64,000 bases of DNA from Desulfosporosinus sp. (GTDB lineage Bacteria > Bacillota > Desulfitobacteriia > Desulfitobacteriales > Desulfitobacteriaceae). The translations under genes and the position numbers were made by a program. Shown piece by piece: positions 1 to 64,000 of this stretch (position 1 is its first letter; the number at the start of each line of letters is the position of its first letter). The stretch is from the NCBI GenBank assembly GCA_020692355.1, contig JAIMKP010000013.1, forward strand, positions 1 to 64,000. The letters run 5' to 3'. Below the pieces are notes generated by a model, which worked only from the letters and a program-made list of their open reading frames with translations, did not search any database and was not told where the DNA came from.

Positions 1-136
1 GGGCTTTCAAGCTTTTTATAGTTTTTAACTGTCAAAGATGAGATTATAAAAGGTAGTGGTTAAAGTTGTCAATAGATCTGTAAAATTTTGTGGATTGATA
101 AAGTAGTTGGATACAAATGTTGAGTTTGTTGATCAT

Positions 137-1789
137 TTATTTAAGCACTGCTCCCATATTGGCCGAAGTCACGAGTTTGGCGTACCGGGCTAAATAACCG
201 CTTGTTACTTTTGGGTTCGGCTGAATCCAGGCTTTTCTTCTTGCTTCAAATTCCGCGTCACTTAGTTTTAAGTCCAATTTACGCCCAGGGATATCAATGG
301 AAATCATATCTCCGTCCTGAATAAGTGCTATAGGGCCGCCTTCCATGGCTTCCGGGGAAATGTGCCCGATACAGGCTCCCCGGGTTGCCCCGCTAAACCG
401 TCCATCAGTGAGTAGGGCAACACGCAGTCCCATACCGGTAATAACAGCAGTCGGGTTAAGCATTTCCCGCATCCCAGGCCCGCCTTTCGGTCCTTCGTAA
501 CGAATGACTACTACATCACCGTCCTGAACTTTTTGCCCGATGATAGCTTCGATAACGTCCTCTTCAGAATCATACACCCGGGCCGGGCCCTCAAAAACTA
601 ACATATCCTCGGCAACGGCACTCTCTTTAATGACTGCTCCGTCCGGTGCGAGGTTTCCGTTGAGAATGGCAATTCCCCCTGTCGTCCGGTATGGATCTTC
701 CACACTGTGAATAACATCAGTCCGAAGAATTCGAGCATTCTTAATTTTCTCTTCGACAGTGCCCATGACGGTTAAGGCTTCACGGTGAATGACGCCTAAT
801 TTAGCCAACTCGTTCATGACGGCAGTGATTCCACCCGCTTCATTAAGATCCTGTAAATGATGACTTCCTCCGGGACTTAATTTGGTGATATAGGTGACTC
901 TACCGCTGATCTGTTCAAACAGGGATAGCGGCAGTTCTATGCCGGCTTCATAGGCAATGGCAGTTAAATGTAAAACGCTATTTGAAGATCCGCCGATGCC
1001 CATATCAACGGCAATGGCATTTTCAAAAGCTTGTTGGGTTAAGATATCGCGCGGTTTAAGATCCTTAGCCACTAATTCTACTGCCAGTGCACCTGCTTTT
1101 TTGGCCAACATACGCCTTGCACCCGTATAAGCTGCCGGAATAGTGCCATTGCCAGGCAAACCCATGCCGAGAGCTTCCGTCAGGCAGTTCATGGTGTTGG
1201 CGGTAAACAAACCCGCACAGGAACCACAGCCGGGGCAGGCGGCCATTTCCATCGCCTGGAGTTCTTCGGCACTCATTTTGCCGGCTTCAAATTCTCCGGC
1301 TGCTTCAAACATCTGGCTGACACTGATATTACGTTGCTGATAGCGGCCGGCGAGCATCGGACCGCCGCTTACGACAACGGCTGGAATATTTAGGCGGGCT
1401 GAAGCCATTAACATGCCAGGTATGATTTTATCACAGTTGGGAATGAGCACCAGACCGTCAAAACCATGGGCCATAGTCATAGCCTCGATGGAGTCAGCGA
1501 TCAACTCCCGGCTGGCTAAGGGATATTTCATGCCGTCATGTCCCATGGCAATCCCGTCGCAAATCCCGATTGAAGGGAATTCCACCGGTGTGCCCCCGCT
1601 TGAGGATACTCCAAGTTTAACTGCTTCGGTAATGTCGCGGAGATGAATGTGACCGGGAATGATTTCGTTGAAGGAGTTGACGATTCCGATTAAAGGTTTT
1701 TGCAAATCTTCCGGAGAATAGCCCATGGCATAAAAGAGGGCCCGGTGAGCTGCCCGGGTGGAGCCGAGCTTGACAATGTCACTGCGCAA
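137..1789 (-). CDS. ilvD: Dihydroxy-acid dehydratase
   Basis: Cytoplasmic Fe-S enzyme that dehydrates dihydroxy acids to 2-keto acids in valine, leucine and isoleucine synthesis. The 550-residue length is normal for IlvD. Visible signatures are the [11 protein letters not shown] block near residue 77, the Cys in [11 protein letters not shown] (about residue 119), and the Cys-rich [17 protein letters not shown] at 185-201, which together supply the cluster ligands and active-site region. The start is TTG, preceded by GGAGAGG at good spacing; no better in-frame ATG exists. It is the last gene of a minus-strand group after DUF190 and a GGGtGRT remnant, whose stop codon lies in the ilvD ribosome site. 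No other branched-chain gene and no T-box leader is visible here. Confidence 0.96.
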
Positions 1790-1842
1790 GATTATCCTCT
1801 CCTTTTAATTTTTAACCTCTGTTTTTGGTTGGCTTGGGCTGT

Positions 1843-2019
1843 TTTTACCGCTAAAGCTACGCACGCTCCAACAATGGGGTTGTTTCCCATCCCGATAAAG
1901 CCCATCATGTCGACATGGGCAGGTACCGAACTGGAACCGGCAAACTGAGCATCCGAATGCATCCGGCCTAAAGTGTCCGTAAACCCGTAAGAGGCCGAGC
2001 CAGCCGCGACACGGCTAAT
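1843..2019 (-). pseudogene. C-terminal remnant of a GGGtGRT-family protein
   Basis: About 60 residues (AAGSASYGFTDTLGRMHSD, then AQFAGSSSVPAHVDMMGFIG, then MGNNPIVGA) match my recollection of the C-terminal end of the GGGtGRT family (Pfam GGGtGRT), whose members are about 330 residues. The upstream 270 or so residues, including the glycine-rich name motif, are absent. The open frame runs 1792-2079, but its first 20 residues come from a tandem repeat shared with the end of the DUF190 gene and do not look like the family. It has no ribosome site of its own. I read it as a deletion remnant caught between DUF190 and ilvD. The family match is from memory of conserved blocks, not a search. Confidence 0.6.
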
Positions 2020-2356
2020 TGGCAGAATAGTTCCCGGTTTGTGGGGGTAGTTCCCCGTTGTGTGGGGGTACGACCCCAAGATCTTCGCGCCATATCATGC
2101 CGTCCATAATAATACAGGTGCCTTCCTTGACCATTTCCATAACCTCTGGGAATACCTTCTCAATGCGTTCTGGGGTGTCAATGCATTCCAAAACGATGGG
2201 AAAATTGCCAAAACCCATTATGCCGCGCCTCACAGTTACCCCGGAAATCCCTCTCTTCTTTAGAAGTTGCGTTAAAGCAACGTAGAGCATTTGGTGTTTG
2301 AATTGGGCGCGTTCGTGAAGATAGATCTGCATTAGCTTAGCCGGTGCAGGATTCAT
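2015..2356 (-). CDS. DUF190 domain protein
   Basis: Small PII-like fold protein of unknown function, about 113 residues. The opening AKLMQIYLHERAQFKHQMLY and the block GISGVTVRRGIMGFG followed by a VLECIDTPERIEKVFPEV helix are typical of DUF190. I place the start at the ATG at 2356, just after a GGAGGTG ribosome site, not at the longer frame start at 2401. The last 15 or so residues (PPHNGELPPQTGNYSAN) are encoded by the tandem repeat and are probably not native. DUF190 proteins are often found with CrcB/Fluc fluoride channels or K+/H+ antiporters, but none is adjacent. Confidence 0.8.
   Translation of the reverse strand: MNPAPAKLMQIYLHERAQFKHQMLYVALTQLLKKRGISGVTVRRGIMGFGNFPIVLECIDTPERIEKVFPEVMEMVKEGTCIIMDGMIWREDLGVVPPHNGELPPQTGNYSAN
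2030..2070 (-). repeat. Tandem duplication of a 20/21-bp unit
   Basis: Two adjacent, nearly identical units (2030-2049 and 2050-2070) share GTTCCC and GTGGGGGTA. They sit where the DUF190 reading frame meets the GGGtGRT remnant and code for the odd Pro/Asn-rich tail of the DUF190 protein. The position suggests a replication-slippage or deletion scar. Confidence 0.75.
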
Positions 2357-2472
2357 GCCTACACACCTCCGTGAAGGTTTTACTAGCTTTATTGAGTGCA
2401 TTAAAAACCACTCAGACTTGATTTATTTGCAGACCCCGAGATGTTAGCTTAATTCAGCGATAAAAGCATGCC

Positions 2473-4266
2473 CTAAAACGAATTTTCTGAAATCAATTCG
2501 TCCAATTGGCTAAGAATTTCAGCTAAAATTTGTTCAACATGGGCAATCACCTTCTCTCTGTGAGCCATTTCCTTTTGCCATCCTGCTAAAGCGACTTGAT
2601 CTCCTTGAAGGCGTAAGCCCTGTTCTACGGCTGAACGGATTTCTCCTACGATCCTTTCAATTTCTTGTTGCCAGGCTTGGTAATAGCTTTGTCTGGTGGC
2701 ATTGATTCGTTCTGCCAAGTCTACCCGGATCCTGCCGCAGTTTCGATCCAGAAGCATAAGTGCTTGGTCAACCCATTGACGTAGGATAATCCCTTTTTTC
2801 AACGCCCAGGGTAAAGGACGCAGCAGATCCTTTATGCCCCAAGGAATTAAACCAACCTCTTTTTCGAAAAAGTATTCCAGGTTACTTTCCATATTCAGTT
2901 CTGGTTCGGGTAAATGAAGACCGATTTCCACCCCCAACACTTTGCCGCCAATGTTCACTACTTCTGAAGCTAACTCACCGGCTTGAAGGTTAAAACGATG
3001 CAGTAAGCTCGTCGTTTTCTGCTTCATCTCTTGCGTCAGATCCGGGCGGAATTTTTCCAGTTCTTCGGCCAGGCGCTGAAAAATATGTTGCTCAGGGTTA
3101 CGCGGTTCGTGTTTGCTATTCTGAAACTCCTTTGTAAATTCCCGGCGCAACTTGTAACTTTGTTCCTGTCTGTATTTTTCCACTTTTTCCGTGAGAGCCT
3201 GTAAAGCTTGCTGGGATTCTCCGGAAAGAATATGACGGCAATCATCTTTGGTTTCTTCGGCTCGGTTTTGCAGAGTATGTAAGCGTTCTACCGCTGCCCT
3301 AAGCTCTTGCCGGGACGACAAAACGGCGTTTCTGTCCAACCGGTTTTTTTCCGAGAGCAAGTTTGTTACTCTTTGCAGCCTTTGTATGTTCCCTAGCAAC
3401 CAGAGTTTATCGCGGTCACGCACCAGAAATTTTTCCAGCTCTGTCTGTAAGTCTGGGACTCCAGATTTATGATGGCCTTGTAGATGCCAAAGGGCAGAAA
3501 CGGGATAAATAGAGACGCTTTCCTGAAATTGTTCGGAAAGAATCTGCTGACAATAATTTAGGGATTCTGCCAATTCTGCGCTACTTAATAAATCAATTTT
3601 ATTAAGGACGAAAAAATACTTGGGAGCGAAAGAACGAGAAGTCTGCAGGAAAGACAGTTCCTCCGTATTTATGGGTTGATCGGCTGAGAAGAGAAAAATA
3701 GCCGCGTCAATTCGGGGAAGGTAATCTAAGGTTTCTTGGGTATTCGCTTGCTGGACTGAACCTACCCCAGGCGTGTCTACAAGTACAATACCTCTATGTA
3801 GAAATTCGGAAGGATATTCAATCTTCACACGACTCACGCCAAGACGGTTGCCAGGATTTCCACGTTCTGTGACGAGTTGATGAAGGTTGTCAGGACTTAC
3901 CATTTCATCGGTGCCATTGCGGTAGATTACCTTGATGGCAATCTGCGGACCCCAGTGAAGAATAGTTATAACAGAGGTGAGTGGGACCACGCCGGTAGGC
4001 AAAACAGCCTGATTCAGCAGAGCGTTGATAAACGAGCTTTTACCGCGCTTGAATTGTCCTAAAACGGCTAAGTGGAATTGGGAATGTTGCAGTTTGTCCT
4101 CAACAATCTGCAGAAGACCGGCGGGGGACTGGCCCGTTTCGCTTTTCTCACTATCACGCAAGATGTTCATTAAGTCTCTAACAATCTGTCTAAGTTCTGT
4201 ACGGAGAATATTTTGAGCAGAATCTGGTTTTTTAGTGTTTTCCATTGTTATACTCATCTCAGTCAC
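2473..4266 (-). CDS. Bacterial dynamin-like GTPase
   Basis: Large GTPase of 597 residues, probably acting at the membrane in remodelling or stress repair. The G domain is N-terminal: P-loop GQFKRGKSSF (about 70-79), G2 threonine in VPLTSV (about 97), G3 DTPGVGS and G4 NKIDL. It is followed by long helical, coiled-coil-prone stretches, as in the dynamin family; a weakly hydrophobic patch (LIPWGIKDLLRPLPWAL) could be a membrane paddle. The GTG start at 4266 has an AGGGGGA ribosome site. It stands alone: the CDF terminator lies upstream and the DUF190 gene downstream. Function is inferred from the fold only. Confidence 0.85.
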   Translation of the reverse strand: MTEMSITMENTKKPDSAQNILRTELRQIVRDLMNILRDSEKSETGQSPAGLLQIVEDKLQHSQFHLAVLGQFKRGKSSFINALLNQAVLPTGVVPLTSVITILHWGPQIAIKVIYRNGTDEMVSPDNLHQLVTERGNPGNRLGVSRVKIEYPSEFLHRGIVLVDTPGVGSVQQANTQETLDYLPRIDAAIFLFSADQPINTEELSFLQTSRSFAPKYFFVLNKIDLLSSAELAESLNYCQQILSEQFQESVSIYPVSALWHLQGHHKSGVPDLQTELEKFLVRDRDKLWLLGNIQRLQRVTNLLSEKNRLDRNAVLSSRQELRAAVERLHTLQNRAEETKDDCRHILSGESQQALQALTEKVEKYRQEQSYKLRREFTKEFQNSKHEPRNPEQHIFQRLAEELEKFRPDLTQEMKQKTTSLLHRFNLQAGELASEVVNIGGKVLGVEIGLHLPEPELNMESNLEYFFEKEVGLIPWGIKDLLRPLPWALKKGIILRQWVDQALMLLDRNCGRIRVDLAERINATRQSYYQAWQQEIERIVGEIRSAVEQGLRLQGDQVALAGWQKEMAHREKVIAHVEQILAEILSQLDELISENSF

Positions 4267-4274
4267 AAAACATC

Positions 4275-4324
4275 CCCCTAAAAATAAAATGGGCTCCTAC
4301 TAGACATTTTGCCTAGTAGGAGCC
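4275..4324 (-). terminator. Rho-independent terminator after the CDF gene
   Basis: Perfect 12-bp inverted repeat (GGCTCCTACTAG at 4292-4303 and its complement at 4313-4324) with a 9-nt loop. On the minus strand it is followed by a T-rich tail (CATTTTATTTTT), placing it at the end of the metal-efflux transcript. Confidence 0.85.
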
Positions 4325-4473
4325 ATTAGCTTTGCGCATTCGGTGAGCTCCATCACCATAAATAAATTTTCAATCAGCTTTTATTACCAGTTTAGCCGAT
4401 TTGAGGTTGTTTTTCAAGTGATAACGTATGAGTATTAATAGGATGAGCTGAAGTCGAGTACGGTGTTTCTTAC

Positions 4474-5571
4474 TCAATGGGAGGCTTCACTCTCAGAATG
4501 ATCAAGCGGCTTTTGCCACAACTGATCCGGGCAGAGCAGATCCGTGCAGGGACATTGGCCTGTTTCTAACTCAATGGTGGCATGGGAAATCTTAAAGGTC
4601 TGATTGAGATAGTCTTTGATCTGTTCGATCAACTGCAGGCCTGAGGAAAGGGAGCTAGTGGGTTCAATGACCAAGTGGCAGCTCAGCGCTATCCTCTCCG
4701 GCGTGACGCTCCAGACATGAAGGTCATGCAGGTCACAGACACCAGGTAGGGTCTTCACATAATCCAATAGCGTTTTTGCCTGAAAATCGGTGGGCGTTCC
4801 CTCCATGAGGATGTGTAGGGTCTCCTTGACGATTCTCCAGGCTCCCCAACCGATCATGAAGGCGATGAGCACAGAAATGATGGGATCGATAATGTACCAA
4901 TGCGTAAACTGCATGATCACGCCGCCAATGATCACCCCTGCTGATGCGGCGGCATCTCCCATAACATGGAGTAAAGCCGAGCGCACGTTGAGGTTGTCTT
5001 CACCCCCGCGGAAACCCAGGGCGATCCCCAGATTAACAAGTACTCCGATGCTGGCGCTGATGTACATGATCGTGGTTTGAACAGGCTCAGGATTCTGGAA
5101 ACGATGGAAAGCTTCAAAGAGGATGATGAAGGCGATGACGATCAAGGTCACGGCATTGGCCAGAGCGGCCAGGATGCCTGTTCGATGATAACCGAAGGTG
5201 TGCTTGAGGTTCGGCGACTTCTGCGCCTGAACGGCGGCGAACCAGGCCAGACCCAAGGCCGCGACATCGGTAAGGACGTGGCCGGCATCGCTGAGAAGTG
5301 CCAGACTGTTGGCTAAGCTGCCACCAATGACCTCAACGGCCAGAATAATCAGGGTGGCCCAAAAGGCCCATTTTAATCTGTTGCCGGTGGCATGAACGTG
5401 CCCCCCTAAACCCCCATGACTATGGCTGTGCGAGTGGTCATCATGTTTATGCCCGTCATCATGTTTGTGCTCATGCTCATGCTCATGATCTTTGCCATGA
5501 TCGTGGTTGTGATCATGGATGTTGGCATCTTTGTTGTCAGTGGAAAACGGAATTGGTTTCTTTTCAGACAT
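4474..5571 (-). CDS. Cation diffusion facilitator, CzcD/ZitB type, His-rich N-terminus
   Basis: Inner-membrane metal/proton antiporter exporting Zn2+, Cd2+ or Co2+. The 365-residue protein starts with a strongly His/Asp-rich segment (about 20-60) likely to buffer metal. It then has six membrane spans, with the paired site residues seen as LSDAGHVLTD (TM2) and LLHVMGDAAAS (TM5), and a C-terminal cytoplasmic domain ending in a Cys cluster (CPCTDLLCP). The ATG at 5571 has a GAGAGGGG site that overlaps the stop of the upstream activase remnant. The ArsR/CadC-like gene upstream on the same strand suggests metal-induced expression. The His-codon runs near 5416-5530 are coding low complexity, not a DNA repeat element. 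Confidence 0.93.
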   Translation of the reverse strand: MSEKKPIPFSTDNKDANIHDHNHDHGKDHEHEHEHKHDDGHKHDDHSHSHSHGGLGGHVHATGNRLKWAFWATLIILAVEVIGGSLANSLALLSDAGHVLTDVAALGLAWFAAVQAQKSPNLKHTFGYHRTGILAALANAVTLIVIAFIILFEAFHRFQNPEPVQTTIMYISASIGVLVNLGIALGFRGGEDNLNVRSALLHVMGDAAASAGVIIGGVIMQFTHWYIIDPIISVLIAFMIGWGAWRIVKETLHILMEGTPTDFQAKTLLDYVKTLPGVCDLHDLHVWSVTPERIALSCHLVIEPTSSLSSGLQLIEQIKDYLNQTFKISHATIELETGQCPCTDLLCPDQLWQKPLDHSESEASH

Positions 5572-5586
5572 TTTAAAGCACCCCTC

Positions 5587-5923
5587 TCAGTTCATTTCCC
5601 ATTTCGGACAGCGACCGCCCCAGCGGCCGACAACTTCTGCGCCCATCCGGATTTCAACGATTTCGCAGTTGTTAGAGCAACCAGAGCAATCGAAACTTTT
5701 GAAAGATCTCCTCGGCAACGCCAAAACCCTTAAACTTCGTGGAACCGGTAACAGGTACGCAAGCCTCAGCCAAGGCATCATGAATACCGCGATCGACCGT
5801 TTCTTTGCTGGTCGCAGGACTGGTGAGAACCTCGAAACCTAGCGTTTCAAAAAAGGTTCGCCTGGCTGGATAATAAATGTAGTAGAAAAAGGCTCGGGGG
5901 ATGCCAATTCGCCGTTTTTCCAT
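5587..5923 (-). pseudogene. Internally deleted acyl-CoA dehydratase activase-related gene (DUF2229)
   Basis: The frame at 5672-5923 begins with a good ribosome site (GGAGGTG before the ATG) and reads RIGIPRAFFYYIYYPARRTF followed by SKETVDRGIHDALAEACVPV, the N-terminal signature of 2-hydroxyacyl-CoA dehydratase activase-related proteins (DUF2229). After about 70 residues a second frame (to 5587) continues with DCSGCSNNCEIVEIRMGAEV and VGRWGGRCPKWE, which looks like the C-terminal Cys-rich end of the same kind of protein. Members are normally several hundred residues or more, so the centre is missing and the two ends are joined out of frame near 5700-5725. Its promoter region still carries the ArsR-type box, so it may act only as leader for the CDF gene. 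Confidence 0.7.
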
Positions 5924-5954
5924 CGGATCACCTCCATGATCTAACGATAAAGTA

Positions 5955-5968
5955 ATTGTTTGAATGTT
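5955..5968 (-). promoter_or_regulatory. Operator-like box before the activase remnant/CDF unit
   Basis: The 14-mer ATTGTTTGAATGTT differs at one base from the box inside the arsR promoter at 6445-6458. It lies between the regulator stop and the next start codon, within the spacer of a weak possible promoter (TTGCCC on the minus strand at 5970-5975). It is probably a second binding site for the adjacent ArsR-family repressor. Confidence 0.5.
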
Positions 5969-5988
5969 AGGGCAAAAAAATAATCAAA

Positions 5989-6372
5989 CTATCCCGTGCT
6001 GACAGGTGTTGAGCGGAGGTGAGCGCTGTGCTCTAAGGCTTCTTCCAGGATTGATTTCACATGCTCATCATTTAGGGAATAGCGTACCAGCTTACCATCT
6101 TTGCGCGAACGGGCAAGGCCCATGTTCTTAAGTAACCGCAAATGATGGGAGGTTGCCGCCACAGTAAGGGAGGCGATTTCTGCTAGATCACACACACAAA
6201 GATCCGGTTCCTGGAGCAAGGCGTAGATGATCTTGACGCGGGTTTCGTCAGCTAAGGCTTTGAAGATAGGGGTTACGCCCTCCGTTTTACTTACCGCCTG
6301 GCGCAACTCAGCTAAACGCTCCGGAGTATGGCAGTCGGTGTGACACAGGTGGTGGTGGCTGAGAAGACTCAT
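5989..6372 (-). CDS. ArsR/SmtB-family metal-sensing repressor, CadC-like
   Basis: DNA-binding repressor of 127 residues with a winged helix-turn-helix. FKALADETRVKIIYALL is the N-terminal helix, ELCVCDLAEI-type metal box appears as DLCVCDLAEIASLT, and recognition helix VAATSHHLRLLKNMG follows. An N-terminal extension with two Cys (LCHTDCHT) plus the CVC pair recalls CadC, which binds Cd/Pb/Zn through N-terminal and helix Cys. The start at 6372 has AAGGAAG upstream. It precedes the remnant and CDF transporter on the same strand, so control of metal efflux is the natural reading. The exact metal is not readable from sequence. Confidence 0.9.
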   Translation of the reverse strand: MSLLSHHHLCHTDCHTPERLAELRQAVSKTEGVTPIFKALADETRVKIIYALLQEPDLCVCDLAEIASLTVAATSHHLRLLKNMGLARSRKDGKLVRYSLNDEHVKSILEEALEHSAHLRSTPVSTG

Positions 6373-6435
6373 ACAATTTACTTCCTTTCTTCGAGGATCA
6401 GAGGACCGTTTAAAGCGTTCTCTTGCTTAAAAAAC

Positions 6436-6463
6436 ATTATAATGATTGCTTGAATGTTGTCAA
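6436..6463 (-). promoter_or_regulatory. Consensus-like arsR promoter with operator in the spacer
   Basis: On the minus strand a perfect TTGACA (6458-6463) and perfect TATAAT (6436-6441) are 16 bp apart. The repeated box ATTGCTTGAATGTT (6445-6458, plus-strand reading) fills the spacer, so a bound repressor would block polymerase. This fits autoregulation of the ArsR gene at 5989-6372. Confidence 0.7.
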
Positions 6464-6610
6464 TGATAGTGTTTGAGCACTTTGATAATGTGGGAATATT
6501 GTTGCTACAATTTCAAAGTGTGCAGTAGAGCCATGTTGAAATACTCACCGCATTGTCGCTTCCGCTGATACTCCCGACCAGAATCTTTGTCAGGGAGATT
6601 ACGGAAGGCT

Positions 6611-6656
6611 TATCGGGGTTTCCCCGATACCGGTAGGGGGTAGATAGAATTATACT
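6611..6656 (+). promoter_or_regulatory. Inverted repeat and -10 element before the YedE-like gene
   Basis: An 8-bp perfect inverted repeat, TATCGGGG/CCCCGATA with a 3-nt loop (6611-6629), lies just upstream of a TATACT -10-like hexamer (6651-6656) and the GGAGGAG ribosome site. It covers the expected -35 region, so an operator is more likely than a terminator; there is no T-run after it. Confidence 0.4.
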
Positions 6657-6687
6657 GTATTTATAGGTACATGGAGGAGTGATTTAA

Positions 6688-8133
6688 ATGAGTAAAAGAA
6701 TAACCAAAGTGGTGACGAAACAATGGTCGTTTTTCTGGGCAGGTTTGTTGTTTGGCTTGGCTCAGATCCTTTTCATGCTCGTCGATATTCAACGTGATTT
6801 TCAAGTTTATGGTCGCGCGGTCATTGATCCTTTGCGTGTGACCGCCGGACTCGGGCAGATGTTCCGAGGGCTTGAGGTTTTCGTTTTCGACGGTAAGACA
6901 AATTTGTATGGGCAGGTGTTTCAAGCGGATGTTTGGTGGCCGATTATCGGCATGATTTTGGGCGGCAGCTTGGTGGGGCTTATGGAGAGTGAGTTCCGTA
7001 GCTGGGTGAAATACAACAAGAAGATGCTTCTTCTCTCTTTTGTTGGGGGGATCGTTTTTAGCTATGGCACGCGTTTGGCGGGAGGGTGCACTCTTTATCA
7101 CTTGTTGGGCGGAATTCCGCTTATGCAGATAGATAGCTGGGTCGTTGTGGCTGTTATGAGTTTAAGCGGTATGCTTACCTTTTTCCTTTTGGCCAAGTTG
7201 GGTCTAGCTGGATATTTTAAGCATCAGGAAACTCGTTTCTACATAGAAAAAGCCCAACTGGAGGGCTCTGCTGGAGAAGGGCTCGGCTATGACTCGCATT
7301 ACAAGCCTTGGAGGGATCCATGGCGCTGGCTGGGCGTACTGTTTTTGGCACTTATGGTAGGAGTAGCCGTTTGGAACGGCTTGTTTAACCCTGCTTACAA
7401 AATGGGGTTTTCCCGGGCAGGGTGGTCCTACCCAACTTTTACGCTCCTTGCCGGCTTGCTGGCAGGGGTTGCCATGGCCAAGAGTGGCTTTGGTACCGAA
7501 TGCGCTACGGTCTCCCTGGAATTGTCACCGGCTTTGCGGAGCAACGATGGACGGTTCAGACACTTGGGTTTACCGAGGATCACCCAGACCTTGTTTAAGG
7601 GGATGTTTCCTTTTGTTGGGGTCATCACGGCTATTGTTATTACGAATCTCTTTATGGTTGTTGCTTGGATTGGTTTTGGCATACCCTTAGGACATCATAT
7701 TTTGATTAAAGACCAGTTAAACTTAGGACATGTGGTGGGTGCGGCGATGCTGGGCTTTGGGGCAGTGGCTTTGATCGGGTGCGAAATCCGCTCTTATATG
7801 CGTCTTGGCCTTTTCTATGGTAATACATTGGTCGGGTTTATTGGCTTTGCCATCGGGTATCTGCCTTATACCTTGTATCCGCAAGCTCATGAAGCCTGGC
7901 TTAAGTCTACAATCATAATTCACCAGGCCTACAATTGGCCCGAGCTTATCAGTGGAAATCCTACGATTCAATATGGTGTAGGCGTTATCTATTCTGTGCT
8001 TCTACTGGCGATCCTTTTCTGGGCGGTTCGCACTTCAGCACGGGTAATGGGGATCCCGTTAAGAACGGTTTTAGGTCGAAATATTGAGTCTATTCAGTTG
8101 TCCCTGGATAAGAGAGAAGCATTTAAGCATTGA
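6688..8133 (+). CDS. YeeE/YedE-family membrane transporter
   Basis: Integral membrane protein of 481 residues with many hydrophobic spans. Family Cys motifs are visible: GTRLAGGCTLYHLLGG (about 130), KSGFGTECATVS (about 265) and LIGCEIRSYMRLG (about 360). YeeE/YedE proteins carry thiosulfate or related sulfur species; the YedE branch is associated with selenium metabolism. A DUF3343 and cysteine-desulfurase pair 3 kb downstream fits a sulfur/selenium role, though it is not in the same operon. ATG at 6688 follows GGAGGAG. The cargo (thiosulfate, sulfide or selenium compound) cannot be decided from sequence. Confidence 0.85.
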   Translation: MSKRITKVVTKQWSFFWAGLLFGLAQILFMLVDIQRDFQVYGRAVIDPLRVTAGLGQMFRGLEVFVFDGKTNLYGQVFQADVWWPIIGMILGGSLVGLMESEFRSWVKYNKKMLLLSFVGGIVFSYGTRLAGGCTLYHLLGGIPLMQIDSWVVVAVMSLSGMLTFFLLAKLGLAGYFKHQETRFYIEKAQLEGSAGEGLGYDSHYKPWRDPWRWLGVLFLALMVGVAVWNGLFNPAYKMGFSRAGWSYPTFTLLAGLLAGVAMAKSGFGTECATVSLELSPALRSNDGRFRHLGLPRITQTLFKGMFPFVGVITAIVITNLFMVVAWIGFGIPLGHHILIKDQLNLGHVVGAAMLGFGAVALIGCEIRSYMRLGLFYGNTLVGFIGFAIGYLPYTLYPQAHEAWLKSTIIIHQAYNWPELISGNPTIQYGVGVIYSVLLLAILFWAVRTSARVMGIPLRTVLGRNIESIQLSLDKREAFKH

Positions 8134-8249
8134 CACAGGTGGACGTGGGCTACAAGGGGGTATATTTTGTAAGGGGCATGGCATTGGATAAGGCGCTATG
8201 CTAAGCTGCGTTTCAATAGTGAACGGCTTCCAAACGTTTCACCTTCTAT

Positions 8250-8987
8250 TTACGCCTGGGCGCTGAGGGTTGAAGCATGCAGGGAAGCATAGTTGGGAGA
8301 TGCTGTAAGACACAATTCCGCATGGGCCATCATCAAAAAGCCGGCACTGACACGGATGCTCAGGGGCACCAGGAAGCGAGCCGCTTCGAAAAAGCTCGTT
8401 TCAGTAGCACCTTTGGATAAAGAAACTAAAGGGAGGTAGGGCTTGCTTAGGGCAACGCTATGTCTTATCCAATCCGAAGGTGTTTGATAGGGGCGATAAC
8501 AGCCGTGTAGGGACGTGGGGAGGTCATCCCAATGCGCTATTATCCAACGTTCAAACTCTTGATGCCCGTCCCTGAGTACCCCTGCTGCGTGATGAGGCAC
8601 GGTCATGTCCTGGATGATGTGGAGTGTAGAACCCAGATAGAAAAAGGTCTTATGCACATTGTTTGCAAAGTGATACAATCCTTTGCTATAATACCCCTCT
8701 GCTTCCGGAACAGCCCGTGGCCGGTACTTATGTTCCAATTGACAGTAATGCGTAAAATTCTTCCAGCCCTGGTCGGCCCAAAGCAGGCCAGCGAATAAGT
8801 CAGACTGGAAAGAAGAGAAAAAGTGTGCTGAATCAGACATCCCATCGTTATACATGTTCTGCAGAGCTCGTTCGAGGAGCCAGCCATGAACAGGGCTGGG
8901 TGGATCGATACGTGGTTGCAGGGGAGTGAGAGGGAGTAGGCTAAGTTTGAGCAATTGGCCGATTCCTCGGGTGATTTGAACATCCAT
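8250..8987 (-). CDS. Zinc-dependent phospholipase C-like protein
   Basis: 245 residues. The central block FFYLGSTLHIIQDMTVPHHA (about 117-136) matches the zinc-site helix of the bacterial alpha-toxin/PC-PLC fold (G-x-x-x-H-x-x-Q-D-x-x-x-P-x-H), and a later DGHQEFERW supplies a further His and acidic ligand. An early HGW could hold another ligand. Secreted family members have a signal peptide and an N-terminal Trp on the mature protein; no signal peptide is evident here with the start at 8987 (GGGAGTG site), so this may be an intracellular relative or S1/P1-like protein. It is followed closely upstream by an MFS gene on the same strand. Enzymatic activity is inferred only. Confidence 0.65.
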   Translation of the reverse strand: MDVQITRGIGQLLKLSLLPLTPLQPRIDPPSPVHGWLLERALQNMYNDGMSDSAHFFSSFQSDLFAGLLWADQGWKNFTHYCQLEHKYRPRAVPEAEGYYSKGLYHFANNVHKTFFYLGSTLHIIQDMTVPHHAAGVLRDGHQEFERWIIAHWDDLPTSLHGCYRPYQTPSDWIRHSVALSKPYLPLVSLSKGATETSFFEAARFLVPLSIRVSAGFLMMAHAELCLTASPNYASLHASTLSAQA

Positions 8988-9005
8988 GGTATTTCACTCC
9001 CGATC

Positions 9006-10430
9006 TCATGTTTTTGGGCGATTTGCTGTGAGTGGCTTGCTTGGCCCACGGTTTACAGAAAAGAGCGCGCCGATGACACTTAAACCTGCAGCGAGATAAT
9101 AAACTACGGCGGCACTGGGGCCAAAGGCATCGGGATAGGCAAGTCCGGTACGCGTTCGCATGCCATATTGGAAGACAGCCACGGACAAGGTGATCCCTAA
9201 GACCATCCCCAGATTCTTGACTAATTGGCTGATGCCGGTAGCAATACCCAGTTTGTTTTTGGGTACGTTGCCCATGATACAGGAATTATTAGGGGCTTGG
9301 AAAAGACCGAGGGATGCACCCATGCCGAAAACAGCGAGAAGCACTTGCAGGAGGGGTGTCTGCTGGCCAACATTCGCCAGAAGGATCAGAGCGATGGCAT
9401 TCAGCACCATACCCCCGGTGGTGAGCAGGGTGTAGCCTATCTTGTCAGAAAGGCGTCCGGCAAAAACAGCCATCACGGCCATGCCTAAAGGAAAGGCCAT
9501 CATGAACAGGCCCGCAGCTTGTGGGGTGTACCCCAATACTTTTTGGTAATAGAAGGGGATCAGAATGGTGCTGGAATACATGGTGACAAAAGAAATTAAA
9601 GCGGCGATGATCGACGTCCAGAAAATGCGGATTTTAAATAATTCAAAATCCAGGACAGGGTTGGTAGCCCGGCGTTCTTGGATGGCAACGGCAATGACGC
9701 TCAGGAGGAAGAGAGCGAGGGAAATGAGAATCACCGGGGAACTCCAGCCGAAGTCATTCAGATTGGAGATGGCATAGATAAAGCTAACCATGCCCACAAT
9801 GACATAAAGGGCACCCCAGGAATCGAATTTCTTTAGTTTTCCTTTGCCGTGGTCGGCAGGGATGATGAAGTGAGAAACGGTGAAGCCCAGAGTAGCGACA
9901 ATGAAGTTCAAAATAAAGATCCAACGCCAGCCCCATAACCCGATGACGATGCCGCCGAGGGCTGGGCCGGCCAGGCTGCCGATGGCTGCAACAGAGGCTA
10001 AGGTGCCAATGTTTTTGCCTCGCTGTTCAGGGGGGTAATTTTCCGTGGCAATAGCCAGGCCGTTAGCCATGATCATGGCTCCCCCTACCCCTTGCAGGAC
10101 ACGGGTGAGAATGAGAAGATAAATATTATTCGTTAAAGCGCAGAGAAGCGAAAAAACAGCTACCAAAACGTAGCCCCCGTTGTAAATGCGCTTGCGCCCA
10201 TACATATCAGCCAAGGTGCCAAAAACAATTAACAGAGCAGACATGGTCAGGAGATAGACGGAAGGCACCCACTGGATCATGGTTATGCTTACCTGAAACT
10301 CGCTGGCCATCTTGGGCAGACCGACATTAACGACCCCGCCGTCAAAGGTCGAAAGGAAAGCACCGACGGCAATGCTGGAGAGAATGTATTTCTTCCCGGT
10401 TGGGGATGCTTGCAGGGTTTGATTGGACAT
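9006..10430 (-). CDS. MFS multidrug exporter, DHA2 (EmrB/QacA) family
   Basis: Predicted 14-span proton-driven exporter of 474 residues. Motif A-like segment is FGTLADMYGRKRIYNGG between TM2 and TM3, and the antiporter motif C region reads GPALGGIVIGLWGWRWIF. The N-terminal DGGVVNVGLPKM is typical of DHA2, where it is usually D-x-T-I-V-N-V-A-L-P. I chose the ATG at 10430 after AAGGAGG, which removes 14 non-hydrophobic residues from the longer frame. The CMD protein gene lies 79 bp upstream on the same strand, so the two are likely cotranscribed. The substrate is unknown. Confidence 0.9.
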   Translation of the reverse strand: MSNQTLQASPTGKKYILSSIAVGAFLSTFDGGVVNVGLPKMASEFQVSITMIQWVPSVYLLTMSALLIVFGTLADMYGRKRIYNGGYVLVAVFSLLCALTNNIYLLILTRVLQGVGGAMIMANGLAIATENYPPEQRGKNIGTLASVAAIGSLAGPALGGIVIGLWGWRWIFILNFIVATLGFTVSHFIIPADHGKGKLKKFDSWGALYVIVGMVSFIYAISNLNDFGWSSPVILISLALFLLSVIAVAIQERRATNPVLDFELFKIRIFWTSIIAALISFVTMYSSTILIPFYYQKVLGYTPQAAGLFMMAFPLGMAVMAVFAGRLSDKIGYTLLTTGGMVLNAIALILLANVGQQTPLLQVLLAVFGMGASLGLFQAPNNSCIMGNVPKNKLGIATGISQLVKNLGMVLGITLSVAVFQYGMRTRTGLAYPDAFGPSAAVVYYLAAGLSVIGALFSVNRGPSKPLTANRPKT

Positions 10431-10508
10431 GGCAAATTTCCTCCTTATACGCCCGAGGGCAGGCTTAGGCAACTCAATAGAGTTGCCTAAGCTGTTTGGG
10501 ATGATGGA

Positions 10509-10886
10509 TTACTCTTGTGGGAAGACTCGCAGGCCGGTGTTGACCCGGTTCATCCCGCTGGAGGCAGCAATGACGGCAATCATCTCCAGGAGTTCTTCAT
10601 CGGTGACTCCCATGCTCTTCAGCTGTTTGGTGTGTGCGGCGACGCACATGTCTGAGCCGTTGTTCACGGAGGTAGTCAAGGCGATCAAGAATTTGGTCTT
10701 AGCATCCAGCTTGCCGGGAGCCATGGCGACACGCATTTGTTCTAGGGTAGCTTTCATGTAGTCCGGGAAAATAGCTAGGGCCCGGAAAGTCGGTGGAACC
10801 ATTCCTTTGTCTTGTTCAAGGTGTTTGAACATTCCTTGGACTTCGGGGGAAGCTTCCTGATCTTGTACGAGTTTGACAGTTGGCAT
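10509..10886 (-). CDS. Carboxymuconolactone decarboxylase/AhpD-like protein
   Basis: Small all-helical protein of 125 residues in the CMD family. The core reads FLIALTTSVNNGSDMCVAAHTKQLKSMGVTDEE in two blocks, giving a single Cys followed by His (C-V-A-A-H) instead of the AhpD C-x-x-C pair; redox activity of the AhpD kind is therefore doubtful. The ATG at 10886 has AAGGAGGG ten bases upstream. It precedes the MFS gene and may respond to the same chemical stress. The 5' untranslated region holds an imperfect inverted repeat (about 10913-10940). Confidence 0.8.
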   Translation of the reverse strand: MPTVKLVQDQEASPEVQGMFKHLEQDKGMVPPTFRALAIFPDYMKATLEQMRVAMAPGKLDAKTKFLIALTTSVNNGSDMCVAAHTKQLKSMGVTDEELLEMIAVIAASSGMNRVNTGLRVFPQE

Positions 10887-11207
10887 AAATAAAAACCCTC
10901 CTTGTTTTTGGATGTCTCTCTCTCTAACTAGGAGAGGGAGAATCATCGACATATTAGAATATGATGATGTAACAATATCATTGTAGATCAGCGAGTTGAG
11001 TTTGGCAAGCTCAAATTAGAAAAAATCCGATAGATTATCTCGGGAATAGTTTTTCAATGTATTTAGATCAAAAGTACATAAAAAGGATAAATTTGAGCTT
11101 AACACAAATAAGAGATAATGATATGGTTATATAAGAAAGTGGTTGGTGCTCTTACGGATGCGCTGTAGGTATCCGGGGAGCAGGAAAAGCTGGAGGAGGG
11201 GGGATTT
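10887..11207. promoter_or_regulatory. Divergent intergenic region with leader hairpin
   Basis: This AT-rich gap separates the CMD gene (minus) from the DUF3343 gene (plus). A possible plus-strand promoter is TTGAGC (11093-11098), 17 bp, TAATGA (11116-11121). A leader hairpin at 11147-11182 combines TGCTC/GAGCA and CGGAT/ATCCG and ends about 10 nt before the GGAGGAGG ribosome site, so it could tune translation. I recognise no riboswitch class. Confidence 0.4.
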
Positions 11208-11474
11208 ATGCTCTATGGCAAACTTAAAGATTATCGGGTATTGCTCACGTTTCCTTCTTTAACAGAGGCCTTGGGTGCAGAGCGAATTATTGAACGTTTC
11301 GGTTGTCCTTTTGCATCGATTCCAACCCCACGAAGCTTGCGTTCCGGCTGTAACACATCGCTATGTCTGCCGCTGGAACGCAAAGAAATCGTGGATGACC
11401 TTATCGATGACGGTGTTGTGTTTACGGGGGTCTATGAGGCACGCGAAGATGGATTCGTACCGTTAATGTGGTGA
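11208..11474 (+). CDS. DUF3343 (putative Se/S carrier-like) protein
   Basis: Complete 88-residue protein of the DUF3343 family, described as putative selenium/sulfur carrier-like. It reads as an alpha/beta fold (VLLTFPSLTEALGAERIIE) with a conserved Cys in the RSGCNTSL loop (about residue 48), where a persulfide or perselenide could be held. The ATG is directly preceded by GGAGGAGGGGGG. It lies 25 bp before the cysteine desulfurase gene, so transfer of sulfur or selenium between the two products is plausible but inferred. Confidence 0.8.
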   Translation: MLYGKLKDYRVLLTFPSLTEALGAERIIERFGCPFASIPTPRSLRSGCNTSLCLPLERKEIVDDLIDDGVVFTGVYEAREDGFVPLMW

Positions 11475-11499
11475 GTTATTTAACGAAAGGAGCACGCCC

Positions 11500-12645
11500 A
11501 TGATATATTTGGACAATGCGGCGACGACTTGGCCCAAACCTCAGAACGTTGTGGCATCTGTGGAAGAGGCTTTGGTTCGTAAGGGAGGAAATGCAGGCAG
11601 GGGTGGGCATGGTGTTGCCATGCAGATGGCTCGGCTCATTCATCAGACGCGGGAAGACCTCTGTGTCTTGTTTGGAACAGATGATCCGACTCGGGTTATC
11701 TTTACCCAAAATGCGACACATGCCCTAAATCAAGCGCTCTTTGGGCTCTTACATCCGGGAGATCATGTGATCACCTCATCGCTTGAGCATAATGCCGTGG
11801 CTCGGCCGCTATATGCCTTACGCCAGCGGGGAGTGGAAGTGAGTGAAGTACCCGGAGTGCCGGGAGAAGAGTTTAATTTGGTGGCTTACAGGAAGGCCTT
11901 TCGGCCCAATACCAAACTGGTTGTGACTTTGCATGCTTCCAATGTCACTGGAGCCTTGTTGCCCATCCGCGAAATCGGCCAGGTTGCTCAGGAACATAAA
12001 GTCTTATATCTTCTAGACGCCGCGCAAACAGCTGGGGTTTTTCCGATTGATTTAGGACGAGTCCCTGTGGATCTCCTCGCATTTCCCGGTCATAAAGGGC
12101 TGTTAGGGCCGCAGGGAACGGGTGGGCTTATGATCAAGTCCGAGATTGGGTTGGAGCCACTTATCTACGGGGGAACAGGCAGCCTTTCTGAAGATGAGCG
12201 CCAGCCGGATTTTTTGCCGGATGCTTTGGAAAGCGGTACCCTGAATGGGGTAGGAATAGCCGGACTGGGAGCAGGAGTGCGGTATATCCTCAGTGAGGGA
12301 GTGGATAGAATACGAGTAAGGGAGCAGGCACTTTGCCGCAAATTGTGGGAAGGTTTGAAGGAGATTCCGGGTGTTAAGCTTTATGGAAGTGAGTTAGTGG
12401 AACGACGGGCCCCGATTGTGGCTTTTAACATCGGGGAAATCGATTCGGTAGCGTTGAGCTTTGCCTTGGAAGAAAAGACTGGAATCATTGCCCGAGCTGG
12501 GTTGCATTGTGCTGCTCATGCTCATCGTATGTTGGGAACCTTAGAACAGGGAGTCGTGCGTTTCAGCCCTTCTCATTTCACAACTGACGAAGCGATCGAG
12601 ACAGCACTCTTAGCGGTGAAAACGGTGGCAAATGAGCTGGCCTAA
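11500..12645 (+). CDS. Cysteine desulfurase-family aminotransferase (class V)
   Basis: PLP enzyme of 381 residues that should release sulfur (or selenium) from cysteine or selenocysteine. It has YLDNAATTWPKP at the N-terminus, DAAQTAG with the PLP aspartate, the Schiff-base lysine in FPGHKGLLGPQG (about 199), and the catalytic loop Cys in RAGLHCAAHAHR. The overall pattern resembles the TIGR01977 branch often found with selenium-trait genes more than IscS or SufS. ATG at 11500 follows AAAGGAG. The DUF3343 gene is immediately upstream; downstream genes are decayed, so any original partner may be lost. Confidence 0.88.
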   Translation: MIYLDNAATTWPKPQNVVASVEEALVRKGGNAGRGGHGVAMQMARLIHQTREDLCVLFGTDDPTRVIFTQNATHALNQALFGLLHPGDHVITSSLEHNAVARPLYALRQRGVEVSEVPGVPGEEFNLVAYRKAFRPNTKLVVTLHASNVTGALLPIREIGQVAQEHKVLYLLDAAQTAGVFPIDLGRVPVDLLAFPGHKGLLGPQGTGGLMIKSEIGLEPLIYGGTGSLSEDERQPDFLPDALESGTLNGVGIAGLGAGVRYILSEGVDRIRVREQALCRKLWEGLKEIPGVKLYGSELVERRAPIVAFNIGEIDSVALSFALEEKTGIIARAGLHCAAHAHRMLGTLEQGVVRFSPSHFTTDEAIETALLAVKTVANELA

Positions 12646-12673
12646 TTGATAAACGAGTGGAAAGGGTGAGCCT

Positions 12674-12934
12674 ATGTCAGGTGGAAAAGGTGAGCTTAGG
12701 TCAGGGGCTAAAGAAATGGCCGTTCTTATCGAAGAAAAAAAGGCTGCTTATATTGAACACTGGCAAAATACCGAGCGTTTGGTGGCCGTCGAGAAGGAGT
12801 GGCGCTTGGCTAAGGAACAGGGAGAATAGAAACGGATGGAGGCTCTCGTGCCTATTGTCGAATACTGGAGGAATAAGGTACATCAGTCTAAAGAGAGGGC
12901 TTGGCAGGCGACGATCCAATTGCAAAAACGCTGA
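12674..12934 (+). pseudogene. Small charged helical ORF interrupted by an in-frame TAG
   Basis: From the ATG at 12674 the frame codes for 51 residues rich in Lys, Glu and Ala and ends at TAG (12827-12829). The same frame continues without change of character (ALVPIVEYWRNKV, then AWQATIQLQKR) to TGA at 12932-12934. Read through, it gives an amphipathic, coiled-coil-like protein of about 86 residues. I do not recognise a family. The simplest reading is a nonsense mutation in a decaying gene, as the next gene is a truncated MOSC. TAG decoding by pyrrolysine exists in some Desulfitobacterium relatives, but nothing here supports it. Confidence 0.45.
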
Positions 12935-12939
12935 ATGTG

Positions 12940-13220
12940 CGTTTCAGGGTTTGGCCAAGGTTCCGCTGGCTAAGCAAGAAGAGGTTTTAAGCGACGGCTA
13001 TACAGAAAATGTTACGGTTGCGGATCTACCTTTGTCTGAATTGATTCCCGGTGTGGTGTTAAGGCTTGGGCAAGCCGAAGTGGAAATCCTTTATGTCGGG
13101 AAGAAAGCCTGGAAAGAGCATGGGCGGCCCTATATTATCAGCCGCGAAGGGCGCTTTGGTCGGATTGTTAAAGGCGGTAGGGTTCGGGTGGGGGATAGTG
13201 TTGAGATTCTAGAGCGGTGA
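12940..13220 (+). pseudogene. 5'-truncated MOSC-domain gene
   Basis: The open frame from 12657 is nonsense until about 12940, then reads FQGLAKVPLAKQEEVLSDGY and on through GRPYIISREGRFGRIVKGGR. This aligns residue by residue with the C-terminal two thirds of the intact 139-residue MOSC protein at 50680-51099 (shared LSDGYTEN, AEVEILYVGK, EHGRPYIISREGRFG). About 48 N-terminal residues and the start are missing, and the join abuts the end of the preceding decayed ORF. MOSC domains bind Moco or move sulfur; this copy is presumably inactive. Confidence 0.8.
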
Positions 13221-13492
13221 ATGGGTTTCTTATATAGATAAGCTTCCGGCAGGTGATTATACTGGTTGGAGGCTTGATTTTTATTCCTGAGTTGATCAGG
13301 GCGGCGGTTTTCAGATCAATACACCGGCAACCGGGGAAAGCTGTGGTTGCAGTTAAGTGCAGCTCGACCTGGCCGCACGGTGACGATTTTCCTGCCGCTA
13401 ACCTTGACAAGAAGCCGGGGCCGGATTTCGATGAAGAGAAGATGTCAGAAATCGCGCAGAGGATCATAAGAGATATGGAGCAGCTCCGATAA
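13213..13492 (+). pseudogene. Decayed region with a possible HesB/IscA-type C-terminal end
   Basis: In one frame (13213-13356) the sequence reads SYIDKLPAG, GWRLDFYS, an in-frame TGA at 13288-13290, then VDQGGGFQINTPATGESCGC and stop. The GGGFQIN and CGC end resembles the C-terminus of A-type Fe-S carriers (HesB/IscA). There is no start codon in this frame. A second frame, GTG at 13253 to 13492, encodes 79 residues with a plausible acidic helical tail (DFDEEKMSEIAQRIIRDMEQ). I take the stretch as overlapping remnants, not a working gene; the family assignment is weak. Confidence 0.35.
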
Positions 13493-13627
13493 GTTACTCA
13501 CCAGAGAAGCCTTTGAGACATAGGTCGCAGAGGCTTCTCTAAATTTACGATGAAACAGGCGGGTCTTTTGGCAGAAGGAGCGGAAAACAGTATAATAGGC
13601 ATGAAGTGTTGCAAGGGAGGAATGACC

Positions 13628-14365
13628 ATGCTTGAATTAGAGAAAGTATCTTGGCAAGTAGAGGAGACTGAGACGGAGATCCTGCGGTCGATTGATCTTA
13701 CATTAGCTGCACAGAAAATCTATGCGATTACCGGACCTAATGGAGGGGGTAAATCATCGCTCGCCAAGATGATTATGGGAGTATACACTCCAACCTCCGG
13801 TCGGATCTTGCTGGACGGACAGGATATAACCCAGCTGAGTATTAGTGAAAGGGCACGTCAGGGAATTGGTTACGCCTTCCAAAATCCCCCCCGCTTCAAG
13901 GGGATCAAAGTCGAGGAATTGCTTAAACTCGCTGCGGCCAATAACCCGGAAAAGGTCAATATCTACGATCTCCTTTATGATGTGGGGTTGTGTGCCCAGG
14001 ATTATCTGGAGCGGGATGTGGATGCGAGTCTTTCCGGTGGAGAGATGAAGCGCATTGAAATTGCGACCGTCCTGGCGCGCAATCTTAGGGTCGCCGTTTT
14101 TGATGAACCGGAAGCCGGGATTGACTTGTGGAGTTTCCAAAAGCTAGCTGAGACATTTACAAGCATTCATCAAAAATATGATACAACCATCGTGATTATT
14201 TCGCATCAAGAGCGGATTTTGGAGTTGGCGGACGAAATAATTCTTATGGTCAACGGCAAGATCAGTTTACAGTCAACGAAGGACAAAATTCTCGCCGGAA
14301 TTTTGCATAATGAAGCCTGCCTGTGTAGTGAAAGATGTGAAAAAGGGGTTGGTCAGAATGCTTAA
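13628..14365 (+). CDS. sufC: SufC-type Fe-S assembly ATPase
   Basis: ABC-type ATPase of about 245 residues that drives Fe-S cluster assembly with a SufB/D-like scaffold in the cytoplasm; it is not a transporter. Walker A is GPNGGGKSS, the Q-loop is AFQNPPRFKG, the signature is SLSGGEMKR and Walker B is VAVFDEPEAGID. The best start is ATG 13628, seven bases after GGGAGG; the longer frame from 13550 includes unlikely residues. Its stop overlaps the start of the scaffold gene, giving tight coupling. The pair stands without SufD, SufS or SufU, resembling the minimal SufCB/SmsCB systems of anaerobes and archaea. Confidence 0.9.
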   Translation: MLELEKVSWQVEETETEILRSIDLTLAAQKIYAITGPNGGGKSSLAKMIMGVYTPTSGRILLDGQDITQLSISERARQGIGYAFQNPPRFKGIKVEELLKLAAANNPEKVNIYDLLYDVGLCAQDYLERDVDASLSGGEMKRIEIATVLARNLRVAVFDEPEAGIDLWSFQKLAETFTSIHQKYDTTIVIISHQERILELADEIILMVNGKISLQSTKDKILAGILHNEACLCSERCEKGVGQNA

Positions 14366-15278
14366 TGCGTTGGATAGGCTGATGCTGGAGAAAGTGGCTG
14401 ATCTCCACGAAATACCGCAGGGTGCTTATAATATCCGCAAAAATGGCGAAGGAGTACAACGGAACACGACCGCGAATATCGATATCGTCACGAAAAAAGA
14501 TCAGCCTGGGATTGATGTTTTCGTTAAGCCTCATACCCAAGGCGAAAGTGTGCATATCCCAGTCATTGTGACGGAAGAAGATATTACGGATGTTGTTTAT
14601 AATACCTTTGACATTGGTGAATACTCGGATGTGCTCGTTGTGGCCGGCTGCGGGATCCATAACTCCGGAAGCCGAAAATCACAGCATGATGGCATCCATA
14701 ACTTCTTTGTTCGCAAGGGGGCCAGACTCAAATATGTTGAAAAACACTATGGCGAAGGCGATGGTAAAGGGCAGAGAGTGTTGAATCCCAAGACGATTAT
14801 CGAAGTCGAGGATGGGGCCGTTGTCGAACTGGAACTCGTCCAGATCAAAGGAATTGACAGTACCGTAAGGGATACGGAGATCCGGCTGGCAGAGAACGCT
14901 AAGCTTGTAGTCACTGAGCGTCTTTTAACCTACAAGGATCAAGAAGCGGAATCGAACATTACGGTTGAATTATCTGGTGCCAATTCGTCCGCCCAGATTA
15001 TTTCCCGCTCCGTAGCTCAGGATCACTCCAGGCAATCTTTTTATTTCGATTTGATTGGACGCAACAAAGCGCGTGGCCATATCCAGTGCGATGCCATTAT
15101 CATGCATGAAGCCACGGTGCGTTCCACCCCTCGGATTTCAGCGTACCATTCGGAGGCACAACTCGTGCATGAAGCGGCCATTGGCAAAATTGAGTCTGAA
15201 CAGCTGATCAAACTAATGACGATGGGACTCTCGGAAAAAGAAGCAGAAGATACCATTCTTAAAGGATTTTTAGGGTGA
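14358..15278 (+). CDS. sufB: SufB/SufD-like Fe-S scaffold, short form
   Basis: 306 residues from ATG 14358, which overlaps the sufC stop by 8 bases. It has the right-handed beta-helix core of SufB/SufD, with features such as the GSRKSQHDGIHNFF block, DGAVVELELVQ and the C-terminal PRISAYHSEAQLVHEAAIGK, where the conserved acid/His lie, ending in a MTMGLSEKEAEDTIL helix. It lacks the long N-terminal domain of the 480-residue SufB, matching the short scaffold of minimal systems (SmsB-like). With SufC it probably forms a B2C2-type complex. A strong terminator follows, so the operon is just two genes. Confidence 0.88.
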   Translation: MLNALDRLMLEKVADLHEIPQGAYNIRKNGEGVQRNTTANIDIVTKKDQPGIDVFVKPHTQGESVHIPVIVTEEDITDVVYNTFDIGEYSDVLVVAGCGIHNSGSRKSQHDGIHNFFVRKGARLKYVEKHYGEGDGKGQRVLNPKTIIEVEDGAVVELELVQIKGIDSTVRDTEIRLAENAKLVVTERLLTYKDQEAESNITVELSGANSSAQIISRSVAQDHSRQSFYFDLIGRNKARGHIQCDAIIMHEATVRSTPRISAYHSEAQLVHEAAIGKIESEQLIKLMTMGLSEKEAEDTILKGFLG

Positions 15279-15294
15279 AATGCCATGCTGAACA

Positions 15295-15337
15295 ACAAAG
15301 TCCTCTACTGGATATACCAGTGGAGGACTTTGTTTTA
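15295..15337 (+). terminator. Terminator after the sufCB pair
   Basis: A 17-bp stem (ACAAAGTCCTC... at 15295-15311 with its complement at 15317-15333, one G-T pair) and a 5-nt loop is followed by TTTT. It closes the Suf transcript. Confidence 0.9.
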
Positions 15338-15499
15338 AGGCCATAACACAAAATGTTCACAAAGAATTACGAATTCATTCATTGATCGGTCAATAATATT
15401 ACAAAATTATAATATAGACTCAACTAGATACTTGATGGAGGGCCTGCAACGTAGGAATCTGAATCCAAATCAAGCAAAAGGTTGAAAGGAGAGAAACAA

Positions 15500-17152
15500 A
15501 TGCATTTCCCAAAGCAGGCAATACTGCGAAAAGGTCTGGCAGTATTAATTTCTGCTTATATCGTTACCGTTCAGCCCACGATGGTCTGGGCGGAGACCTT
15601 ACCGGCCGTTCAGGAAGCTGTCATTGTACCAAAATTAGACCGCTTGGAATTTTTATCCGGATTAGACTACAAGTACATCGACAGCCGCAAGATTCAAGGG
15701 GTTACCGGTCAAAAGACGAACATCAGCCTCCGGTTGTTTGATGAAGGAAATGCCTTATTCACAGGGAATGTTTACGGCTACATGGGCAATGCGAAACAAA
15801 CGGTTTACTACCCCATCACCGGTTCACAAGGAAACTATACCATCCAGAACGTCGTTTTGGATGAACCGGGGGAGTATAGTCTCGTGATCTGGGACAGTGC
15901 AGGAAGCCTGGCCTCGGGAATCATTGACGTTTCCGGGGCTGTTTCTACGGTCAGTGGGAATTTATCGCTCAACACGAATGGTGTGGTGAACGTGCAATTA
16001 AGTGATGCTGAGGGCAATCCCTTAGGTCGGCAAACTGTGACTATCGATGGTACGGAGGTCGGGGCCGGGGTAAGCAACTATACCACATTGTATGATGGCA
16101 CATTCAGCTTTCGCCTGACACCGACAGATTATGGAGAAGTGAAAATTATCCTGGGTGGACATATCATAGGAACGGTTGGAGTACTTCAGGGTTACACTCA
16201 TAAAGAACGAATTGGCTCAGATGCGCTAGACAATGCCGGGTTATCCGTAGAAGTCGCTCAAAAGGGGTGGCCAGCTTCGCCCTATGTTATCTTGACCAGG
16301 GATGACGATTTTGCGGATGCGATGACGGCAGTCCCCCTTTCGAAAAAGTATGATGCTCCCATTCTCATGACAGCAACCCATCAGATCGAGCGTAAGGTTC
16401 TTCAGGAAATGAGGGATTTGCAGGTTGGAACCGTGTTGATCGTCGGGGGAGAAGGAGCCATATCCGGACAAATAGAGCAGCAGTTACTGGACGCGGGTTT
16501 AAAAACAGAACGTATTGCCGGGAGTGACCGGTACGAAACGGCGGTTCGTATTGCTGAAAAACTTGGGGCATCAGAGACGCTCTACCTGGCATATGGACAG
16601 GGTGAAGCTGATGCGTTAGCGGTAAGTCCTTTTGCCGCCCGTCAAGGAAGCCCCATTCTTTTAACGGATCAAGCGGCATTTTCGGAGATCACACGCCAAA
16701 AAATTGAGGAATTGGAACCTAAGAAAATCGTTATCTTAGGAGGCACAGGCGTCGTCAGCACCGATATTGAAAACCAGCTCCGAGCAAAATATAACGTGGA
16801 ACGCTGGGGTGGGCGCGATCGCTATGAGACAGAACAAATAATCTTGGAAAATTTACTGACACAAGAATCGCCAGCCTATTTTACAAATTCCTTGGTCACT
16901 CAGGCTGATGTTCTGAATGCTACTCCTTTTGGTGATGCCCTTCTCGCTGCAGCTTTAGCTACCAGGTACAACGGTTTTATCGTTACGCTTCCACCTTATA
17001 TCGATTCTCATTCCAGTTTTAGCTTGTCCTCTCAACCTTATAGCTTCTTGCTCCAAAATAAACAATATATCAAACAAGGAATGGTGGTCGGAAACTCGAA
17101 AGCGGTAAGTCCGGTTCTGGAAGGAAATATTGAACGTTTGCTTCTTCATTAA
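15500..17152 (+). CDS. Secreted protein with cell wall-binding repeats type 2 (CWB2)
   Basis: 550 residues from the ATG at 15500 (AAGGAGAG at ideal spacing; the TTG at 15482 overlaps that site). A signal peptide ends near WAETLPA. The middle region is beta-rich with a Big/transthyretin-like segment (NGVVNVQLSDAEGNPLGRQT). The last 300 residues hold three CWB2 modules with hallmarks such as RIGSDALDNAG, RIAGSDRYETAVRIAE, VLIVGGEGAIS and VILGGTGVVS. CWB2 modules bind anionic wall polymers such as PSII in clostridia. It heads a run of co-oriented genes for a MacAB-type exporter, so it may be a substrate or surface partner of that pump; this is inference. Confidence 0.85.
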   Translation: MHFPKQAILRKGLAVLISAYIVTVQPTMVWAETLPAVQEAVIVPKLDRLEFLSGLDYKYIDSRKIQGVTGQKTNISLRLFDEGNALFTGNVYGYMGNAKQTVYYPITGSQGNYTIQNVVLDEPGEYSLVIWDSAGSLASGIIDVSGAVSTVSGNLSLNTNGVVNVQLSDAEGNPLGRQTVTIDGTEVGAGVSNYTTLYDGTFSFRLTPTDYGEVKIILGGHIIGTVGVLQGYTHKERIGSDALDNAGLSVEVAQKGWPASPYVILTRDDDFADAMTAVPLSKKYDAPILMTATHQIERKVLQEMRDLQVGTVLIVGGEGAISGQIEQQLLDAGLKTERIAGSDRYETAVRIAEKLGASETLYLAYGQGEADALAVSPFAARQGSPILLTDQAAFSEITRQKIEELEPKKIVILGGTGVVSTDIENQLRAKYNVERWGGRDRYETEQIILENLLTQESPAYFTNSLVTQADVLNATPFGDALLAAALATRYNGFIVTLPPYIDSHSSFSLSSQPYSFLLQNKQYIKQGMVVGNSKAVSPVLEGNIERLLLH

Positions 17153-17177
17153 AATTTCGCAGAAAGGAACGGTGTGT

Positions 17178-18422
17178 ATGCTAGCCCTCAAACAGGCATG
17201 GAAAGGCAAGCTGTCCGCTAAAAAGCTAACGATCCTCTTCTTGGCGCTAGCTTTAGCGGGTGGAGGCAGTTGGTATTATCTTCGTGCACAAAAGGCCCAG
17301 ACTCCCGTCGCTACGGCGAGTACGGTGATTAGCGCCCAAAAGAAAGATGTGAAAATCTCGCTTGCAGCCGATGGCAAAGCGGATTACCCGATAACCAACC
17401 TTAAGTTCAATGGCAATGGGATTGTTGATGCGATCCTGGTTCAAGAGGGCCAGCGGGTCAACAAAGGAGATGTTTTGGCCCGGCTGAATGTCAAGAACTT
17501 GGAAAACCAGGTCAAACAAGCAGAGGCCAACTATAACTCAGCTGTGGCGAAATACCAAAAACTCATAGCCGGCCCCACTGATGCTGAGCATCAAGCTAAG
17601 CAAGTTGCGGTAGATAGTGCAGAGAAAAACTTGAGAGTTCAGCAGGCCGCGTATGATTATAAGGTTACGTTAATGAACGACGGTAAGACCACCGAGGGAG
17701 ATATCTTGGCGGAAGAACTCAAACTGGAAGGGGCTATCGCTCAGTTAGAAAACGCCAAGGCTCAACTCGCTTTACTCACAGCGGTGGATCCGTATGATTT
17801 GGCGACAGCGAGTGAAACCGTCAAGCAGATGGAAGCGGCCCTGGCTATCGCCAGAAATAATTTGCAAGAGGCCACTTTGACTTCTCCCACGGACGGCATG
17901 GTTCTCTCCCTCAATGGCAAAGCAGGAGAATTACTGGCTTCCTCTAACACCCCTTTTATTGTGCTTGCCATTGGCACTGAGGTCACAGTCGATTCTTACC
18001 TGATTGAGGATGATATCGGAAAAATATCGGTTGGTCAGGTGGCAGAGGTCGTATTCACGTCCATACCGGATAAAACCTATGCAGGTAAGGTGAGTTCGAT
18101 CTCCCCCAATCCAGTCATCGATCAGAGTGGAATTGTGACGTATAAAACGTCCGTTATCTTAAATGCCCCCGATGAAACCATTAAAAACGGGATGACGGCA
18201 AGTATGGCCTTTATCGCCCAGCAAGTCAAGGGAGTGGTCACCGTTCCGGTCGAAGCTGTGGTCCGGGTGAATGGAACCCCCAGTGTTGAAGTCCAGTCCT
18301 CTAACGGAAGCACGGGGTGGGTAAAGGTTAAAACGGGTTTGACGGATGGGAAAATCGTAGAGATTAAAGAAGGGTTAACAGCCGGAGATAAAGTCCTCAT
18401 TCGTAAGAACATTAAAAAATAA
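17178..18422 (+). CDS. HlyD/MacA-type membrane fusion adaptor
   Basis: About 414 residues from ATG 17178 (AAAGGAACG upstream). One N-terminal anchor span (LTILFLALALAGGGSWYYL) is followed by the lipoyl half-motif (GIVDAILVQEGQRVNKGDVL), a long helical hairpin of alternating charge (about 120-240), and the second lipoyl half with a beta-barrel (SPTDGMVLSLNGKAGELL). In Gram-positives such adaptors pair with MacB-like ABC permeases. It is followed at 20 bp by the ATPase and permease genes, giving a complete MacA-MacB-type set split over three proteins. Confidence 0.9.
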   Translation: MLALKQAWKGKLSAKKLTILFLALALAGGGSWYYLRAQKAQTPVATASTVISAQKKDVKISLAADGKADYPITNLKFNGNGIVDAILVQEGQRVNKGDVLARLNVKNLENQVKQAEANYNSAVAKYQKLIAGPTDAEHQAKQVAVDSAEKNLRVQQAAYDYKVTLMNDGKTTEGDILAEELKLEGAIAQLENAKAQLALLTAVDPYDLATASETVKQMEAALAIARNNLQEATLTSPTDGMVLSLNGKAGELLASSNTPFIVLAIGTEVTVDSYLIEDDIGKISVGQVAEVVFTSIPDKTYAGKVSSISPNPVIDQSGIVTYKTSVILNAPDETIKNGMTASMAFIAQQVKGVVTVPVEAVVRVNGTPSVEVQSSNGSTGWVKVKTGLTDGKIVEIKEGLTAGDKVLIRKNIKK

Positions 18423-18441
18423 GCAGCAAGGAGAGGGACAT

Positions 18442-19158
18442 GTGAACGAAAATATTGTCCAGTTAGAGCATATCCATAAGGAATTTTCTATGGGCAAAAA
18501 CACGGTGCAAATTTTAAAAGATGTCAACACAAGCATCAGACGGGGAGAGTTTGTGGCGATTATGGGCGCTTCTGGATCCGGGAAGTCAACGTTACTGAAT
18601 ATTATTGGCTGTTTAGATAAACCAACTGAAGGAACGTACTTTCTGGATGGGCAACAGATCAATGACTTGAATGACGATGAACTGGCCAGGATTAGAAACC
18701 GCAAATTGGGGTTCATCTTTCAAAGTTTCAACCTCTTGCCCTACTACACCGCGCAAAAAAATGTCGAAGTGTCCCTGGCTTACCAGAATCGCAAAGACCG
18801 GAGCCTGATTGCCAAGGGGCTTCTCGAACGGGTGGGACTAGGGCACCGGCTGAACCATAAACCGGCTGAAATGTCGGGGGGAGAGAAACAACGAATCGCC
18901 ATCGCCCGGGCTCTCAGCACGAATCCCGACCTGCTCCTGGCGGATGAGCCGACCGGTGCTTTAGACAGCAAATCCGGTATCCAAGTGATGGGGCTTTTTA
19001 AGGAGCTTCATCAGGAGGGAAAAACGATCATCATGGTGACCCATGACCGCGAAATCGGGGAGCAGGCCGAACGCATCATCATGTTCAAAGATGGGAGGAT
19101 TGAATATGGGGATACTGGAAACCATTCGCTTAGCCCTCGATGGAATCTGGCTCAATAA
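18442..19158 (+). CDS. ABC transporter ATPase, MacB/LolD type
   Basis: 238-residue nucleotide-binding subunit. Walker [13 protein letters not shown]-loop [15 protein letters not shown], signature [14 protein letters not shown] and Walker [13 protein letters not shown] are all intact. The GTG start has AGGAGAGGG four to six bases upstream. Its C-terminal coding end overlaps the permease start by 53 bp. This family powers mechanotransmission pumps that move lipoproteins, peptides or antimicrobials instead of true transmembrane import. Confidence 0.93.
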
Positions 19159-20305
19159 AGTTCGATCCTTCCTCACCATGCTTGGCATCATTATCGGCAC
19201 GGCAACCATCATCCTCGTGGTAGCGGTGGGCTTGGGGAGCAAGCAAAGCGTAGACAACCAGTTTTCCCAGATGAGCGTAACCACGATTTATGTTATGGCC
19301 AGTAACACAGGGTCTCCGATCCCGACCAAGCTGAGTAGTAAGGATGTCGCTGTGATTAAGGAAAATTGCCCTTCCGTGGCGGCTGTTGCTCCCCAAATAT
19401 CAGGAAAAGCTGCGGTCAGTGCCGGTTCCAATACCGAGTCAGTGACGGTTTTGGGGGTTACGGAAGATTATCAAAGTTTGACCAACCTTAAGTTTAGTTC
19501 CGGTAGTTTTTTGACACAGGAGAGCGTCACGACCAAAGAGAAAATAGCGGTGCTCGGAGCAGATATCGCGGAAACTCTTTTTGGGGCTGGGCAAGTTGAG
19601 ATTGTGGGTCAAACGCTAAATATCAACAACAAGAAATTTACCGTGGGAGGGGTGATCGAGAGAAAAGGAGAGACTCTGGGAAATACAAGTATTGACGACG
19701 GGGTTTTTATTCCTTATACCACGGCTCAGAGCTATATCTTAGGGACAACGGTTACCCCGAGACTCACGGTTCAAGCCAAGGATCTAGCCAGTGTCAAATC
19801 GGCTCTGAGCGAAATTGCCACGGCTCTGCGCGAAGCCCATAAACTCCGTCCCAATATGGCGGATGACTTTAGGGTGGTGGATGCCGGAAGTAAGGTAGGT
19901 GCCGCTCAAGAAACGGCGCGAACAATGTCGGTACTCCTGATTGCGATTGCCACCATAGTTTTGGTGGTGGGGGGAATAGGAATTATGAACGTCATGCTCG
20001 TCTCAGTCCGTGAACGGACGAAAGAGATCGGTACCCGCCGCGCCCTGGGGGCACGAAAAAAAGATGTCTTAAGGCAGTTTCTCTTTGAAGCCATCGGCAT
20101 CAGTATGTTCGGGGGAGTATTGGGGGTGGGGCTAGGAGAAGCGGTGATTCCGCTGCTAAAATACTTGGAGATAGAGACTGTCCGCTCTATGCAAGGCCTG
20201 GTGATTGCCTTTGCCTTCTCCGGCATTGTGGGGGTCTTTTTCGGATTCTACCCGGCCAAAAAAGCGGCTGATTCTAATCCAATCGAAGCGCTAAGATATG
20301 AGTGA
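19106..20305 (+). CDS. MacB-like ABC permease
   Basis: 400 residues from ATG 19106, which follows GGGAGG and lies inside the end of the ATPase gene. It has a first membrane span (FLTMLGIIIGTATIILVVAV), a large extracellular MacB periplasmic-core domain (about 40-260), and three C-terminal FtsX-type spans with the conserved RTKEIGTRRALGARKKDVL coupling loop and FYPAKKAADSNPIEALRYE end. With the adaptor and ATPase it would form an outward-acting pump. The substrate may be a peptide, or the lipoprotein or CWB2 protein encoded beside it. Confidence 0.92.
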   Translation: MGILETIRLALDGIWLNKVRSFLTMLGIIIGTATIILVVAVGLGSKQSVDNQFSQMSVTTIYVMASNTGSPIPTKLSSKDVAVIKENCPSVAAVAPQISGKAAVSAGSNTESVTVLGVTEDYQSLTNLKFSSGSFLTQESVTTKEKIAVLGADIAETLFGAGQVEIVGQTLNINNKKFTVGGVIERKGETLGNTSIDDGVFIPYTTAQSYILGTTVTPRLTVQAKDLASVKSALSEIATALREAHKLRPNMADDFRVVDAGSKVGAAQETARTMSVLLIAIATIVLVVGGIGIMNVMLVSVRERTKEIGTRRALGARKKDVLRQFLFEAIGISMFGGVLGVGLGEAVIPLLKYLEIETVRSMQGLVIAFAFSGIVGVFFGFYPAKKAADSNPIEALRYE

Positions 20306-20391
20306 TAAAGGTAAGTACTCAGGAGTCAGGAATCAGGAGTCAGAATTAGAGAACGGTTTATCATAAAACAAATATAGGGAGATGAGTTTAA

Positions 20392-20925
20392 ATGTTCAAT
20401 TGGAAACGATTTACGACTCTGATCATCATGGGTTCTTTGGTCATCGGGTTAACAGGCTGCTCCTCCAAAACCCAATCGTCAGGAGCGACACCTTCAGGAA
20501 CCGCTTCAGTGTCAAGTGCCTCGAACGGGACGAACATTGATCCTGAACAACCAAACAGGATAGCTGAAGTCTATGGTAAAGTCAAGTCAATTCAGGGTAA
20601 TGTTGTTTTGATTGCCGAGATGCAAAGGCAACAAACGGGGACTGAACTGTCCGATGCGGATAAGGCCAAAAGGCAAGCGGAGATGCAGGCTTTAAGCGCA
20701 GAAGAGCGACAAAAATTGCTGGCATCTCAAGAAGTGGCGACCGGTAAGAATATTACCGTTACCGTGCCTGTTGGTATCCCGATTAAAGTCAGAGGCACCG
20801 GCAGCAATGGCCCTACGGTTCAGGATGGAACCATAGCCAGTATCAAAGTGGGCAGTGTGGTCAATATTTGGACTGAAAAATCCGATCCAGCCACTGCGGA
20901 ATATATGAGTATTGCCAATCGTTAA
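20392..20925 (+). CDS. Small lipoprotein associated with the MacAB-like pump
   Basis: 177 residues with a type II signal peptide: hydrophobic segment then lipobox LTGC (Cys about 23), followed by a Ser/Thr/Gly-rich linker. The remainder (IAEVYGKVKSIQGNVVLIAE, later VPVGIPIKVRG and GSVVNIWTEK) looks like a small beta-barrel split by a charged, Gln-rich helical insert (about 85-115). I recognise no named family. It follows the permease by 87 bp, a gap containing two copies of AGGAGTCAG, and may act as accessory or sensor of the pump. Confidence 0.75.
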   Translation: MFNWKRFTTLIIMGSLVIGLTGCSSKTQSSGATPSGTASVSSASNGTNIDPEQPNRIAEVYGKVKSIQGNVVLIAEMQRQQTGTELSDADKAKRQAEMQALSAEERQKLLASQEVATGKNITVTVPVGIPIKVRGTGSNGPTVQDGTIASIKVGSVVNIWTEKSDPATAEYMSIANR

Positions 20926-21034
20926 TAACTTGAAAATCCAAATGACACTTCGACCAGGATCTGTAACAGTCAGTTCTAGGTTTAAAAATAGTTCAACATT
21001 CCACCAAAGAAAATAAAGGAAAGGAGTAAAAACC

Positions 21035-21400
21035 ATGGAGGAAAAAATTGTGGTTATCGATGATGACCCTACAATATTGAGATTGGTGAGGGATTACCTC
21101 GTGCAAGAGGGATTTTGCGTCCTTACGGCTGCAAATGGAACGGACGGTATGAAGCTAATCGAAAACCAGTCACCAGACCTCGTCTTGCTGGACTGGACAC
21201 TGCCGGGGACCAGTGGTTTAGAAATATGCAAATATCTGCGGGAATCGAGTTCAATTCCGATTATCATGCTTACAGGAAGGTCAGGAGAATCAGAAAGGGT
21301 CTTGGCATTTGAGGCTGGAGTCGATGATTTTATTGTCAAACCTTTTAGTTTGCTTGAGCTTGTCGCGCGTATTCGAAGCGTGCTTAGACGTTCTGTTTGA
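21035..21400 (+). CDS. Receiver-only response regulator
   Basis: 121 residues that comprise just a CheY-like receiver domain. The acidic pocket is DDD near the N-terminus (about 9-11), the phospho-acceptor Asp is in VLLDWTLPG (about 54), the switch Thr is in IIMLTGR and the Lys in VDDFIVKPF. It ends at LVARIRSVLRRSV, exactly where OmpR-family regulators enter the linker to their DNA-binding domain; no wHTH follows in any frame. It is either a natural stand-alone receiver or a truncated OmpR-type gene. No histidine kinase is nearby. ATG at 21035 has AAAGGAG upstream. Confidence 0.85.
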   Translation: MEEKIVVIDDDPTILRLVRDYLVQEGFCVLTAANGTDGMKLIENQSPDLVLLDWTLPGTSGLEICKYLRESSSIPIIMLTGRSGESERVLAFEAGVDDFIVKPFSLLELVARIRSVLRRSV

Positions 21401-21474
21401 GAGGCACTTTTGGATCGTCATTTGCGCTTTTAGCAATACTTATTGCTTTTTAAACCACTAAAATCAAGGGACTG

Positions 21475-21512
21475 CCTCACACCACTTTAATAGTGATGTG
21501 AGGTTCTTTTTG
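21475..21512 (+). terminator. Terminator after the receiver gene
   Basis: Stem CCTCACA-CACT / AGTG-TGTGAGG (21475-21503, one mismatch, 5-nt loop) followed by TTCTTTTT on the plus strand. Confidence 0.85.
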
Positions 21513-21567
21513 TGATGTATGGGTAGCGCTAAAAATAATCTGGGGTTTGATTTGATTCTGAGAATTG

Positions 21568-21622
21568 GCAAAAAGAAGGCCTTCACTCCAGTGCTGATGG
21601 AAGGAAAGCCTTCTTTCTTTTG
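21568..21622 (-). terminator. Terminator after cfa
   Basis: On the minus strand AAAGAAGGC (about 21608-21616) pairs with GCCTTCTTT (about 21572-21580) and the stem runs into a T-rich tail, just downstream of the cfa stop at 21643. Confidence 0.75.
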
Positions 21623-21642
21623 TGGTCGCAAGACGAGGAGAG

Positions 21643-22818
21643 TTATTGATAGATGTAATCGCGAGTCCAGGGCAAGCGGTTATTGGGGCCTTTGCTAAAC
21701 AAAAGCTGGTGCAGGTCGATGTTTCCACTGTGGAATGAAGCGGCTGCAGAATGCAGATAGAGGCGCCACATCCGGATAAAGGTCTTATCTTTGCTCTCGC
21801 GGATCAGCGGCAAGACCTGTTCAAAATTGTAGGACCAATGTTCCAAAGTGCGAGCATAATGATTTCTCAGGCTCTCGACATCATAGAGATAAAACCCGTA
21901 AGTTTCCATATGTTTGATCAATTCAGAGACTGACGGGATATAGCCGCCGGGGAAAATGTACTTATTAATCCAGGAATTTGTTCCTTTTTCATCTCTACCC
22001 GTAATTGTGTGGAGTAGGGAAATCCCTTCTGGCTCAAGCAAGCGCTCAACGGTGGTAAAATATTCCCCCAGATGTTCTTTACCGACATGTTCAAGCATCC
22101 CAACGCTGACCACCCGATCAAATGTTTGCTCTTTTATTTCACGGTAATCCAGCAATTGGACATCGACCAGGTCGTTCAGATTCTCCTCATCAATTCTGCC
22201 TCGGACTTTGTCATATTGCTCCTCACTGAGCGTAATCCCTAAGGCCTTCACCCGGTATTTTTGGACAGCCGTAATGATTAATTCTCCCCAACCGCAGCCG
22301 ATATCCAGCAAGCGCTGCCCTTCCTGCAGATTGAGTTTACGCAGGATATGTTCGATTTTGTTTTTCTGCGCCTGAAGCAAAGTGTCTTCCGGGGATTTGA
22401 AGTAGGCGCATGAATAGGTCATGGTTTCATCAAGCCATAAACGGTAAAAATCATTCCCGATGTCATAATGATATTGGGCGTTTTCCTTACTCTTTTTGAT
22501 GCCATTGGACATAAATTTGGCCAGCCTAAGATAAGCCGGATTTTGATGCAAGAAGCTGTCATGGTTGTTATACAAAGATTCGATCACATCCCGGACGTTT
22601 CCTTCGATCTCAATCGTGCCATCCATGTACGCTTCACCGAAAGTCAGGGAAGGATCCTTGATGATCTCGGACTTAGGGATCGGTTTACGAAAAATGATTC
22701 GGAACTTCGCTTCATCTTCACCATACTGCTCCACGTCTCCATCCCAGAACTCCACTAAACAAGGATCCGAAAACAGGTTGTTAAACAGATTCTTATAAAA
22801 TACTTTGTCGACATCCAT
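21643..22818 (-). CDS. cfa: Cyclopropane-fatty-acyl-phospholipid synthase
   Basis: SAM-dependent enzyme adding a methylene bridge to unsaturated acyl chains of membrane phospholipids. The 391-residue form starts at ATG 22818 with AAAGGTGG nine bases upstream; the longer frame to 22902 lacks a site. Visible are the SAM motif LLDIGCGWGELI, the preceding SCAYFKSPEDTLLQAQ, the VSVGMLEHVG block, and the FIRMWRLYLHSAAASFHSG end with HQLLF. Length and motifs fit Cfa/mycolic-acid cyclopropane synthase family. It is monocistronic. Cyclopropane lipids usually serve acid or stationary-phase resistance. Confidence 0.94.
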   Translation of the reverse strand: MDVDKVFYKNLFNNLFSDPCLVEFWDGDVEQYGEDEAKFRIIFRKPIPKSEIIKDPSLTFGEAYMDGTIEIEGNVRDVIESLYNNHDSFLHQNPAYLRLAKFMSNGIKKSKENAQYHYDIGNDFYRLWLDETMTYSCAYFKSPEDTLLQAQKNKIEHILRKLNLQEGQRLLDIGCGWGELIITAVQKYRVKALGITLSEEQYDKVRGRIDEENLNDLVDVQLLDYREIKEQTFDRVVSVGMLEHVGKEHLGEYFTTVERLLEPEGISLLHTITGRDEKGTNSWINKYIFPGGYIPSVSELIKHMETYGFYLYDVESLRNHYARTLEHWSYNFEQVLPLIRESKDKTFIRMWRLYLHSAAASFHSGNIDLHQLLFSKGPNNRLPWTRDYIYQ

Positions 22819-23066
22819 GAAAATCTTCCACCTTTCAATGATAATAATTCGGGATAACAAAACTCTATCGATTGCCTTCGTTGGTAGGTACACAGTTGGC
22901 ACACTTTAATATAAATATATGACATATGATGGGAAGTGCAAATACAGAATAACGGCTTGACATGTCCTAAAATTGCTTTCTGGTTGACTGAAACATGATT
23001 GCATTTCTTTACTTGTTGTTACTGCATTAGACGCTCGTCAATTCTTGCTGTGAATTGTGGCTGCAA

Positions 23067-23153
23067 ATGGAAGTGTGCATCATCGTCAGATGATCACACA
23101 GTACTCCGTAAAGGCTTACGCGTACTCTTGGAGTGGGAAGAGATGGAAAAGTT
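23067..23153 (+). pseudogene. 5' remnant of a NarL-family response regulator
   Basis: ATG at 23067 reads MEVCIIV, then a one-base shift leads to DDHTVLRKGLRVLLEWEEME, the classic opening of a NarL/FixJ-type receiver. The similarity ends after about 30 residues; neither the phospho-acceptor region nor the HTH is present. The rest of 22819-23519, a 700-bp gap, holds no other gene I can support: the shifted frame at 22999-23238 merely crosses this remnant. The surrounding DNA is AT-rich and carries the arsR promoter at its right end. Confidence 0.6.
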
Positions 23154-23438
23154 CTATCATGATCATCGGAATCTTAATTGCAGCCCAAGTGTTGAGAAAA
23201 ACCAGTATATTTATGAAAAGGCTTTGTTAAAAAAATGACCCCAAAGGCTTGAACCTTCGAGGTATATCAAAGGAGGGAGGCTATGAAGAATAGAATGACT
23301 ATATAATAACATTAAATTATGGAAAGAGTGTGGGGACATTATGAATAAAGTGTGAATTAAACCGTAATAAATAGGCATTGAAGCTTTTGTCTCGTTTACT
23401 TGGTGTATTAATTTTGTGAAATATCATAAAGAAAGGCC

Positions 23439-23466
23439 TTGCATTTAATATATATAATAATATAAT
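23439..23466 (+). promoter_or_regulatory. Promoter of the arsR-acr3 operon
   Basis: TTGCAT (23439-23444), 16-bp spacer, perfect TATAAT (23461-23466). The spacer and downstream flank are composed of alternating AT repeats, a usual setting for ArsR-family operators. Confidence 0.55.
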
Positions 23467-23519
23467 TATATAAGACTACCTACGCTTCTAGGTAAGCCAA
23501 TCAGAAAGAAGGTGAGACT

Positions 23520-23846
23520 GTGGTTCTAGCGCCGAGTTTCGATGGACTCAGTGAAGATTTTAAGGTGTTATCTGATAAAACCCGTCTGCGGATCATTGGG
23601 TTGCTGCGCCTGAAGGAACAATGTGTCTGTGATTTGACCGAAGTGTTACAGATCAGTCAGCCAGGTGTTTCGCAACACATGAGACGTTTAAAGCAAGTCG
23701 GTTTTGTCAAGGAACGAAAAGATGGGCAGTGGGTCTATTACTCTCTCAATACCGAGCATCCTCTGCTCATGCTGCTCTTGCCGCAATGGCCTGCCCATCC
23801 AGAAGATGAGGAACGTTTGCTGCAAAGCAAAGGATGCCGTGTTTAG
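23520..23846 (+). CDS. arsR: ArsR-family arsenical repressor
   Basis: 108-residue winged-helix repressor. FKVLSDKTRLRIIGLL, the metal-binding box QCVCDLTEVLQIS (the CVC pair in the alpha-3 helix) and SQPGVSQHMRRLKQVG recognition helix are typical of As(III)/Sb(III)-sensing ArsR. GTG start at 23520 follows AAGGTGAG. It is 25 bp before acr3, which makes arsenite-induced control of efflux the direct reading. Confidence 0.92.
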   Translation: MVLAPSFDGLSEDFKVLSDKTRLRIIGLLRLKEQCVCDLTEVLQISQPGVSQHMRRLKQVGFVKERKDGQWVYYSLNTEHPLLMLLLPQWPAHPEDEERLLQSKGCRV

Positions 23847-23871
23847 CGCAACATGAAAAGGGGGAACAAGT

Positions 23872-24951
23872 ATGAGTGTAGAAGTTCCTGTCAGCCGAAG
23901 ACTTTCTGGGTTGGATCGCTATTTGACCGTGTGGATTTTTCTGACAATGGCGCTGGGAATCGGTATCGGGTATGTTTTTCCGGGTGTTGTCGGTTGGCTG
24001 AATTCCTTTCAAACAGGAACGACGAACATTCCCATCGCTATCGGTTTGATCGTCATGATGTACCCGCCGCTGGCGAAAGTGAAGTATGAAGAGATTGGCA
24101 TGGTTTTTAAGAATGGAAAGGTTATGACGTTGTCCCTCGTGCAAAACTGGCTGATCGGGCCGGTCATCATGTTTATCTTGGCGGTCGTCTTTCTGCGGGG
24201 ATACCCGGAGTATATGGCTGGACTGATCATGATCGGGCTAGCCCGCTGCATTGCTATGGTGATCGTCTGGAACAGCTTGGCTAAAGGGGATGCCGAATAC
24301 GCAGCAGCCTTGGTGGCCCTGAACTCCATCTTTCAAGTGATTTTTTACTCCATTTATGCTTACGTCTTTATCTCGGTTTTGCCCCGCTGGTTAGGACTCA
24401 CCGGGAATGCTGTGAAGATTGACTTAAGCATCTGGGATATTGCCCAGAGTGTATTGGTCTACCTGGGCATTCCTTTCGCAGCAGGGTTATTGACTCGGCT
24501 TATTCTCCTTCCGAGCAAGGGAAGAGAGTGGTATGAGCAGCAGTTTGTCCCTAAGATCAGTCCCTTGGCACTCATTGCCCTCCTCTTTACGATTGTCATT
24601 ATGTTCTCCCTGAAAGGACAGTACATTGTGAGCTTGCCGATGGATGTGGTACGCATAGCGATTCCATTAGTTCTGTACTTCATTATAATGTTCTTTGTTT
24701 CCTTTTATATGGGCTGGCGGCAAAACATTCCCTACAGCCAGACGGTGACGCTGGCGTTTACCGCTGCGAGCAATAATTTTGAACTCGCGATCGCGGTAGC
24801 GGTCGCAGTCTTCGGGATCAACTCGGGTCAAGCCTTCGCGGCTGTCATCGGGCCGCTTATTGAAGTGCCCGTCATGATCGCCTTGGTGAATGTCGGTTTG
24901 AAGTTGGGGAAGAAGTATTTCGATCCCTTGGGGAAAGCGATTCGGGGTTAA
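23872..24951 (+). CDS. acr3: Arsenite efflux permease, Acr3 family
   Basis: Ten-span membrane carrier of 359 residues exporting As(OH)3. The essential Cys is visible in the conserved [19 protein letters not shown] segment (about 120-138), and other family blocks are PLAKVKYEE near residue 65 and [18 protein letters not shown] near 300. ATG at 23872 follows AAAAGGGGG. With the upstream ArsR it makes a two-gene ars operon closed by a terminator. No arsenate reductase ArsC is adjacent, so the unit deals with arsenite already formed, as expected under anoxic conditions. Confidence 0.95.
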
Positions 24952-25046
24952 GTTATACCCGTAAGCCAAGTTTCGGGGGTATTGCCCTGAACAAAGTTAA
25001 GCGAAAGATAGTCGGGACAAACAAACGGGGCAAAAGGGTAAAGTAA

Positions 25047-25090
25047 AGAGCAGGGCGCGGAGTTTATTAACACCGTGCTCTGCTCTTTGT
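25047..25090 (+). terminator. Terminator after acr3
   Basis: Stem AGAGCAGGGCGCGG / CCGTGCTCTGCTCT (25047-25086, two G-T pairs) with a 12-nt loop and a short T-run. Confidence 0.8.
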
Positions 25091-25151
25091 CGGGCCTTTA
25101 CTTAGTGTCTTAGACTAAAGTAAAGTTGTGTTAAGGTAAAGGATTCTAAGC

Positions 25152-26258
25152 TTATTTTGGCCCCGGGTTGCCAGGCTGAGGTTGGGGTTGAGGCTGGGGT
25201 TGGAAGAGCTTGCCGTTGGCCACACCGTCCAGGGTTCGAATCAAAGTGAGAACCCAGAGAACTGCGAGTAGGAGTGTGAGCAGTACCGTGTACCAAAGGA
25301 TGAGGGCGGAGGAAAAGTAATTGGCTAACTTCAAACTGGCCATGGTATAGGCGGCCAAGGGGAAGATGAAAGCCCACCAGGAGAGGCTGAACGGAACTCC
25401 GCCGTTTTTAAGATAGCGCCAAGAGATGCTCAGAGCGACCCCGACGGCCCACAGTCCGAGCCCCCAGAAGATGGCAGCGAGTAAGTAGGTGGTATCCACT
25501 GAGGCAAGAAGTCCTAACGACTTGGCAGAGTCGGCAAGCCCCATCAGACTGACAGCACCGACCCCGATAGGCCCGAGGGTGATCCAAAAGGTAGGAGTCA
25601 TGGCATTGGGAGGGAGCGGGTGTTGAATGAGGCGTCCCAGAACCAGGGCACCAATAAATATGAAGAGAAAGAAGCCAATTCCGTAAAAACTTAGATTGAA
25701 CAGCAAGACAGTTTTTGCCGTGTTCGCTGAGCCGTCTTTTAACATAGAAACCAAGGGGTTTCCGATCAGGGGCACGGCGATGCTCGCCACCGGTGAGATC
25801 AGCCAGGCAAAGTTCAACACTTGCGGAGGGGTTTGTTCGCTAGCTAATGAATTATAGCTGACGTAAACCCCAAGGACGAGGGCACCGGTGATGCCGATGA
25901 GCCAGGCAATCCAGGCGAAGCCATATACAAATGGCCGACCAAGGAACGAGGTGCCCATCAAGGCGGCATTGCTCGCTAAAATCATCGTGCCCACCGGCAT
26001 CGTCACAAAAAAGTTGCTCATGATCGGGTGTTTCAGATCCAGCTTTAATTGATCATAGTGGGCAAACCAGCGCCCGAGCCAAGGGATAAGGAATAGGACG
26101 AAGAGTAGGGCATTGAGCCAGGCTATCGCCATGCCAAGGATACGAGATACTGACCAAGCACCACCCCACAGGTAGAGTACATTGGCAAATCCACCGGTAC
26201 CCATAATGGCGGCAAACCAAGCCGGGGAAAATTGTCTAATCAGATTGTTTTTGGCCAT
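25152..26258 (-). CDS. TDT-family transporter (TehA/SLAC1 fold)
   Basis: Membrane protein of 368 residues with about ten spans, in the tellurite-resistance/dicarboxylate transporter family, which includes TehA, the Mae1 malate carrier, sulfite exporters and SLAC1 anion channels. The opening FSPAWFAAIMGTGGFANVLY is the family hallmark. I chose ATG 26258 (AAGGTGGTG upstream) over the frame start at 26345, which lies in the divergent promoter. The C-terminal tail is a Pro-Gln repeat (PQPQPQPQP) after the last span. An ArsR-type gene is divergent 212 bp away and may control it. Sulfite, tellurite or an organic acid are possible cargos. Confidence 0.85.
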   Translation of the reverse strand: MAKNNLIRQFSPAWFAAIMGTGGFANVLYLWGGAWSVSRILGMAIAWLNALLFVLFLIPWLGRWFAHYDQLKLDLKHPIMSNFFVTMPVGTMILASNAALMGTSFLGRPFVYGFAWIAWLIGITGALVLGVYVSYNSLASEQTPPQVLNFAWLISPVASIAVPLIGNPLVSMLKDGSANTAKTVLLFNLSFYGIGFFLFIFIGALVLGRLIQHPLPPNAMTPTFWITLGPIGVGAVSLMGLADSAKSLGLLASVDTTYLLAAIFWGLGLWAVGVALSISWRYLKNGGVPFSLSWWAFIFPLAAYTMASLKLANYFSSALILWYTVLLTLLLAVLWVLTLIRTLDGVANGKLFQPQPQPQPQPGNPGPK

Positions 26259-26470
26259 TAATACGCACCACCTTATGTTAATATGATGTTGTATGCATAT
26301 AGTGTATACCCTATACTGGTATAAAGCAAGAGCCGATGGGGTCAAAAATACACCTATGCATAAAATAGTATCCTTAGTATCATTGACTTGTATATGATAA
26401 TATAATAAACTAAAAGCCTAAGATTCAACTTTTCGATTTGTTAAATCATCCTTGCGAGTGAGGTATGACT

Positions 26471-26800
26471 ATGAAAATGATCTTTTCTACCAAAAAAAGC
26501 AACTTATTAAAAGCCCTTGGACACCCTTCACGCGTGCGGATTCTTGAGTTTTTAGGATCCGGTGAGCGTTGTGTCTGCGAGATCATCAGTGAACTTGGGT
26601 TGGAACAATCCAATGTTTCTCAGCATCTCGCGGTGCTTCGCCGCGAAAACATCATTGAATCCGAGAAACAGGGTCTAAAGGTCATGTACCGAATTAAGCA
26701 TCTGGAGGTTCTGGACATTTTGGAAAGGGCTCAAACCATTATCAGTAACGAACTTGAGCATAACTACCGGATGATCAAACAACTGGAAGCCCAGGATTAG
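26471..26800 (+). CDS. ArsR-family repressor divergent from the TDT gene
   Basis: 109 residues from ATG 26471, seven bases after GTGAGG (an ATG at 26465 is too close). LLKALGHPSRVRILEFL, GERCVCEIISELGLE with the CVC pair and SNVSQHLAVLRRENIIE recognition helix identify an ArsR-family sensor, of the kind binding As(III) or related soft ligands. Together with 23520-23846 and 5989-6372 it is the third CxC-type ArsR in 21 kb. Its closest target is probably the divergent TDT transporter; the AT-rich region between has several short GTATA half-sites (about 26293-26325). Confidence 0.88.
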   Translation: MKMIFSTKKSNLLKALGHPSRVRILEFLGSGERCVCEIISELGLEQSNVSQHLAVLRRENIIESEKQGLKVMYRIKHLEVLDILERAQTIISNELEHNYRMIKQLEAQD

Positions 26801-26828
26801 TTTAGAGTGGGTTGATATGGCTATGCGG

Positions 26829-26870
26829 AAGACATCTTTAGCACGCTAGAGATGTCTTTTAGTTTTTTCT
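26829..26870 (+). terminator. Terminator after the third arsR
   Basis: Perfect 9-bp stem AAGACATCT / AGATGTCTT (26829-26837 and 26850-26858) with a T-rich tail including a run of six T. Confidence 0.85.
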
Positions 26871-27005
26871 ATCGCCTCGCCGTGTGATCTCAGTAAAGAG
26901 AGTGTAGTGGTTTGCCTGACAAACAGTTCAAAAAAATGTAAGGATAATTGCCAAGAAAAATAGTAGTTTCCCTGCTACAGACATAAGGCTTAATCTATTA
27001 AACTA

Positions 27006-27118
27006 GTAATGGTGAAAGTTTTCACCTGCCACCGAGTCAGAGCGGCTCATAAGTTGTTCTGACCGACAGGGTGCGGAGAGAAATCCCTGTGCCTGCCCGT
27101 ATTTGGCGAAGGCGGCAA
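27006..27118 (+). ncRNA. Structured leader resembling a Moco riboswitch
   Basis: The leader of the Mo-reductase operon folds compactly. A hairpin GGTGAAA/TTTCACC (27011-27026) is followed by an outer closing helix TGCC/GGCA (27027-27030 with 27114-27117), an arm GTCAGAGC/GTTCTGAC (27036-27043 with 27056-27063), and a second arm ACAGGG/CCCTGT (27066-27071 with 27085-27090) with a purine-rich GGAGAGAAAT loop. Then comes GCC/GGC near the end. This layout, and its position 30 nt before the first ribosome site of a molybdoenzyme operon, match what I recall of the Moco RNA motif. Identity rests on recollection; a covariance search would settle it. Confidence 0.6.
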
Positions 27119-27147
27119 TTCCATCTTTTTGTAAAGGAGCTGAAACA

Positions 27148-27744
27148 ATGGGAAAACGCTACGCCATGGTGATTGACCTGCGCAAATGCGTAGGCTGTCA
27201 CGCCTGTACGGTGGCCTGCAAGAGTGAAAACAATGTGCCTCTGGGTGTCAACCGTTCCTGGGTAGAAGAGTTGGAAACCGGAAAATTCCCGAACGTTTCC
27301 CGTCACCGCTTGCCAAGGCTATGTAACCACTGTGAGAACCCATCTTGTCTCAATGTCTGTCCGGTGAAAGCAACCTATCAGCTGGAGGACGGAACCGTCT
27401 TAGTGGACTATGATCGGTGCATTGGTTGCGGATACTGCATTGCCGCCTGTCCTTATGACGCGCGCTTTATCAACCCCGAACGGAACACTGCTGAGAAGTG
27501 TACCTATTGTCATGAACGGGTTGAAGCCGGCCTGCAGCCTGCCTGTGTCAACACCTGTGTCGCAGGGGCACGGATTTTCGGAGACAAAAATGACCCGACC
27601 AGTGAAGTGTTTAAACTGTTAACGACCCAGTCCGTGGCTGTTAGCAAGCCGGAAACCAACAATCGGCCGCAAACGTATTACATCGGCGCGGACGAGAAGT
27701 CCCTCCGGCCCAATCTGTTAAAGATTGTGGGAGGTGAAAAATAA
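27148..27744 (+). CDS. Fe-S electron-transfer subunit (DmsB/PsrB/TtrB type)
   Basis: 198-residue ferredoxin-like subunit with four Cys-rich motifs for [4Fe-4S] clusters: CVGCHACTVAC (about 14-24), CNHCENPSCLNVCP, CIGCGYCIAACP and CTYCHERVE...CVNTC. It passes electrons from the membrane anchor to the molybdopterin subunit. The ATG at 27148 has AAAGGAG upstream and fits the usual N-terminus MGKRYAMVIDLRKCVGC; the longer frame from 27103 runs into the leader RNA. It lacks a Tat signal, so it would be exported together with the catalytic subunit. Its stop overlaps the next start (TAATG). Confidence 0.93.
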   Translation: MGKRYAMVIDLRKCVGCHACTVACKSENNVPLGVNRSWVEELETGKFPNVSRHRLPRLCNHCENPSCLNVCPVKATYQLEDGTVLVDYDRCIGCGYCIAACPYDARFINPERNTAEKCTYCHERVEAGLQPACVNTCVAGARIFGDKNDPTSEVFKLLTTQSVAVSKPETNNRPQTYYIGADEKSLRPNLLKIVGGEK

Positions 27745-28910
27745 TGCCGACGGTTCACTTTTTTGATACCCCGCATGAAATTTACTGGGGACTATTGATT
27801 GCCCTCTACTTCTATTATACAGGGATGAGCGCAGGGTCTTTCATCTTAACAAGCCTTGGCACTGTGTTTGGGATTGAAAAGTACAAGAAAGTCTCTAAAG
27901 TCGGAGTGCTGATGGCCATCGTCCTCCTAGCTTTTGCTCCACTCCATCTCCTCTTCGATCTCGCCCAGCCAGGACGTTTTTACAATTTATTTTTGCATGT
28001 TAATTTAACCTCAGCCATGTCCTGGGGAGTATACCTCCTCATTCTTTACCCGGTCGACCTTGTGATTTATGCCTGGTATCTTTTTCGGCAGGACTTTGTT
28101 CAAGGTCTCAATAAAGGGGGCTTTAAGGCCGGCCTTTACAGCTTCCTTCTCTTCGGCAAAAAGGATATGTCTCCTGCGGCCTTGGCTAATGACAAGAAAA
28201 AGGCGAAGTTTTTTGGCACCTTGGGTGTTCCTTTGGCACTCCTAGTGCATGGCTACACGGGCTTCATTCTTGGAAATGTGCAAGGACGAGCCATCTGGCA
28301 TACTCCGCTGATGCCGATCATATTCATAATGTCGGCCATGGTCTCTGGCACTGGACTTTTCATCATTGTGATGATGCTTGTGGAAAAGTTCAAGTTTGGC
28401 CGCATTGGCGAGGACATCCGTTCTCTGATTGCAGATATTGCCAACCTGATGAAGTGGTTTATCGTGGTTGATGGAGCCTTGATGATCATCTATTTCATCG
28501 TACTCTGGTATTCCAGCGAAACAGGGTATGCGGCAGGTTATTTCCTCTTACACCAAGAAGGCTGGAGTTTCTTGGGGCTCGAAAATGGCTTGGGTATGCT
28601 CGTTCCGTTTCTCATTCTCCTTTCTAAAAAAGCCAGGCAGAGCTTGCCTTTAGTTACGCTAGCTTCCGTCCTAACGATCATCGGGGTTCTGGCGATGCGG
28701 ATCAACTTGGTCATCGGGGGTCAGAAACTTCCGCTCACCGGCAGCAAAATCGTCGAGTACTCCGTCTCCGGAAGGGATTTGAGCATTGGTCTTGGCATCG
28801 GCATTCTGGCACTGGTCGTCTTGACTTGGCTCTATTCCGTACTACCGATGAATCGTCCCGGTGTCCAGGAGAAAGAGTCCATTCCAGTGTCAAAGGGGGT
28901 AGCACAATAA
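27744..28910 (+). CDS. NrfD/PsrC-type membrane anchor subunit
   Basis: 388 residues, about nine or ten membrane spans, the quinol-oxidising anchor of a respiratory Mo reductase. The start HFFDTPHEIYWGLLIALYFY is characteristic of NrfD/PsrC. No haem-binding His pairs are obvious, as expected for this family. Gene order Fe-S subunit, anchor, catalytic subunit (B-C-A) differs from PsrABC and DmsABC and equals that reported for the SrdBCA selenate reductase of Bacillus selenatarsenatis; other B-C-A systems also exist. Coupled at both ends: TAATG with the upstream gene and direct abutment with the downstream ATG. Confidence 0.92.
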   Translation: MPTVHFFDTPHEIYWGLLIALYFYYTGMSAGSFILTSLGTVFGIEKYKKVSKVGVLMAIVLLAFAPLHLLFDLAQPGRFYNLFLHVNLTSAMSWGVYLLILYPVDLVIYAWYLFRQDFVQGLNKGGFKAGLYSFLLFGKKDMSPAALANDKKKAKFFGTLGVPLALLVHGYTGFILGNVQGRAIWHTPLMPIIFIMSAMVSGTGLFIIVMMLVEKFKFGRIGEDIRSLIADIANLMKWFIVVDGALMIIYFIVLWYSSETGYAAGYFLLHQEGWSFLGLENGLGMLVPFLILLSKKARQSLPLVTLASVLTIIGVLAMRINLVIGGQKLPLTGSKIVEYSVSGRDLSIGLGIGILALVVLTWLYSVLPMNRPGVQEKESIPVSKGVAQ

Positions 28911-31724
28911 ATGGAAACGACACGCAGAAATTTTCTCAAGGGTGCAGCCGCGTTGGGCGCGACCATGGCTGTAGCGCCGTTGGCGTTTGCGGATAGTGTT
29001 CCCAAAGGGGTTCCGAGCTGGAAACAAGGTGGGCCTGCTGAGGACACATTAGATACGGATCCTAGTGTGAGCTTTGTCTATTCGACTTGCCTAGGCTGCC
29101 GCAGTGACTGCAGCCTCAGAGGGAAGATTAAGGATGGGGTGGTCATCAAGCTCGATGGTAATCCATATAGCCCTATGATCGCCGATCAGCCTCTTCCTTA
29201 TACGACGGATCCCAAGGAGGCGCGCAAGCACGCCGGCAAACTCTGTCCGAGAGGGCAAGCAGGTCTGCAGATTCTCTATGACCCTTTGCGCGTGCAACAG
29301 CCGCTCAAACGGGTTGGTAAGCGGGGAGAGAACAAGTGGCAGGCGATCAGCTGGGATCAAGCTTATAAGGAAATCATCGAGGGTGGGAACTTGTTTGGGG
29401 AAGGGAATGTCGAAGGACTGAAGGCTGTGCGGGATCTAACGACACCCATTAACCCCGAGGCCCCGGAGCTGGGGCCGAAAGCCAATCAATTTGTGTTTCT
29501 CGCCGGTCGGATTGAGAACAGTCGCTCCGAGTTGGTTAAGCGTTTTGTGAACAATTCTTTTGGCTCTATCAACTGGTTTGAACACACCACGGTCTGTGAG
29601 CAAAGCCATCACATCGCTACGGCCAGTACCTTTGCAGGCAAAGGGCATATGAAGCCTGACTTTGAGAATGCCAAGTATATCCTAAACTTTGGTGCGAACT
29701 ACGGAGAGGCAAACTTCCCCATGAACGGCTTGAGCCGGAAACTCGCCAATTTCCGAGTCAAGGGCGGACGGCTGACGACCGTCGATCCGCGCTTCTCCGT
29801 CAGTGCATCCCTTTCCGACGAGTGGGTACCCATTCTACCAGGTGCGGATGCAGCCTTGGCCTTAGGTATCGGGCAATGGATTCTGGATAACAAGCGCTAT
29901 GATAAGTATTTCCTCGAGGTTCCATCCAAGGAAGCGGCAGCAAAAAAAGGTGAGGCCAGTTGGTCGGACGCGACCTACCTAGTGCGCTCCGACAATGGCA
30001 AATATCTGCGCGGAGATGAAGCAGGCTTAGGCGGAACCAAAGATGATTATGTCGTTTTGGTTGGCGGGACTCCCACCCTGGCAGGGAAAGCGGATGCAGC
30101 GGATCTTTTCGGTGAGGCAACCGTCAACAGCGTGGCTTGCAAGACGGTCTTGCAGCTCTATACGGAACGCACGAAGGAAAAGACGCTGGATGAGTATGCG
30201 AAAATTGGCGGTATTCCCAAAGAGCAGATTGTTCGGGTTGCGGATCAATTTAGTTCATACGGCAAACGCGCGGTTGCGGACTTCTATCGTGGGCCGGTTC
30301 AGCACACGAATGGGTTCCAAGCGGGTCGGGCCATTAGTATTCTTAACTTGCTCGTGGGCAATGTGGATCACGTCGGCGGCTATCAATCCGGCGGCAGTAG
30401 TTTGAGCTATATGGGTGACAAAAACGGCAAGTACCAGGTCGCCAAGCTTCACCCGGGCGCTGTCAAGATGACAGGTATCCGCATCTCCCGGGAACAAGCG
30501 AAATATGAGGATTCTACCGAGTTTAAGAAAAATGGCTATCCAGCCAAACGTCCCTGGTTCCCGTTAACAAAGGATGTCTACCAAGAAGTGGTGGCAGGTG
30601 TGCTTGATGGCTATCCCTATCCGGCCAAAATCCTTTGGCTGCACATGGGCACCCCGGCTTATTCGGTTCCCGGTGTCAAAGACAAAGTGATTGAAGGGCT
30701 CAAAGACACCAAGAAGGTTCCTCTCTTTATTGCTACGGATATTGTACTAGGTGACACGTCCATGTTTGCGGATTATATCCTGCCGGATGTAACCTACATG
30801 GAGCAGTGGAATGCACTGGGAGCTCCTCCAACCATACTCGGGCTTGTCGCAGATGTGCGCCAGCCGATGACCCATGTGTTCCCTCAAGCGAAATCCGTGG
30901 AAAATATCTTCATTGACATTGCCAAGCGCATGGGACTGTCAGGCTTCGGGGACGCCGGGTTTGGTCCGGGAATGCCGCTTAACAAGGAAGAAGACTGGTA
31001 TTTGAAGCTTGTTGCCAATTTTGCCAGCCAGTATGGGAAGATACCGGGGGCCACGGAGCAAGAGCAGGTCAAATATGTCTTGGATCGCGGCGGAGTTTTT
31101 GATGCCGGCGGGGCCTATGACGGCAACCTCATGAAGAACAAGGTCGCCAGTCTTTGCACGCTGTATGCCGAAAAGGTAGCTACGACCAAAGACGCTATGA
31201 CGGGAAAAAATTTCGAGGGAATGCCACTTTATAAACCGGTTGCCAATGCCAAGGAACAGGAGATTAAGGATGACGGTTACCCGTTTATCGCCACAACGTA
31301 TAAACAATCCTTCCATAGCCACAGCCGTACCATCGGTTGTCCCTGGCTCACAGAAATTCAACCGGAAAACTTCGTGGAAATGAACGATGAAGAAGGTGCC
31401 AAGCTCGGTTTGAAGGATGGCGATATGGTGAAAGTCAGTGGCCCGACCAACAAGAATGGAGTGACGGGACGGCTACGCCTGCGTCCGGGTATCCGGCCGG
31501 GGGTTGTCACCGCGAGTGTCGGTTACGGGCACTGGCACTATGGTTCAGCGGATACGATCATTGACGGCAAGAACGTTCCCGGCGACAAAGCGCGGGCTAA
31601 AGGAGTCAATATCAACCCCGCCATGCGCATAGACGACTCGATCGGCTATGTCTGCCTGGAAGACAAGATTGGGGGCAGTTGTTCCTTCTACGACTCACGG
31701 GTGAAAGTCGAGAAAGCTAAGTAG
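28911..31724 (+). CDS. Tat-exported molybdopterin oxidoreductase catalytic subunit
   Basis: 937-residue DMSO-reductase-superfamily enzyme. A Tat signal (TTRRNFLKGAAALG) directs export. The [4Fe-4S] site is CLGCRSDC plus a distant Cys in GKLCPRG (C60, C63, C67, C112). The likely Mo ligand is the Cys of HTTVCEQSHH (C229), so this is a Cys-ligated enzyme. Blocks such as DPLRVQQPLKRVGKRGENKW and GKGHMKPDFENAKYILNFG recall the tetrathionate (TtrA), arsenate (ArrA/ArxA) and SrdA-type selenate reductase clade. Substrate cannot be fixed: tetrathionate, thiosulfate, arsenate or selenate are candidates. The C-terminal domain (from about 800) is the molydopterin dinucleotide-binding fold. Confidence 0.9.
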   Translation: METTRRNFLKGAAALGATMAVAPLAFADSVPKGVPSWKQGGPAEDTLDTDPSVSFVYSTCLGCRSDCSLRGKIKDGVVIKLDGNPYSPMIADQPLPYTTDPKEARKHAGKLCPRGQAGLQILYDPLRVQQPLKRVGKRGENKWQAISWDQAYKEIIEGGNLFGEGNVEGLKAVRDLTTPINPEAPELGPKANQFVFLAGRIENSRSELVKRFVNNSFGSINWFEHTTVCEQSHHIATASTFAGKGHMKPDFENAKYILNFGANYGEANFPMNGLSRKLANFRVKGGRLTTVDPRFSVSASLSDEWVPILPGADAALALGIGQWILDNKRYDKYFLEVPSKEAAAKKGEASWSDATYLVRSDNGKYLRGDEAGLGGTKDDYVVLVGGTPTLAGKADAADLFGEATVNSVACKTVLQLYTERTKEKTLDEYAKIGGIPKEQIVRVADQFSSYGKRAVADFYRGPVQHTNGFQAGRAISILNLLVGNVDHVGGYQSGGSSLSYMGDKNGKYQVAKLHPGAVKMTGIRISREQAKYEDSTEFKKNGYPAKRPWFPLTKDVYQEVVAGVLDGYPYPAKILWLHMGTPAYSVPGVKDKVIEGLKDTKKVPLFIATDIVLGDTSMFADYILPDVTYMEQWNALGAPPTILGLVADVRQPMTHVFPQAKSVENIFIDIAKRMGLSGFGDAGFGPGMPLNKEEDWYLKLVANFASQYGKIPGATEQEQVKYVLDRGGVFDAGGAYDGNLMKNKVASLCTLYAEKVATTKDAMTGKNFEGMPLYKPVANAKEQEIKDDGYPFIATTYKQSFHSHSRTIGCPWLTEIQPENFVEMNDEEGAKLGLKDGDMVKVSGPTNKNGVTGRLRLRPGIRPGVVTASVGYGHWHYGSADTIIDGKNVPGDKARAKGVNINPAMRIDDSIGYVCLEDKIGGSCSFYDSRVKVEKAK

Positions 31725-31736
31725 TCATTTGTATTA

Positions 31737-31770
31737 ACGTGGCAGTGTAGGATTTTCTGCACTGCCACGT
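31737..31770 (+). other. Intercistronic hairpin between catalytic subunit and chaperone genes
   Basis: Perfect 11-bp stem ACGTGGCAGTG/CACTGCCACGT with a 12-nt loop and no T-run. It may partially terminate or protect the 3' end of the reductase message, lowering chaperone output relative to enzyme. Confidence 0.6.
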
Positions 31771-31875
31771 GCTGTTGATATCAGCGGGTATCAGCGTTTT
31801 GAACTAGCGTGGGCTTGGCGGATTATGATATAATTAGGTAAGAATAGCTTAGAATGGAAAGGGAAGAGTGTTGGT

Positions 31876-32526
31876 ATGGATAGTCAACCCTTAGATAAGA
31901 TTTCGGAGGCCGGGGCCGAGGCTGCTTTGTACAATTTATTTGCCACAGCGCTCTCCCGCAAGCTCGATGCCTCTTGGCTTACCCCTTCTTTTCGAGTTCA
32001 ATGGGAAAGTGCCCTGCCTGATATATCAGGTAAAAGCGAAATTCTTGGAGCATTAAACCGAGCGGCTCAGAAAGAGACGTATTATCAGGAAGTGCTTTTG
32101 GACTATGATGCTTTGTTCCTGGTTCCAGGTCCGCAGCTCATTTTCCCCTATGAGTCTTGTTATACACATCGCAACATTGATGGGAGTTTTGGTCGCCTCT
32201 GGCAGGAACCTGCACAAGATATGCAGCGGATTCTGCAGGATTGGGGAATCAAGTTCGCCGAAGGATGGGAGTTTATTCCGGATCACATCGGCATTGAACT
32301 TTATTTTATGAGCCACCTGTGGCACAAGGCGAGTGAACCGGGTTTGGCGAAGTCCGAACGTGAGTCTTTAAGTGAATGGCAGGAGCGTTTTTTCGCAACG
32401 CATATTACTAATTGGGCCTTCGAACTCTTGGACAACTTGGAACGGAAAGCGGATACGGACTTTTACCGGGGGGTGGCCATGGTTCTGCGGGCCTTTTTGA
32501 AGGAAGAAATGAGTCTAGCCGATTAA
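31876..32526 (+). CDS. TorD/DmsD-family maturation chaperone
   Basis: 216-residue all-helical cytoplasmic chaperone that binds the Tat leader of the molybdoenzyme until cofactor is loaded. Family features are the YETLFLVPGPQL-like YDALFLVPGPQLIFPYES region and the EFIPDHIGIELYFMSHL helix (E-x-x-D-H-x-x-x-E). The ATG follows GGGAAGAG. It is the last gene of the reductase operon or its own small transcript after the 31737 hairpin, and a strong terminator follows. Confidence 0.88.
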   Translation: MDSQPLDKISEAGAEAALYNLFATALSRKLDASWLTPSFRVQWESALPDISGKSEILGALNRAAQKETYYQEVLLDYDALFLVPGPQLIFPYESCYTHRNIDGSFGRLWQEPAQDMQRILQDWGIKFAEGWEFIPDHIGIELYFMSHLWHKASEPGLAKSERESLSEWQERFFATHITNWAFELLDNLERKADTDFYRGVAMVLRAFLKEEMSLAD

Positions 32527-32546
32527 CATGGGGAAGTTACGACGTC

Positions 32547-32587
32547 AAACAACCGGGGAATAGCAAAACCCCGGTTGTTTTGTTATT
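32547..32587 (+). terminator. Terminator after the torD-like gene
   Basis: 12-bp perfect stem AAACAACCGGGG/CCCCGGTTGTTT (32547-32558 and 32569-32580) with following T-rich tract. Confidence 0.92.
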
Positions 32588-32590
32588 CAT

Positions 32591-32626
32591 GGTTGTATAA
32601 GAAATGGTGGTTGTATAAGAAATGGT
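32591..32626 (+). repeat. Exact 18-bp tandem duplication
   Basis: GGTTGTATAAGAAATGGT occurs twice without gap or mismatch (32591-32608, 32609-32626), in the non-coding stretch between the torD terminator and the typA promoter region. Likely a recent slippage event. Confidence 0.9.
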
Positions 32627-32760
32627 GTCTGTAGGGGGAATCTGGACAAAATAAATGAGGATGGGAGTAAACATTAAATTTACGTTGCTTTATGGGAGTG
32701 GGCATAATATAATTAAATTTGATGTTTTTATAGGAATTCCTAAAAGAAAGGGTAGAGTTT

Positions 32761-34584
32761 GTGGAAATTACAAATCTTCGTAATATCGCTATCATTGCTC
32801 ACGTTGATCATGGTAAAACGACACTCGTCGATGCGATGCTTAGACAAAGCGGAACTTTTCGTGCGAATCAACAGGTTATGGAACGGGTGATGGATTCCAA
32901 TGACTTGGAACGGGAACGGGGGATCACGATCCTTTCCAAAAACACCGCAGTCCATTGGCAAGGGGTTAAGATCAATATTGTCGATACACCGGGGCATGCA
33001 GACTTTGGCGGAGAAGTAGAACGGGTGTTAAAGATGGTGAATGGGGTTCTTCTCATCGTCGATGCCTTCGAAGGGCCGATGCCGCAAACTCGTTTTGTCT
33101 TGCGCAAAGCTTTGGAACTGAAATTAACCACGATCGTGGTTGTGAATAAGATCGATCGCCCGGATGCCCGCCCAGATGAGGTTGTGGATGAAGTGCTTGA
33201 TCTGTTCATTGAACTAGGGGCCGATGACGAACAGTTGGACTTTCCGGTGGTTTATGCGTCCGCCCGGCAGGGAACATCCGGACTGGCACCGGATCAAATG
33301 GAAGCGAATCTGGAACCTTTGTTTGCTAAGATTTTGGAGCACATTCCAGCCCCTGAAGGGGATCCGGAATCACCTTTACAACTGCTTGTGACCACCCTTG
33401 ACTATGATGATTATGTCGGCAAGATCGCGATCGGGCGGATCGTCCGGGGGGCTATTCATCAGGGAGAGCAAGTGATCTTAATCAAACGGGATGAAAGTGT
33501 TGAACGACCAAAGATTGGCAAGGTCTACGTTTTTGAGGGGTTGCAGCGTGTGGATGTGCCGGAGGCTGGAGCCGGGGAAATTGTGGCCTTAACCGGTATG
33601 GCCTCGGCCAACATCGGGGAGACGGTGGCGTGTGCCTTAAACCCCGAAGCCCTGCCCACGATCGAAGTGGATGAGCCGACCCTCAGCATGAACTTTATTG
33701 TGAATAACAGTCCGTTCGCAGGCCAGGAAGGAGAGTTTATCACCTCGCGCAAACTTCGGGAACGCCTGTTTAAGGAGGTTGAAACCAATGTCAGCCTGCA
33801 GGTCGAAGAGACGGATTCGGCAGATAGCTTCAAAGTATCCGGTCGGGGTGAACTCCATCTCTCGATCTTGATTGAAAACATGCGCCGAGAAGGGTATGAA
33901 CTTCAAGTCTCTAAACCTGAGGTTATCGTCAAGACGATCGATGGTGTGAAATGCGAGCCGATTGAATTTTTGATCTGCGATGTCCCAGAAGGAGCACTCG
34001 GAGCGGTGATGGAATTGCTTGGAAAGCGCAAGGCTGAGATGGTGAACATGATTACTTTATCTCCGACCCAGGTTCGGGTAGAGTTTAAAGTTCCTGCACG
34101 GGGGCTGATCGGCTTCAGGGGCGAATTCTTGACTGAGACCCGTGGCGAAGGGATGATGAGCCATGTATTTCATGGGTATGAGCCCTATAAAGGTGAAATT
34201 GTCGGCCGCACTCGGGGTGTTTTGATTGCTTTTGAAGATGGGGAATCGACAACCTATGGCCTTTATCAAGCTCAGGAACGCGGCAAAATCTTCATCGAAC
34301 CAGGAACCAAAGTCTATGAAGGAATGATTGTCGGAGAAAACAGCCGCGAGCAGGACATTGAAGTGAATGTGGCTAAGAAGAAGCACGTCACCAACATGCG
34401 CTCCAGTAATGCAGATGAAGCCCTGCGCCTGGAAAAGCCAGTTGTTTTTAGTTTGGAGCAGGCTTTAGAGTACATCGATGATGATGAGTTGGTTGAGGTC
34501 ACCCCGAAGAGCATCCGCCTACGCAAGAAATACCTTGACCGTCATTCTCGGGTGCGCTACGCTAAAAGTTTGACCGGAAATTAA
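32761..34584 (+). CDS. typA: Translational GTPase TypA/BipA
   Basis: Ribosome-associated GTPase of 607 residues involved in 50S assembly and stress adaptation. G1 is AHVDHGKTT (about 11-19), the switch region contains RERGITI, G3 is [10 protein letters not shown] and G4 NKIDR. EF-G-like domains III and V and the TypA-specific C-terminal domain ([27 protein letters not shown]) are complete. GTG at 32761 follows AAAGGG. It starts a plus-strand series of housekeeping genes (spoVK, hflX, PLP enzyme, lepB, ddl). Confidence 0.97.
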
Positions 34585-34601
34585 TACCATCTTAATCCAG
34601 A

Positions 34602-34648
34602 CACCTTTCCTCCCACCCTTGCGTATAGTTTAAGGTGGGAGGGAGGTG
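34602..34648 (+). promoter_or_regulatory. Long hairpin that sequesters the spoVK ribosome site
   Basis: CACCT(TT)CCTCCCACC (34602-34617) pairs with GGTGGGAGG(G)AGGTG (34634-34648), a 14-bp stem with one small bulge. The 3' arm contains all purine-rich Shine-Dalgarno sequence of spoVK and the alternative GTG start. No T-run follows, so translational control fits better than termination. Confidence 0.6.
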
Positions 34649-34657
34649 CCCTTATTC

Positions 34658-35632
34658 ATGCCCATACGTGTCACGTTTCCAGGCCATCAAGCGCCCCCAA
34701 TTGTAAATTCCCCCCAACCGCTGGAGCCTGCACAACCACTGCAGGTTTTAGAGAATGGGCAATCTTGGCGTAAGGGGTCTACCAACAGCAAACAGGCCAA
34801 TGCCCAGACAGAAAAAGAACGGATTCACGAGATTTTAGCGGAACTGGATGCGTTAATCGGGCTGAATTCTGTCAAACAATTAATCCGCGAACTCCAAGCT
34901 TTTGTGGAAATTCAAAAGCGGCGGACACGAGAGAAACTGGTGGCTGAACCGTTGGTTTTACATATGATTTTCAGGGGTAACCCAGGAACCGGAAAAACCA
35001 CCGTTGCCCGCATCGTTGGGAGACTCTTTAAAGAAATGGGAGTTCTGCAAAAAGGGCATATTATTGAATGTGAACGCGCGGATTTGGTAGGCGAGTATAT
35101 CGGACATACAGCACAGAAGACACGGGAACAAGTCAAGAAAGCCCTCGGAGGGGTGCTTTTTGTTGATGAAGCCTATTCCTTGGCTCGGGGAGGGGAGAAG
35201 GACTTCGGAAAGGAAGCAATCGATGCCTTGGTGAAGTCTATGGAAGATAATAAGGAGAGTATGATCCTGATTTTGGCGGGGTATCGTCAAGAGATGGAAT
35301 GGTTCCTGCAAACGAATCCAGGGCTACGCTCGCGTTTCCCAATTCATATTGACTTTCCGGATTACTCTTTAGAGGAATTGTCAGCGATCGGACAGAGTAT
35401 GTTTAGGCAACGTCAGTATGAACTAACCCCTGAAGCTTATGAGGCTTTGCGCCGGATTCTTCTGGGGCTTGTACACACTCATCCCTATGCTGGGAATGCT
35501 CGCCTGATTCGGAACCTGGTAGAACGGACCATCCGCAAGCAGGCTGTGCGTCTGTTTCAGCGCCCGAATTCGACGCGCGATGAGTTGATTCAGATTCTAC
35601 CGGCGGATTTCGATTGGGAAGAACCGGAGTGA
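34658..35632 (+). CDS. spoVK: SpoVK/CbbX-type AAA ATPase
   Basis: AAA+ ATPase of 324 residues related to stage V sporulation protein K. Walker A is FRGNPGTGKTTVARIVG, Walker B GGVLFVDEAYSLARG, and the arginine finger region is NPGLRSRFPIHIDFPDY. A coiled N-terminal leader (EKERIHEILAELDALIGL) precedes the core, and the lid domain ends the protein. The start is uncertain: ATG 34658 is 11 bases after GGAGG, while GTG 34646 would be inside the hairpin stem. Its role in spore maturation is by homology. Confidence 0.88.
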   Translation: MPIRVTFPGHQAPPIVNSPQPLEPAQPLQVLENGQSWRKGSTNSKQANAQTEKERIHEILAELDALIGLNSVKQLIRELQAFVEIQKRRTREKLVAEPLVLHMIFRGNPGTGKTTVARIVGRLFKEMGVLQKGHIIECERADLVGEYIGHTAQKTREQVKKALGGVLFVDEAYSLARGGEKDFGKEAIDALVKSMEDNKESMILILAGYRQEMEWFLQTNPGLRSRFPIHIDFPDYSLEELSAIGQSMFRQRQYELTPEAYEALRRILLGLVHTHPYAGNARLIRNLVERTIRKQAVRLFQRPNSTRDELIQILPADFDWEEPE

Positions 35633-35660
35633 TAAACTGTAGGGAAAAGAGGGAAAAGGC

Positions 35661-37253
35661 TTGGACATTGTCGGAGACTTGTCCGGGATTCGGACGAGCC
35701 AGCTACGGCAACTGGAGGAGCTGGCCGAAATCAAAACGGAACGCACGGAACTTGTGAACCTGGAGCTGGCAGAGGGTTTGGCCCGCTTGAGCGAGGCCTG
35801 GAATCGTGAGATCGCGGTTTTTATTCAACGTTCAGGGAGCGTGGTTGGCGTGGCCGTGGGACGGCATGCCTCCGTGACCCTGCCCAAGCTGAAAAACCGA
35901 TCCTCCCGCCAGATTCGCTGTATCCATACGCATCCTAACGGATCTCCCCGCTTGAGCAGTGTAGACTTTAGTGCCCTCGAAACGCTGGAGTTAGAGGTCA
36001 TGGCAGCGCTCGGCGTGCGCCAGGGAAGGATCACTGGGATTGAAGTCGGATTTTTAACTGAAGCGGGAATGGAGAGCACGCTCCTGCGTGCGGAAGAACT
36101 GGCTGTTTTTGACCTTCGAAATATCCGGCAACTTAGTTCTTTCGACAGGCAAAAGGCCCCTAACAGTGAGCAAGAACGGGCTTTTCTTTTGGGACTTGAG
36201 AATGACGCTGAGCTGGGGCAAGAACTTTTGAGCGAACTGGCAGAACTCTCGCGTTCTGCGGGAGTGGAAGTGGTCGGACAAGCTTTGCAGCCCAAACGTT
36301 ACGGGAGTTCTCAAAGCTATATCGGAAGCGGCAAGGTGGAAGAAGTGTCTCAGATCCTCCAAAACACGAAGGCGAACTTGCTCATTTGCGATGATGAACT
36401 TACTCCGGGTCAAGTTCGTTCTCTCGAAGCAAAAACAGGAATCAAGGTTTTGGATCGAACTACACTGATCCTCGATATTTTTGCCCAAAGGGCGCATTCA
36501 CGCGAAGGTAAGCTACAAGTCGAATTGGCTCAGCTTCAACACATCCTCCCGCATTTAACGGGCCAAGACAGAGGGCTGTCCCGTTTGGGCGGGGGGGTTG
36601 GAACCCGGGGCCCTGGCGAAACGAAGCTGGAAACCGATAAACGTCGGATTCGACAACGAATTGCCCTCTTGCTCCAGGAATTGGCCGAGGTCAAGCAGGA
36701 TCGAGAGGTGAGACGGCAGCAGCGGCTGAAGAGCGGTTTGCCACTTGTGGCTCTAGTGGGGTATACTAATGCAGGCAAGACAACGTTTTTACAAACGGCC
36801 ATGGTGCAAGCGGGGCTAAGTGAGAATGCTCCTGAAGGAGAAAACAAGCTCTTCGCCACGCTGGATCCCATCGTGCGCAAGATTCCGTTGCGAGAAGGCG
36901 GCGCGATCTTGCTTAGCGACACAGTAGGGTTCATTCAGAAACTTCCCCATCAGCTGCTCAAAGCCTTTTTGGCAACTCTGGAGGAAGTACAACAGGCGGA
37001 TGTCCTGGTGCAAATCTTGGATGCCAGTCATCCTCGGGCTCTGCAACAGGCGGAGACTGTGCGCCAGGTTTTAGAGGAGTTAGAGAGTGCGGATAAGCCG
37101 ATGATCACCGTCCTTAATAAGGTGGACAAGGTCGTATCGAGGGCTGAATTGAATCGCCTGGCTGGGGAGCTTCCCCATCCGATTGCGCTTTCCTTGAAAC
37201 GCAAGGATTCGCTCATTCCGGTATGGCGTGCGGTTCATGGGGCCTTAGTCTGA
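35661..37253 (+). CDS. hflX: HflX ribosome-splitting GTPase with N-terminal JAMM-like domain
   Basis: 530 residues, about 100 longer than the usual bacterial HflX. From about 175 on it is a normal HflX: N-terminal domain with YIGSGKVEE, the helical [19 protein letters not shown] linker, G1 [11 protein letters not shown]3 [10 protein letters not shown] and G4 NKVDK. The first 150 residues instead carry [10 protein letters not shown] (E50), [19 protein letters not shown] (H89, H91, S99, D102), an exact E-Xn-H-x-H-x7-S-x2-D JAMM/MPN metalloprotease motif as in RadC and deubiquitinase relatives. TTG at 35661 has GAGGG upstream. HflX rescues stalled ribosomes; what the JAMM-like part does is unknown. 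Confidence 0.92.
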
Positions 37254-37281
37254 ACGGGCCGAGTGAAGTGAGAGACTAGCG

Positions 37282-38589
37282 TTGAAAATGATTAGGGAAA
37301 ATGGGTTGAAGGAGATTTTTGCGATCTTGAAAGTAGATTTGCCGGAGATTATCCGCCGCGCTGCGGTTACTGCGGAAGACGTGTTACATAAACAGATTCC
37401 CGTTGTGCAAGCACGCAGTGAAGTAAATCATGCTAAAGTGCTGCAAGCCTTTCAGAGTGAACAGGTTATGGACTATCACTTACATGGTACAACGGGCTAT
37501 GGTCTGGGAGATACGGGCCGGGAGGTGTTAGACCGTGTCTTTGCCCGCATCTTGGGTACGGAAGCGGCACTCGTGCGTGGACAGTTCGTTTCTGGCACGC
37601 ATGCGATTGCTGCGGCGTTATTCGGGGTTTTGCGGCCGGGGGATCATATGCTCTCGGTGAACGGAAATCCTTATGATACTTTGGAAGAAGTTATCGGATT
37701 AAGGGGAGACGGACAGGGGAGTCTGCGCAATTTTGGGGTAGAATATTCTTCCGTGCCTCTTGATCTTGAGGGAAAGATCCAGTACCCTTTGCTCGAAGCA
37801 GCCGTTCGGCCAAACACTAAATTGCTCATCGTTCAACGCTCCCGAGGTTATGCCTGGCGTCGCTCGCTCAGCATCGCCGAGCTGGCTGAACTTACGCAGT
37901 TTGTGCGCCAGCGGTTCCCCCGGATTCTTGTTTTTGTGGACAACTGTTATGGCGAATTGGTTGAAACTTTAGAGCCTGGTGATGTTGGGGTTGATCTGAT
38001 GGCAGGATCGCTCATCAAGAACCTGGGCGGGAGTCTCGCTCCCACCGGCGGCTACGTGGCCGGGAAAAAGGAGCTTGTCCAGTTGGCTGCCCAGCGCTTG
38101 ACTGCACCCGGAATTGGTGCCCAGGTGGGAGCGAGTCTGGAATGGCAGCGTCTTTTCTTTCAAGGGCTCTACTTCAGCCCACTCACGGTCAGCGAAGCGT
38201 TAAAGGGGGCGATTTTTGCGGCGGCTTTTTGGCAAGACTTAGGATTTGAGGTTAATCCCCTGCCAGAGGCTGAACGCACGGATCTTATCCAGGCGGTGCG
38301 GCTCGGTTCGCGCGAAAAGATGATCGCGTTTTGTCAAGGATTGCAGAAAGGCTCGCCAATTGATTCCCATGTCTATCCTGAACCAGCGGGCATGCCAGGG
38401 TATGAAAACGAAGTAATCATGGCAGGCGGTACCTTTATTCAAGGGGCCACGAGCGAATTTTCGGCTGACGGGCCACTGCGGGAGCCCTATATTGTTTATC
38501 AGCAGGGCGGCATCTCCTATCATTATGTCAAGCTTGGTAATCTGTTGGCGGCCATGGCGCTCTGGAAACAGGGCCTCCTCGAAGTTTAG
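37282..38589 (+). CDS. Methionine gamma-lyase-family PLP enzyme (aluminium resistance protein family)
   Basis: 435-residue fold-type I PLP enzyme of the family Pfam calls Met_gamma_lyase, also annotated as aluminium resistance protein. MDYHLHGTTGYGLGDTGREV and ALVRGQFVSGTHAIAAALFG are hallmark blocks; the PLP lysine is in AGSLIKNLGGSLAPTGG. It may split a sulfur amino acid, but biochemical evidence in the family is slight. The gene follows hflX by 28 bp; in Gram-positives this neighbour pair is common. TTG 37282 is favoured by the GTGAGAG site, ATG 37288 being the alternative. Confidence 0.85.
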   Translation: MKMIRENGLKEIFAILKVDLPEIIRRAAVTAEDVLHKQIPVVQARSEVNHAKVLQAFQSEQVMDYHLHGTTGYGLGDTGREVLDRVFARILGTEAALVRGQFVSGTHAIAAALFGVLRPGDHMLSVNGNPYDTLEEVIGLRGDGQGSLRNFGVEYSSVPLDLEGKIQYPLLEAAVRPNTKLLIVQRSRGYAWRRSLSIAELAELTQFVRQRFPRILVFVDNCYGELVETLEPGDVGVDLMAGSLIKNLGGSLAPTGGYVAGKKELVQLAAQRLTAPGIGAQVGASLEWQRLFFQGLYFSPLTVSEALKGAIFAAAFWQDLGFEVNPLPEAERTDLIQAVRLGSREKMIAFCQGLQKGSPIDSHVYPEPAGMPGYENEVIMAGGTFIQGATSEFSADGPLREPYIVYQQGGISYHYVKLGNLLAAMALWKQGLLEV

Positions 38590-38606
38590 TTAAGAGAGGT
38601 GTAATT

Positions 38607-39164
38607 GTGGAAGAAGCAGGAGACGTAAAAAAAACCGAAAAAAGCGGTGCGCGGTTTTTGTTGGAGCTTATCGAGATCGTGGTCATCGCCTTTGCCCTTT
38701 CCTGGGTTATGCGCACCTATGTGGTGGAGGCGAGGGTGATTCCGACGGGTTCGATGCTGCCGACCATCCAACTTCAGGATCGCATCATCGTGGATAAGTT
38801 TTTCTTTAAACGGTTCGATGAAGTCCGACCAGGAGACATCATTGTGTTTCGGCCACCGGCGACAGCACATGCTACGGAAGACTTTATCAAGCGTGTCGTG
38901 GGCCTACCTGGCGACAAAGTCGAAATCCGCAACCATCAGACCTACGTGAATGGCAAAGCACTGAACGAGCCCTATGTCTCGGAAAAGTCCAAGAATGACT
39001 ATGGGCCGGTTGTCGTACCCCAAGGGGAGCTGTTTGTCATGGGGGACAACCGCAATAATAGTGACGATTCGCGCATTTGGGGGTTTTTACCGATTGAGAA
39101 TGTCACGGGGCGGACGTTGTTCCGTTATTGGCCGCTCAATCACTTCGGGTCTTTGGCTAAATAG
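38607..39164 (+). CDS. lepB: Signal peptidase I
   Basis: 185-residue single-span membrane serine/lysine protease that cleaves signal peptides. N-terminal anchor LLELIEIVVIAFALSWVM, catalytic serine in IPTGSMLPTI (S49) and catalytic lysine in DFIKRVVGLPGD (K95), then box E GDNRNNSDDSRIWG. The short SipS-type, as expected in Firmicutes. GTG start at 38607 follows AGAGAGG. Confidence 0.95.
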   Translation: MEEAGDVKKTEKSGARFLLELIEIVVIAFALSWVMRTYVVEARVIPTGSMLPTIQLQDRIIVDKFFFKRFDEVRPGDIIVFRPPATAHATEDFIKRVVGLPGDKVEIRNHQTYVNGKALNEPYVSEKSKNDYGPVVVPQGELFVMGDNRNNSDDSRIWGFLPIENVTGRTLFRYWPLNHFGSLAK

Positions 39165-39215
39165 CATGAGACGGGTCCGACTGTCATATAACAATGATGA
39201 GAGGAAGTGGGGAAT

Positions 39216-40319
39216 GTGATAGATAGAGCCTTGCACGTGGCCGTGCTCTTTGGCGGGCAGTCCGGGGAACATGAGGTTTCGCTAAATTCAGCGAGTGCCG
39301 TCCTGCAAGCCTTGGATCGGGATAAGTATAGTGTAGAAACGATCGGCATTTCTCAGTCTGGCCAGTGGTTTTGGGGCGTTACGCCAGAGGGGATCCACGC
39401 CCACGGATTTCCAACTCCGGAAGAGGGGTGTCAAGTCACCTTAGTGCATGATCCGGTGACCCCCCGTTTTCTCGCCTTAGATGGACGGCCTTTGGCGAAT
39501 GGGGGTCGAGTTGACCTAGTCTTTCCGGTGCTGCATGGCCCGTATGGAGAAGATGGAACCATTCAGGGACTTTTAGAGGTTTCGCATGTGGCCTATGTCG
39601 GCTCAGGGGTCTTAGGCTCCGCCCTGGGGATGGATAAAGACCGGATGAAAGCGGTGTTTGCCCAGGCTGGGCTGCCCTTGGCGACTTATCTTACCCTTAT
39701 GCGTTCTGAACTGCGTCGTGATTTGGCCGGATGCATCCAAAAGGTGGAGGATAAACTGGGATATCCGTGTTTTGTGAAACCGGCTAACTTGGGGTCAAGT
39801 GTTGGTATATCCAAGGCGAAGGATCGAGCTGAGCTGCAGGATGCATTAGAACTAGCAGCGGTTTATGACCGTAAGATTGTAGTGGAAGAAACCATTTCTG
39901 GCCGTGAGATTGAGGTTAGTGTCCTGGGCAATGATGATCCAGAAGCTTCTCTGGCGGGGGAGATCCTGCCAGGGAAGGAGTTCTATGACTATGAGGCGAA
40001 ATATCAGGATGCGGGTTCTCAACTTCGGATTCCAGCACCCCTGAGACCGAACACGCTTGTGACCATGCAGCAGATTGCGGTGAAAGCGTTTCAGGCCGTG
40101 GATGCGGCAGGCCTGGGACGGGTCGATTTCTTTCTAACAACGGATGAACGGGTCATCTTGAATGAAATCAATACCATGCCCGGTTTCACCCAAATCTCAA
40201 TGTACGCCAAACTTTGGCAAGCAAGCGGTCTTTCCTATAAAGAACTAATTGATCGGCTCATTGATTTGGGATTGCAACGTTACCAGGATCTGCGGGATCG
40301 GAAAATTACGCGGGTTTAG
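39216..40319 (+). CDS. ddl: D-alanine--D-alanine ligase
   Basis: ATP-grasp enzyme of about 367 residues making the D-Ala-D-Ala dipeptide for peptidoglycan. N-terminal VAVLFGGQSGEHEVSLNSAS, ATP-binding PCFVKPANLGSSVGISKA, metal-binding EINTMPGFTQISMYAKLW all present; the Tyr-linked omega loop EFYDYEAKYQD indicates the D-Ala-D-Ala form, not D-Lac. Start GTG 39216 follows GAGAGG at workable spacing; the GTG at 39207 is too near it. A strong bidirectional terminator follows. Confidence 0.95.
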   Translation: MIDRALHVAVLFGGQSGEHEVSLNSASAVLQALDRDKYSVETIGISQSGQWFWGVTPEGIHAHGFPTPEEGCQVTLVHDPVTPRFLALDGRPLANGGRVDLVFPVLHGPYGEDGTIQGLLEVSHVAYVGSGVLGSALGMDKDRMKAVFAQAGLPLATYLTLMRSELRRDLAGCIQKVEDKLGYPCFVKPANLGSSVGISKAKDRAELQDALELAAVYDRKIVVEETISGREIEVSVLGNDDPEASLAGEILPGKEFYDYEAKYQDAGSQLRIPAPLRPNTLVTMQQIAVKAFQAVDAAGLGRVDFFLTTDERVILNEINTMPGFTQISMYAKLWQASGLSYKELIDRLIDLGLQRYQDLRDRKITRV

Positions 40320-40364
40320 TTCGGGATCCCAATTGGGGATAGGATGGCGTGAATCACGCAAATG

Positions 40365-40409
40365 AAGAAGCCTCTTCGTCCATGCTGGTGATGGACGAAG
40401 AGGCTTCTT
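40365..40409. terminator. Bidirectional terminator between ddl and lexA
   Basis: Perfect 19-bp stem beginning AAGAAGCCTCTTCGTCCAT (40365-40383) with its complement at 40391-40409 and a 7-nt loop. It serves the converging ddl (plus) and lexA (minus) genes; its T tails are short. Confidence 0.85.
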
Positions 40410-40424
40410 GTTCTGCAAAATATT

Positions 40425-41042
40425 TTAACGGATGTGCCGGAAAACACCGATAACTTTGCCGATGACTTTGGCATCTTGAGAAAAGATGGGATCCATGCTT
40501 GAATTCTCCGGCTGGAGACGGATGAGCGTCTTTTCTTTGAAAAAGCGTTTGACTGTAGCTTCCTCGCCGATGAGAGCGACCACAATCTCACCGTTGCGTG
40601 CTGTCTGCTGCTGGCGGACAACAATTTGATCCCCATCTAGGATACCGGCTTCGATCATGCTGTCCCCTTGGACCTTTAACATAAACACTGGTTCTTCGCG
40701 AACAAGTTCGGCGGGGATGGGAAACGTATCTTCGATATTCTCAACTGCGAGAATAGGCTGGCCTGCTGTGACCTTCCCGACGACCGGAACATGCACAACG
40801 CGCTTCGAGGGTTCATCAGGGTTTGAGCCGTCCAACATTTCGATCGCTCTTGGTTTAGTGGGATCCCTGCGGATATACCCTTTTTCCTCCAGAGTCTGTA
40901 AATGTCCGTGCACCGTTGAACTTGACAACAACCCGACCGCATCACCAATTTCACGCACAGAAGGCGGATACCCCTTTTTGCGAATTTCGCTCTTAATAAA
41001 ATCGAGAATGGCAGTTTGGCGTTGGGATAAATCCTTACCCAT
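40425..41042 (-). CDS. lexA: LexA SOS repressor
   Basis: 205-residue repressor with an N-terminal wHTH ([29 protein letters not shown], in two blocks) and C-terminal self-cleaving peptidase: cleavage site A93-G94 in KVTAGQP, catalytic serine in QGDSMIEAG (S128) and lysine in ATVKRFF (K165). ATG at 41042 follows GGAGGCG. A near-consensus Gram-positive SOS box lies 56 bp upstream, indicating autoregulation. Single gene transcript. Confidence 0.97.
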
Positions 41043-41091
41043 GTCTTCGCCTCCAGTTCTTTTTAAGATTTATCTTAGCATAAATGATGCA

Positions 41092-41117
41092 CATTTGCAA
41101 ACAGACGTTCGCAAATG
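41092..41117. promoter_or_regulatory. LexA box upstream of lexA
   Basis: CAAACAGACGTTCG (41098-41111) matches the Bacillus-type SOS consensus CGAAC-N4-GTTCG with one mismatch. It is embedded in a longer imperfect palindrome (CATTTGC at 41092-41098 ... GCAAATG at 41111-41117). It lies between lexA and the M23 gene and could affect both. Confidence 0.8.
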
Positions 41118-41177
41118 AATTTAGGCATGACATTACTTTTTCTCCAATACCTATTAAGGAAAGGAGAGAAAAAGTAA

Positions 41178-41996
41178 ATGCTGGATCATATTTTGCATCG
41201 CAGGCTTCAAACTTTGGCCAGCGTATTAGTGTTGTTCCTCGTGGCCATATCGGGCTGGCAGCTCTTGCACCGTAGTTCTGCTATTCCCTCTGAATTCTAC
41301 CCTTATCTGTATTCTCTGCCTCCCGAGATGGTTGTAAAGGCTCAAACAGAAGGGAGGAAATTAGGTTCAGAAGGTTGGGCTGCACTCTTGGCCATCCGCT
41401 CCACCCTCCCCGAATCGGAGGAGGGTTTAATTATGCAATTAAGGAAAGGCCGGTCTTTTCAGGACCTGGACTGGGGAGGGATACGACCTGAGCAAGTGAA
41501 ATTAGCCCAGGATCGGCGTTCGCTCTTATTGAAATATCCCTATTTCGAGCCAAACCGATTTACCTTTCCGGTGCGGGGAAAGTATTGGTATGAGGATAGC
41601 TTTGGTGCGGATCGGGAAGGGGGAAAGCGAAAGCATGAAGGGACAGACCTTTTTGGAGCGGAAGGGACTCCTCTCATCAGTGTTTCTGCAGGTAAAGTTG
41701 AACAGCTCGGGTGGAACCGCTTAGGTGGGGAAAGGGTGGGAGTTCGCGGTGATGATGGTAATTATTACTACTATGCTCATCTGCAGATGATATCCCCTCA
41801 GCTTAAAAAAGGCAGGCGTGTCGAGAAAGGGGAAGCCATCGGCATGATGGGACATAGTGGGGATGCGCTAACAACGCCCGATCATCTCCATTTTGGCATT
41901 GAGCTTCCTAATGGAACCTGGATTAATCCCTACCCCTTACTCAAAGTTTGGGAACGTCAGGCAGCAAACGCAAAAGATGTAGCTAATAGGGTCTAG
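41178..41996 (+). CDS. Membrane-anchored M23 (LytM) peptidase
   Basis: 272 residues with an N-terminal signal anchor (LASVLVLFLVAISGWQLL). The C-terminal LytM domain carries KHEGTDLFGAEGTPL (first Zn ligands H and D), a middle HSGDALTTPDHLHFGIELPNG with the HxH pair, and a beta-rich core. It probably cuts peptide cross-links in peptidoglycan, or activates other hydrolases. The region between 30 and 120 is helical with charge. ATG at 41178 follows GGAAAGGAGAG; the LexA box lies 60 bp upstream, so SOS influence is conceivable. Confidence 0.88.
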   Translation: MLDHILHRRLQTLASVLVLFLVAISGWQLLHRSSAIPSEFYPYLYSLPPEMVVKAQTEGRKLGSEGWAALLAIRSTLPESEEGLIMQLRKGRSFQDLDWGGIRPEQVKLAQDRRSLLLKYPYFEPNRFTFPVRGKYWYEDSFGADREGGKRKHEGTDLFGAEGTPLISVSAGKVEQLGWNRLGGERVGVRGDDGNYYYYAHLQMISPQLKKGRRVEKGEAIGMMGHSGDALTTPDHLHFGIELPNGTWINPYPLLKVWERQAANAKDVANRV

Positions 41997-42029
41997 AAGT
42001 GAACTCGTTTTGCGTCTTGCACTAGGATC

Positions 42030-42065
42030 GAGAACTTTGTTCTCTTGGGAAAAAAGCAGTATAAT
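42030..42065 (+). promoter_or_regulatory. Promoter with overlapping palindrome before the DD-carboxypeptidase gene
   Basis: TTGTTC (42037-42042), 17-bp spacer, perfect TATAAT (42060-42065). A palindrome GAGAAC-TTT-GTTCTC (42030-42044) covers the -35 element and looks like an operator; its GAAC/GTTC halves resemble a LexA box with a 3-bp in place of 4-bp gap. Confidence 0.6.
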
Positions 42066-42105
42066 AATGGTGTAAAGCGTTCAGATGGACAGGGGTTGAA
42101 ACCGA

Positions 42106-43074
42106 GTGGCATCAAGAAATGAAAATAAAACAAGACGTTGGCAAGGACTTGTAGGTCTGAGCACGGTCTTGGGACTAGCACTCTTGCTTTCGGCAACCAG
42201 CTTTCCCAATTCCGGCGAGGCGGCGACCGTGAATACACTGGCCCAGCAATCGTCGAGCCAAGTTAAGAACTATGCGCCTCAGGAACCCAGTTACCTCGTG
42301 GTGGAACCTCAAGGCGAAACGCTTCTTGCCCACAATGAACAAGCACGAAAAGCACCGGCCAGCGTGACCAAGCTTCTCACAGGCTTGGTGGCCATGGGGA
42401 AGGTAAAAGGGGAAGACCTTGTTACAGTAGGGGATGAAGTCAAGCTGGAAGGAGCATCCCTGAACTTGGCTCCCGGGGATCAAATAGCAGTGAAGGATCT
42501 ATTGACAGCGATGTATTCCATCAGTGCTAATGATGCAGCGAGTGCCTTGGCTGTTAAAACCAGCGGGTCTATCGCGGCCTTTGCCCAGGAAATGAACGCC
42601 TATGCCCATAATTTGGGGTGTACAAATTCCCATTTTGTCAATCCGCACGGGTTATCTGACCCGGAGCACTATACGACTGCCTCGGATTATTTGAAGATCG
42701 TGCGTGCTTTTATGGGCAATCAAGAATTGATGCATTATGTAGGGCAAAAGCAAGCTGAAATAACGTGGAAAGATAAGAATGGCCGGGTTAAACGCGCTAG
42801 GCTTCGCAATACGAACGAACTGCTTGGAATCTATCCAGGCGACCAAGGTATCAAGACGGGTACAACCGAAGAGGCGGGGGAATGCCTTGTGACTTATGTT
42901 ACAAGGCCAGATGGGGAAATTATCGTACTTTTGTTTGGCAGCCAGCATCGTTATCAAGATTCGATTAAACTCTTAGACCAGGGGTTTGCTAAACTACGAA
43001 CCCAAGCCGCCCTAAAAACCACTGCCAGAGAACCTAGGCTGTTCAGTCAAAGTCCCGGGCTTTTTATGCCTTAA
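42106..43074 (+). CDS. D-alanyl-D-alanine carboxypeptidase (S11 family)
   Basis: 322-residue low-molecular-weight penicillin-binding protein that trims D-Ala from pentapeptides. The signature triad is complete: SxxK in ASVTKLLTG, SxN in SISANDAAS and KTG in GIKTGTTEEAG. A signal peptide ends near GEAATV. The C-terminal beta domain of PBP5/DacF is very short here, about 50 residues, so membrane attachment by an amphipathic tail is not obvious. GTG start at 42106 follows AGGGG. DacF-like role in the vegetative wall or spore cortex is inferred. Confidence 0.92.
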   Translation: MASRNENKTRRWQGLVGLSTVLGLALLLSATSFPNSGEAATVNTLAQQSSSQVKNYAPQEPSYLVVEPQGETLLAHNEQARKAPASVTKLLTGLVAMGKVKGEDLVTVGDEVKLEGASLNLAPGDQIAVKDLLTAMYSISANDAASALAVKTSGSIAAFAQEMNAYAHNLGCTNSHFVNPHGLSDPEHYTTASDYLKIVRAFMGNQELMHYVGQKQAEITWKDKNGRVKRARLRNTNELLGIYPGDQGIKTGTTEEAGECLVTYVTRPDGEIIVLLFGSQHRYQDSIKLLDQGFAKLRTQAALKTTAREPRLFSQSPGLFMP

Positions 43075-43148
43075 TAGAAAAATGTAACAACATAAGATTC
43101 TTTGAGACTTTTAAATATAAAGAATGATGACTAAAGGAGTGTATTTTT

Positions 43149-43727
43149 ATGCCATTACCAGAAGAAGAAAAACAATACTCGTATGCAGACTACTTAACAT
43201 GGTCGGAAGATGAAAGACGGGAAATTATTGACGGTGTACCCTATATGCAAGCAGCTCCGTCACCGGCGCATCAATTAATTTCTGGTGAATTGCATAGACA
43301 GTTTGCAAATTATTTACAAGGTAAGCCTTGCAATGCTTATCCGGCACCATTTTGTGTTAGATTAACTAAGGGTGATGAAAAGCAAAACGAAGATATTAAA
43401 AAAGTTGTTGAACCCGATATTACCATTGTATGTGACAAATCCAAAATTGATGAAAAAGGCTGCAATGGTACTCCTGACCTGATAATTGAAGTTATGTCCC
43501 CATCTTCGATTAAACATGACAGGGTTACAAAGTTTAATAAATATGAAAAAGCTGGAGTTGAAGAATATTGGATTGTAGAACCGGAAGGAAAGATTGTAAG
43601 TGTATTCGTATTACAAAGCAATGATAGATATGGTAGACCAGAAATATATACAGAAGATGAAAAAATAACTGTATCCATATTCCCAGATTTAATAGTAGAT
43701 TTAAGTACGGTATTTCCTGTTAAATAA
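43149..43727 (+). CDS. Uma2-family putative endonuclease (DUF820)
   Basis: 192 residues with the restriction-endonuclease-like fold of Uma2/DUF820. Core motif EPDITIVCDKSK, then PDLIIEVMSPSS (acid and catalytic block) and the YEKAGVEEYWIVEPE segment are typical. Function in the family is not established; members spread in large copy number in cyanobacteria and some Firmicutes. The gene is markedly more AT-rich than its neighbours, with AAA, ATA and TTA codons preferred, which suggests recent acquisition. ATG at 43149 follows AAAGGAG. Confidence 0.85.
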   Translation: MPLPEEEKQYSYADYLTWSEDERREIIDGVPYMQAAPSPAHQLISGELHRQFANYLQGKPCNAYPAPFCVRLTKGDEKQNEDIKKVVEPDITIVCDKSKIDEKGCNGTPDLIIEVMSPSSIKHDRVTKFNKYEKAGVEEYWIVEPEGKIVSVFVLQSNDRYGRPEIYTEDEKITVSIFPDLIVDLSTVFPVK

Positions 43728-43844
43728 CAAATAATCGCTCCAATACTTACGGAATCGAACAAAACGAGGTTTTCTATATGTTTTATTAACGTCCGATAAT
43801 AGATATTATGTCAAGTAGAGTTAAAAGCTAAGTTATAAACTTAT

Positions 43845-44156
43845 TTATAGAATGCTAGGAAAGTCCTGTTTGCAGTGCAGCACTCGATGAACTTCCACCG
43901 TGTTATCCTCCATGGACAAGATGTAGAACACTAAATAGGGATCAACAACAACGATCATTCGATAGCCCTGTCCTGCGATTTTTCTGTCCAGTGGGACTGG
44001 ACCCATGAGAGGAAAATCCGCTAACTTAGCTATGGACGCTTTTATTTTTTCATACATTTTGATGGCAGCATCAGGATCATCTATGCGAATATGTGCAACA
44101 ATGGACTTCATGTCATCTCGCGCAATCTGCATGATTTTGATTCTATATTTTGCCAT
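43845..44156 (-). CDS. RelE/ParE-family toxin
   Basis: 103-residue RelE/ParE-superfamily protein: YRIKIMQIARDDMKSIVAHI N-terminal helices, FPLMGPVPLDRKIAGQGYRM and a VDPYLVFYILSMEDNTVEVHRVLHCKQD beta-sheet end. The R-K-Y-H type residues of RelE are partly present (R in GYRM, Y in VFY, H in RVLH). Its ATG lies within the last codons of the antitoxin gene (14-bp overlap), as usual for such pairs. It either cleaves mRNA on the ribosome or blocks gyrase; sequence does not decide. Confidence 0.88.
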   Translation of the reverse strand: MAKYRIKIMQIARDDMKSIVAHIRIDDPDAAIKMYEKIKASIAKLADFPLMGPVPLDRKIAGQGYRMIVVVDPYLVFYILSMEDNTVEVHRVLHCKQDFPSIL

Positions 44157-44415
44157 ACGCCAAGGCCCTCAGTTCGCTCATAGCTTCGTCGAAGTCCAAC
44201 ATAGGCACGCCATTAGCTTTCTGCACTTGGGCTTCCAGCAGCTTTTCCCGGATTTCCAGTGCCCGTTCGCGCTTTTCAAAAGCCTCTATACTCATCACTG
44301 TCAAATCACCTTGGCCGTTGACTGTAACATACACTGGTTCCCCAGTTTCATGGCAGTACTTAGAAATTTTGCTATAATCGTTGCGCAATGTAGTAGAGGA
44401 TTTGATGGTTGGCAT
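44143..44415 (-). CDS. Phd/YefM-family antitoxin
   Basis: 90-residue antitoxin: N-terminal DNA-binding Phd/YefM fold (STTLRNDYSKISKYCHETGE, then PVYVTVNGQGDLTVMS) and a C-terminal charged helix that would wrap the toxin. ATG at 44415 follows GAAGGAGAG. Upstream of the RelE/ParE-like toxin, in antitoxin-first order, so it should autorepress the pair. Confidence 0.88.
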   Translation of the reverse strand: MPTIKSSTTLRNDYSKISKYCHETGEPVYVTVNGQGDLTVMSIEAFEKRERALEIREKLLEAQVQKANGVPMLDFDEAMSELRALAYGKI

Positions 44416-44566
44416 ACTCTATCTCTCCTTCAGATTGAATATATCATAATTATACTCTTATTCTACCTTAATTATATTAAAGGGTCAACTGCACATCGTA
44501 TTATCAAGAGCTAAAATATGATTTTTTAAGGAAGCCCGCCCTTTGAAACCTCCTCTTGGGGTGAAG

Positions 44567-45202
44567 TTAAAACCGCCTTGTATTTTGTATTGATGCGACG
44601 TTAAGCTTAGAATGTTCACTACTGCGAGGATCGGGTATCAGTGGAGCGCGTTCGACTTCCCAGCCTTGGGCGAGCATTTTCTGCATCACCAGGGCGGCGT
44701 TGACAGCGTCATCTAAGGCTGAGTGGAGAATTCCGACTTGCTCGACCTCCATGGCGTCCACTGCGTGTTTTAGGGAAGACTTTCGCTCCAGGTGGCGGAA
44801 GGCTTGATAGGATTCCGCGAGATCACAGTAGTTAGCCCAGAGATATGGATAATCTAGTCCATATTTATAACAGGCATTCCCGAGAATACGACGGTCGGCA
44901 TCCCCCCAGGCGACAAGCCAGGTATCAGGATTTGGGGCCAGTTGTTTCATGGCGATCAGGGCTTCGTCCAGGGGGATTCCCCCATCGACGTCCTCTTGGC
45001 GGATCCCGGTTATGCCATAACATTCATCCGACAACTTCGGGTAAAAACGTGGCTTGACAAAGGCGCTATAACGTTCACTGTCGAGTTCCCCGCCTTCGTT
45101 CATGCGCACGGCCCCGACCTCAATGATTTCTGGAAACCAAGCGCGAGGACTACCAAAGGTCCGCTTGACGGTAAACTCAAAATCCGCGCATAAAAACTCC
45201 AT
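44567..45202 (-). CDS. DEDDh 3'-5' exonuclease (KapD/ERI1-like)
   Basis: 211 residues with a complete DEDDh site: DFEFTVKRTFG (D and E of ExoI), GWGDADRR-type second acid seen as VAWGDADRRIL, and HSALDDA (H...D of ExoIII). It resembles the KapD/ERI-1 subgroup, small RNA or DNA trimming enzymes, more than DNA polymerase epsilon. ATG at 45202 follows AAAGGGGAG. It stands alone between the TA pair and the DUF2680 gene. The last 35 residues are polar and not part of the core. Confidence 0.85.
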   Translation of the reverse strand: MEFLCADFEFTVKRTFGSPRAWFPEIIEVGAVRMNEGGELDSERYSAFVKPRFYPKLSDECYGITGIRQEDVDGGIPLDEALIAMKQLAPNPDTWLVAWGDADRRILGNACYKYGLDYPYLWANYCDLAESYQAFRHLERKSSLKHAVDAMEVEQVGILHSALDDAVNAALVMQKMLAQGWEVERAPLIPDPRSSEHSKLNVASIQNTRRF

Positions 45203-45298
45203 GCTCTCTCCCCTTTCGCAGCACTGTTATTATAACTATATCATAAGTTCAGAGCAAAAAACTGAACTTTATGGATCAGAATGCGGAAAAACTCATGC

Positions 45299-45337
45299 AC
45301 AAAAAAAGAGACCTTCCGTTTCTACGAGAGGCCTCTT
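45299..45337 (-). terminator. Terminator after the DUF2680 gene
   Basis: On the minus strand AAGAGGCCT pairs with AGGTCTCTT (45329-45337 and 45306-45314, one G-T pair) and is followed by a run of T. Confidence 0.85.
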
Positions 45338-45375
45338 GACATATCGAAATGGTTTGATCCTGAGCCGCTATTAGT

Positions 45376-45900
45376 TTAGTTGGTCACACCTTGAGCAGGT
45401 GTTTGAGCCGGAGTCTGGGTTCCCCAGTACCCCATCCCACCGCCACGGCGGCCAAATCCTTGGCCTTGACTGTATCCTTGACCGGGAACGAAGGTTCCAT
45501 TTTGCAGGGCATCTTGGTGCGCCTTAATGCGCTCGTCACGCGCTTTGTTCCAGGCATCGATCTGTGCTTGGGTTGGGGGCTGGCCATTGTTGAGGCCAGG
45601 GCCGAAACCGCCTCTCATTCCCATGCCGACACTAGGGCCTAAAACCTGCCCATTGTCCAGGGCTTGGTCGTGGAGCTGGGCACGCTGGTCGATAGCGCCC
45701 TTCATGCTCGTCGCTTGGTCAGCAGTGATCGCGCCGGCTTCCGCTTCCTTATCTACGATTTGTTTTTGGATGCTGAACATTTGCTGATAGAGGGCCTTAA
45801 TGTCTCCCAGTTTGCTGGTGTCGGTGGCGGCGAAAGCGGCGGTGGCCCCACCGACCAAGAGGACTGCACTTAAGAGTCCTGCAGCGACTTTCTTCTTCAT
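45376..45900 (-). CDS. Secreted DUF2680/YckD-like protein
   Basis: 174 residues from ATG 45900 after AAAGGAGG. A clear signal peptide (KKKVAAGLLSAVLLVGGATAAFAA) leads to a helical DUF2680 segment (LYQQMFSIQKQIVDKEAEAG, ADQATSMKGAIDQR). The C-terminal 100 residues are low-complexity, rich in Gly, Gln, Met and Phe (GMGMRGGFGPG, YSQGQGFGRRGGGMGYWG). It is a probable envelope protein of unknown role, ending in a strong terminator. Confidence 0.8.
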   Translation of the reverse strand: MKKKVAAGLLSAVLLVGGATAAFAATDTSKLGDIKALYQQMFSIQKQIVDKEAEAGAITADQATSMKGAIDQRAQLHDQALDNGQVLGPSVGMGMRGGFGPGLNNGQPPTQAQIDAWNKARDERIKAHQDALQNGTFVPGQGYSQGQGFGRRGGGMGYWGTQTPAQTPAQGVTN

Positions 45901-46004
45901 CCATGTACCTCCTTTGTTCTTGAAGATCACGTCTGCTTTACAGTCCTATCATACCCACTTTCTTTGTCTAGGATATGACCAAAATGTGAAGATTTTGCGA
46001 ACAT

Positions 46005-46039
46005 CCTAACCCAGGTTGAAACCCTATGCGGGTTAGGAT
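46005..46039 (-). terminator. Hairpin overlapping the glnS stop
   Basis: ATCCTAACCC/GGGTTAGGAT (46005-46014 and 46030-46039), 10-bp perfect stem, the glnS TAA being in the 5' arm. A T-run is missing, so it may terminate weakly or stabilise the 3' end. Confidence 0.6.
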
Positions 46040-47718
46040 TTGACGGCTTTAGCCCAGGAATCCCGCAGGGATACGGTCCGATTAAACACCAGTTTCCCGT
46101 CACGGCTCTCTTTGGTATCCAGGCAGAAATAACCATGCCGTAAAAACTGGTAGCGGCTTCCCGCTTCTGCAGAGGCAAGCGATGGTTCAACCTTGCAGGC
46201 AATGAGCGTTTCCAAGGAGTTAGGGTTGAGGTTAATCTTGAAATCCTCACCTTCGGGAACCTCGTCAGGATTCTCCTTGAGGAAAAGGTGGTCATAAAGC
46301 CGGATTTCTGCATCGATGGCATGCTCTGCAGAAACCCAATGCAAGGTGCCTTTGACCTTCCGGCCACTATTGGGTCCCCCACTTTTGGTTTCTACATCAT
46401 AGGTGCAGTGCAGTTCGAGGATCGCTCCGGTTTGTGGATCCTTGACGACTTCTTCACACTTAATGATATAGGCATGCTTTAAGCGGACTTCCTGTCCGGG
46501 TGAGAGCCGGAAAAATTTCTTCGGCGGATCTTCCATAAAGTCATCCTGTTCAATATAAAGTTCACGTGAGAACGGGAGGGAACGTTTTCCCATTTCCGGT
46601 TGTTCTGGATTGTTATCCGCTTCCAGCCATTCAACTTCTCCTTCTGGGTAGTTGACGAGCACGATTTTTAAAGGGCGGAGGACGGCCATCACCCGAGGCG
46701 CACGCGCGTTCAGGTCTTCCCGCAGACAATGTTCAAGCAGCGCAATCTCCACCATGCTGTTGCTCTTGGCCACCCCGATCCGATCACTGAAGTCCCGGAT
46801 AGATTCGGGGGTATAGCCACGGCGACGTAGTCCGGAAATCGTGGGCATACGCGGGTCATCCCATTCGTCCACATACCCTTGTTCCACGAGTTCCCGCAGT
46901 TTGCGCTTGCTCATGACGGTATGGGTTAAGTTCAAACGGGCAAATTCAATCTGCTGTGGACGGACTCCGGGATTCACGTTTTCGATCACCCAGTCATACA
47001 GGGGCCGATGATCCTCGAACTCCAAGGTACAGATCGAATGTGTAATCCCTTCCATGGCATCGGATAACGGGTGGGCAAAGTCATACATGGGATAGATGCA
47101 CCAAGTATCCCCGGTACGGTGGTGAGTCGCGTGGAAAATCCGATAGATGGCCGGATCCCGCATATTTAGATTGGGTGAAGCCATGTCAATCTTGGCCCGT
47201 AGTACCCGTGAACCATCCGGGAATTCACCAGAACGCATTCGTTCAAAGAGTTGAAGGTTTTCCACCACGCTACGGCTGCGGAAGGGGCTTTCTTTACCAG
47301 GTTCAGTGAGGGTTCCACGATACTCGCGCATTTCCTGGGCAGTTAAATCATCCACATAGGCCTTGCCGTCACGAATGAGCTTGACTGCAAATTGATAAAG
47401 CCGTTCAAAATAATCGGAGGCATAGAATTTACGTTCTTCCCAGTCAAAGCCGAGCCAATGCACATCTTCCTGGATGGAATCCACGTATTCCACATCTTCC
47501 TTAGTCGGGTTGGTATCGTCAAAACGCAGATTGCAAAGCCCGCCAAACTTCTGCGCGATACCAAAGTTTAGGCAGATGGATTTGGCATGCCCGATATGGA
47601 GGTAACCGTTCGGTTCAGGTGGGAAGCGCGTATGTACGTTGCCATCATGTTTGGCTATTTTTAGATTCTCGACGACGATATCTTCTATGAAGTTCGACCC
47701 TGTGTATTCAGTAGTAAT
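46033..47718 (-). CDS. glnS: Glutaminyl-tRNA synthetase, probable AUU start
   Basis: Class I synthetase of about 561 residues charging tRNA-Gln directly. [16 protein letters not shown] holds HIGH; the KMSKS equivalent is [27 protein letters not shown] is a GlnRS signature distinguishing it from GluRS. The long frame opens at ATG 47757, but that start has no ribosome site. Perfect AAAGGGGG lies at 47727-47734, eight bases before an ATT codon at 47716-47718, which would give [15 protein letters not shown], the same length before NFI as E. coli GlnRS. I therefore propose an AUU start; ATG 47757 is the fallback. No T-box is seen. Confidence 0.93.
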
Positions 47719-47865
47719 AAGCGTGGCCCCCTTTGTATAACTTGATAGGTTAAGCATATCACATTCTATTTTAAAATATCTTATGAACTATTCATAGCCC
47801 CTTTGCCCAGGAATTAAACCTTTTAGCTCAATTTCGCTAACTCAGCCTCTCTCTCGGCCTCCCCT

Positions 47866-47891
47866 CTCAGCTTCGCATCTCAGCTTCGCAT
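47866..47891 (+). repeat. Exact 13-bp tandem duplication
   Basis: CTCAGCTTCGCAT occurs twice in direct succession (47866-47878 and 47879-47891) in the non-coding region between glnS and a small ORF. Confidence 0.85.
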
Positions 47892-48004
47892 TTTGGGGCT
47901 CCCGCCTCATCGGACTTCGATTGATGAAAGCGGTCAGGTTTCTGTATGAGATCCCAGAGAACGGAAATCCTAAGAAAGAGATTTTGGAGAAAGGAAGTTT
48001 AAAC

Positions 48005-48142
48005 ATGGAAAAAGGGCAGCAGAAAAAGAAAGGTGTTCTCGTCATCAAGCGCAGAACGGTCTCCCCGCTGAATAATCCACCTCCATTTAATGCTGTAGAT
48101 GCGGATCGGATTGGCAAGGACATAGGGAAAGACCGGGTTTAG
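48005..48142 (+). CDS. Small basic protein, 45 residues, unknown
   Basis: ATG at 48005 follows GGAGAAAGGAAG. The product is Lys-rich at first (MEKGQQKKKGVLVIKRR), then holds a proline patch (SPLNNPPPFN) and ends DADRIGKDIGKDRV. I recognise no family. The stop codon lies in the loop of a strong hairpin, so translation to the end would unfold it. A real small gene is likely on ribosome site and codon use, but is unproven. Confidence 0.5.
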   Translation: MEKGQQKKKGVLVIKRRTVSPLNNPPPFNAVDADRIGKDIGKDRV

Positions 48143-48158
48143 CCCGGTCTTTCCCTAT
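48122..48158. terminator. Strong hairpin at the end of the small ORF
   Basis: Perfect 16-bp stem ATAGGGAAAGACCGGG (48122-48137) and complement (48143-48158), loop TTTAG. No T-run follows on either strand; may act as a 3' stabiliser or as translation-linked attenuator. Confidence 0.65.
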
Positions 48159-48226
48159 ACTTGAACAGAGGGTTCTTTGGCAGCAGTAGGTTTATGAGGC
48201 CTTAATTTCCTTGAGGTCTCTTCAGT

Positions 48227-48493
48227 TTACTTTTTCTTCGCCTTCTTTTTACCCGGAGTAGAAGGTTTGCTCGACGCTTTACGACCTTTAGTAGGCGGCG
48301 TGGGTGTAGCCTTTTTTACTTTACGTCTACGAAGGTAGCGATCCAAGATGAAGGATGGTATGATGGCAATTAGGGCACTGTAGAAAGAGGAATATGGCAA
48401 GCCTGCAAAAATAGTGTTCACCGTGCCCAGGTATATCAGGCTGAATAAGCCCCAGATCAGAATGTTTTGTTTCAAACGACTATTATGGCCCAT
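48227..48493 (-). CDS. Small membrane protein with basic tail
   Basis: 88 residues from ATG 48493, nine bases after GGAGGAG (the frame start at 48511 overlaps this site). Two hydrophobic stretches (NILIWGLFSLIYLGTVNTIF and FYSALIAIIPSFILDRYL) are followed by a very basic Lys/Thr/Pro tail (RRRKVKKATPTPPTKG...GKKKAKKK), likely cytoplasmic and possibly nucleic-acid or membrane-surface binding. Family unknown. It is divergent from the phosphoesterase gene. Confidence 0.65.
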   Translation of the reverse strand: MGHNSRLKQNILIWGLFSLIYLGTVNTIFAGLPYSSFYSALIAIIPSFILDRYLRRRKVKKATPTPPTKGRKASSKPSTPGKKKAKKK

Positions 48494-48586
48494 ATGAAAG
48501 CACTCCTCCATCCAAATATTTTAGTATTGCAGAATACCACGGTCATGTTGTGGAAGACGAAATAGAGTTTCTGGAGGGAAATAGCT

Positions 48587-50059
48587 TTGAGTAAGATTGA
48601 GAGTGTGACGTTACGACTAATGGGGATTCTTTTCCTCGTTCTTTTGCTTCTTTTTATTTATGCGCATAGTCATTTTCGGGTAGACGAAGGATTTACTGCT
48701 CTGCCACTAAATTTTGACCCCTATACGAATAGTTCGCACTATGAGGGAAGTGATGCCACCGTAGACATACAGGGCGGGTTCGTTAAGGGATTGATTCGCG
48801 AACAAAATGGGAAATCCCTGCTTTTGCGATCCATCTCCCCATCTCCGACAATTAGAGTTAAAAAACTTCCAGGTGCTTCAGCGCAGGAGGTGAGGATCAG
48901 TCTAGAAAACGTCGATCCGTTAAATACAGAGATCCAGCATCTGACGGGAAACGCTACGCAGATCTCGGGACCCCACATGGTAAGCTTTTCCGTGCCTTTG
49001 AACGAACAAGGCCTGGAAGTTAGCGTCAGCCCGAAAAATGCGCATCCTGACTACACTGAATTCGTCATGCTCGGAGACAATCGTAATGGTTATCGTACGT
49101 TTGGACAGATCCTTAATCAGATCAACGGGATACGCCCTATCTTCGCCGTGGATGATGGAGATCTAGTTTTTGGCGGGGAACCGAATAAATATCGCCTTTT
49201 CAATGAAACCCTGTCAAGCCTTCAGGTTCCCCTTTATACTACCCTTGGTAATCATGATATACGGGAAAACGGACGCGGGATCTATACTGAGCTTTATGGT
49301 CCGCCTTACTACTCCTTTGATTATGCAGGAAAGCATTTCGCCTTTCTGGACAGTTCACGCGGCTGGACGGAAAAGCGGGCAATCCCTGAAGAACAATATC
49401 GGTGGCTGGAACAGGATCTGCGTTTAGCTCAAGGAAAGCCAATCTACCTTTTTTCGCATATTCCCCCGACGGATCCGCGTACATATAAAGATCCGAATAC
49501 CCTGCCGAACATTCCGGGGGTTGCCAAACAGGGGTATTTCGAACGCATGATGAACAACTATACGCTGTACAAAAGTCTAAATCACGGTTTTCCTGATCCT
49601 GAGGAGGCCGCTCGCTTTGAACGCTTGATGGAAGCTTATCATGTGGATACGGTGTTTCTTTCTCATATCCATAGCTATTTCAGTTACATTAAGAATAACG
49701 TTCGTTACATCATCAGCGGCGGGGGCGGTGCCGAACTCCTTTCGGAAAATAGCTATTACCACTTTCTGAGGGTGAAATTGAGCGGTCGGGGAACGGATTT
49801 GGAAATGGTCGAACTCCCCTCTCCACCGAATGCAATTATGGATCGTTACCTTGCTGCAGGACAACTTTTCGCTCGTTCGCTCTACAAAGAATATACGACA
49901 GTGGTTTGGGCCGTTAGCTTAGCGATGGCCCTCCTACTGGGGTTATTTCTTTGGCGCATTCGGCATGTCTGCTTAAAAGTATTACGGTTTAGCTTAGCCT
50001 GGCTTAAGATTGTGGGCAAAGAAGGACGAATTGCTTACAAGAAACTTAAAGAAAAGTGA
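48587..50059 (+). CDS. Membrane-anchored metallophosphoesterase
   Basis: 490-residue calcineurin-like phosphoesterase between two membrane spans (LMGILFLVLLLLFIYAHS near residue 12 and VVWAVSLAMALLLGLFLW near 445). Metal-binding motifs are in order: MLGDNRNGYR, VDDGDLVFGG (GD), TLGNHDIRENG (GNHD), LFSHIPPTD (GH-like) and LSHIHSYF (GHxH-like, with Ser replacing Gly). The active domain should face outside. TTG start follows GGAGGG. An N-terminal beta domain (about 40-150) precedes the catalytic core. Substrate unknown: nucleotide, phospholipid head group or wall polymer. Confidence 0.85.
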   Translation: MSKIESVTLRLMGILFLVLLLLFIYAHSHFRVDEGFTALPLNFDPYTNSSHYEGSDATVDIQGGFVKGLIREQNGKSLLLRSISPSPTIRVKKLPGASAQEVRISLENVDPLNTEIQHLTGNATQISGPHMVSFSVPLNEQGLEVSVSPKNAHPDYTEFVMLGDNRNGYRTFGQILNQINGIRPIFAVDDGDLVFGGEPNKYRLFNETLSSLQVPLYTTLGNHDIRENGRGIYTELYGPPYYSFDYAGKHFAFLDSSRGWTEKRAIPEEQYRWLEQDLRLAQGKPIYLFSHIPPTDPRTYKDPNTLPNIPGVAKQGYFERMMNNYTLYKSLNHGFPDPEEAARFERLMEAYHVDTVFLSHIHSYFSYIKNNVRYIISGGGGAELLSENSYYHFLRVKLSGRGTDLEMVELPSPPNAIMDRYLAAGQLFARSLYKEYTTVVWAVSLAMALLLGLFLWRIRHVCLKVLRFSLAWLKIVGKEGRIAYKKLKEK

Positions 50060-50071
50060 AAGTTATACTTT

Positions 50072-50683
50072 CTATTGAGCTAAACAAAGATAAATGGCGG
50101 TTTGCGGGCCGACATCATGTCTGACGACATCCTGGAAAACAGCACGCATTTCTTTTTCCCCATCTCGCACAAAGGTAAAATAATCTCCTCCTTCAGCCCA
50201 TTCCACGATATCGCTGAGGATCTTTCGCCGTTGATTGTAATCATAAAAGAGAACCTTCCCTTTAGTTAAGCGGCTGGCTTCAGCGTACATAGTTGCGCGC
50301 AGATCCTTGCCGATTCCGTGGAGCACATACGAGGAGATTATTAAATCAAAGTCATGGTCTGGAAAGTCTAGCCCTTTGGTCACATCCCCAAGATGAAAGT
50401 CAATCTCCATCTTTCGCGTAGATTTCTGTGCGGCCCGTATCATCGACGGGGCAAAGTCCACACCCGTAGCCTGGTATCCCCGTTCGGCAAAACAGTAGAG
50501 AAAAGCCCCCGTGCCACAGCCGATATCAAGGACTTTGCCCCCTGGAGGCAGAGCTAAATACTGTTCATACTGGTCTAAGACATTCCGATAATTAGAGACT
50601 TGCCACCGGAAGAAGCGGTTGTAAACGGGTGCAATAAAATTAAAAATTCGCAGATGTTTGTCTAACTCATTCATGACCCTCAC
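50072..50683 (-). CDS. Class I SAM-dependent methyltransferase
   Basis: 203 residues with the Rossmann SAM site KVLDIGCGTGAFLYCFAERG (about 49-68), acidic VDFAPSMI strand end and the ISSYVLHGIGKD motif IV region, similar to UbiE/MenG-like enzymes acting on small molecules. GTG 50683 overlaps the stop of the MOSC gene (GTGA); ATG 50674 is an alternative start. The tight pairing with MOSC suggests cotranslation, but the substrate is not readable. Confidence 0.85.
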   Translation of the reverse strand: MRVMNELDKHLRIFNFIAPVYNRFFRWQVSNYRNVLDQYEQYLALPPGGKVLDIGCGTGAFLYCFAERGYQATGVDFAPSMIRAAQKSTRKMEIDFHLGDVTKGLDFPDHDFDLIISSYVLHGIGKDLRATMYAEASRLTKGKVLFYDYNQRRKILSDIVEWAEGGDYFTFVRDGEKEMRAVFQDVVRHDVGPQTAIYLCLAQ

Positions 50684-51099
50684 GCCCTTGTCTCGACACT
50701 ATCCCCGACCTTGACTCTTCCACTCTTGTGCACGATCCCAAAACGGCCTTCGCGACTGATGATATACGGGCGTCCATGCTCTTTCAATTCATCTTTGCCC
50801 ACATAAAGAATTTCCACTTCAGCCTCCCCCAGTTTTAAGATGCATCCAGGAGACAGCTCTGACAGAGAAAGTCCGGAAATTGTAAAATTTTCAGTATAGC
50901 CATCACTGAGGACTTCATCCTTTTTCTCGGGTGGAATTTTATCCAGAGCCTCGATTGGGAAGATACTGACTTGGCGATGCCAGTTCCCCCCATGGGCATC
51001 TCCTTCTAATCCCCAGCCTTCGAGAACTTGAACCTCGAAAACATCCCCTTTAGTGGTTCCTCTTTTGGGGCTGATATGAATGGATAGAACTTTAGCCAT
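50680..51099 (-). CDS. MOSC-domain protein
   Basis: Intact single-domain MOSC protein of 139 residues. Motifs EGDAHGGNWHRQVSIF (N-terminal beta block) and EHGRPYIISREGRFG, with VEILYVGK between them, are as in MOSC proteins acting in molybdenum cofactor sulfur transfer or metal-sulfur chemistry. Stand-alone MOSC proteins usually keep a Cys in the C-terminal half; here the Cys is in LSPGCILKLGEAE. A truncated paralogue is at 12940-13220. ATG at 51099 follows GTGGGGGA. Coupled to the methyltransferase gene. Confidence 0.9.
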   Translation of the reverse strand: MAKVLSIHISPKRGTTKGDVFEVQVLEGWGLEGDAHGGNWHRQVSIFPIEALDKIPPEKKDEVLSDGYTENFTISGLSLSELSPGCILKLGEAEVEILYVGKDELKEHGRPYIISREGRFGIVHKSGRVKVGDSVETRA

Positions 51100-51212
51100 A
51101 ACACGAGTCCCCCACTTCCTTTTTTCCTACGGCTGTTTGTCTATTTATTATAGCAGGTTCCTGTGTATAGACAAAAGATGTTGTGCATTGTGTTTATAGT
51201 GTGGACAGTGTG

Positions 51213-51794
51213 CTAGGAGTTTGTGTTGATCTTTTGTGCCTCGAAATATTTTAGAATGTTATGCTTCTCCTCAACTTCGACATGAAAGATTGGCTGCGGT
51301 TTAGCCGCACTTACCCCATTCCAACGCAGATAAATTTCCTGCGCATACGACTTGCGGATAATTGGGTCTTCATATTTGAGGAAGACCACAATATAATGAG
51401 CCGGAAGATTCCCTTGATTAGAATCGATTTTGCTCGTTTCCGGCACAATGACTAGGCTCGTGGAGGTATTCTTGGGAATATCATTGACGAGGGAATGTTG
51501 CCACGTCAAAACCGGGGGAGCATTGAGAGCTTGCGCCATGACGAAAGTCTTGCTCCAGAGATTGGTGGCCGGATGTTCTCCGACATTTATAAACTTTAAT
51601 TCAATATTCAACCCGTTTTTAAGATCCACGATGGGCGATTCTTTAAATGTCAAATAGGGACGTGAAGCTTCTCGACCTGCCCGCCATGAACTGAGTGTGA
51701 GCAAGACCGTCACTAAAGCCGTGCAGGCAAAAACCACAGTGGCGATGGTGATGATGAGTTGATTCCAATCTCGTGTTCTCTTTCTTTGTCCCAT
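51213..51794 (-). CDS. Single-span membrane protein of unknown function
   Basis: 193 residues: a short basic start (MGQRKRTRDWNQ), one membrane span (IATVVFACTALVTVLLTLSS) and an external beta-rich domain (GLNIELKFINVGEHPATNLW and so on) that looks immunoglobulin-like by strand pattern. I recognise no family. ATG at 51794 follows GGAGGAG by a longish spacer. No operon partner is evident. Confidence 0.6.
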   Translation of the reverse strand: MGQRKRTRDWNQLIITIATVVFACTALVTVLLTLSSWRAGREASRPYLTFKESPIVDLKNGLNIELKFINVGEHPATNLWSKTFVMAQALNAPPVLTWQHSLVNDIPKNTSTSLVIVPETSKIDSNQGNLPAHYIVVFLKYEDPIIRKSYAQEIYLRWNGVSAAKPQPIFHVEVEEKHNILKYFEAQKINTNS

Positions 51795-51847
51795 AAAGCC
51801 CAGACTCCTCCATAGACAGAATACTTGAACGTGTGCCGCCCGGATGA

Positions 51848-51982
51848 TGCCGTATTATTCACTAATATGTTGAGGTGCCCAAATTCTTGCATCGTTTTAG
51901 CCACAGCTTGTTGAGCGATGGCTTCTAAGCCGATGTTCTCCGCTAGAGCTAGGCAGCGGCGACCGATAGCTTCTATGTGGGA
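51848..51982 (-). pseudogene. Fragment of a short-chain dehydrogenase/reductase gene
   Basis: Within a 144-residue open frame, about 45 residues (HIEAIGRRCLALAENIGLEA, AQQAVAKTMQEFGHLNILVN, NTAS) match the part of an SDR from before the D-I motif to the NNAG-type motif. The Gly-rich NAD site upstream and the Y-x-x-x-K site downstream are missing; flanking residues look random. It is a remnant. Confidence 0.65.
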
Positions 51983-52159
51983 GGGTGCTCCTTTTCTTTC
52001 GAGGCATTTGCATGACGTAAGTTTAAGTTGGAATAGGGGTTCATAGAAAAGATTTTGCCCCTTGGCCACATAATCAATTCCAAGAATGAAAAAGTCAGAA
52101 AAGCCAGTTCGTTCTGAACTGGCTTTTGGATTCATGGACTGATTCACTTGAACAAGGCG

Positions 52160-52642
52160 TTAGGCTTGCGGCTTATCTTTGAGTTTGCGTTGGTAGTACA
52201 TAAATACCGGCAGCGGAATCACAATCCAGCCGAAGCTCTTGATTAAACTGTTGACAGCCCTGTCTTTAACTTGTTGTTGTTGCTGTTTTACCATGGCATC
52301 ATAGTTTTTCTTGAGCTCTTCTTGGCTGAGGTTAGTGGCGGGCTGGCCGCTGAATTTTTCCGGCATGCGGCTGTAATCCTCGAAGGTTTGGTGGTAGGCC
52401 GGAGGAGCAACAATATCGGCAACCGCCATAAAGGCAGCCACGCTTCCTCCAATAGTCATCATCAAGGTTGCTAACAGAACAATGTAGATGTAGGCAGTTT
52501 TCAGCATATCCCCACCCCTTTCTTCTCCTGTTATGTTCGGTAATGTAGAAGTATGTCTGGCCCTGGAGGCGATGATGATTCCAACCACGATGACAAGGGC
52601 AAAGAACACCAAAACCAACATAACAATACTTAAATTCACCAT
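52160..52642 (-). CDS. Three-span membrane protein of unknown function
   Basis: 160 residues: an N-terminal span (IVMLVLVFFALVIVVGIIIA), a second (IYIVLLATLMMTIGGSVAAF) and a third near the C-terminus (FGWIVIPLPVFMYYQ). A Gln-rich helix (DAMVKQQQQQVKDR) lies between the latter two. ATG at 52642 follows AGGAGG. I do not recognise the family; it might be a small scaffold or cytochrome-bd accessory-like protein, but no motif backs this. Confidence 0.6.
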   Translation of the reverse strand: MVNLSIVMLVLVFFALVIVVGIIIASRARHTSTLPNITGEERGGDMLKTAYIYIVLLATLMMTIGGSVAAFMAVADIVAPPAYHQTFEDYSRMPEKFSGQPATNLSQEELKKNYDAMVKQQQQQVKDRAVNSLIKSFGWIVIPLPVFMYYQRKLKDKPQA

Positions 52643-52740
52643 TCTATCCTCCTGGGATATTCAACTTATTACAACTAGTTTTTGGTCATTTTATTGACGA
52701 ACCACACGGTTGCGCCCACAGCCATATTTCACTATTGAAG

Positions 52741-53082
52741 TTAGAAATCGTCTCTGACACTAAAGTGAGCCTTTTGAAGAATTTGGGCTAAATACTCGGG
52801 CGGAGTCGTGGCCACTTCCCGGTACATCTTCTGGGTGTAGAGATGATGGATTTGAGGAAACTCACAGTTAAAGAGCTTGCGCAGCTTAGCACCGGAATCA
52901 TCGGCATCGACCAGAAGATAGACTTCTTTGTCATGCAATAAGTTTATGAACTCATCTAGGCGCGCATGGCTCAATGTCCCATAGGTACAGGTTATTGCCA
53001 CCGGTTCAGCAAGAACCTGCAGAAGTTTTTCTTTGTCGGTTTTACCTTCAACGACAATGACCCTATCGCCTGCTTCGTTCAC
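52741..53082 (-). CDS. TOPRIM-domain protein (RNase M5-like)
   Basis: 113 residues made of one TOPRIM fold: VIVVEGKTDKEKLL (catalytic Glu) and YLLVDADDSGAKLRK (DxD). It resembles the small stand-alone TOPRIM proteins such as B. subtilis YusF, relatives of RNase M5 and primase TOPRIM. GTG at 53082 follows CGAGGTGAG. It would be a nuclease or phosphotransfer domain of unestablished target. Confidence 0.85.
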   Translation of the reverse strand: MNEAGDRVIVVEGKTDKEKLLQVLAEPVAITCTYGTLSHARLDEFINLLHDKEVYLLVDADDSGAKLRKLFNCEFPQIHHLYTQKMYREVATTPPEYLAQILQKAHFSVRDDF

Positions 53083-53228
53083 AGCTCACCTCGAAAGTCT
53101 TGACTCACCTTAGCCATCACAGGAATTACATCTCACCGTGCGAGAGTATAATTACAACTTTAAGAATGTCGAATTATAAAAGAAACCGGAGGTTCCAGGA
53201 ACCTGTACGGAACAGGGAAATCGGTAAA

Positions 53229-53570
53229 CTACTCTTGACATAGCGTTTGGAGTTTCAATTCGACTTCCCGAAGTACTTCTTCGGGCGATTTATAAGCAAA
53301 TTTCGCAAATCGACCTATCCAATCAAGATTTCTGATCTGATCGGCCAGAATAACACCTTCTATCGGAAGTCCATCTGGTAATTTTACTTCAAATGGATAC
53401 CCCTTAATCTTACTTGTTATCGGACAAAATAATGCTAATCCTGTTTTCTGGTTATATTCTATAGGCGATAATACTAGGGCAGGTCGTTCGCCAGCTTGCT
53501 CATGCCCAACCTGTGGGCTGAATTGTAGCCATACCACATCTCCCTTGTCTGGAATATAGTTAGTTACCAT
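53229..53570 (-). CDS. mazF: MazF-family mRNA interferase toxin
   Basis: 113-residue endoribonuclease toxin, strikingly close to the E. coli MazF pattern: YIPDKGDVVWLQFSPQVGHEQAGERPALVLSP (in two blocks), TSKIKGYPFEVKLP and ADQIRNLDWIGR. The Arg of GERPA and the Thr of PITSK form the known active site. Its ATG overlaps the antitoxin stop by 7 bp. Confidence 0.94.
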   Translation of the reverse strand: MVTNYIPDKGDVVWLQFSPQVGHEQAGERPALVLSPIEYNQKTGLALFCPITSKIKGYPFEVKLPDGLPIEGVILADQIRNLDWIGRFAKFAYKSPEEVLREVELKLQTLCQE

Positions 53571-53797
53571 TCCTCCTTCCCCACTCGTGTTCCGGTTTGA
53601 ATTTCTCCATGAAGATTTTCTGGGGTTATTTGATCCAGAAGTTCTTTTAGGGAATAAGCCCTAGGTTTAATTGTTATTGATCCGTCCACAATTTTTATTT
53701 CAACAGGAGTGCCGTTTTTAATACCAATTTCCTTGGCTGCATATTGGGGAATGTGAAGACCTAAACCATTGCCCCATTTTGTAATTGTTGCGATCAT
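53564..53797 (-). CDS. mazE: MazE-family antitoxin
   Basis: 77 residues from ATG 53797 after AAGGGGG. The AbrB/MazE swapped-hairpin start TITKWGNGLGLHIPQYAAKE and the acidic C-terminal tail (LLDQITPENLHGE) that blocks MazF are plain. Antitoxin-first order with mazF, as usual. Confidence 0.92.
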   Translation of the reverse strand: MIATITKWGNGLGLHIPQYAAKEIGIKNGTPVEIKIVDGSITIKPRAYSLKELLDQITPENLHGEIQTGTRVGKEEW

Positions 53798-53816
53798 CCT
53801 AAAACCCCCTTTTGCA

Positions 53817-53833
53817 TATATACATAGTATATA
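53817..53833 (-). promoter_or_regulatory. Palindrome upstream of mazE
   Basis: TATATAC-ATA-GTATATA, a perfect 17-bp palindrome 20 bp before the mazE start codon, is a good candidate operator for MazE/MazEF autorepression and overlaps the likely -10 region. Confidence 0.6.
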
Positions 53834-53854
53834 CAACCCAGTGTTTTTTAGCAA

Positions 53855-53953
53855 CTACACTTTTTTAGATCCAGCGTCATAATTCTTGAGGCTAGTTATT
53901 CTGTTCAGTTTATCATACTCATACGCAGAGTGAATGCCATTCGTTACAACCAC
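53855..53953 (-). pseudogene. RHS/YD-repeat fragment
   Basis: The 3' end of an open frame reads VVTNGIHSAYEYDKLNRITSL then KNYDAGSKK, one YD (RHS) repeat unit with the Y-x-Y-D-x-x-N-R core. RHS proteins carry dozens of these; nothing else of one is present. It is a leftover next to the mazEF pair, perhaps from an RHS toxin gene. Confidence 0.6.
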
Positions 53954-53991
53954 AAGCTTTAGATGATAGTGTCCCGGCCAGATATCGAAAA

Positions 53992-54921
53992 CTATCGAAG
54001 ATATAAATACCGCTCCATGCTTTTCACATAGGGGGACCATTCCTCTTCCGGGTGGTGTTCCCGCGCCTGTTTGAACTGCCAAAGTTCGGCTTCCAAGGCA
54101 TCCGCATAATGGACGATCACGGCCTCAATGCATTTGGGGCGGCGAGGTGACTGCCACTCATAACGTCCATGATGGCTGGTCAGGATGTGTAAGAGTTTAA
54201 GCCGCCGTTCGGGCGAAAAGGTGGAGATTTGTGCCATTTCCCGGCTTAGCATTTCGACGCCCATAATGATGTGACCCAGCAAGCGCCCATCCGTGGTGTA
54301 TTGAATGCCCTTGTCATAAGCGTATTCCTGGATCTTACCCAGGTCATGGAGCAGAGCTCCGGCCAGCACAAGCTCACGGTCGGCTTCAGGATAATTCCCT
54401 GTTAAGGTGAGAGCGAGTTCGGCAACTTTTAAGCTATGCTCCCAAAGGCCTCGGAGATAAGCTTGGTGGACTTTGACCGCTGCAGGAGCCGAGCGATAGG
54501 CTTTCCCCCATTCGGGATGGGAGAGTATGCGTCCTAGGAGTTCCTGTAATTCTGGATCCTTAATTTCCCCTAAAAGCCGGAGCAGGCGTTCCTCCAATTG
54601 TTCCTCGGTGAAGGGAGAACTGGGCAAAAGCACTTCCCACTGAATTTCCTCAGGTGATAACGGCTGGAGGCTCTCGATGCTGAGTTCTAGATTTCCTCTG
54701 TACTCCGAGCAGCTGGCTGTTACCCAAAAAACAGCATGGGTATTGAGCCATTCGATGTGTTGCGGCTCGACCTCCCAAATCTTAGCACTGAGAGAGAGGC
54801 TTGCGTCCTGGCAGGTAAGGACGATGAAGGAGCCGGTTTTCTGGCGGAAAGGCGACTCCCTCCATTCTGTCACCAGTACGGTGCCGATAAAACGCCCATT
54901 CGCTTGGCAGTCTTTTAACAT
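53992..54921 (-). CDS. yhaM: YhaM-family 3'-5' exoribonuclease
   Basis: 309 residues from ATG 54921 (AGGGGGG upstream). An N-terminal OB-fold (about 10-100) is followed by an HD domain: HSLKVAELAL, ALLHDLGKIQEY with the HD pair, and HILTSHHGRYEW, then IVHYADALEAE. It fits the YhaM/KREPA2-type oligoribonuclease of Firmicutes that degrades single-stranded RNA or DNA. Two WYL regulators on the same strand lie upstream. Confidence 0.9.
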   Translation of the reverse strand: MLKDCQANGRFIGTVLVTEWRESPFRQKTGSFIVLTCQDASLSLSAKIWEVEPQHIEWLNTHAVFWVTASCSEYRGNLELSIESLQPLSPEEIQWEVLLPSSPFTEEQLEERLLRLLGEIKDPELQELLGRILSHPEWGKAYRSAPAAVKVHQAYLRGLWEHSLKVAELALTLTGNYPEADRELVLAGALLHDLGKIQEYAYDKGIQYTTDGRLLGHIIMGVEMLSREMAQISTFSPERRLKLLHILTSHHGRYEWQSPRRPKCIEAVIVHYADALEAELWQFKQAREHHPEEEWSPYVKSMERYLYLR

Positions 54922-55121
54922 CAGTTTAACCCCCCTGAACAATTATCGATCGTTTCTAGGTTTTTGCTTTCTTACTCTAGTCTAGTATTGATATCAGTAT
55001 AGCAAGATTTAGAGACAAATGGTTGAAGAATATAGAATGCCCACTTGTAAAAGTAGGCATCTGAAACGGGGATAACGCAGGTGACGTATTACTAACGTTA
55101 TTACACATCATCAAGCAGCAC

Positions 55122-56132
55122 CTATTCAGCTTTATTTGAATACCGAGCCACGGCTTCCTGCAGGCGTTTCTTCATCTCTTGCCTCAGTTCGGGCGGTTCG
55201 AGAATTTCTGCTGCAGAACCAAATCCCAAGAGCCAAGCTATAAATTCATTTTTACCGATAATGTAGTCTTCGAAGATCAAATATCCCTCTTCTTCCCGGA
55301 GTGACGCCTGGCGGTGAGCAACATCTTTGCGCACTTTGGCGAACGTCTGAGCCCGATCGGCAAAGCGGACCTTGATGTTGAATCCTTCCCCGTACTCCAT
55401 CCCCCAGCGCGGCTTAAACCATTCCTTGAGCGAAAAGTCTTCTGGATAAACATAGCGTCGTCCGCTCAGATTGACCTCCTTAAGCTTGAACAATCCGTAG
55501 GTCTTGATCACTTCTTCATGGCGGGCAACCAGATACCAGGTGCGCAAGCGGGAGTAATAGACTAGGCCCAATGGATCCACGATGCTGGTTTTGCCCTTGA
55601 ACAAAATTTCAATCGTTTGTGAGCGGAGCAATGCAGCTTCCAGTTTGAGCACGAGATTTTGATCCATAGGCAGAGGCTCCATGTTTCCCTTAATATAAAA
55701 TAAGCGGTTTGGCGGCAAAGGAATATGGCCGAGGAGCTTCTGTTTGATCCTGCGGCTGAGTGTACTGTCTTGGGGTTGGAAGTCAAGAAGATGGATAAGG
55801 TTAATGGCATCTTCAGGAGTGAGATGAATCAGCGGATTGCCACTACGGGGCGCAATGAACCAGCGTTCGTCTGACCGAAACCGTTCTTCGTCATGATCTT
55901 CATCTCTGCCGTCCGGCGACAGCATAGCATCCTCGCTGTGACGCTCGAAACTCTCGCCATCACGCTCGCTATAGATGGGGAGATTCTGGCCGGAGTAGTA
56001 AATCGTGAAGAGGTCATCCTGAATGACTGGCCAAGGCACGCCGCAAAATTCAGCGAGTTCCGAACCCATAAGCCCCTCCGGGTTAGCTTCCAATAAGGCC
56101 AATATTTTCTCGAATCGTGCCAAAGAATCCAT
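55122..56132 (-). CDS. WYL-domain transcriptional regulator (second of a pair)
   Basis: 336 residues from ATG 56132, which shares one base with the stop of the preceding WYL gene (TGATG). An N-terminal HTH-like region (ILALLEANPEGLMGSELAEF) is followed by a WYL domain (IEILFKGKTSIVDPLGLVYY and RTWYLVARHEEVIKTYGLFK) and a WCX-type C-terminal extension with AEILEPPELRQEM. WYL proteins of the PafC type sense nucleic acid or nucleotides in DNA-damage response. The insert with a long acidic stretch (DAMLSPDGRDEDHDEERF) between HTH and WYL is unusual. Confidence 0.88.
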   Translation of the reverse strand: MDSLARFEKILALLEANPEGLMGSELAEFCGVPWPVIQDDLFTIYYSGQNLPIYSERDGESFERHSEDAMLSPDGRDEDHDEERFRSDERWFIAPRSGNPLIHLTPEDAINLIHLLDFQPQDSTLSRRIKQKLLGHIPLPPNRLFYIKGNMEPLPMDQNLVLKLEAALLRSQTIEILFKGKTSIVDPLGLVYYSRLRTWYLVARHEEVIKTYGLFKLKEVNLSGRRYVYPEDFSLKEWFKPRWGMEYGEGFNIKVRFADRAQTFAKVRKDVAHRQASLREEEGYLIFEDYIIGKNEFIAWLLGFGSAAEILEPPELRQEMKKRLQEAVARYSNKAE

Positions 56133-57307
56133 CAGCTGTTGTCCTCCCCGTAAAGAGCTACGGCGGCAGCCCATTCCCGTTCGACCATTCCCCTTAATTC
56201 AATCGGCTCAAGAACTTCCGCCGCCGGGCCAAAACGGCGCAGCCAAACCGCGAGTTCGGCAAGGCCAGCCACCTGATCCTGCATCAAGAGCACATCGCCC
56301 TCCTCTTGTATAAGACAGGTTGGTCGATTAGCTAATTCTTCTCTTACCCGCTGCCAAGTAGCGTAGTCATTGTAAAACCGGATCTTAACCGGCGTCAGGG
56401 GGCCGAGGTAGACTCCCCAAGCCTCTCTGTACCACGCCTCGAGATTAAATCCAGAGGGCGGTTCAAACCGCTCTTTCTGAATGTCTATCCCGAGCATGCG
56501 CTCAATGGCATAGGTTTTGATCTTGCCGTTTGCGGCGCGATCAACAGCTGCCAAATACCAATTGTCTAAAGCCCAATAATAGACAATCCCCAAGGGCTGA
56601 ACCTCGATTTCCTGGGCAGGCTCCTCCTTGCGGCGATAGAGCAAGCGCAGGACTCGTTTTTCCCGAGCGGCTTCTTCCAGGTGCCTGGCGTAGTAGGCCC
56701 GCCGGATATCTTGAACTGGGGTTCTCCCATGGACATAGACCAATCCCCTGCTTTCCATGGGTCCCATCAAGATGGGCTTAAGCTTTGCTTCTAAGGAGGC
56801 TAGGCCTTCCCGGCGCGGGGACAGGTTTTTTCCCACACTGAAAGCATCAAAAAGGAAATGTTTTTCCTCAGGGGTAAAGGAAAAGGCCGCAAGGATCGTG
56901 TCCTGGTTTAAGTAGACCCTTTCCCCTTTGCGTTGGACTAGGCCACGCTTTTCCAGACTTTTTAGGGCCCGTTCCACGGTCTTCGGAGTGACTTCTTCCC
57001 ACTGCGTGAAGATCCGGACAATTTCAGACAATAAGGCCCCATCTCTACCGATAAAACGCAGAATTTCCTCTTCACGCACGGTCGCATCCTTGATCGTGCT
57101 ATAAATTTCCCAACCTGATTGCCGCAGAAAGAAACGCCCCTCCCTATCTTGTGTGAAGCGATACTCTCGTGCTTCCAACTCGCGCAGATCGCGTTGCAGG
57201 GTTGCTACACTTGTAGATAAGACGCTGAGTAGCCCTTGCTTATCATACACCCAAGGATGTTTAGCCAGTATATAGATAAGCAGGCGTTGGCGGGCTTCTT
57301 TGTCCAA
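56132..57307 (-). CDS. WYL-domain transcriptional regulator (first of a pair)
   Basis: 391 residues from TTG 57307, six bases after GGGAGG. HTH segment LLSVLSTSVATLQRDLRELE, a second winged domain (about 80-130), a WYL core (RVLRLLYRRKEEPAQEIEVQ and DNWYLAAVDRAANGKIKTYA) and the WCX end EVLEPIELRGMVEREW. Overlaps the next WYL gene by one base, so the two are translated together, as in PafBC where a heterodimer acts. The target genes are unknown; the neighbouring nuclease yhaM is a possible one. Confidence 0.88.
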   Translation of the reverse strand: MDKEARQRLLIYILAKHPWVYDKQGLLSVLSTSVATLQRDLRELEAREYRFTQDREGRFFLRQSGWEIYSTIKDATVREEEILRFIGRDGALLSEIVRIFTQWEEVTPKTVERALKSLEKRGLVQRKGERVYLNQDTILAAFSFTPEEKHFLFDAFSVGKNLSPRREGLASLEAKLKPILMGPMESRGLVYVHGRTPVQDIRRAYYARHLEEAAREKRVLRLLYRRKEEPAQEIEVQPLGIVYYWALDNWYLAAVDRAANGKIKTYAIERMLGIDIQKERFEPPSGFNLEAWYREAWGVYLGPLTPVKIRFYNDYATWQRVREELANRPTCLIQEEGDVLLMQDQVAGLAELAVWLRRFGPAAEVLEPIELRGMVEREWAAAVALYGEDNS

Positions 57308-57374
57308 GTTGTTTCCTCCCATCACCTTACCTTACCTTAGATCACATGCTTTGAACTAAACCTTAAATCTCCTT

Positions 57375-57410
57375 CAAAAGAAGGTGCAATTGCTGGAGCA
57401 ACTGCACCTT
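57375..57410 (-). terminator. Terminator after the fadF-like gene
   Basis: AAGGTGCA/TGCACCTT and TTGCT/AGCAA arms (57381-57410, one mismatch, 2-nt loop) followed by CTTTTG on the minus strand. It ends the beta-oxidation operon. Confidence 0.85.
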
Positions 57411-57444
57411 AGTTAGACAAGTCCTTCAACTTCGTATTGACAGC

Positions 57445-59412
57445 TTACAGTGCTTGAGCCAAGATCTCGGCGATGTCGAGTGCGTTCGTCTTCTCCCCGG
57501 CCTCCCTGGCATTAATGCCATCGGTGATCATCGTCAGGCAGAAGGGACAAGCCGTACCGACCAGAGCGACACCAACCGCCAGAGCTTCGTCCGTGCGCAT
57601 TTCATTCATGCGCTCTCCTTCATGCTCTTCAAGCCACATCCGTCCGCCGCCGGCGCCACAGCAGAAACTCTTCTCTCCCGTGTGCTGCATTTCTACAAGT
57701 TCCAGTCCAACCTGACGCAGCAGTTCCCGAGGCGCGGTGTAAATCTGGTTGTATCGGCCCAAGTAGCAGGAATCGTGGTAAGTGACTCGTTTGCCGCCAA
57801 TCGAGGTGAGTTTGAGTTTCCCTTGGTCGATTAGGTGCTTGAAATAGGTGGTGTGGTGGATGACCTCGAAATTTCCACCGAGCTGCGGGTACTCGTTTTT
57901 GAGAACATTAAAGCAGTGCGGGCACTGAGTGATGATCGTCTTTACGCCATACCCGTTCATCACTTCAATGTTCTCCTGAGCAAGGCTTTGGAAGAGGTAT
58001 TCATTACCAAGCTTGCGCGCGGAGTCCCCGCAGCATTTCTCCGCATTGCCCAGGATAGCAAAATTCACTTGCGCCGCTTTTAATAAAGTGACCACTGCAG
58101 CTGATACTTTCTGATTGCGGGCATCAAAGGCCCCGGAACATCCAGGCCAATAAAGGATTTCGGCTTCTGGATTCTCTTCCAACGTCGGTACTCCCAAGGA
58201 TGTGAGGTGCTGAGCCCGATTGGTCCAGCCCACACCCCAGGGATTGCCATTGTTCTCCATATTGCGGAAGGCAAGCTGAGCTTCAGAGGGGAAGCGGCTT
58301 TCCATGAGGACAAGGTTACGACGCATGTCGATAGTTTTGTCCACATGTTCGATAAACACAGGACATTGCTGTTCACAGGAACGGCACGTTGTGCAGGCCC
58401 AGAGATCCTCTTCTGGAATCACCTCGCCTATGAGGGCGCGTGCTTCTGTCAAGGCATGCCCTTCCTCTTCCATCAGCAGGCGCATATCTTGAATGATGCG
58501 TTTGGGATTGAGATGCTTGCCGCTTAAATAGGCAGGACAGTTATCCTGGCAGCGTCCGCAACGCAGGCAGACATCGGTGTTGAAAAGGGCTTTCCAAGAG
58601 AGTTCTTTTAATTGGCTGACACCATAGGTTTCAATCGATTCATCCTCGAAGTTGATAAGATCGGGTACACCGATTGGACCACGCTTACGGAAAAACTGGT
58701 TGAGGGGGCCGAGCAGGATGTGAAAGAGCTTGGAATAGGGAAAGTAGCCAATGAATACCATCCCAAGCACGAGATGAAACCACCAGAGGAAACGATGCAA
58801 GGCTAAGAGCTGTGCCTCGCTGAACCAGGCCTTGAAGGGAACGGCGACCCATTGCCCGACAAAAGCCCAAGCAGCCCAGGGATCCGGCTCAACCGCCAAA
58901 CGTGCTCCTTCGATGAGAAAGCCTGTGAGGAGAACGAAGAAGATAAGAGCGAGCATGATGGCATCATCAGGCTTGTTATCCAACCGGTCGGGACGCAAAA
59001 TGTAGCGGCGGTAGGCAGCCATGAGTATTCCGATGATCGCCAATAAACCGAACAGATTGGCGGTGAGTTTAATAAACAAATACAGACCGCCATGGAAGAT
59101 TTGAAGACCAAAGTCTGCCTGCAGCGTGATCATCGCTGTGGCAAACGTCAGGAAGATGAATCCCCAGAAAATCGCAGCGTGCATAAGACCGGGATAGGCA
59201 TCTTTAAGAATGCGTTTATGCCCAACACCGTAGAGGAGGACATCCTTAATCCCTGGCCAGACTTCCCGCCAGCGGTTCTCGGGCTGGCCAATTTTCCATA
59301 ACTGCGCTCGGCGGTAAACGCCATAACTAAAGCTTAGTAAAGCCAAGGCAAAGAAGAGATAGAGCCAATAGTGCCCTTGGATATTCCAATAGACTTGTCG
59401 TGTGGCTTGCAT
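57445..59412 (-). CDS. fadF: FadF-like membrane Fe-S oxidoreductase
   Basis: 655 residues. The N-terminal 230 residues form a NarI-like cytochrome b region with about five spans and His pairs (for example LMHAAIFWGF and ALHRFLWWFHLVLG). Then come two [4Fe-4S] motifs, CLRCGRCQDNCP and CTTCRSCEQQCP, and two CCG domains (EKCCGDSARKLGN, SFCCGAGGGRMW) as in HdrD. The layout equals B. subtilis FadF, next to acyl-CoA genes, which would pass ETF electrons to menaquinone. ATG at 59412 follows AGGAGG. It is the last gene of a thiolase, dehydrogenase, ligase, FadF series. Confidence 0.92.
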   Translation of the reverse strand: MQATRQVYWNIQGHYWLYLFFALALLSFSYGVYRRAQLWKIGQPENRWREVWPGIKDVLLYGVGHKRILKDAYPGLMHAAIFWGFIFLTFATAMITLQADFGLQIFHGGLYLFIKLTANLFGLLAIIGILMAAYRRYILRPDRLDNKPDDAIMLALIFFVLLTGFLIEGARLAVEPDPWAAWAFVGQWVAVPFKAWFSEAQLLALHRFLWWFHLVLGMVFIGYFPYSKLFHILLGPLNQFFRKRGPIGVPDLINFEDESIETYGVSQLKELSWKALFNTDVCLRCGRCQDNCPAYLSGKHLNPKRIIQDMRLLMEEEGHALTEARALIGEVIPEEDLWACTTCRSCEQQCPVFIEHVDKTIDMRRNLVLMESRFPSEAQLAFRNMENNGNPWGVGWTNRAQHLTSLGVPTLEENPEAEILYWPGCSGAFDARNQKVSAAVVTLLKAAQVNFAILGNAEKCCGDSARKLGNEYLFQSLAQENIEVMNGYGVKTIITQCPHCFNVLKNEYPQLGGNFEVIHHTTYFKHLIDQGKLKLTSIGGKRVTYHDSCYLGRYNQIYTAPRELLRQVGLELVEMQHTGEKSFCCGAGGGRMWLEEHEGERMNEMRTDEALAVGVALVGTACPFCLTMITDGINAREAGEKTNALDIAEILAQAL

Positions 59413-59510
59413 GTTTTACGCCTCCTAAAGCAGAAATTTATGTGATATCTAAATACTCTTAATTCTGCACCTGAAGTCCTATCTCCTCCTTGTCCGGCTT
59501 AGATAAAAAT

Positions 59511-61190
59511 CTAGGGACGCTTGGTTTTCTCTTTTTCTTCCTCTTGGAGCTGGCGCTTTAAGACCTTGCCTATGATCGTCTTCGGCAGTTCCTTACGGAA
59601 TTCGATTTGGCGCGGGACTTTGTAGGCGGCCAATTTGCTGCGGGAGAATTTGATGATCTCTTCCGTGCTCGCCTCTTGACCCGGCTTCAGTACCAGGTAA
59701 GCTTTAACCGTTTCCCCACGGTAAGTATCCGCCACACCGGTGACCGCAACCTCTTGGATTGCGGGATGCTGGTAAAGGACTTCTTCCACTTCACGCGGAT
59801 AGATATTAAATCCGCCGGCAATGATAATGTCCTTTTTCCGATCCACGATCGAGAAATACCCGTCTGCACTCATTTGCGCGATATCCCCGGTATAGAGCCA
59901 TCCCTCTTTCAAAGCCGATGCGGTGGCTTCCGGGCGGTTCCAGTACCCAGCCATGACTTGAGGGCCTTTGACCGCCAACTCCCCCACTTCTCCGACCGGA
60001 AGTTCCTCTTGGGTGTTGGGATCCACAATTTTCACCTCGGTATCTGGCATGGGTAGGCCAATGGTGCCGTTGCGGCGTAGGGAATCAACCAAAGGATTGC
60101 AGTGGGTGACCGGAGACGACTCAGAGAGCCCATACCCCTCAACCAACTTCCCTCCTGTCAAACGTTCAAAGGTCTGCTGAACTTCCAAAGGCAATGCCGC
60201 CGAGCCGCTGATACAAGAACGGATGGAAGAAATCTTATAGCGGGCGACGTCCGGAAAGTTAATAATCCCCACATACATGGTCGGTGCACCGGGAAAAAAG
60301 GAGGGCTGGTATTTCTTAATCGTTTCCAATGCCATCTTTACTTCGAATTTTGGCAAGATTATGAGTTCAGCCGCTAAGGCGATACCAACATTCATGGCCA
60401 CCGTCATGCCGTAGACATGGAAAAAAGGCAGGGCGCAGAGCATTTTTTCGTGCCCGCGCTTTCCGTCAAGCATCCAGGTCATGACTTGGTAAGTGTTTGC
60501 CATCAGATTTCGATGGGTGAGCATGGCCCCCTTGGGCACCCCTGTGGTTCCGCCGGTGTACTGCAGGAGTGCCAAATCTTCGGGCTTGACCTCCACCTCT
60601 GGTGGTTCACCATGTCCAAGGCGTAGGAAGTCTTTCCAACGCAAAACTCCCGGGGCAGTGGGAACGTCCAGAGACTTCCCATCCTTTTTCATGCGTTGCA
60701 TATAGACCCAATTTATGGGGAACGGCATATACTCTTGTAAACCAGTAAAAATAGCATGTTTCAAAGGCGTATTGGGCATCACTTTCAAGATTCTAGGATG
60801 CAGGGCATCTAAGGCTACAATGGTTTCGGCACCGGAATCCTGAAGTTGGAACTCCAATTCCCGTTCGACATAAAGCGGGTTATTTTGAACCACGACAGCC
60901 CCGATCAGGAGTGCGCCAAAATAAGCAATGACGGCCTGCGGACAGTTGGGCATCATCAAGGCAACCCGGTCCCCCTTTTTCACGCCAAGGCTGGCGAGAG
61001 CGGAGGCAAACTGGTTCACCTCTTGCCATAGTTTCGCATAAGTCAGTTTCGCACCGAAAAAGATGGTCACCGTCTGTTGCGGAAAATCTTTTACCGCTGT
61101 GTAAAGAAGATGGGTTAGCGGCGCATCCGGATAGTCAAGATGGGGGCTAACCTGCGGAGGATAATGCTTGAGCCATGGTTTATTTTCCAT
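59511..61190 (-). CDS. fadD: Long-chain fatty acid--CoA ligase
   Basis: AMP-forming adenylating enzyme of 559 residues. A3-type P-loop LLQYTGGTTGVPKGAML, later SGSAALPLEVQQTFE, YGLSESSPVTHCNP, the A7 region LYTGDIAQMSADGYFSIVDR in two blocks, and the catalytic lysine in PKTIIGKVLKRQL. I chose ATG 61190 after GGAGGG; the longer frame start at 61298 would overlap the acyl-CoA dehydrogenase end. It activates fatty acids for the beta-oxidation genes around it. Confidence 0.93.
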   Translation of the reverse strand: MENKPWLKHYPPQVSPHLDYPDAPLTHLLYTAVKDFPQQTVTIFFGAKLTYAKLWQEVNQFASALASLGVKKGDRVALMMPNCPQAVIAYFGALLIGAVVVQNNPLYVERELEFQLQDSGAETIVALDALHPRILKVMPNTPLKHAIFTGLQEYMPFPINWVYMQRMKKDGKSLDVPTAPGVLRWKDFLRLGHGEPPEVEVKPEDLALLQYTGGTTGVPKGAMLTHRNLMANTYQVMTWMLDGKRGHEKMLCALPFFHVYGMTVAMNVGIALAAELIILPKFEVKMALETIKKYQPSFFPGAPTMYVGIINFPDVARYKISSIRSCISGSAALPLEVQQTFERLTGGKLVEGYGLSESSPVTHCNPLVDSLRRNGTIGLPMPDTEVKIVDPNTQEELPVGEVGELAVKGPQVMAGYWNRPEATASALKEGWLYTGDIAQMSADGYFSIVDRKKDIIIAGGFNIYPREVEEVLYQHPAIQEVAVTGVADTYRGETVKAYLVLKPGQEASTEEIIKFSRSKLAAYKVPRQIEFRKELPKTIIGKVLKRQLQEEEKEKTKRP

Positions 61191-61236
61191 TGTTTTGTTT
61201 CCCTCCACTCTGTGCATCGTACTCGGAATGAGTGCG

Positions 61237-63006
61237 TCAACGAATCGGATACTTTCCCTTTTCAATGACGATTTTGGCAATCGACTGTCTGAGACCAATC
61301 ATGTCCACATTAGGACGACGTGAGAGTTTGCGTACACCAGCTAAGGCGGTCGTCAGAGCGTCGCCTGTGCTGGTTGCCGAGAAAACTTCTTTGGCTTGTT
61401 GTTCAAGTTGAATAAAAGCGGTGTAGGCGGCCAGAGTGGCTGCCTTTTCCGTAAAGGCTTTGTGCTCGAGCGGAAGATCCAGGCCCTGGACTTTAAGTGC
61501 CCGTAGAACTGCGCTTTCAGCCGCATAGATCTGGAGAACCATTTCCGCCAGGGCCATGAGGACATATTGATTGTCTTTGAGGGCATTTCCTTGGCTCTGG
61601 ACAGCTGTGCCAGCAGCCATCAAGAAGAGTTTCTTAGCTTTCTGAACCAGCTGACGCAGTCCGTTTAAGCCTTCTTGATCACTGCCCAGGCTTCCTCCGA
61701 GAAGATCCTTGATCACGTCCTTGGCGGCTGCGAGCAAGGGAAGATCACCGGTCATGGCACGCTTGAGCAGTGTCGCCGGCACGAGCAGGCGGTTGATCTC
61801 ATTGGTTCCTTCGAATAGGCGGTTAATACGGGAATCCCGGTACATACGCTCGATCGGGTATTCCTGAATGAATCCGTAGCCGCCGTGAATTTGAACGCCG
61901 TCATCAACCACATAATCGAGGACTTCCGAAGCCAAGACTTTGTTTAAGGAGCATTCAATCGCGTACTCTTCTAAAGCTTTGCCTGCCTCTTTTCGGCAGT
62001 CACCGGTCAAATCCAGGTCGTGGAACCCTTCTTCCATCAATCCCGAAGTGCGGTAGACGACGCTTTCAGCAACATACACACGGGTGGCCATTTCCGCAAT
62101 TTTCGCCTGAATCGCACCAAAGCTTGTCAATGGAACGCCAAATTGTTTACGTTCAGAAGCATAGGTAAGCGCAGTGTCCAGTGCCAGCTGACTGCTTCCG
62201 GATGCAGCGGCGGCGAGCTTAAAACGTCCGACGTTTAAGATGTTAAAGGCTACGACGTGCCCGCGTCCGAGTTCACCCACCACATTTTCCACAGGGACTT
62301 TTACATCTTCGAGAATGACCTGACGGGTTGAGGAGCCCTTAATCCCCATCTTTTTTTCTTCTGGTCCTAAGGATAGTCCTGGCATTTCCCGCTCAACGAT
62401 AAAGTTGGTCAGTTTACCGTCTACTTTGGCATAGACAAGGTAAACATCAGCGAAGCCGGCGTTCGTAATAAACTGTTTGGTTCCATTGAGGATGTAGTGA
62501 GTGCCTTCGGGGTTTAGGACTGCCGTCGTTTTTGCCCCCAGGGCATCCGATCCGGAGCCGGGCTCTGTGAGGCAGTAAGCCGCGATCTTTGCGCCGGAGG
62601 CCAAGTCTGGAAGGTATTTAGCTTTTTGTTCCGGCGTGCCAAAGTAAACGATCGGAAGGGTTCCAATTCCGGTGTGAGCCGCATAGGCCACGGCAAAGGA
62701 AGCACCGCGTGGGATTTCCTCGCCCACCACGACCGTTGCGTATTTGTCCATGCTTAAGCCCCCAAAATCTTCGGGGACCTCAAGACCTAAGAGCCCAAGT
62801 TCGCCCGCCTGGCGCATAAAGGTTTTGATCATCCCTTCATGCTGTGCTTCGAGTTCCTCAATTTTAGGAGCGACTTCATTTTCCATAAAGTTATGCGTCA
62901 TCCGCTTTAACTGTAGATGATCCTCATTCAGTTCTTCGGGAGTAAACACCTGTTCTGGAGCGACATCGGCGAGCAAAAAGCCGGCACCACGCACTGCAAG
63001 TTCCAT
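61237..63006 (-). CDS. fadE: Acyl-CoA dehydrogenase, long FadE type
   Basis: 589-residue flavoenzyme, larger than the 380-residue short-chain types because of a C-terminal helical extension (about 410-589), as in B. subtilis FadE and very-long-chain enzymes. CLTEPGSGSDALGAKTTA is the FAD/substrate block, YGFIQEYPIERMYRDSRINR and FEGTNEINR the C-terminal signatures, and a glutamate in the latter region (YPIERMYRD/ FEGTNE) would be the catalytic base. ATG 63006 follows AAGGAGG. Makes the trans-2-enoyl-CoA, giving electrons to ETF and thence FadF. Confidence 0.94.
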   Translation of the reverse strand: MELAVRGAGFLLADVAPEQVFTPEELNEDHLQLKRMTHNFMENEVAPKIEELEAQHEGMIKTFMRQAGELGLLGLEVPEDFGGLSMDKYATVVVGEEIPRGASFAVAYAAHTGIGTLPIVYFGTPEQKAKYLPDLASGAKIAAYCLTEPGSGSDALGAKTTAVLNPEGTHYILNGTKQFITNAGFADVYLVYAKVDGKLTNFIVEREMPGLSLGPEEKKMGIKGSSTRQVILEDVKVPVENVVGELGRGHVVAFNILNVGRFKLAAAASGSSQLALDTALTYASERKQFGVPLTSFGAIQAKIAEMATRVYVAESVVYRTSGLMEEGFHDLDLTGDCRKEAGKALEEYAIECSLNKVLASEVLDYVVDDGVQIHGGYGFIQEYPIERMYRDSRINRLFEGTNEINRLLVPATLLKRAMTGDLPLLAAAKDVIKDLLGGSLGSDQEGLNGLRQLVQKAKKLFLMAAGTAVQSQGNALKDNQYVLMALAEMVLQIYAAESAVLRALKVQGLDLPLEHKAFTEKAATLAAYTAFIQLEQQAKEVFSATSTGDALTTALAGVRKLSRRPNVDMIGLRQSIAKIVIEKGKYPIR

Positions 63007-63031
63007 TTTTATTCCTCCTTAAACAACAATT

Positions 63032-64000
63032 TTATAACAACTCATAGACTCCGGCTGCCCCCATGCCTCCACCGATACACATGGTCACCATGCCGTATTT
63101 CAGGCTGCGGCGCTTCAGTTCATATAAGAGGGTCGCGGTGAGTTTTGCGCCTGTACATCCGAGCGGATGGCCGAAAGCAATTGCTCCCCCATTGGGGTTC
63201 ACTTTCTCCGGATCGATCCCGAGGGTCTTAATGACAGCCAAAGATTGAGAAGCAAAGGCTTCGTTGAGTTCGAACAAGTCGATCTGATCGAGGGTTAAGC
63301 CGACTTGCTTTAGGACTTTGGGAATGGCTTTGATGGGGCCGATCCCCATCAATTCAGGCTCGACTCCGGCTACGGCAAATCCGCGCCAAACTGCAATCGG
63401 CTGTAGTTCAATCGCTTTCATCTTTTTCTCGGACATGAGTAAGGTAATGGCGGCTCCATCACTCGTCTGGGAAGAATTCCCCGCTGTGACGCTACCACCG
63501 TTCATGAAGGCTGGACGAAGTTTAGCCAAGGTTTCCAAAGTGGTCTCGGGGCGGATCCCTTCGTCTTTTGTGAACCACTGTTGTTCCCCTTTGCCATAGA
63601 TCGGAAGCGGTACCGCCACGATTTCTGCATCAAAACGTCCGCTCGTTTGGGCCGAGTACGCCTTTTGATGGCTGCGCAGAGCGAATGCATCCTGTTGTTC
63701 GCGGGTGACTTCGTATTTCTTGGCCACATTTTCCGCCGTTAAGCCCATGGACATATAAACGGCCGGCAGATTTTCCATCATGTATGGGCTGGGAGCTGGC
63801 TTGCCGCCTCCCATAGGAACCAGGGACATGCTCTCGGCACCACCTGCGAGCATCACATCGGCTTCGCCAAGGCGAATGCGATCGGCAGCAATGGAGATAG
63901 CCTGCAGCCCTGAGGAACAAAAACGATTTACAGTCATGCCCGGGACTTCAATGGGGAGTCCGGCGCGTAGAGCCATCACCCGCCCGAGGTTCATCCCTTG
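63032..64000 (-). CDS. fadA: Acetyl-CoA acyltransferase (thiolase), 5' end outside the window
   Basis: Thiolase that cuts 3-ketoacyl-CoA or condenses acetyl-CoA. At least 322 residues are visible; the frame is open through the right edge, so 70 or so N-terminal residues are missing. The nucleophilic Cys is in [13 protein letters not shown], and further signatures are [29 protein letters not shown] and the second Cys in [16 protein letters not shown]. It comes 25 bp before the dehydrogenase gene. Catabolic FadA is favoured by the neighbours. Confidence 0.94.

Follow-up and report, generated by a model that had tools for sequence, protein, structure and literature searches.

A predicted RadC-like JAMM/MPN domain with a complete motif at the N terminus of HflX from Desulfosporosinus and other Bacillota

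The window, a stretch of 64,000 nucleotides from a Desulfosporosinus sp. contig, carries an hflX gene (35661..37253, + strand) of 530 aa comprised of a JAMM/MPN-type N-terminal domain followed by an HflX GTPase. Translation begins at a TTG codon with a purine-rich stretch just before it, and a homologue (L004, starting MDIFGDLSGI) has ATG at the same residue. The N-terminal extension, residues 1–143 (35661..36089, + strand), consists of a leading strand and helix (residues 2–22) and a RadC-like JAMM/MPN domain (approximately residues 34–142), as delimited by an AlphaFold2 model, Foldseek matches to RadC and MPN proteins, and hhalign alignment to RadC. A variable linker (residues 144–173, 36090..36179, + strand), with pLDDT values of 51–79 in its second half, leads into the HflX core (residues 174–519, 36180..37217, + strand), which contains the GTP-bdg_N, GTP-bdg_M, and GTPase domains. 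No Pfam or NCBIfam family was found above its cut-off across the ∼143 residues of the extension, and the extended proteins are currently named in databases only as 'GTPase HflX'.

HflX acts in the rescue of stalled ribosomes and in resistance to some ribosome-targeting antibiotics. Residues 174–519 match TIGR03156, a model that does not require the HflX C-terminal domain, with 412.5 bits (cut-off 216.75, E 1.2e-123); the Pfam families GTP-bdg_N, GTP-bdg_M, and MMR_HSR1 all match this part, and the GTPase motifs, including NKVD, can be read in its translation. The earlier note had called the remainder of the protein a normal HflX, which holds for the core, with its GTPase motifs and its TIGR03156 score far above the cut-off, but not for the C terminus, where the HflX C-terminal domain is missing (window 37160–37253). 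The same domain is missing throughout the bacterial family to which this genome belongs (open frames of 535–548 aa); most extended relatives are ∼600 aa long and have it. Compared with HflX as described by TIGR03156, the protein has the same core, motifs, and synteny, and differs in the extra JAMM/MPN domain and, like the rest of its bacterial family, in the absence of the C-terminal domain.

The gene lies in the order typA, SpoVK-type AAA ATPase, hflX, YnbB-type pyridoxal phosphate (PLP) protein, a common arrangement in Bacillota. The upstream neighbor (34646..35632, + strand) is a SpoVK/CbbX-type AAA ATPase that matches TIGR02881 with an E-value of 2.7e-122, slightly under the cut-off, and the downstream neighbor (37282..38589, + strand), a methionine gamma-lyase-like PLP protein with a weak match to TIGR01328, we take to be YnbB from the known synteny. 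Both genes are kept beside the extended hflX in relatives, and a search with PF13167 finds one HflX in the Desulfosporosinus genome. Judged by its GTPase motifs, the spoVK-hflX-ynbB synteny, and its single copy, the gene is an orthologous HflX. The gene order of extended hflX shows this synteny only, with no conserved partner hinting at a substrate, and the extended hflX of Fusobacterium has different neighbors. Past ynbB, the region at 38607–41042 of the window encodes signal peptidase I and, by eye, a D-Ala-D-Ala ligase-like ATP-grasp protein and, in the minus orientation, a repressor resembling LexA.

Within the extension, Glu50, His89-Thr90-His91, Ser99, and Asp102 lie exactly where the earlier note had placed them, and reading of the translation confirms that their spacing fits the JAMM motif, EXnH(S/T)HX7SXXD (PMC300881), without deviation. 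In AfJAMM the histidine residues and the aspartate hold zinc, whereas the glutamate is the predicted acid-base catalyst and the serine the predicted stabilizer of the intermediate (PMC300881). By correspondence, the Glu50 codon (35808..35810, + strand) would specify the catalytic acid/base and is aligned with the RadC glutamate; the His89-Thr90-His91 codons (35925..35933, + strand) would provide two zinc ligands and are aligned with the HNH of RadC and the HTH of AMSH-like proteins; the Ser99 codon (35955..35957, + strand) would provide the stabilizer of the tetrahedral intermediate; and the Asp102 codon (35964..35966, + strand) a third zinc ligand, at the start of a helix (residues 100–108) in the model. 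The glutamate, HTHP, serine, and aspartate were kept in 110 of 110 homologues fetched by the extension or the whole protein, a set gathered in part by patterns containing HTHP, for which reason surveys without this requirement were added. In a 74-sequence alignment with a mean column identity of 39%, the only invariant columns are Glu50, Arg57, Gly59, Gly67, Arg86, His89, Thr90, His91, Pro92, Ser99, and Asp102.

Comparison of sequence profiles relates the extension to RadC. Taken as a single sequence, the extension gives weak Pfam matches (RadC, E 0.06–0.11; Prok-JAB, 0.1), the whole window protein reaching 13.6 bits against RadC PF04002, under the cut-off of 22.1, and such weakness would fit a chance resemblance within an unrelated N-terminal domain. 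The best single members of the family, however, reach E-values of 5e-5 against Prok-JAB and 5e-4 against RadC, and hhalign of the extension against 30 RadC sequences gives a probability of 94% (E 1.2e-7, 92 columns), with Glu50, the HTH, Ser99, and Asp102 placed on the glutamate, HNH, serine, and aspartate of RadC. Reversed and column-shuffled RadC alignments, used as negative controls, all stayed below 1%, and with residues 86–104 masked the remainder still gives the same RadC register, weakly (E 0.008). Detection is reciprocal, in that the Pfam Prok-JAB model picks up extended HflX proteins in three genomes (E 1.4e-4 to 2.9e-4). A search of the PDB with the extension profile placed AMSH-like JAMM proteases at the top (E 0.002), with the Prp8 MPN domain among the weak matches. 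Alignment of the profile with stand-alone Prok-JAB proteins yielded a probability of 2% and covered the motif only, which points to kinship with RadC and not with the Prok-JAB branch. RadC is the best profile match, with all five active-site residues in register.

The predicted structure is that of a divergent MPN domain. The AlphaFold2 model of the window domain (pLDDT 89.8, pTM 0.84) contains, in order, a helix, the strand bearing the glutamate, a further strand, the HxH strand, the SxxD helix, and three strands, with the segment ahead of the HxH strand being shorter than in RadC. Foldseek comparison with the PDB placed RadC at the top (probability 0.92); SRU_2040, a JAB protein, and the MPN domain of Mov34 were also among the best matches. 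A second AlphaFold model, of the representative L027 (pLDDT 90.8, pTM 0.87), matched CSN5 (E 4e-5 to 9e-5), BubCD, and the Caldiarchaeum Rpn11 homologue (probability 1.00), as well as JAMM1 of P. furiosus (TM 0.55 by target length); nearly all of its top 50 matches are MPN proteins, and the Foldseek matches include a structure of an Rpn11 homologue with ubiquitin. The divergence is indicated by the modest TM-scores to solved structures (0.25–0.55). The fold expected by the earlier note is therefore found in two confident models that match RadC, CSN5, Rpn11, and JAMM1. A chance motif was accordingly rejected on the grounds of conservation, profile homology with its negative controls, reciprocal detection, and fold, and we consider it extremely improbable. 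From its sequence and predicted structure, the extension is a RadC-like JAMM/MPN+ domain with a complete, conserved motif, fused to HflX.

To define the spread of the fusion, an extension profile was run against an even sample of 399 Bacillota genomes from across the phylum; the profile derives from intact sequences, so that the count of strongly decayed extensions may be too low. The search gave 74 matches, one of which is RadC itself (G100, E 3e-4), and the remaining 73, all of which were read, are HflX proteins. All five residues are kept in 60 of the 73, spread over 25 family-level groups, and most Bacillota HflX proteins have no extension. Intact copies were also found beyond the phylum in Fusobacterium animalis and in records named Calditrichales (L074) and Gastranaerophilales (L086). 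The last of these, from Melainabacteria, has an intact site and a longer insertion, and its presence suggests that the fusion may predate Bacillota. Related extensions with altered motifs may also occur in proteobacterial and cyanobacterial HflX. Viral contigs scanned with a DNA pattern for the extension gave no match. On the sequences surveyed, the fusion proteins form a family that is widespread and has passed mostly by vertical descent, and are not a peculiarity of the Desulfosporosinus genome.

The site is broken in the other 13 extended proteins, so that family-wide conservation of the five residues, which the earlier note had proposed to examine and whose failure it would have counted against its reading, holds for the majority and fails in two lineages that have lost both zinc histidines. 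In the first (families f42 and f95, six genomes), HTHP is replaced by YLTF, VFHK, or similar and Glu50 is usually gone; in the second (f87, with seven genomes, all from a single genus), FTRL or FTKL stands in place of HTHP, and Glu50 and the serine are retained. A quick tree built on the HflX core, with low support in places, puts each of the two lineages at a position of its own among intact sequences; the decayed sites look like secondary losses, and the tree fits two of them. The decayed proteins (L128, L130, L131, L168–L170, and L171–L177) are natural controls for a non-catalytic role. A long N-terminal HflX region missed by the profile (L142, in G151) resembles the decayed extensions and is possibly a more degraded form.

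Retention of the extension by two lineages without a zinc site indicates that the domain can have a non-catalytic role, and these lineages bear on the possibility that it is an MPN fold binding zinc without being an enzyme, serving in a structural role or for docking to the ribosome or a partner, in the manner of MPN− pseudo-enzyme subunits and the Prp8 MPN domain. The fold is evidently of value there without the site, and the weak profile match to Prp8 is in keeping with such a role. A docking module does not, however, need Glu50 and Ser99, neither of which binds the metal and both of which could vary in a zinc site of purely structural function, and the solved proteins that match best include active isopeptidases. 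The equal invariance of these two residues and the metal ligands favors catalysis, and we regard a purely structural role as unlikely. Where the site has decayed, both zinc histidines are gone, which is in keeping with a zinc hydrolase. The domain is most likely such a hydrolase, probably a peptidase or isopeptidase, that HflX carries to the large subunit of the ribosome.

Ribosome binding and splitting are established for HflX homologues (PMC4770234, PMC12493154), and in the mycobacterial protein a short N-terminal extension touches uL16 and helix 38 and extends as far as H69–71 (PMC12493154). HflX binds the large subunit at its intersubunit face. By analogy with the mycobacterial contacts, the domain at the HflX N terminus would lie close to the path that tRNAs take along this face. 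The chemistry of JAMM proteins is known, and the domain is therefore expected to bind zinc and to hydrolyze an amide bond. A zinc ion would be held by His89, His91, and Asp102, with Glu50 activating a water molecule and Ser99 stabilizing the intermediate. As the ribosome is split, the HflX part would position this site at the intersubunit face of the large subunit, where its most likely target would be a peptide or isopeptide bond in a nascent chain or in a protein bound to the ribosome. Zinc binding, catalysis, and a ribosome-bound substrate are thus what we infer for the extended HflX, with proteins near the tRNA path, or the nascent chain on the split large subunit, as plausible substrates. 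We know of no established peptidase activity for RadC, the nearest relative. Overall, an HflX-borne zinc hydrolase acting on a ribosome-bound protein or nascent chain is the best explanation of the data and a reasonably probable one. The bolder proposal is of a GTP-driven ribosome splitter in many anaerobes whose own zinc isopeptidase acts on stalled ribosomes, its target being a ribosomal protein, a nascent chain, or a novel protein modifier; we lean somewhat against it. RqcH is found in 392 of 398 genomes and hence is uninformative as to a link with extended HflX.

Among ribosomal proteins, bL27, which lies near the peptidyl transferase center and is trimmed in Bacillota, would be a candidate target if the extended HflX replaced the Prp protease that performs this trimming. 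Some genomes with extended HflX, such as four of family f2, do have no Prp match, but Prp is found in most of those listed and in the Desulfosporosinus genome, for which replacement was rejected on this ground; as a general explanation we give it hardly any credence. A further alternative is that the domain is a zinc hydrolase of something other than a protein on the ribosome, such as a small amide, a nucleotide- or tRNA-linked bond, or a sulfur-carrier conjugate, with HflX serving some purpose other than targeting. Bacterial JAMM proteins elsewhere do act in sulfur-carrier pathways (PMC1779556), the same genome has a stand-alone JAB gene beside E1-like and ThiS-like genes, and a viral fold library returned some deaminases along with RadC-like, tail, and minor-capsid proteins. 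Against this, 25 family-level groups keep the fusion to HflX, characterized HflX proteins are ribosome factors, and the sulfur-carrier locus is already served by its own JAB protein, all of which makes such a substrate improbable. At that locus (L001, G000:C41, 1453–2905), an E1-like protein of ThiF/MoeB type and a sulfite-reductase-like gene adjoin the JAB gene, and the C terminus of the ThiS-like protein extends past the GG (GGGQVK). The arrangement looks like a known sulfur-carrier locus, in which the JAB protein may trim the carrier.

Both parts of the extended HflX are of known kinds, and their fusion as a conserved family appears to be undescribed. In the openly available literature on HflX with JAMM, MPN domain, RadC, or metalloprotease domain, there is seemingly no such fusion, and a 2006 survey of bacterial JAB domains leaves HflX unmentioned. 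The 'new combination' of the earlier note can stand to this extent, as a widespread family and not as a feature of this one genome. Mycobacterial HflX has only a short extension of 39–58 residues, which disorders rRNA (PMC12493154). RadC (PF04002), the top PDB match, has its five active-site residues in register with those of the extension, whereas the extended HflX has HTHP for HNHP, a shorter segment before HxH, and the fusion to a ribosome GTPase; no family of the helix-hairpin-helix type found at the N terminus of RadC was matched in the extension, although such short motifs can escape detection. The JAMM/MPN+ isopeptidases CSN5, Rpn11, AMSH, PfJAMM1, and BubCD share the complete motif, and the best of them give Foldseek probabilities of 0.90–1.00, yet no ubiquitin-like partner or E1/E2 adjoins hflX.

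A deubiquitinase-type site in the HflX of many anaerobes, including Fusobacterium, would imply an unrecognized chemical step in ribosome rescue, and an HflX that is both splitter and isopeptidase would, if real, be the first ribosome rescue factor known to incorporate a protease. RadC-like JAMM domains, long without an assigned function, also gain a context from the fusion, with the ribosome as a testable location and Glu50, His89, and Asp102 as sites for simple mutants. The closest parallel is provided by RadC-like DinG helicases (PMC11981726), in which a nucleotide-driven nucleic-acid machine is likewise fused to an N-terminal RadC-like JAMM domain with the glutamate, both histidines, and the aspartate, and with a similarly short loop before HxH. 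They differ in being helicases and not ribosome GTPases and in their HNHPSG signature; profile comparison detects the resemblance to the extension (40%, E 3e-4), with no close sequence kinship in evidence. Four Bacillota proteins of 830–855 aa (L238–L241) carry a RadC-like JAMM domain (IHNHPSG) at the N terminus, ahead of a helicase Walker A region; judging by these features, they are probably RadC-like DinG and would be another JAMM fusion.
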